From a virus: a stretch of 22,118 bases of DNA. The notes beneath the pieces were generated by a model, which made no database searches, was not told where the DNA came from, and worked only from the letters and a program-made list of their open reading frames with translations. How positions within the stretch are numbered: position 1 is the stretch's first letter; each line of letters begins with the position of its first letter. A program made the position numbers and the translations under genes. The stretch is from positions 1 to 22,118 of the IMG/VR virus record IMGVR_UViG_3300013131_000274; one strand, 5' to 3'. Below are positions 1-22,118 of this stretch, piece by piece.

Positions 1-2611
1 ATTTTGTAGTTTTTGCAACTTCAATTTTACCATGTTTGGATCTAATTGACATAGTAGTAGATTGTATATCTGCAGTTAATGTTTCTATGTATGTTTTTAA
101 TAAATTAATTCTAGAATCTATAACGTTATTTTTATTGATAGCAGATTCATTCTGTTTAAATGATTCTTGTCGTTCTAAACATGTTTCTAATTCAGATTCG
201 CGAGTTTGCAATTCATTTTCTAAAATTTGAAGTTGTAACTCATTTCTGTCTAATAAGTTTTTTTGTACGTCTAAACTAGTTTGTAATTTAGTTAATCGTT
301 CTTGTTTGGTTACGAATTCTTCTAATTGAGTTAATTCAGATTCTAAATTTGAAATTTTAGTTTCAATATCTGTTAATATTTTTCTATCTGCTTCAATTGT
401 ATTCTTGGCTTCGATTGCATTCTGCACAAAAACGTTAGATGTACAGTATTGGCAGTTTGGATCATATTCATGTTCGGAAAGATGATCAATTTTTTCTTGT
501 TTTGCATTTACAACTCCTCGTTGTTTTTTTAATGATTGAGTAGCATCATTTATTTGATTTTGTATTTTACTATATTCTTTAACTTTAACATCAATTAATT
601 TTGAATCATATTCTGCAATTGAAGTTTCAATTGTATCAACTTTATCAACTAAATCATCAATATCAGTTTCCAATTGTGCAATATCAGTTTGTAACGTTTC
701 AATTTTATCCGTTAATGTTTTTTCTTGTTTTTTAAGTGAATCGATATTCGGACCATCATATGTAGTTGGTAATTTTGATTCAATTAACTCTAATATTTCT
801 TGTTGTTTTTTATTTCTAGATTCTTGTAATTCATTTTCCGCTGCATCCAAATCTATAATATCTTGTTGATATTCTGTAATTATAGTCTGTGCATCATTAA
901 TAATTGTAGAAAAATCTGTTTTCTTATATTCTTTTAATTTACCAGCAGTTTCTTTTATTTCCTCATTTGCTAATTGATATAATTGTTCAAATACCGTAAT
1001 ATCTAAAAACTGTGATAATAAATCTTTTCTTTCACGTTGTGATTTTTCAATGAAGTTGTTATTATCTGCTTGTAATGAAAATGCAGTTAAAATAAAATCA
1101 TCATATGTACCTAAATATTTACGAATATTTTTATTTGTTTCACTACGCTCTTCTCCATTTAAGTTTTCTGAATCTGTATAAAATTCTACATTAACTTTAA
1201 CATGCCCGTTACGATTTTTTACACCTTCGCGTTCAATTGTATATGTAGTACCATTAAGTTCAAAAACAAATTTACCGTAAAATCTAGATTTCTTATTATT
1301 TAAAACTTCATGTGCTTTACCTGTTTTACTACATTTATCAAATATTGTATATGTAATTGCATCTAGTAATGATGATTTACCACTCGTATTTGCAGCAAAT
1401 AATCCGCATACATCTTTTAAATTAGTAAAATCAATTTTATTATTTTCACCATATGAAAACATGTTATCAAATTCAAATGACACCGGATGCCATGTCATAT
1501 GCCTAACAGATTCAACTGCTGGTAATTTAGAATTAACTGTTCTATTAATATGTCGTATTGCATCCATTTCTTCAGTCGTTGCTTGAGGAAATGTAATTGC
1601 AATATAATCAGATAACAATGTGTTTTGATATTCTACATCTCGAACATTACCAATACTAATCGATGATGTTGTATTAGTTGATATACTCTGTGCATTTCGT
1701 TGGATTGTAATATCTTGAACATCGTATCGGTTACGTAAGTTTGCAATTAACTTTTTCATGTCAGCAGCTGACGTATCTTTAAATTTAATTCGAATTCTCG
1801 GTTTTTGTGGCATACGAGTTGGAGTATTAACTATTGTAGTATCTTCAACTTCTATAGTTACATAACCATATTCATTTTCAATTTCTACAAATTCAGCTGA
1901 ACTAGTTTTTATATCCCAAACCAACATTCCGTGTATCAAAGCTTCGCCATGATTTTGTTGTATTAAAGAACCTGGATATGCAATAGTTTTTTCATCATTT
2001 AAAAACTGAGCTGGTTTGTGTATATCGCCTAACAATGTAATGTCATGTCCTTTAAATAATTCGGTAGTTACATTTTCATTTGTTATTTGATATCCGATGT
2101 CTGTTTTTGCTGTATTAACTGCTCCGTGATGTAATGCAATTTTATATAGTGCATTAAACTGATCTGCGGTAATGTATTCCGACGGAGCTACATCAACTGC
2201 CATATGATTAAATATAACGCCACCTAGTTCAAATAAACCATTTTCTTTTATAAAAATAATATTAGGATTCTGTATTACATCTAATATCGGACTAATTGCG
2301 TCGATTCGGTGCATATTATTTAAATTCATGTCATGGTTACCTAATATAACAACAGTAGGTATCGTAAATCCATTAAAGAATTCAATTAATATTTGCACTA
2401 ACTCCGGAGACATATCTAATTTGCTATGAACAATATCACCGGTTAAAACTACGATAGTTCCCGGAGTTGATAATCTTGCAATTTCATTGTGCATTGTATT
2501 AAATACAGCTCGATATTCTTTATGTCGTTTTAATGTACGAATATGTATATCACTGATGTGAATAATTTTTTCAAGTTGATTAATATAAGTGTCTATATGT
2601 TTTATATCCAT
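1..2611 (-). CDS. sbcD-sbcC: SbcD-SbcC (Mre11-Rad50, gp47-gp46) fusion, 3' end beyond window
   Basis: One frame stays open from the ATG at 2611 to the left edge: 870 codons with no stop, checked triplet by triplet. Residues 1-370 are an SbcD/gp47-like metallophosphoesterase with HISDIH (18-23), GDIVH (59-63), GNHD (91-94), HH (161-162) and GDIHKP (195-200). Residues 375 onward are SbcC/gp46-like: Walker A ANTSGKSS with K412, a Q-loop-like SLQ (Q514), then a long Glu/Lys/Gln-rich coiled coil interrupted by a zinc hook CQYC (720-723). The returning coil begins before the edge; Walker B and the signature motif must lie outside the window. Family knowledge: the complex resects and trims DNA ends for recombination-dependent replication, normally as two polypeptides. 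The start overlaps the primase stop by 10 nt, suggesting translational coupling. An internal ATG at M372 has only a poor AGG upstream, so two products from one frame cannot be fully excluded. Confidence 0.93.
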   Translation of the reverse strand, partial: MDIKHIDTYINQLEKIIHISDIHIRTLKRHKEYRAVFNTMHNEIARLSTPGTIVVLTGDIVHSKLDMSPELVQILIEFFNGFTIPTVVILGNHDMNLNNMHRIDAISPILDVIQNPNIIFIKENGLFELGGVIFNHMAVDVAPSEYITADQFNALYKIALHHGAVNTAKTDIGYQITNENVTTELFKGHDITLLGDIHKPAQFLNDEKTIAYPGSLIQQNHGEALIHGMLVWDIKTSSAEFVEIENEYGYVTIEVEDTTIVNTPTRMPQKPRIRIKFKDTSAADMKKLIANLRNRYDVQDITIQRNAQSISTNTTSSISIGNVRDVEYQNTLLSDYIAITFPQATTEEMDAIRHINRTVNSKLPAVESVRHMTWHPVSFEFDNMFSYGENNKIDFTNLKDVCGLFAANTSGKSSLLDAITYTIFDKCSKTGKAHEVLNNKKSRFYGKFVFELNGTTYTIEREGVKNRNGHVKVNVEFYTDSENLNGEERSETNKNIRKYLGTYDDFILTAFSLQADNNNFIEKSQRERKDLLSQFLDITVFEQLYQLANEEIKETAGKLKEYKKTDFSTIINDAQTIITEYQQDIIDLDAAENELQESRNKKQQEILELIESKLPTTYDGPNIDSLKKQEKTLTDKIETLQTDIAQLETDIDDLVDKVDTIETSIAEYDSKLIDVKVKEYSKIQNQINDATQSLKKQRGVVNAKQEKIDHLSEHEYDPNCQYCTSNVFVQNAIEAKNTIEADRKILTDIETKISNLESELTQLEEFVTKQERLTKLQTSLDVQKNLLDRNELQLQILENELQTRESELETCLERQESFKQNESAINKNNVIDSRINLLKTYIETLTADIQSTTMSIRSKHGKIEVAKTTK

Positions 2612-3549
2612 AACATACCCATTTTTATTTGCATTAACCGTTCAAAAGTTAATACATCAGTATTATTAATAATTTCGTTTATTTTTTTAAATCCTAATTC
2701 AGAAGCGTCTTGGTTTCGCAATTCAATTAAATGTACATTTAATCCTTCACCCATAAATTTCTCAGCAATACCTAACGCATTTTTTATCGCATCTGCATCT
2801 AAACATATGTATATATCCGTAACGCGTTTCTCAATAATTTTTTTCTGTAGTGCGGGTTGAATTATTTTACCGAATAGTGGTATTGAATTTCGTTTAACTG
2901 CAATTGCATCGAAAGCACCTTCACAAAGAATAATTGGCTGTGACCAATTAATTAACATATCAAAACCAATTATATCCTTTGAAACATCAGGATTTTTATG
3001 TTTTTGTGTATCTGATTTATAAAATGCTCTGGATACAAAATAATTTAATTGACCATCGGCATCATAACTAGGTATTATTATCTTCCCAGAATATTTACCA
3101 GTTTCGCAATAACCTATTCTATATTTTAAAATATCAAATACTGTAATACCTCTATTTTTTAAATAATGTATAGCATTTCGATAATCAGGAGATTTCTTTG
3201 GTTTCCATAACGGAATATATTCTACAGGAAGTTGTAATATTGTTTGTTTTACCGTTTCGTTAGTTAAAATGGTTTTATATTTTGATTGATCAATTATTTT
3301 AATTAATTGCTCGAAATATTGTTTTGGTAAATTCAATTGTTTGAATAATGAAGATATCGATCTTCCTTTTTTGTCAGATATCCAACAGTGCCATGGATTT
3401 TCACCGTTATGGTTTGTGTGTATATCTATTTCTAATTTTGGTTTATGGTGTGATTGGAATGGAGAAAAAAAAGCAATATTATTTCCGGATGTAGGTTTTC
3501 CTTTACCTAATACTGATTCTAATAATTGTAATAGTTTTAAGTTCTTCAT
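2602..3549 (-). CDS. DNA primase, DnaG/gp61-like with TOPRIM domain
   Basis: This 315-aa protein has a DnaG-type catalytic core. A GKIIIPSYDADGQ strand-turn (155-167) is followed by FVSRAFY, and a TOPRIM fold carries ILCEGAFDA (E210) and the acidic pair LDADA (D251, D253). Such primases make short RNA primers for lagging-strand synthesis, usually with a replicative helicase. Length is close to that of T4 gp61 (about 340 aa). The N-terminal part (27-62) looks like a CHC2 zinc-finger region, but two expected ligands seem replaced: SPFQSHH where CPFH is usual, and WHCWISDKKG with a single cysteine. It is the first gene after the 188-nt spacer, and its last codons overlap the SbcD-SbcC start. No clear Shine-Dalgarno is visible before ATG 3549. 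A generic TOPRIM protein is the alternative, but the core motifs favour primase. Confidence 0.85.
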   Translation of the reverse strand: MKNLKLLQLLESVLGKGKPTSGNNIAFFSPFQSHHKPKLEIDIHTNHNGENPWHCWISDKKGRSISSLFKQLNLPKQYFEQLIKIIDQSKYKTILTNETVKQTILQLPVEYIPLWKPKKSPDYRNAIHYLKNRGITVFDILKYRIGYCETGKYSGKIIIPSYDADGQLNYFVSRAFYKSDTQKHKNPDVSKDIIGFDMLINWSQPIILCEGAFDAIAVKRNSIPLFGKIIQPALQKKIIEKRVTDIYICLDADAIKNALGIAEKFMGEGLNVHLIELRNQDASELGFKKINEIINNTDVLTFERLMQIKMGMLWI

Positions 3550-3737
3550 TAATATTATAATAATAAATTTACTGTACTATTCCAATTAGTTATTATTAAA
3601 TTAATTAAATTAATAATATGTTAGACACAAATTGTCATTCGGTCTAACGATCGATTCAATACTGAATCAATCTATTAATTAAATACAAATATTCAATTAA
3701 TGAATGTATATAAAATATTTTTCACAAATCAAACCAT
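3550..3737 (-). promoter_or_regulatory. 188-nt A/T-rich spacer between resolvase and primase, probable control region
   Basis: This is the longest non-coding gap in the window, and no small gene could be supported in it. It separates the virion/resolvase genes from the primase and SbcDC genes. It contains two inverted repeats (listed separately at 3620-3668) within long A/T runs. I looked for sigma-70-type -35/-10 pairs on the minus strand and found only poorly spaced candidates, and no TATAAATA-type late motif. A phage-specific early or middle promoter for the replication genes is the likely content, inferred from position only. Confidence 0.4.
3620..3668. repeat. Two adjacent inverted repeats (hairpin candidates)
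   Basis: GTTAGAC (3620-3626) pairs with GTCTAAC (3642-3648) across 15 nt. Five bases further on, GATTCA (3653-3658) pairs with TGAATC (3663-3668) around a 4-nt loop. Arms are perfect. Neither is followed by a clean U-tract on the minus strand, so a standard intrinsic terminator is not well supported. An operator, RNA-processing hairpin or weak terminator downstream of the resolvase gene are all possible. Confidence 0.5.
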
Positions 3738-4220
3738 TTAATTAAAAAAGTTACGTGTTACCTTCGGTTGCTCGCCTGACTTTATACATTCAGATAACCA
3801 TTCGACAGGAATATCTTTTTTTGCAACATATTTTATGCCTAATTTGTTTGCATATGATTCGTATGTAGTCGTAGAAGCTTTTGAAATTTTTTGGTTAGGA
3901 TTTTGGAATACCATTCGAATATCAATACCAGGATTTGAAATTAAAACATGTTTCATTTTTAAACGATCAACAGAAGTCCATCGTCCTTTAGTTTCTATAA
4001 ACATGAATTCTCCAGTTTTTTTAGTAAACACAAAATCCGGCGTATATTTTGCTTTACGCTCTGGTACTACATAATGTATAGTTTCTGTCTCGTATTTCAA
4101 ATCATATTCGGTAGATTCTATTTGTTTCGAAACCGTATGTTCTAACCCAGATTTATAACCGTATTTATAAGCTTCGCTGCGAGTTTTACTTCCCGCAGAA
4201 TGCCAATGATTTTTTGCCAT
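3738..4220 (-). CDS. T7 endonuclease I-like Holliday junction resolvase
   Basis: This 160-aa protein closely follows the T7 gp3 (endonuclease I) pattern: YKSGLEHTVSKQIE (22-35), a beta-rich stretch, YTPDFVF (59-65), FIETKGRW (74-81), VDRLKMK (84-90), GIDIRMVF (98-105), and a GIKYV...IPVEWL tail. The metal-binding catalytic residues of the family are all present: E27, D62, E76 and K78. T7 endonuclease I acts as a dimer that cuts branched DNA, resolving recombination and replication junctions before packaging and degrading host DNA. Length matches T7 gp3 (149 aa). The Shine-Dalgarno AAGGAT overlaps the stop of the upstream tail gene, 6 nt away, so the two may be co-translated. T4 itself uses the unrelated gp49 (endonuclease VII), so this is a different resolvase type in a T4-like setting. 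Confidence 0.93.
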   Translation of the reverse strand: MAKNHWHSAGSKTRSEAYKYGYKSGLEHTVSKQIESTEYDLKYETETIHYVVPERKAKYTPDFVFTKKTGEFMFIETKGRWTSVDRLKMKHVLISNPGIDIRMVFQNPNQKISKASTTTYESYANKLGIKYVAKKDIPVEWLSECIKSGEQPKVTRNFFN

Positions 4221-4226
4221 AACATT

Positions 4227-5819
4227 TTATCCTTTTAAATCTAAATCAACTCGAACTAATATATTTAAATCTACATCAGATCGTTTTTTAATAGGCTGTC
4301 CTAACTTGCCTATCATTAATAAATTACCGCTATTATCATATAAACCTATAGTTGTAATATATGGTAAGAAACTATTATCTTGTTTAATATCTGTAATCAT
4401 CGATTTGGTCGATGGGTTGACTAAAGAATTATTAGTACTAACGTTAAATTCATTACCACGAATTCGAATTAACGCAGAATATTCATATCTAGTTACCGTA
4501 CTTTTATATGTAACAGTATATGGAGTTTGTGTAATATTCTGATATATAGGATTTGCACTAGTTATAACAGCTATTCCATGTTTATCAAAAACATTACCTA
4601 CTATATTTGTTTGTAATAATGTACCTGCTTGCGTATTATCATTTAAATAACCACATTCGGTAGTAGTTAATGATTTATTATATAAACGAAATTCGTCTAA
4701 CTTACCTATATAATTATAATTTACAGCATTTAAATCAGGAAACCCGCCTATATATAGATCGCCCGGATTGTTTATCGATGAAACTCCTGGGGACAGAAGT
4801 GATGCTGATAATTGCGTAAACATCTTCGAAGCTTCGAGTGACCCATTAATTAATATCTGTAAATAACTACCGGACTTTTGGCATACTACATGATTCCAGC
4901 TTGATGTAACTGATGTTGATGATGTAACAAACATTTTTATTTGTGATGTAGCTACTCGAGTACCTGGCTTTGCGGCATTTGACGAGTATACATAAAATCC
5001 AACCTGGCCGTTTGATTCAACTGTTACATGAAATGGTATTGCAGATCCGTGTTTACAGACAGCTGTGCGTTGACTGTTTGTATCTGATGCAGATATAAAT
5101 AATGATATTGCATAATTATCTGATTTATTATACGAGCCCATATATGAACCATCTCGTACAGTAAAACTTCCCGTTCCAGTAAAATTTGCAGCATATCCGA
5201 TCGGCGAGTATACTGTGTTTAGTACGCCTGGTACAAATGTTAAACTATTATTTATACTTCCTGTTATGTATCGATCTGTTAATTTTTTTTCATCGAATTC
5301 TAAATCAGTATCATATGATAATATCGAAGTATCATAATATCGATTAAATCCTTCATATAACATTGTATTACTAATAATATTATCCGTATTTATTTGTATA
5401 TCATATATATCGCCATATGAATTACTACGTAAATCGTAATTTAATGATCCAGACGTAGATTGTAATCTAAATGATTTCTTTTTAATACCATTACCTACTT
5501 TAATTCTAGGAAATGAAAATATTGACGCAGATTGAAATAATATTCTAGTACCTAACGAGCTATATGTTCCTAAACTACCATAAAGTCTAGAATCTTTATA
5601 AAATGAATGATATATCGATAAAAAATATAATGAGCTACTCGGAGTTAACCATTTTCCATTAACTAATATTGGGTATTTCGAATTTGGTACAAAATTAGAT
5701 TCGATGACACTATGAGAACTGCTACCAGATTCCATTACCCAATTCTTATAAGCTTTGAATTCAAAACTATTAATATCAGTTGGTTGTAAATTTTTTGTAA
5801 TTGTTATAGATGTAGGCAT
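4227..5819 (-). CDS. Tail-surface protein with LamG-like lectin domain
   Basis: 530 aa, rich in Ser, Thr, Asn and Tyr. Residues about 205-385 look like a LamG/concanavalin-type jelly roll: an opening AANFTGTGSFTV strand, WNHVVCQKSGSYLQILING in the middle, and the closing signature YIGKLDEFRLYNKSLT. Such domains commonly bind glycans or proteins and are frequent in phage adhesins. The N-terminal 200 residues are beta-rich and unrecognised. The last 45 residues (from YITTIGLYD) share a module with the C-terminus of the 376-aa protein encoded just upstream. Role inferred: virion surface or tail-fibre adhesin contacting the host. A terminator-like hairpin lies in the leader, and the nearest Shine-Dalgarno-like AGGA sits in that hairpin, too far from the ATG to be ideal. 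Confidence 0.7.
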   Translation of the reverse strand: MPTSITITKNLQPTDINSFEFKAYKNWVMESGSSSHSVIESNFVPNSKYPILVNGKWLTPSSSLYFLSIYHSFYKDSRLYGSLGTYSSLGTRILFQSASIFSFPRIKVGNGIKKKSFRLQSTSGSLNYDLRSNSYGDIYDIQINTDNIISNTMLYEGFNRYYDTSILSYDTDLEFDEKKLTDRYITGSINNSLTFVPGVLNTVYSPIGYAANFTGTGSFTVRDGSYMGSYNKSDNYAISLFISASDTNSQRTAVCKHGSAIPFHVTVESNGQVGFYVYSSNAAKPGTRVATSQIKMFVTSSTSVTSSWNHVVCQKSGSYLQILINGSLEASKMFTQLSASLLSPGVSSINNPGDLYIGGFPDLNAVNYNYIGKLDEFRLYNKSLTTTECGYLNDNTQAGTLLQTNIVGNVFDKHGIAVITSANPIYQNITQTPYTVTYKSTVTRYEYSALIRIRGNEFNVSTNNSLVNPSTKSMITDIKQDNSFLPYITTIGLYDNSGNLLMIGKLGQPIKKRSDVDLNILVRVDLDLKG

Positions 5820-5830
5820 AATAGTATAGT

Positions 5831-5868
5831 AAAAATCCTGCTATATTTTATTATAAATATAACAGGAT
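5831..5868 (-). terminator. Intrinsic terminator-like hairpin with U-tract
   Basis: On the minus strand, ATCCTGTTATATTT pairs with AAATATAGCAGGAT: 14 pairs including one G-U, with a short A/T loop (5849-5854). It is followed directly by five U residues (complement of 5831-5835). It sits 26 nt after the stop of the 376-aa gene and 16 nt before the next start. The stem is mostly A-U outside the GC-containing base, so termination may be partial and would lower expression of the LamG protein and the genes beyond it. Confidence 0.65.
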
Positions 5869-5893
5869 ATAAAACTAAGAGTTTTTTAATTTA

Positions 5894-7024
5894 TTAAAAA
5901 TCTAATTTAACACGTATAGTAGTTTCTCTAGTTCTAGATTTTAATATCGGCTTACTTAATTTAGCAACAGCTACTAATTCATTTTTTGCGGTATATAAAC
6001 CAACTGTTGTAATATAAACTTTAGGCTCTGTCCAAAATGATGGTTCTACAATTGTATTTTTAGATCCAGATGCATATGTTGGATTTGTCGTGTGATTATA
6101 TTGATTATTCAAAACTCTAATAAAATAAGATGTACTACTAATAGTTTCTTTATTTACTGCAGTAAACGAGTTACCCAATGCTCCGGACCCAGATATAGAT
6201 CTCCACAATGCAAAATGATTATTTGCTTCAGAATTAGATCCTGTTTTTGAAAAATTCTGACCGCCTAATTTTTGATCTAATTTCAGTCCATTTAATACAA
6301 CTAATCCATATTCTGGATATACTAATCCGTAATAATCCGGACTTGTTGAATTATAAACTCCGTTTGTAATAGAACCCGAAACTAAATTAAAAACTCGATT
6401 AACAAATCCTGTCGTTGCTGAAGTCGATGTTATACTAGAATCATCGATTAATGTAATATTAGTACTACCTAATGTATATGCAGACCCGGTTGCATTTGTT
6501 GGTCTTGAAGAAATACTAGTTAATGGAATCTCAAATGCCCCAACGGATAGTGCTTCACGCATTCTAGCTCTAGAAAAATTTATAACATATATCGAATTGG
6601 TATTAGCATTCTCCATGCTAAATGTAGTATCACCTGGGTTTAGTAATAATCTAGCATATTGAGAATAAACAGCTCGAGATGGCGAATCATTCAATGTTCC
6701 TAATGCAGATGAACCACTGCCGCCTTGATGTCCGTATGCTATGGAATATTGAACTTCTGCTAGATCGGCACTAGGATCATCTTGCAAAATATCAACATAA
6801 TATCTTCGTTGAGAATCAGATTGCGTAGATGAAGTATAATGCATAGATAACGTTCCCAAATCGCCAGTCCACATACCATACGTAACAATTTCATTACTAA
6901 CTGTAGCTACATTTCCTGATGTCTGATTTAAATCAGTATATACTCGTACAGATGGAGTAAGTGATTGTCCTAATTTAGGAAGATTTCTTAAAGATTGGAT
7001 GCTATTAATATTATATTTTTTCAT
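5894..7024 (-). CDS. Probable tail-surface/structural protein with conserved C-terminal module
   Basis: 376 aa with no membrane segment or signal peptide, and a beta-rich, Ser/Thr/Asn/Gly-rich composition typical of phage virion proteins. No enzymatic motif was recognised. Visible segments include DILQDDPSADLAEVQYSIAY (79-98) and a C-terminal module of about 44 residues: VYITTVGLYTAKNELVAVAK, then LSKPI, a basic linker and VKLDF. That module matches the C-terminus of the 530-aa neighbour, so the two probably share an attachment or folding domain. The stop of the 235-aa gene lies only 6 nt upstream and no clear Shine-Dalgarno is seen, suggesting coupled translation. Virion role is inferred from context and composition. 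Confidence 0.6.
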   Translation of the reverse strand: MKKYNINSIQSLRNLPKLGQSLTPSVRVYTDLNQTSGNVATVSNEIVTYGMWTGDLGTLSMHYTSSTQSDSQRRYYVDILQDDPSADLAEVQYSIAYGHQGGSGSSALGTLNDSPSRAVYSQYARLLLNPGDTTFSMENANTNSIYVINFSRARMREALSVGAFEIPLTSISSRPTNATGSAYTLGSTNITLIDDSSITSTSATTGFVNRVFNLVSGSITNGVYNSTSPDYYGLVYPEYGLVVLNGLKLDQKLGGQNFSKTGSNSEANNHFALWRSISGSGALGNSFTAVNKETISSTSYFIRVLNNQYNHTTNPTYASGSKNTIVEPSFWTEPKVYITTVGLYTAKNELVAVAKLSKPILKSRTRETTIRVKLDF

Positions 7025-7030
7025 ATTTAA

Positions 7031-7738
7031 TTAAGTTGTTTTTATCGTAAATGGAATTATTACATAATTACCAGTCTCATTACCAATAATCGTTATACTA
7101 CCAGTTTTAGTCTTAGTTCCTTGTGTATTTGCAACTTTTGCTTTAAATGTAAACTCTAACCCAACTACTGTTTGCGTTTTGTTTTCAGACGCATCGCCCA
7201 TAAAATCCGGATCTAATTCCGCAGTTGCATCTGATGATAACTTTGTAGTAACTGCTAAAATACCCAATGTTGCATCTGATAATATAGCAGTATACCCCAA
7301 CGTAGTATTTAATTGTACATTAGTCTGTTCAGTACCATCTTGTGTATAATACGAAATAGATGGTTTTATTGAATATCCGGTACTGTTAGAAGTAATTGGT
7401 TTTTGGGCTGATGTTGAACTCAATGATGTAACTACATCAATAATTGGAATTCCAACAATATTACCGGTATCTCCAGTTGCTTTTGTTATAGTAATCAATT
7501 TAGAACGCATATGTTGAGATTCGTCAGGTACAGCTTCTACTAACGGCATATTTTCGATAACAATACCATAATAATTACTACCTAATGGATGTTTTGGGTT
7601 CCATAATGTATAATCAATTTCATCATCACTTAATGCAAATTTAGTAATACTTAATTGACCCCCTTTTGCTAGTATTTCTCGACCTTTTTTAGTTAATATT
7701 GCATCAACTGTAACTGTGTTATTGTCTAGATATCCCAT
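7031..7738 (-). CDS. Conserved phage structural protein (GYLDNNTVTVDAILTKKG type)
   Basis: 235 aa. The N-terminus (GYLDNNTVTVDAILTKKGRE, then ITKFALSDDEIDYTLWNP) is a pattern I recognise from large T4-like phages, where it occurs in conserved proteins among tail genes. No biochemical role is known to me. The first 90 residues look like a mixed alpha/beta domain that may mediate attachment to the tail. The rest (about 95-235) is beta-rich and ends in ITIIGNETGNYVIIPFTI, which resembles an immunoglobulin-like or similar beta-sandwich. A Shine-Dalgarno AAGGAT precedes the ATG by 10 nt. Position between the 1167-aa tail protein and two surface proteins fits a connector or short-fibre component. 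Confidence 0.6.
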   Translation of the reverse strand: MGYLDNNTVTVDAILTKKGREILAKGGQLSITKFALSDDEIDYTLWNPKHPLGSNYYGIVIENMPLVEAVPDESQHMRSKLITITKATGDTGNIVGIPIIDVVTSLSSTSAQKPITSNSTGYSIKPSISYYTQDGTEQTNVQLNTTLGYTAILSDATLGILAVTTKLSSDATAELDPDFMGDASENKTQTVVGLEFTFKAKVANTQGTKTKTGSITIIGNETGNYVIIPFTIKTT

Positions 7739-7762
7739 ATTATTTTATATCCTTTTTTTAAT

Positions 7763-7782
7763 AAATATATCTATATATATTT
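7763..7782. repeat. Short A/T inverted repeat in a 69-nt gap
   Basis: AAATATAT pairs perfectly with ATATATTT around CTAT, in the gap between the 1167-aa and 235-aa genes. It is all A/T in a very A/T-rich gap and lacks a following U-tract on the minus strand, so it may be chance or a weak RNA-processing or control hairpin. Confidence 0.3.
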
Positions 7783-7807
7783 TTTATTGAATTTTAAAAA
7801 ATTATCA

Positions 7808-10800
7808 TTAAACATTAAATTGATTACCAGAAACATCGTTAACTTCAACCGGTGATACGCCATCTGCATTAACTTGATTAACTCCATTGCTACGTAATTT
7901 TGAGCCAATATATCTAGATTGATTAAATCCTGATGTTCTAAACAATTTCACAACCGAACTAGGTTCGATAAACGGTAATATTGGTTCAAATGCCCAATCT
8001 GGGACAGGATCATTTGATTTTTTATATGCATAATCTGAACCTTTATATTTTATTGCTTGTGTCAATGTAGATATAACCGTAGTCTGTTCATCAATTGATG
8101 TATTAAAATTAATTATTCTAGCTAGCTGTGTGTTATTTTGAATGTTATCCGAAGTTAAATTTTTAATTAAATTTAATTTATTTTGTTGTATCGGCACTGC
8201 ATTAAATACTGATACTGGTACAACTGAATCTTTTATTGTTAATGTGTCGTCAACTGAAATAATTTCTGCAGATTTACCTATATCCTTTAATTCAACTGCT
8301 CGCAATATTGCCGCATTGGTATCAATAGTAGAATCGATTGCAGTAACATCTTCTAATACCGTATCTTTGCTTCGTTCTAATAAAGTAGGATGTAATAATA
8401 CTCCAGTAATTTTTTCAGCTCGGGCAGGTAATAATTGTTCTAGTTGTTGAAAAAATGATAAATCAAACCAAGAAAATAATTTTATAAATTCATTGATGTC
8501 AGTACGACTATTATATTGTTTCCAAAAATCATATGATTTCTTTTTTAATTTAGGATATGATCTTTTCTCCGTCGGGCCCGGATCTCCAACATAATCATTT
8601 AAATCAATATATCCAAAATAATTCATGATATCCTCATCAATCATAGTTTGTGGAGAAAAATATACACCTAAACGTTTACTATCAATTGCAGTGTCATCAT
8701 ATTCTCCAATTGATTTTAAAACAGTTGCATCTAATGTTGAATCTGGTAATGTAGAACTTTCAACACGAACTTTGTTGTCGTCATATACAGATCCACCCAA
8801 TGATACCGATTGATTATAGTGAGTTTCTTCAATTAAATCATATGGTGTATTTGTAGACCAATTTGCAAATGAAGCAGATGATCCAATCTTCAATAATTGT
8901 ATTCCCAATGAACCACTAATTACCGAATGATCTATTTTTTCAGTTAATGGTAATCTAAATATTAATTCACTATTAGCATCTGTATTACCATTATATGCTT
9001 TTGGTGCATTAACATGATCATTGAAAACTTCATTAGAAAGAGATGATGTCCAAAAACGAAGTTCTTGAAGCTGTCCTTGCAATCTAGAACCAGATGTATT
9101 AACTCCAATATTTAATGTACCTGAATTTCCAAATGATGCAGTTGCAGATGCGGATACTGATGATACAATTTTTCCAAATTTAGATTTTTTTGCAACGATT
9201 TCTAATTTGTTATCAACTGTTCTTAACAATGTACTTATCCACCCACCGTCGAATAATTCAATTTGACCCGAACCAGTTCCATTTATCTGTATATTTCCTA
9301 GGTTTCCACTTTCATATTCTAATGTTACTACATTACTTCCTATAGTATATAGTGTCATCGTAGTCGGTAATAATGGATTACTATATACATCATCAGTTTT
9401 CATTCTCAACTCAACTGATTGTATAGGTTGCTTATAATTTACTTGTAAACTACCGGATACATTATTTATTAAATCTAATGCATAATGTGATACCGGACGT
9501 TCATATACTGGTATTCGCCCATCGGCTCTAGGACCACCATATTCATTAATTGATATGATAGATTTAGGAATACCATAACACGACATTAATGCATGTATAC
9601 TACGTTTAGTACCTTTTGTTTTTAATAGTAATGGTAAATTATTAACAATTCGACGCCATGTAGCATATGTTAAATCTTTGCTACTAACCGATTCATTCAA
9701 TATACTATTCGAACCTGTTACAGCAGTTCCTGTTTCATTTATTCCAAATACATATTTCCATAAATCATCAGTTTGTCTACCATCAACTAAATTCCATCCG
9801 AACTGTTTAGCCACGGAATATAATAATTCGTTTGGCATACCGCTTCTAGGATTTTCATCTCGTTTATGTATACTAGACATATGTTTTATGTACGTGTATA
9901 ATATATCAAAATGTTGTCCTAACATATCAGCAAACAATTGTACATTTTCTACATCATTGCCATCACGTACATGTAATGGAATCATGTTTCTTAAAGAATT
10001 AATGTTTTTTTGATCATATAGTGATGCCGTAGCATACAAGGAATTATACCAAGTAATAAACTGAGAACTAGTAACACTTAGCAATGTGTTTGATACATGG
10101 GGAGCCGTAGTTATATAACTACCAGTAATGTCAGGTACCGTCGCAAATTCTAACGGTATATCATGCGTAGATAATTTAACTGAACTACTAACATTATACA
10201 GATATCTTTCAAATGAATCATACCCGCCAATTAAATTGTCAATTTTTGTTTGTATGTCTAATGCATTTGTTGTAGCTACTGTAGTATTATTAACTAATGC
10301 CACCGATGCACTCTGTGCTGTATACTGTTCTAATAAATTTAATTTATATCTAAAATTTTCAACACGTTCGGCAGCTGAACTATAAAATACAAAATTATTA
10401 AAATCTGAAAAATCTATATTTAACTGCATTCCGCTTAGGCTACCTGAAAAATATGAATCGATCAGCTGTTGTGATGTTGTAGGCGATGTACTTAACAAAT
10501 CAGACCATGACTTATAATCAGTATTTGAATTGCTGTTTTGTATTGTTATAGCCTCAAAGTTTGGAGTTGAAAAATCAATATATGTCTTAACAATGACATC
10601 TGGCAATAAATTAACATGATCTATATATGAAGGTTTTATTTCTTCAACTATCCAACATTTATAATCAAGTAAAATATTTTCTGGTAATGGATCTAATAAT
10701 TTAACATATAAAAAATTATTAACTACAACACTATTAACAAAAACAAATGTTTGATTGCGACTGAAATTTAATATATATGATTTATATAATTTATCAGGAT

Positions 10801-11311
10801 CATTAGATTCTATAACAGTTTGTTTAACTGTGTTAGCAAAATTAATTAACTGTTGTTTACTTGTTTGATTAATAGATTCATTTGTAAATGAAATTAATTT
10901 CAATTTAATTTCAGTACGATCTGGAGAAATTTCATCTATTACTAAATATTGTTGCTTATATGATCCAATTAAATTGTTAAAAAAATTAAAAAGAATAGTA
11001 TAATTACCAGATGATAATTGTAAGTCTTTAAATAAATTTAGCGTATTTACCGTAAAATAATCTAAATTATTTATTGTACTATTAGTTGGTAAATAATGTT
11101 GACCCGAAATTAACTCATGAATACCAGTAATCCAAGATTTTCCGGAATAAACATGAAATTCTTTAATAAAATCTGATGATAATTTTAATGAATCTACAGA
11201 AGCTTCATATCGTAAAGAAGTTAATGAATTTTTAATATCGGGCAAACGATCAGCACTAATGCCTTTTTTTGCATTTAATATTTCATTGATGTTTTTATAC
11301 TGCGTTAGCAT
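7808..11311 (-). CDS. Large tail/baseplate protein with internal lectin-like domain
   Basis: 1167 aa, the largest protein here. Residues about 490-580 carry a helical region with NELLYSVAKQFGWNLVDG, then RRIVNNLPLLLKTKGTKRSI and HALMSCYGIP, a pattern I associate with phage tail proteins of the P2 gpI-like group that link the baseplate to fibres. Residues about 630-800 form a concanavalin/LamG-like stretch ending in LQELRFWTSSLSNEVFNDH and LIFRLPLTEKID. The N-terminal 480 residues and C-terminal 350 are unrecognised; the C-terminal part is helical and includes YPKLKKKSYDFWKQYNSRTD. By size and by position after gp25 and gp6 it could fill the role of T4 gp7 (1032 aa), but sequence similarity to gp7 cannot be claimed. 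A TATAAATA motif precedes it. Confidence 0.6.
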   Translation of the reverse strand: MLTQYKNINEILNAKKGISADRLPDIKNSLTSLRYEASVDSLKLSSDFIKEFHVYSGKSWITGIHELISGQHYLPTNSTINNLDYFTVNTLNLFKDLQLSSGNYTILFNFFNNLIGSYKQQYLVIDEISPDRTEIKLKLISFTNESINQTSKQQLINFANTVKQTVIESNDPDKLYKSYILNFSRNQTFVFVNSVVVNNFLYVKLLDPLPENILLDYKCWIVEEIKPSYIDHVNLLPDVIVKTYIDFSTPNFEAITIQNSNSNTDYKSWSDLLSTSPTTSQQLIDSYFSGSLSGMQLNIDFSDFNNFVFYSSAAERVENFRYKLNLLEQYTAQSASVALVNNTTVATTNALDIQTKIDNLIGGYDSFERYLYNVSSSVKLSTHDIPLEFATVPDITGSYITTAPHVSNTLLSVTSSQFITWYNSLYATASLYDQKNINSLRNMIPLHVRDGNDVENVQLFADMLGQHFDILYTYIKHMSSIHKRDENPRSGMPNELLYSVAKQFGWNLVDGRQTDDLWKYVFGINETGTAVTGSNSILNESVSSKDLTYATWRRIVNNLPLLLKTKGTKRSIHALMSCYGIPKSIISINEYGGPRADGRIPVYERPVSHYALDLINNVSGSLQVNYKQPIQSVELRMKTDDVYSNPLLPTTMTLYTIGSNVVTLEYESGNLGNIQINGTGSGQIELFDGGWISTLLRTVDNKLEIVAKKSKFGKIVSSVSASATASFGNSGTLNIGVNTSGSRLQGQLQELRFWTSSLSNEVFNDHVNAPKAYNGNTDANSELIFRLPLTEKIDHSVISGSLGIQLLKIGSSASFANWSTNTPYDLIEETHYNQSVSLGGSVYDDNKVRVESSTLPDSTLDATVLKSIGEYDDTAIDSKRLGVYFSPQTMIDEDIMNYFGYIDLNDYVGDPGPTEKRSYPKLKKKSYDFWKQYNSRTDINEFIKLFSWFDLSFFQQLEQLLPARAEKITGVLLHPTLLERSKDTVLEDVTAIDSTIDTNAAILRAVELKDIGKSAEIISVDDTLTIKDSVVPVSVFNAVPIQQNKLNLIKNLTSDNIQNNTQLARIINFNTSIDEQTTVISTLTQAIKYKGSDYAYKKSNDPVPDWAFEPILPFIEPSSVVKLFRTSGFNQSRYIGSKLRSNGVNQVNADGVSPVEVNDVSGNQFNV

Positions 11312-11338
11312 TAAATAATACTTCTAAATTTAATTTTA

Positions 11339-13741
11339 TTATTGCGCGTTTAGATATTTATATTTTAAATTATTTATCGATGCATAGTAATCTGAAAACA
11401 TAATCATATTATAATATTTTGGAGTCCATGAACTATATGTATCGTTTAATATACTATATTGCGAAGGTTGTAACGATCCACGTGGATTAGCTGTTAATTT
11501 ATCATTATTTAAACTGATAGTTCTAGGTATAAACTTATTATTAATATAATTACCAATTGGTAGTTCATTTGGTGCATTTTTGGAAGTATCAGCTGATATT
11601 AGTAATTGCGTGTTTTCTGATACAGATAATAAACCAGTATATTGATCTGGTATATTAGGTTGCGGTAACCAATCTTTTGCTAGCTCAGAATCATTATTTA
11701 GCCCATATAATGGATATGATCCATAATAATATGGATTATCATTCATTATGTTCGGAACGTCGAATTTAAATTTATTAATATTGCTTGGTGAAACATCACG
11801 AGTTGAGTCAACCACAGGACATTTAACTACAGAAATTTGCCAATCGACACTTGTTATATCACAAGGCCTTGTTGCTGCTGCATGCAATGTAAATGGCAGT
11901 GTTTTATTCTTGATATTTGATTGTTTAATACTATACATTAATGCCGGTGGTACTATATATTCAAATTGTAATGTTTTTTCTTCGTCATTTATTGAGTTAA
12001 AATCTGATAAATCAGTGAAAAATTGTGGGTTTAGATCTCCTGTCTGCATATTATCACTGAAATCTCGAATAATACTAGCAAGTATTGGCATATTATAAGT
12101 CGTCGAGTCACCACGCTTTAATTTGAAATACTCAATAATTCTATCTTTATTAGTACTATTTCCACTATTATCGCTAGTATCTACATATCCTGGATAAAAC
12201 ATATTACCATAATGTTCACAACCCTTTAAATCTATTTGTTTCTTATCGCTAATTATATTGTTGTCGACTATAAACTTAGAAAAGTTATTAAAACGGCGTC
12301 TCAATTCCGTGGCAACTAAATTATTATAACGTGCTACAAACTGTTTAGTAACCGATAATAACTGATCGGTATTAATATTACGCGCGCTATCACCTATTTT
12401 TATATTTCCGACTAAACGATTACCGATGCCGGCACGTATTATTTTTTTTAATTCGTCATCTTTTAAGTTCGGATTCTTTTTTCTAGTATCATTATTGGCC
12501 CAATCCGATACCCCATCTGCTAATGCTCCTGTATAATCATAATCATTCTTATATGCTTTTTTTAAATAATTAGCTAACTCATGTTGGTGATTATTTAATG
12601 CAACACCGAAACCTAAGTTATAAGCCTGGTTTTTATTAACATAGCGAACGCGACCAATTTCGTCGATATCGAAAACTCGACTCATTTCACTTTTATATAG
12701 ATTATATGCCTTTGTAGAATTGGTACCCCATAAATCTTTGTCGGGGTCGCCGCCCTTATAATGGTCCCAGATACCACGACCAAACCAGTTGTTGTAATTT
12801 TCTTCTGTTTCTTTCCGACCTATTACATATCGTTCCAACATACCAAAATGCATTTTGGTATAATAAAAATATAATTCTGGATCTGAATAAACTTCTTTTT
12901 CAATATCATCGATTATATTTTTATATAAAATATATTGAGCATCGGGGCGAGATCCACCTAGTTGTCTTTGATATGAGTCTTTATCTGGTTTTTTATCAAT
13001 TAATGCAAATGACAACATCGGTGATATATAATTATTTGTAGATTGTTTTGCCCCAAATACAGACGTTTGTGCTGTATCTAAACTTAAGCGTAATAAAAAT
13101 GCCGATGTATTAATAGTTGGGGAAGTTGTAGTATTTTGATAAAACTCACTCGAGTTTGGAACAGATTTATCTGCTGTTGGTTTATATTTAACAGAAACTT
13201 TAAATTTAATCGTATTAATTTCATCTTTAACCGTTAACAACCCATTTAGTGAATCTAAATATGATAACAATGATTCATTGATAGTATACGTAGACCCATC
13301 TTCTTGTTCAGCATTTTGTTCGTTTACTAATTTTGTAATTTTTGTATATGTAAAGTCATTTGCATCGTTTGCATCGTCGAGACTTCTATTAAATCCTTTA
13401 TCAATTACTCGTACGGTGATTGATTGTCCACTTGCTAATTTAAGTTTACGATCAATTATATTTGGTAATGCGCTACTAAAATCGATTAAATTAACATCAA
13501 AATTTACCGGTTTAATAGATCTAGTACCCAATGGGACAACTGGAAATTTGAAGTATGCGAACCTAGTATTAACTGCATTAATAAACTGTTCTAAACTAAA
13601 TTTAGGAACAATTGGAGCTATATTTAATGTAGATTTTTTTGGATCTGAATCTTTTAAATTAAATTCAATATTGCCAGCAGTATTTCTAATATTGCTGTCA
13701 TTATCATTATTTAATCCTTTTAAATTATTATTATTACTCAT
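11339..13741 (-). CDS. Unrecognised 800-aa protein in the baseplate gene block
   Basis: I do not recognise this protein. It is 800 aa, with no signal peptide or membrane segment, an Asn/Asp/Lys/Tyr-rich composition and a polar, probably disordered N-terminus (about 1-45). Residues 45-200 appear beta-rich. Residues about 260-520 are more helical and aromatic, with WFGRGIWDHYKGGDPDKDLW, a long charged helical run, and TELRRRFNNFSKFI. The C-terminal third is beta-rich and proline-containing, ending in YYNMIMFSDYYASINNLKYK. It lies between the DNRLRE-like protein (1-nt gap) and the 1167-aa tail protein (27-nt gap), and shares their direction. A structural role in baseplate or proximal tail fibre is inferred from position and size only. 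Confidence 0.55.
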   Translation of the reverse strand: MSNNNNLKGLNNDNDSNIRNTAGNIEFNLKDSDPKKSTLNIAPIVPKFSLEQFINAVNTRFAYFKFPVVPLGTRSIKPVNFDVNLIDFSSALPNIIDRKLKLASGQSITVRVIDKGFNRSLDDANDANDFTYTKITKLVNEQNAEQEDGSTYTINESLLSYLDSLNGLLTVKDEINTIKFKVSVKYKPTADKSVPNSSEFYQNTTTSPTINTSAFLLRLSLDTAQTSVFGAKQSTNNYISPMLSFALIDKKPDKDSYQRQLGGSRPDAQYILYKNIIDDIEKEVYSDPELYFYYTKMHFGMLERYVIGRKETEENYNNWFGRGIWDHYKGGDPDKDLWGTNSTKAYNLYKSEMSRVFDIDEIGRVRYVNKNQAYNLGFGVALNNHQHELANYLKKAYKNDYDYTGALADGVSDWANNDTRKKNPNLKDDELKKIIRAGIGNRLVGNIKIGDSARNINTDQLLSVTKQFVARYNNLVATELRRRFNNFSKFIVDNNIISDKKQIDLKGCEHYGNMFYPGYVDTSDNSGNSTNKDRIIEYFKLKRGDSTTYNMPILASIIRDFSDNMQTGDLNPQFFTDLSDFNSINDEEKTLQFEYIVPPALMYSIKQSNIKNKTLPFTLHAAATRPCDITSVDWQISVVKCPVVDSTRDVSPSNINKFKFDVPNIMNDNPYYYGSYPLYGLNNDSELAKDWLPQPNIPDQYTGLLSVSENTQLLISADTSKNAPNELPIGNYINNKFIPRTISLNNDKLTANPRGSLQPSQYSILNDTYSSWTPKYYNMIMFSDYYASINNLKYKYLNAQ
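11355..11362 (-). promoter_or_regulatory. Candidate T4-type late promoter box TATAAATA
   Basis: A perfect minus-strand TATAAATA, the T4 late -10 box recognised by gp55-containing polymerase, lies 44 nt before the start of the 1167-aa gene, inside the 3' end of the 800-aa gene. A gp55-like sigma is encoded in this window, which makes the motif relevant. In DNA this rich in A/T an 8-mer of this type also occurs by chance (another lies inside a coding region near 5245), so support is modest. Confidence 0.3.
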
Positions 13742-13742
13742 A

Positions 13743-14861
13743 TTATCTAACTACTTTAAAATATATTTGATCTGTAATATATTGTTCCTCAAATCCGTTA
13801 ACTATTTTTAATTCTAAACGATAATAACGTTCTGGCATAAAACCGTTAAAATCCATATGAATATAATTGCTAGTTGAATCACAACTTAATTTAGTATAAA
13901 TATTATCATACGGAATTATCGTTTCATCTGTAGCAGCATCTAAAACCGTATAATATGTAGTACTAGGTAAATATTTAACTGTTTGTTGTGGAAATAAATT
14001 GGTAGGAGATTTTTGCGGATATTTATCGCGAGCAAATATACGAATTTTAGCAATTTCTGTGTCTTTATACGTTGGTTTAATGCGAGTATATACAATAAAT
14101 GACTCTGTATTAGCTGAGGTTAAAGATCCTGTTGTAAAAGTGCTGTTATCCCAATACATAGTTAGTCTAGGAACATATATTGTATTGGTTTCTTTTGAAA
14201 AATATTGTATATATCCACTAACTGATTGATCTAATTCATTTTCATCAGAAAATTGTAATAAAAATCCATAATTAGGTATTGATGCCCCACCACTACCGCT
14301 TAACCACAATTTAACCGCAGCAGTTACATCCATATTAATATCGGTTGGTTGATATGAAAACGATTGAGATGTTATCAACCCTGATGTTGATGCCCCTGAC
14401 GCAGATTGAAACATCCATGATCCTCCTTTACCTGAGCCTGATATATACAATGTACTACTAGAAATTTGTACATTCTGACTGCTAGATATCCAGTAACTTC
14501 CGGTGGTAGGTCCGTTCCACGATACTCCATCTACTGTTAATGCAGAATCCATACCCGTACCATTTATCCAGTCTTGTGCTAATATTTTTGCAACAATATC
14601 ATATTCAGCTGGTAAGTATTTTGCATCTGACGTATATAGTTGTAATACAAATCTACAATCATTAACTGTTTTATTGTATTTTGATAATGAAGCCGAAATT
14701 TCAGTTTGATCAAATTTAATTACGGATCTAGATTTTAATAAATTACTACCCGATGTATTTAAACGCTTTCCAATTTCAAGTGTCTCATTTAACCCCATGT
14801 TAATATGTATAGCAGACTCATGTATCGTAGCATCTTTTTCAGCATAAAATATCTTAAACAT
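13743..14861 (-). CDS. Structural protein with DNRLRE-like N-terminal domain
   Basis: 372 aa. The N-terminus reads YAEKDATIHESAIHINMGLN, then LEIGKRL and SRSVIKFD, which resembles the DNRLRE-type beta domain (a 'D-T-I-x-E ... N-x-G ... L-x-I-G ... R-x-x-I-K-F-D' pattern) found in surface and virion proteins. Residues 100-250 are rich in Ser and Gly and include PTDINMDVTAAVKLWLSG, which is also typical of that fold. The last 120 residues (VYTRIKPTYKDTEIAKIRIF onward) form a second beta-rich domain. It follows gp6 by 10 nt, with a good Shine-Dalgarno (AAAAGGAA) in the gp6 C-terminal codons, so it is probably made with the wedge proteins. Probable baseplate or fibre-attachment component; the fold assignment is by eye. 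Confidence 0.6.
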   Translation of the reverse strand: MFKIFYAEKDATIHESAIHINMGLNETLEIGKRLNTSGSNLLKSRSVIKFDQTEISASLSKYNKTVNDCRFVLQLYTSDAKYLPAEYDIVAKILAQDWINGTGMDSALTVDGVSWNGPTTGSYWISSSQNVQISSSTLYISGSGKGGSWMFQSASGASTSGLITSQSFSYQPTDINMDVTAAVKLWLSGSGGASIPNYGFLLQFSDENELDQSVSGYIQYFSKETNTIYVPRLTMYWDNSTFTTGSLTSANTESFIVYTRIKPTYKDTEIAKIRIFARDKYPQKSPTNLFPQQTVKYLPSTTYYTVLDAATDETIIPYDNIYTKLSCDSTSNYIHMDFNGFMPERYYRLELKIVNGFEEQYITDQIYFKVVR

Positions 14862-14871
14862 ATAATTCCTT

Positions 14872-16740
14872 TTAATAATTTTCTACTTTACCTCGTATAT
14901 CTTGATTTGGATATTTTATTTCAAATATACTAGGATCCAATGCTGGAAATAAAACTTTGTTTTTAGTAGCAGCCTGTAAATCATATTTATTACCAGAATA
15001 TCCTAAATCTACATCATATAAATTTTTAATATCAATACTACGAACTGACTGTACGCCTTTGATATTAGCAATTGTAGTATAAATATCAGATTCCAATATT
15101 GGCTGATTGATTTGCCAACGTTCTATATCAAAGAATTGTTTTAATGCTTCGGTACATTTCAATAAAACTTCATTGCTGTTAAAATTTGGTAATACCGCTA
15201 TCGTATAATCAATACCTAAATTAATAACATATGCATCTTTTATATTAACAGCATCAGTTAATATTCTATAATGATTTAAATAAGTTTTTAAATTTTCTTG
15301 TATTGCACTATTTGCTGTTACTAATTGTTTTTGATTATTATAACATAACACATACATGTTTAATGCTAACGGATTTCCAGTTTTTTGTTGTTGTGCAGGT
15401 TGGTTATCTGGAACTATATATGCTTTTGATATACTGCCGTATTTAGCTGGCATAGCATATGCTCGAATAACATAATCTTCTAACGTAACTGCACGTAATT
15501 GAGTTGAAAAACTAGCTAACGCATTTAATTTTATTGATTCGATTGACTCGGCTGATCTGGCTCCGATAGCTGGTAATTCATTTGTTACCGAAACTGTATT
15601 TTTTATAAAATTTAACGTATTAGCATTACCAGGAAAATTAATATTATCAAAATATTGTATATCATCAATTTCAGTTAATGATTCTGATACTACATTATCG
15701 TCGATGCCATTACCTAACGTATATGTTATAGTTAATGTAGTATTGCTAGGCGCTTGTCCGTATACATTTGTATATAAAAAATTAGCAGGGTCTATATCGA
15801 TATCTGCAGATTTCCTTAAATCTAATAATCCGTTTCCTACATTAATTGGACTAGGAATTAATTCTACGTCATTACTATTAGATACCCCAGATCCGAACTG
15901 CATTTCAATCAACCCGTCATTTCTACGTTTAGTAACAAACCGTTTAGGCACGTATTTCATTTTTAATAAGTAAGGAGCTGTACTAGAATATGGAGCAGAA
16001 TTGGGGTCAGTTAATGTAGTGTTAGGTACATCATAAAATATAGTATCTTGTGCTAAATATGGAACTTCATACCAGGTATTGTCTGCAGAATCAGATACGC
16101 TAACAATATCTATTATTCCAGTACTAGGTAATACAATTTTATCATATGGTACGGCATCTTGAAATGTAAATGTTGTAGTTTTGATTTGACCACTAACAGC
16201 ACGAACTTTCTTTGATAATAAATAATAAGTAGGATTATTAGTTGCAGGATTAACTTCATATATTGTAACCTGTCTAGGGGAAACTGTAGAATCTAAATTA
16301 AAATCAATCAAATCTAATGTTCGAAATACAACCGGACCACTTTTTTGTTTTATTCTAAATCCGGGTTTAATTGATAATACATACGTGTAATCTGGAACAT
16401 AATTACTACCATTTAATTTTGCAGGTACTAATTGATATACTGTTAAATCTACATATGCTGGTTTTACATCTGATGGTGTATAACCTAATGCATGCGCCAA
16501 ATCAAATATATTAGCTCGTTCAGTTGCATGATCTAATAATGATTCTTTTAAATTCGTATCCGCATAAAATGATAATACATCTCCAACATATGCAGACATT
16601 TCTAGAAACAATGTACCTGGATCAGCTTCATTAAAATCGGTATATACAGTTGGAAAATATTGTTTAGTAAAATCTATCAAGTTCTTACGAAACTGATTAA
16701 AATCTTTACCTAAATATGATATATCTTTTTTTACTCCCAT
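14872..16740 (-). CDS. gp6: Baseplate wedge protein gp6-like (Baseplate_J family)
   Basis: 622 aa, close to T4 gp6 (660 aa). The N-terminus has the conserved gp6 pattern DFNEADPGTLFLEMSAYVGD, followed by LSFYADTNLKESLLDHATER and ALGYTPSDVKPA (about 37-95). The Baseplate_J signature lies near residues 410-435: a helix of SFSTQLRAVTLEDYVIRAYA type. A beta domain with IEMQFGSGV sits between them. In T4, gp6 dimers form the inner ring that holds the wedges together and transmit the conformational change that triggers sheath contraction. gp25 is encoded 21 nt upstream, the usual partner order. A Shine-Dalgarno AGGAT precedes the ATG. This and gp25 are the firmest evidence for a contractile tail. 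Confidence 0.93.
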   Translation of the reverse strand: MGVKKDISYLGKDFNQFRKNLIDFTKQYFPTVYTDFNEADPGTLFLEMSAYVGDVLSFYADTNLKESLLDHATERANIFDLAHALGYTPSDVKPAYVDLTVYQLVPAKLNGSNYVPDYTYVLSIKPGFRIKQKSGPVVFRTLDLIDFNLDSTVSPRQVTIYEVNPATNNPTYYLLSKKVRAVSGQIKTTTFTFQDAVPYDKIVLPSTGIIDIVSVSDSADNTWYEVPYLAQDTIFYDVPNTTLTDPNSAPYSSTAPYLLKMKYVPKRFVTKRRNDGLIEMQFGSGVSNSNDVELIPSPINVGNGLLDLRKSADIDIDPANFLYTNVYGQAPSNTTLTITYTLGNGIDDNVVSESLTEIDDIQYFDNINFPGNANTLNFIKNTVSVTNELPAIGARSAESIESIKLNALASFSTQLRAVTLEDYVIRAYAMPAKYGSISKAYIVPDNQPAQQQKTGNPLALNMYVLCYNNQKQLVTANSAIQENLKTYLNHYRILTDAVNIKDAYVINLGIDYTIAVLPNFNSNEVLLKCTEALKQFFDIERWQINQPILESDIYTTIANIKGVQSVRSIDIKNLYDVDLGYSGNKYDLQAATKNKVLFPALDPSIFEIKYPNQDIRGKVENY

Positions 16741-16758
16741 TATAATCCTATGTTTCTA

Positions 16759-16766
16759 TATTTATG
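16759..16766 (-). promoter_or_regulatory. Weak candidate late promoter box CATAAATA upstream of gp6
   Basis: The minus strand reads CATAAATA, 7 of 8 matches to the T4 late box TATAAATA, 18 nt before the gp6 start and overlapping the gp25 stop region. The distance is short: a start site about 10 nt downstream would leave a leader of under 10 nt and miss the AGGAT ribosome site. Noted only because of the gp55-like sigma factor. Confidence 0.15.
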
Positions 16767-17196
16767 ATACCGTTAACGTGCTATTATTAACTAAAATACT
16801 AATTGATTGCGGATCAAATTCACTCACTGAAAATGTTAATACTACGCGAACGGTATGTTCTAATGTAGGATCATCTTCATTTGTTTTAATATCGATAGCA
16901 TCAAATTTAATATATGGTAACCATATATTAGTAGCAGTAGATATGATATCAATTATATCTTCTTTTAGTTCATTAACATTTGGTTGAAATATTACACTTA
17001 ATAAATCACACCCAAAATTTGGCAACATGTATCGTTCGCCAATTTGCGTTAACAATAAAAATTTTAAATTTTCTTTTGCTTGTTTAGATAAATCATATAA
17101 TGTAGGAAATAATTTAGAATCTGATGTTAAACTAATACCTAAACCAACTTCAGATTTAGCTCGGGTATTGTTTACTGATTCAAATATAAATCCCAT
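16762..17196 (-). CDS. gp25: Baseplate wedge protein gp25-like (GPW/gp25 family)
   Basis: 144 aa, slightly longer than T4 gp25 (132 aa). The family core is clear: NLKFLLLTQIGERYMLPNFG (43-62), then CDLLSVIFQPN, an amphipathic helix, and a C-terminal beta region (VRVVLTFSV). Related proteins form the lysozyme-like-fold wedge element that nucleates sheath polymerisation in T4 and in type VI secretion systems (TssE). The start codon shares one base with the stop of the preceding 162-aa gene (TAATG), and a strong AAAGGAG lies 4 nt before it. gp6 follows after 21 nt, as in many contractile-tail gene clusters. Confidence 0.92.
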   Translation of the reverse strand: MGFIFESVNNTRAKSEVGLGISLTSDSKLFPTLYDLSKQAKENLKFLLLTQIGERYMLPNFGCDLLSVIFQPNVNELKEDIIDIISTATNIWLPYIKFDAIDIKTNEDDPTLEHTVRVVLTFSVSEFDPQSISILVNNSTLTVS

Positions 17197-17684
17197 TATA
17201 CTCCTTTCTTAGCATTAATTGCTTTCATCAATGCTGAATAATCTCGAGTTAATACTTGTTGTACCTCAGGAGCTACATTATATATCTTACCAGTTTCTGG
17301 ATCTTCCATTACCACTGGTGCAATAATATCAGATTTTGTATTATTTCGCATCATACCAAAATTTTTAGCATCAGCTGACGTAAATGATAATGTATCATAT
17401 GATTCATTCATCATCTCAGCATACGATTCAATTGGCATTGTTTTATCTTCAAGAGCATCGGTTTGATTTAATACAGAAGCCCATTTATTATCGTTAAATT
17501 GTACTTTTGGTTTTCTACTAGATTCAGTACGTATAACTTTTTTTGGATCTGTCTTAATGCGTTTCGGCGCTGACATTTCATTAATTGTAGATTGTAAACC
17601 TTCGCGAAGAATTTCGGTTAATTCTTCTTTTATAACTTCTCGTACTGCTACTTTTAGTGCTTTTACTAATGTTTTAGTATCCAT
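17196..17684 (-). CDS. Hypothetical helical protein, 162 aa, upstream of gp25
   Basis: I do not recognise this protein. The first 40 residues form a strongly amphipathic, charged helix (LVKALKVAVREVIKEELTEI), followed by a basic stretch (PKRIKTDPKKVIRTESSRKP, 39-58) and a mostly polar remainder. Two short helical segments stand out: YAEMMNESYDTLSFTSADAK and EVQQVLTRDYSALMKAINAK at the C-terminus. No cysteines, signal peptide or membrane segment are seen. It ends in a one-base overlap with gp25, so it is co-translated with the wedge genes. A small baseplate or assembly protein is a reasonable inference; it cannot be matched to T4 gp53 by eye. Confidence 0.6.
   Translation of the reverse strand: MDTKTLVKALKVAVREVIKEELTEILREGLQSTINEMSAPKRIKTDPKKVIRTESSRKPKVQFNDNKWASVLNQTDALEDKTMPIESYAEMMNESYDTLSFTSADAKNFGMMRNNTKSDIIAPVVMEDPETGKIYNVAPEVQQVLTRDYSALMKAINAKKGV
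17201..17207 (-). promoter_or_regulatory. Strong Shine-Dalgarno AAAGGAG for gp25
   Basis: The minus strand reads AAAGGAG-TATA-ATG. It is the best ribosome binding site in the window and lies inside the last codons of the 162-aa gene, whose TAA overlaps the gp25 ATG by one base. It fixes the gp25 start and points to translational coupling. Confidence 0.75.
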
Positions 17685-17754
17685 AATATTCTTTTTATAT
17701 AAATATTAAGCTAGCAAAAACATTAATAAATAGTAATAATAATTAGTTTTTAAG

Positions 17755-18690
17755 TTAATTCCAAGAATTTAATTGTAATTTAGGACCATATACGATATTA
17801 GTATCTAAGTCTATATAGTAATCGCCAATTTTACCTTGATCATCATTTGGAATTCCATTACCCTTAAAGATTTTAGCTGGTGCTTCTAATATAGATTCTG
17901 CTAATTTTTTTGAAATTTCAATCGAATCTGTAATTGAATCGTCGATAGTTTGTATCTGTTCAGAATATTCCTGTATTACAGCTGCCCGATCAATTAAATC
18001 CGATTCAGAAACATTAGCATCGTTATAAAAATCAGAATCTAATTTTGAGTTCCAGTCATTCAATGAATCTTTAACTATCGAATCAGCCGGATCATTTACT
18101 TTCGTTACTATTTCAGATTCTGGATTTTTATTAGTTTCATTCAATATTAATTCATCTACCGACAATTGGTCTATATCCCCGCTACAAGCTAAACTAACAG
18201 TTTGCATCGATTGTAACAAAGCTGGTACTATGGTAGCCATTTTACTTATAGCATCTGTTGGTATCGATGTCATTGATTGCAAACTCTGAACTGTATTAAC
18301 TAATATAGCATCTTGCAATAATAAAGCTTGTTGTTGTACGATCGCACCGGCAGTTTGTGGGTTTAATAACGCAGCTGCATATAACGCGTTTCTAGCAATA
18401 GCTGCTGTATCATATAGTTTTTTTATGTTATCAACAGTACTTTGAATTCCTGATAATCCTGATTGTACTGCATTTAATTGTGATTGTATTTTTGATATCT
18501 GTATCTTAACACGTTGAATTCTAGGATCATCACAATTACAATCTTTCGGTAACTTAGTTACAGATTTAATAAATCTAGTAGAATCAGATACTAATGCATC
18601 AATTGAAATATCCACATTCTGTTTAACTTTAGAAATAACATCTGCAGGAAGTTTAGGTACTCGGTCAAATGGTGGTAATATTGAACTCAT
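17755..18690 (-). CDS. Helical tail protein with fibre-type C-terminal tag
   Basis: 311 aa, not assigned to a named family. Residues 1-60 include a CNCDD motif (53-57), then a heptad-like helical stretch (IQISKIQSQLNAVQSGLSGI and onward, about 67-95). An Ala/Leu-rich helical region follows (about 98-170), which could pack as a bundle but lacks the length and charge pattern of clear membrane helices. The middle (about 180-260) is acidic and helical. The C-terminus reads GKIGDYYIDLDTNIVYGPK before LQLNSWN, very like the short tags that end many phage fibre and collagen-like proteins. It abuts the gp5-like spike gene with a 1-nt gap, so a role in the baseplate hub or central spike assembly is inferred. 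Confidence 0.55.
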   Translation of the reverse strand: MSSILPPFDRVPKLPADVISKVKQNVDISIDALVSDSTRFIKSVTKLPKDCNCDDPRIQRVKIQISKIQSQLNAVQSGLSGIQSTVDNIKKLYDTAAIARNALYAAALLNPQTAGAIVQQQALLLQDAILVNTVQSLQSMTSIPTDAISKMATIVPALLQSMQTVSLACSGDIDQLSVDELILNETNKNPESEIVTKVNDPADSIVKDSLNDWNSKLDSDFYNDANVSESDLIDRAAVIQEYSEQIQTIDDSITDSIEISKKLAESILEAPAKIFKGNGIPNDDQGKIGDYYIDLDTNIVYGPKLQLNSWN

Positions 18691-18691
18691 A

Positions 18692-19690
18692 TTAATATGT
18701 ATTTTTTTTAATGAAATATTTTGAACTTAATAATGTTTGTAGCTTTTTTTGAGCTTTATTTGCATTTGTATAATCTGTATATCCACCTAGACTGCTACCA
18801 GCTATTATTGGTGCTTGTAATTGGTTTATAATATACTGCAATGTTTGTAATAAAACATTACCATGAACTAATGATTCATCAGCTTCATCATTACCAATTC
18901 TAACTTCTCCATCTGTATTTAAAACAATACCAATTGGTGAGTCTAAAATCACAACATCTGTATTTGCCTTTAAAATAATACGATCAGCAATACCAATAAA
19001 CTGTGACTTTGAAAATGCAGATTCACCTGGCTGAAAAACAGAAAGTGAATTGCTTAACACTAAATTTGTTATTCGTTGATTAGTAGTTAAATATAGTGCC
19101 GAAGAATCGGTTTTTACATTTTCGATTCGAAATTTAGTTTGATCTCGATGTTTAACATCATTAGATAATATAATAATTGGATCTGTTTGTGTATCACCGA
19201 CCCATAACGGGTTTGTTGAATATTTATTATCTGGTTTTGATGTACTACCTAAACGTATAGAATTACCCCATCTACCTTCGATTAAAATATCACCAGCATA
19301 TGGTTGTAAAGATGAAACATTTGATGATACATATTCTGAATCTGGCTGAAATGTTGTATCAATTGTATTTATCGGTAGTATATTATTATTAACAGCTGTT
19401 TGAACCGATAATACAGTTAAATAATACCATTGTGGCGTTTTATTATAATATGATGAGTTTTGTTCATATCCCCTAAATACCAATACTTGTTCACCTTTAA
19501 TCGGTATTTGTTTAATGTTATTATTAGCAGGTTTAAGATTTTTTAATGTTATTCTATTACTGTTTTTTATAATGTATACATCAATAAGGTACCCAGTATT
19601 ATTTGTAAGCGAATCTTGTTTATATGTATCCGCATAATTAAAGACTTCACCGATATAAAATTGAAAATTTTCATTTAAATTATCATTCAT
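18692..19690 (-). CDS. Baseplate hub/spike protein, gp5-like without lysozyme domain
   Basis: 332 aa. The N-terminal ~115 residues look like an OB-fold of phage spike proteins: a GEVFNYAD opening strand, GYLIDVYII, and the typical IPIKGEQVLVFRG turn followed by WYYLTVLSV. Next comes the segment LQPYAGDILIEGRWGNSIRL, then DPIIILSND and SSALYLTTNQRI, a pattern I know from hub/spike proteins of large T4-like phages. The C-terminus has short beta-strand repeats (VVILDSPIGIVLNTDGEVRI) and a closing helix, consistent with a small trimeric beta-helix spike. No lysozyme domain like that in T4 gp5 is visible. The ATG overlaps the previous gene by 8 nt, with GAAGGAA just upstream. Function inferred: membrane-puncturing tip at the centre of the baseplate. 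Confidence 0.7.
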   Translation of the reverse strand: MNDNLNENFQFYIGEVFNYADTYKQDSLTNNTGYLIDVYIIKNSNRITLKNLKPANNNIKQIPIKGEQVLVFRGYEQNSSYYNKTPQWYYLTVLSVQTAVNNNILPINTIDTTFQPDSEYVSSNVSSLQPYAGDILIEGRWGNSIRLGSTSKPDNKYSTNPLWVGDTQTDPIIILSNDVKHRDQTKFRIENVKTDSSALYLTTNQRITNLVLSNSLSVFQPGESAFSKSQFIGIADRIILKANTDVVILDSPIGIVLNTDGEVRIGNDEADESLVHGNVLLQTLQYIINQLQAPIIAGSSLGGYTDYTNANKAQKKLQTLLSSKYFIKKNTY

Positions 19691-20117
19691 TCGATTCCTT
19701 CATTAACTTCTGTTTTGCATTATCAATTGTTTGTTGCAAAATTTTAGTATCAGACTGTATGTCTTCTAATTCGTCTTCTAATTCTGATGATAATGTAGAT
19801 TCTGCAACTTTCAGTAAGTGTTGTTTTTCTTCATCACTTAATAAACTGTCTGCGCCAGTTATAGTTTGTTTAGTTGAGATATAACGTTGAACAATAGCAG
19901 TTAATTTAACGAGATGATCGTCATTCTTAACTGCTACGTCTAAATATTCTTTTATGAGAGGTACAATAATTGTTGCATCAGATGCATTTTTTATGAGAGG
20001 TTGCAACTGATTAATCAATTGACTAATTTGTCTATCTTTCTTTTTAGAATTATGATAAACATCGGACATTAAATCTGCAAAACTTGTTCCTTTAAATAAC
20101 TCATCATTTTTATCCAT
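19683..20117 (-). CDS. Hypothetical acidic helical protein, 144 aa
   Basis: Not recognised as a named family, though the opening LFKGTSFADLMSDVYHNSKK resembles small conserved proteins next to tail genes in T4-like phages. The sequence looks almost entirely helical: a hydrophobic middle (IIVPLIKEYLDVAVK, about 50-65) and an acidic coiled-coil-like C-terminal third (SSELEDELEDIQSDTKILQQ, then TIDNAKQKLM). No cysteines, membrane segments or enzymatic motifs. It sits between the late sigma factor and the gp5-like spike and overlaps the spike start by 8 nt. AAAGGG precedes the ATG. A tail assembly chaperone or small baseplate protein is possible; position is the only evidence. Confidence 0.6.
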   Translation of the reverse strand: MDKNDELFKGTSFADLMSDVYHNSKKKDRQISQLINQLQPLIKNASDATIIVPLIKEYLDVAVKNDDHLVKLTAIVQRYISTKQTITGADSLLSDEEKQHLLKVAESTLSSELEDELEDIQSDTKILQQTIDNAKQKLMKESNE

Positions 20118-20140
20118 TTATCAACCCTTTAATATAAATA

Positions 20141-20851
20141 TCAAAAGGGAAGATTTATGAAATTTGTTTGTTCGTATTTTTTAAAATTATCGGCATATAT
20201 TTGTTGTAATACTTTAACAACCCGAGTGATTACATTAGTTTGTGAAATATCTAAATTAGTTCGTTCCCGAATTAAAATATACAAACGTTTTTTATTAAAA
20301 TCTTCAATTAATTCTCGATTTTCGAATACATGTAATATTGAATCAGCAACATGTATATCAACTGGATTATTAAATATATAATTTAAATTATTATAACAAT
20401 AAGTAACATATGCATTCATAAAATATTGCAATGTTTCTCGCATTTCATCATTATGAATTTCTGTAATTACATTTCGCTGTTCATCAATATCTAATTCATC
20501 AGAATCTGATTTTAATTTTTTATACGATCTAGCATTTTCTCCAATTAAATAATTATAAGAAGTTCTTGTATAATACGAATATGCTTTACCAGCATCTGGT
20601 TTAAATTTATTTAATCGTTCAGTTAAATGTGTCACTAAATCAGTTTGTAAATCTTCAAACGCTGAATCAATATACGTAGGTTTAACTGTATTAATTAAAT
20701 TTTCTGCCATTTTCATAAAGGCAGGATATATAAATCTACGATAAATTCTTTCTCGTTTAACTGAGTTTTCAGGTATGCTATTATATGCTATAATAGCTAT
20801 TTCGGTTATTTTTGTAAAATATACATTACTTTTCTTCGCTTTCTTCGCCAT
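20141..20851 (-). CDS. gp55: Late-transcription sigma factor, gp55-like
   Basis: 236 aa from the ATG at 20851; a TTG one codon upstream is possible but less likely. The segment RERIYRRFIYPAFMKMAENL (about 37-56) followed by INTVKPTY, DLQTDLVTHLTERLNKFKPD and GKAYSYYTRTSYNYLIGENA (about 69-111) is the gp55/sigma region 2-like core, including the aromatic-rich stretch that contacts and melts the -10 element. An acidic segment (SDSDELDIDEQRNV) and a helical C-terminal half follow. T4 gp55 (185 aa) directs host polymerase to TATAAATA late promoters together with gp33 and the sliding clamp. It overlaps the preceding membrane-protein gene by 26 nt and comes immediately before the virion block, so it probably drives those genes. 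Confidence 0.85.
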   Translation of the reverse strand: MAKKAKKSNVYFTKITEIAIIAYNSIPENSVKRERIYRRFIYPAFMKMAENLINTVKPTYIDSAFEDLQTDLVTHLTERLNKFKPDAGKAYSYYTRTSYNYLIGENARSYKKLKSDSDELDIDEQRNVITEIHNDEMRETLQYFMNAYVTYCYNNLNYIFNNPVDIHVADSILHVFENRELIEDFNKKRLYILIRERTNLDISQTNVITRVVKVLQQIYADNFKKYEQTNFINLPF

Positions 20852-21122
20852 CAAAATCTGTTTTAAGTTCTGTTATAACTTGTTTCAACATATCAAATGT
20901 TGTACCTGCTTCATCATCTTTCTCAAACGCACCTAAACGATCTATGTTTTGCATTGTGTCGTATGAATTAACAATTCGCTCATACATGTATTCATTGGTT
21001 AATTCTAATTGCTCGATGTATTCTTGTGCATCTGCTAAGTCACCAGCTAATTTATACGCTCGATAAACAAAGTATGCATTAACAATAATTGATACAAAAA
21101 GTAAACTGGATATTATAATCAT
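20826..21122 (-). CDS. Small single-pass membrane protein with coiled coil
   Basis: 98 aa. Residues about 2-22 (IIISSLLFVSIIVNAYFVYR) form one clear hydrophobic transmembrane segment or signal anchor. About 27-65 is a charged, heptad-like helix (LADAQEYIEQLELTNEYMYE), and the C-terminus is acidic (ELKTDFDGEESEEK). Predicted topology is a short N-terminus outside or within the membrane and the coiled coil in the cytoplasm; this is inferred. It lies between the HD-domain gene (2-nt gap) and the sigma factor (26-nt overlap). No family name is recognised. It could be a spanin-like or inner-membrane effector, but no lipobox or partner gene supports that. Confidence 0.65.
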   Translation of the reverse strand: MIIISSLLFVSIIVNAYFVYRAYKLAGDLADAQEYIEQLELTNEYMYERIVNSYDTMQNIDRLGAFEKDDEAGTTFDMLKQVITELKTDFDGEESEEK

Positions 21123-21124
21123 GA

Positions 21125-21895
21125 TTAATCTAAATTAAATGAACTAAATATATCTGCAATTGCAGTTCCAACTTCAGGATTATTTTCTGATAAGTTTTTT
21201 ATTGCATTGCTTCTTTGTGTTTTGCTTTTATCTGCTGTAGGTGCTGCAAATTTACCTGACTTCCATCGCTCATATTCAATAATTGATGCCATATGATCTG
21301 CATGGTGCAATATTACCGGTAAATTAGTTTTCAATTTAGCTTGAGCTGATCTTGCAACAAAATACGGTTTATTTGCTTCGTCATACAGACCATCATGAAT
21401 TTTAATTGCTTGGTATTCGTTCCAAGAAACTTTAACCCCATATTCTTGCAACAACCATATAGATAAATCAGGTACCATAGTAAACGGAATATTTGCATTT
21501 GTTTTATATAATTTACCTTGGTTTTTACGATGCCAATCTGATGTTTCTACTTGGTATACTTCATTACCCTCACCAGGAAACCCAGCTTTACCTAAGTCGT
21601 GATGCATTGCAGCAAACAACAATTCTTCTCTAGTATAACCTGTCATATCAGCTCCTTGAGATGACCAAGTAAAATGCAATGCTTCAGCACATTCCATTAC
21701 TCGAAGAATATGATCTACATAACCACCAGCAAATGCATTGTGAAAGTGTTCCATGGAAGAAGCTGGCATAAATACCATACGGTCTTCTAACTCATCATAC
21801 ATTCGATTTAATGCATCTTTACGGGTAGGAAATGAGGTATTAACAATTTCTCGATAGCGTTCCCAATTTTCTTTGATTTTTTCTGCTTCTAACAT
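21125..21895 (-). CDS. HD-domain phosphohydrolase
   Basis: 256 aa with a complete HD motif series: H62 (YVDHILRV), HHD (98-100, in AAMHHDLGK), H167 (KIHDG) and the H197-H198...D200 cluster (LHHADH). These residues bind divalent metal in phosphohydrolases that act on nucleotides or nucleic acid. The N-terminus (WERYREIVNTSFPTRKDALN) and MPASSMEHFHNAFAGGYVDH are patterns I recognise from HD proteins of large T4-like phages. The substrate is not known; a nucleotidase or a cyclic- or alarmone-signal hydrolase are possibilities. It sits 2 nt downstream of the zinc-ribbon gene and 2 nt upstream of the membrane protein gene. No strong Shine-Dalgarno is visible. Confidence 0.85.
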   Translation of the reverse strand: MLEAEKIKENWERYREIVNTSFPTRKDALNRMYDELEDRMVFMPASSMEHFHNAFAGGYVDHILRVMECAEALHFTWSSQGADMTGYTREELLFAAMHHDLGKAGFPGEGNEVYQVETSDWHRKNQGKLYKTNANIPFTMVPDLSIWLLQEYGVKVSWNEYQAIKIHDGLYDEANKPYFVARSAQAKLKTNLPVILHHADHMASIIEYERWKSGKFAAPTADKSKTQRSNAIKNLSENNPEVGTAIADIFSSFNLD

Positions 21896-21897
21896 AA

Positions 21898-22068
21898 CTA
21901 TTTTTTACGTGGTTCTAATACTTTACCTTCGGTCATTCGTTGCACACAAACACTGCATGTAATTGCATCTGCATTAATGTCTACGCGGTCACATACAACA
22001 TCACAATATTTACATTGCAACTTCTTATAACCTCGAATTGTAGATCTACTTTTTGATTTTTTCGCCAT
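21898..22068 (-). CDS. 56-aa zinc-ribbon protein
   Basis: This short frame reads MAKKSKSRSTIRGYKKLQCK and then YCDVVCDRVD, with a second CSVC and a basic end (LEPRKK). The four-cysteine arrangement C19-x2-C22 and C38-x2-C41, with an additional C26, is a zinc-ribbon/treble-clef type binding site. The N-terminus is very basic, which suits nucleic acid binding. It ends 2 nt before the HD-domain gene and starts 1 nt after the stop of the partial gene upstream, so it is locked into the same transcript. Role unknown; a small transcription or RNA-polymerase accessory protein is one possibility given the gp55-like sigma nearby. Confidence 0.75.
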   Translation of the reverse strand: MAKKSKSRSTIRGYKKLQCKYCDVVCDRVDINADAITCSVCVQRMTEGKVLEPRKK

Positions 22069-22069
22069 A

Positions 22070-22118
22070 TTATTCGCGGTCGATATAGTATTTTGCTGAC
22101 TCTAATTTTTGAAGTGCA
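22070..22118 (-). CDS. C-terminal fragment of an unidentified gene, enters from right edge
   Basis: The last 15 codons of a minus-strand frame (ALQKLESAKYYIDRE, then TAA) end 1 nt before the zinc-ribbon start. The helical, charged C-terminus and the tight spacing fit a real gene in the same operon. Too little is present to name it. Confidence 0.55.
   Translation of the reverse strand, partial: ALQKLESAKYYIDRE

Follow-up and report, generated by a model that had tools for sequence, protein, structure and literature searches.

The left end of a 22,118-base virus record (IMG/VR record IMGVR_UViG_3300013131_000274; we call this whole stretch the window) raises the question of whether a phage carries the nuclease SbcD (Mre11) and the ATPase SbcC (Rad50) as a single protein, and if so, what that protein does. 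A preliminary description had proposed an in-frame fusion of an SbcD/Mre11-like nuclease and an SbcC/Rad50-like ATPase. The frame is open from an ATG at 2611 down to position 2, for 870 codons, with no stop before the left edge of the contig, which truncates a gene of about 1046 codons (2..2611, minus strand, as are all of its features below). Within this one frame, each half matches its own family: residues 14-337 match SbcD in PHROG (E = 8e-23) and residues 281-859 match SbcC (E = 6e-38). Residues 15-200 also match Metallophos from Pfam (E = 2.2e-11), and solved Rad50 chains from the PDB match residues 384-560. The gene is a real, conserved SbcD-SbcC fusion in a lake phage. We think that it very probably encodes a single-chain Mre11-Rad50 (SbcD-SbcC) end-resection enzyme of the virus-borne type represented by Mimivirus R555.

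The window stops short of the ABC signature and Walker B, and we read the C-terminal motifs from full-length relatives. A scan of the viral contigs in IMG/VR found 448 stretches that encode relatives, and we kept the best 80 of the 448 (66-87% identity). These 80 have the same fused frame, and nearly all of them cover residues 1-870. Among them, a stop closes the frame inside the contig at 74 loci, of which two are truncated at the 5' end. The remaining 72 full-length homologues are mostly 1046-1049 amino acids long, with no stop at the junction. (The nearest relatives have 1046 amino acids, instead of the total near 1070 that had been predicted.) Walker A, the CxxC hook, a TSGxE signature, and Walker B are present in all 72. 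In the part that lies beyond the window, and in the same frame, these relatives have the signature TSGMERF, the Walker B motif AIDEG, and ISHVD. Walker B and an LSGG-like signature are thus both where the preliminary description said to look for them, but the signature is TSGME, with Met at the second Gly of SGG.

To see how the parts are arranged, we used an AlphaFold2 model of a full-length homologue (L007), built with 48 sequences (mean pLDDT of 83; the pTM of 0.45 indicates low global confidence). In the model, the nuclease is followed by a capping-like region of strands and one helix (approximately residues 241-310; 1682..1891) and then by a predicted helix-loop-helix, which is the element of Mre11 that binds Rad50 (residues 326-360; 1532..1636). 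Its helices are at 326-340 and 346-360, and the pLDDT of this block is mostly 84-93. After a linker (residues 361-373; 1493..1531), the first strand of the ATPase starts at 373, and the ATPase N-lobe (residues 374-560; 932..1492) leads to helices that run out and back around the hook, and then to the C-lobe.

Of 48 aligned homologues, 44 have a linker of 13 residues and the other 4 have one of 14, and this holds down to 23% identity; the length of the junction is the same in 72 of 73 aligned sequences. Differences between the window and L007 by codon position are 102/65/255 across the whole gene and 1/0/9 across residues 355-385. The excess at third positions continues through the junction, which indicates coding constraint on one continuous coding sequence. 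So the halves do not abut with little or no linker, as first thought: 13-14 residues follow a complete helix-loop-helix. It had also been argued that the geometry of a fused complex must differ from that of separate proteins. In the Thermotoga maritima complex, the C-terminus of Mre11 is about 28 Å from the N-terminus of Rad50, which a linker of 9-12 residues fits (PMC3175470). With the helix-loop-helix retained and 13-14 residues to span this gap, the geometry need not differ. Alternatively, the length-locked linker might lead the helix-loop-helix to dock on the coil root of the partner chain (a domain swap), which would make the protein an obligate dimer whose gating cycle differs from the one in separate Mre11 and Rad50. 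We consider this quite unlikely. The fixed 1:1 stoichiometry that had been proposed is a direct consequence of having a single chain.

The nuclease half has a calcineurin-like phosphoesterase domain (residues 1-240; 1892..2611; identified by Metallophos and by SbcD of PHROG). In an alignment of 48 homologues, motifs I to IV are canonical: SDIH at residues 20-23 (2543..2554), with D21 and H23 invariant; GDIVH at residues 58-62 (2426..2440), with G58 and D59 invariant; GNHD at residues 91-94 (2330..2341), which is invariant; and HHG at residues 161-163 (2123..2131), with H162 invariant. Motif V (residues 195-198; 2018..2029) is also invariant, but it is GDIH, with Asp replacing the canonical His of Mre11. 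All five motifs (DxH, GDxx, GNHD, H, and GHxH) had been described as present, which is correct for the first four, while the fifth is a variant. Motif V is GHxH in T4, S-SKS1, EF24C, and Thermus.

Because of this Asp, which occurs across the window's clade, the nuclease might be inactive, and the protein might have a structural role in tethering DNA ends. The remaining motif residues are invariant across 48 diverse homologues, however, and the split SbcD proteins of the T5-like phages Thalassa and PSTCR5 have the same Asp (GDLH). Also, Asp is a competent metal ligand. A purely structural role seems quite unlikely, although with Asp for a metal-binding His and SGME for SGGE, the sequence suggests that catalysis could differ or be weak. 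We also considered whether the Asp in motif V tracks the fusion, and rejected this: motif V is GHxH in the fused proteins of Carin-5, YerA41, and PAU, and GDLH in the split proteins of Thalassa and PSTCR5.

The ATPase half has the features expected of Rad50, at the positions that were first reported. Walker A is AANTSGKS (residues 406-413, including K412; 1373..1396), and N408, G411, and K412 are invariant in the 48-homologue alignment. The Q-loop is SLQ (residues 512-514; 1070..1078), with Q514 in at least 90% of the rows. The coiled coil has a zinc hook, CQYC (residues 720-723; 443..454). M372 is encoded by an in-frame ATG that directly precedes the ATPase and has a weak AGG a short distance upstream of it, so a separate SbcC-like product might be made from this Met in addition to the whole fusion. 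But this residue is Met in just 43 of 73 sequences (it is Thr in 22, Val in 6, Ser in 1, and Ile in 1), even though the junction does not vary in length. An internal start is highly unlikely, and the absence of the Met from the other 30 sequences speaks against a split at M372.

The ATPase half is also similar to components of defense systems. It matches LmuB from PADLOC (E = 6.5e-30) and, weakly, JetC, and the PDB search by fold also picked up structures from Lamassu and Jet. This raises the possibility of a defense-related, SMC-like ATPase with a nuclease, in the style of Lamassu LmuB or Wadjet JetC, instead of an enzyme of replication and recombination. However, Mre11-Rad50/SbcCD head complexes are the top-ranking fold matches, the protein begins with an SbcD-type nuclease, the PADLOC match is confined to the ATPase half, and LmuB is itself related to Rad50 and SMC. 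The conserved neighborhood of the gene (discussed below) also argues against a role in defense, as does the lack of any other SbcD-type gene in those longer near relatives that we examined. This reading is very improbable and we rejected it. Among viral structures (BFVD), the best fold matches are DNA repair exonucleases of giant viruses, of approximately 970-1390 amino acids, followed by the fusions of Tenacibaculum phages. The top rows are proteins from Tupanvirus, Harvfovirus, Yasminevirus, and Catovirus (E = 4e-72 to 1e-56, 19-24% identity).

Upstream of the fusion, and on the same strand, are a DnaG/Toprim-type primase (2602..3549; PHROG DNA primase, E = 2e-28), whose 3' end overlaps the start of the fusion, and a T7-type endonuclease I of the Holliday junction resolvase family (3738..4220; Phage_endo_I in Pfam, E = 1.6e-33). 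The order endonuclease I, primase, fusion is found in the window and in its nearest relatives, wherever the contig reaches far enough. Seven contigs of 72-169 kb each have one match to SbcC and one to SbcD, both in the fused gene. In the isolate genome of Microcystis phage Mel-JY01 (190 kb), the fusion is the sole match to SbcD, and two further matches to SbcC are weak and short. Thus, no separate SbcD was found elsewhere in the genomes of the longer near relatives that we examined, including Mel-JY01. A RecA-family recombinase is present in 7 of 8 larger relatives. Among plasmids, the only match was on a Thermus plasmid, to 22% of the query and on separate genes.

Mel-JY01 encodes a full-length fusion (WWT39521.1, annotated as "AAA domain containing protein"; 1066 amino acids) that is 40.7% identical over 85% of the window's fragment. 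As in the window, there is a primase upstream; in Mel-JY01 it is two genes from the fusion. Unlike in the window, a GIY-YIG gene takes the place of endonuclease I, and a DNA methyltransferase-like gene follows the fusion. The contig edge does truncate our gene, and T4, EF24C, and S-SKS1 carry two genes, but the chance that gp47 and gp46 genes were joined by an assembly or sequencing artifact (a missed frameshift or a lost stop) is negligible, as the 72 independent full-length relatives all read through the junction, with the near-constant length given above, and Mel-JY01 has a single coding sequence.

The remainder of the window is a module for a contractile tail and baseplate. The tail-module genes at 7031-7738 and 21125-21895, their order, and a 71% DNA match are shared with Flavobacterium phage immuto. 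This kinship hints at a Bacteroidota host for the window's phage, while the nearest isolate with a similar fusion infects Microcystis. In immuto itself (L096:447-2151), an exonuclease (phrog_298) follows the primase, and we found no match to SbcC in its genome; possibly, the exonuclease replaces the fusion. Also, a 237-amino-acid protein at 20141-20854 has a weak sigma-70-like match (E = 0.0019), so it is possibly a late sigma factor similar to gp55 of T4.

How does the window's gene compare to known systems? Proteins with N-terminal Mre11 and C-terminal Rad50 were described in 2011: Mimivirus R555 and twelve others, including cases from Bacillus phage 0305phi8-36, plasmids, and eukaryotes (Yoshida, Claverie and Ogata 2011, PMC3175470). 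So the fusion is not exceptional, as it had first seemed, and given that study, there is nothing unexpected in the fusion or in its geometry. R555 has Asp in place of His206 in motif V (PMC3175470). The proteins of the R555 type and the window's protein share the order of the two domains in one chain and this His-to-Asp change; both also keep the helix-loop-helix and have a linker that is about a dozen residues long. Homologues of R555 are plentiful in aquatic samples and mostly viral, and their scaffolds carry phage primases and T7-gp3-type endonucleases (PMC3175470), similar to the neighbors in the window. R555 has 1351 amino acids and is from Mimivirus, while the window's type has 1046 and is from a tailed phage; the likeness to R555 is by its published description. 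For full-length fusions of this type from tailed phages, the 2011 study had confirmation in just a few long sequences from metagenomes (PMC3175470). By comparison, gp47/gp46 of T4 and SbcD/SbcC of the Herelleviridae have the same two activities and the same operon order, but these are encoded by separate genes, with GHxH for motif V and SEGE in the signature instead of TSGME.

Fusions are also found in Tenacibaculum phages, in Sphingomonas phage PAU, in huge phages, and in a second clade from phages of proteobacteria and Thermus. This clade (Cobetia phage Carin-5, Rhizobium phage TM30, Vibrio phage 1.031.O, Acinetobacter phage Ab1-TPeters, and Thermus phage phiLo) also has SbcD and SbcC in a single chain, but with an LSGGQ signature and with Walker A closer to the N-terminus. 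In a tree of the concatenated halves, the window's family and its fused neighbors (18 rows) group together with full support, and the eight remaining fused proteins form a second clade; a single clade of fused proteins was not rejected (p-AU = 0.31). In a sister clade of fused proteins (L114, L118, L122, and L124), a pattern search did not find a CxxC hook, and the total length is similar.

Some of these genes are interrupted or split. In a 484 kb uncultured phage (LR756508.1; L003:4980-9205), an insert of about 1 kb interrupts the nuclease of the fused gene after GDIHKRQ, and the frame resumes near SGSLIQQ. Pfam finds a TnsA-like endonuclease domain (E = 5.8e-6) in a 305-codon open reading frame of the insert, which looks like a mobile insertion or an intron; a search of the insert for a group I intron gave no Rfam match above threshold. 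In Yersinia phage YerA41 (L089:1405-4442), a frame of 827 amino acids covers the nuclease, the N-lobe of the ATPase, and part of the coil, and the C-lobe is in a separate, overlapping open reading frame of about 185 amino acids, so this fusion is split at another place. The protein from Carin-5, which is 47% identical to that of YerA41, is intact. A 735 kb uncultured phage has a second strong match to SbcC beside its fusion (LR756501.1, 670999-672753), whose frame crosses four TAA/TAG stops; either this copy is broken or the gene is recoded. Finally, fused relatives L135-L143 are on contigs that were binned into bacterial and archaeal metagenome-assembled genomes. These contigs (that of L142 is 305 kb) are probably misbinned phages.

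As for what the single-chain enzyme does, its likely job, by analogy, is end resection for recombination-dependent replication, in which a role for T4 gp46/gp47 has been proposed (as summarized in PMC3175470). Each chain would run from the nuclease through the capping region, the Rad50-binding helix-loop-helix, the linker, the ATPase N-lobe, the coil with its zinc hook, and the returning coil to the C-lobe. Based on known complexes, two chains would dimerize via their ATPase heads and nuclease domains to form the usual M2R2 head, in which each nuclease is joined to an ATPase, and the helix-loop-helix would dock on the root of the coil, as in the separate proteins. Closure driven by ATP would then gate the action of the nuclease at DNA ends or hairpins. 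The resulting 3' ends might pass to the RecA-type recombinase of the phage, to be used in recombination-dependent replication and in repair, while the adjoining primase would prime synthesis and the T7-type endonuclease I would resolve branched products.

These genes add to a class that was known but had been little documented: full-length R555-type fusions from tailed phages, with a linker of fixed length and a conserved cassette for replication and recombination. And as a natural single-chain Mre11-Rad50, the protein lends itself as a construct for structural studies of the head complex.
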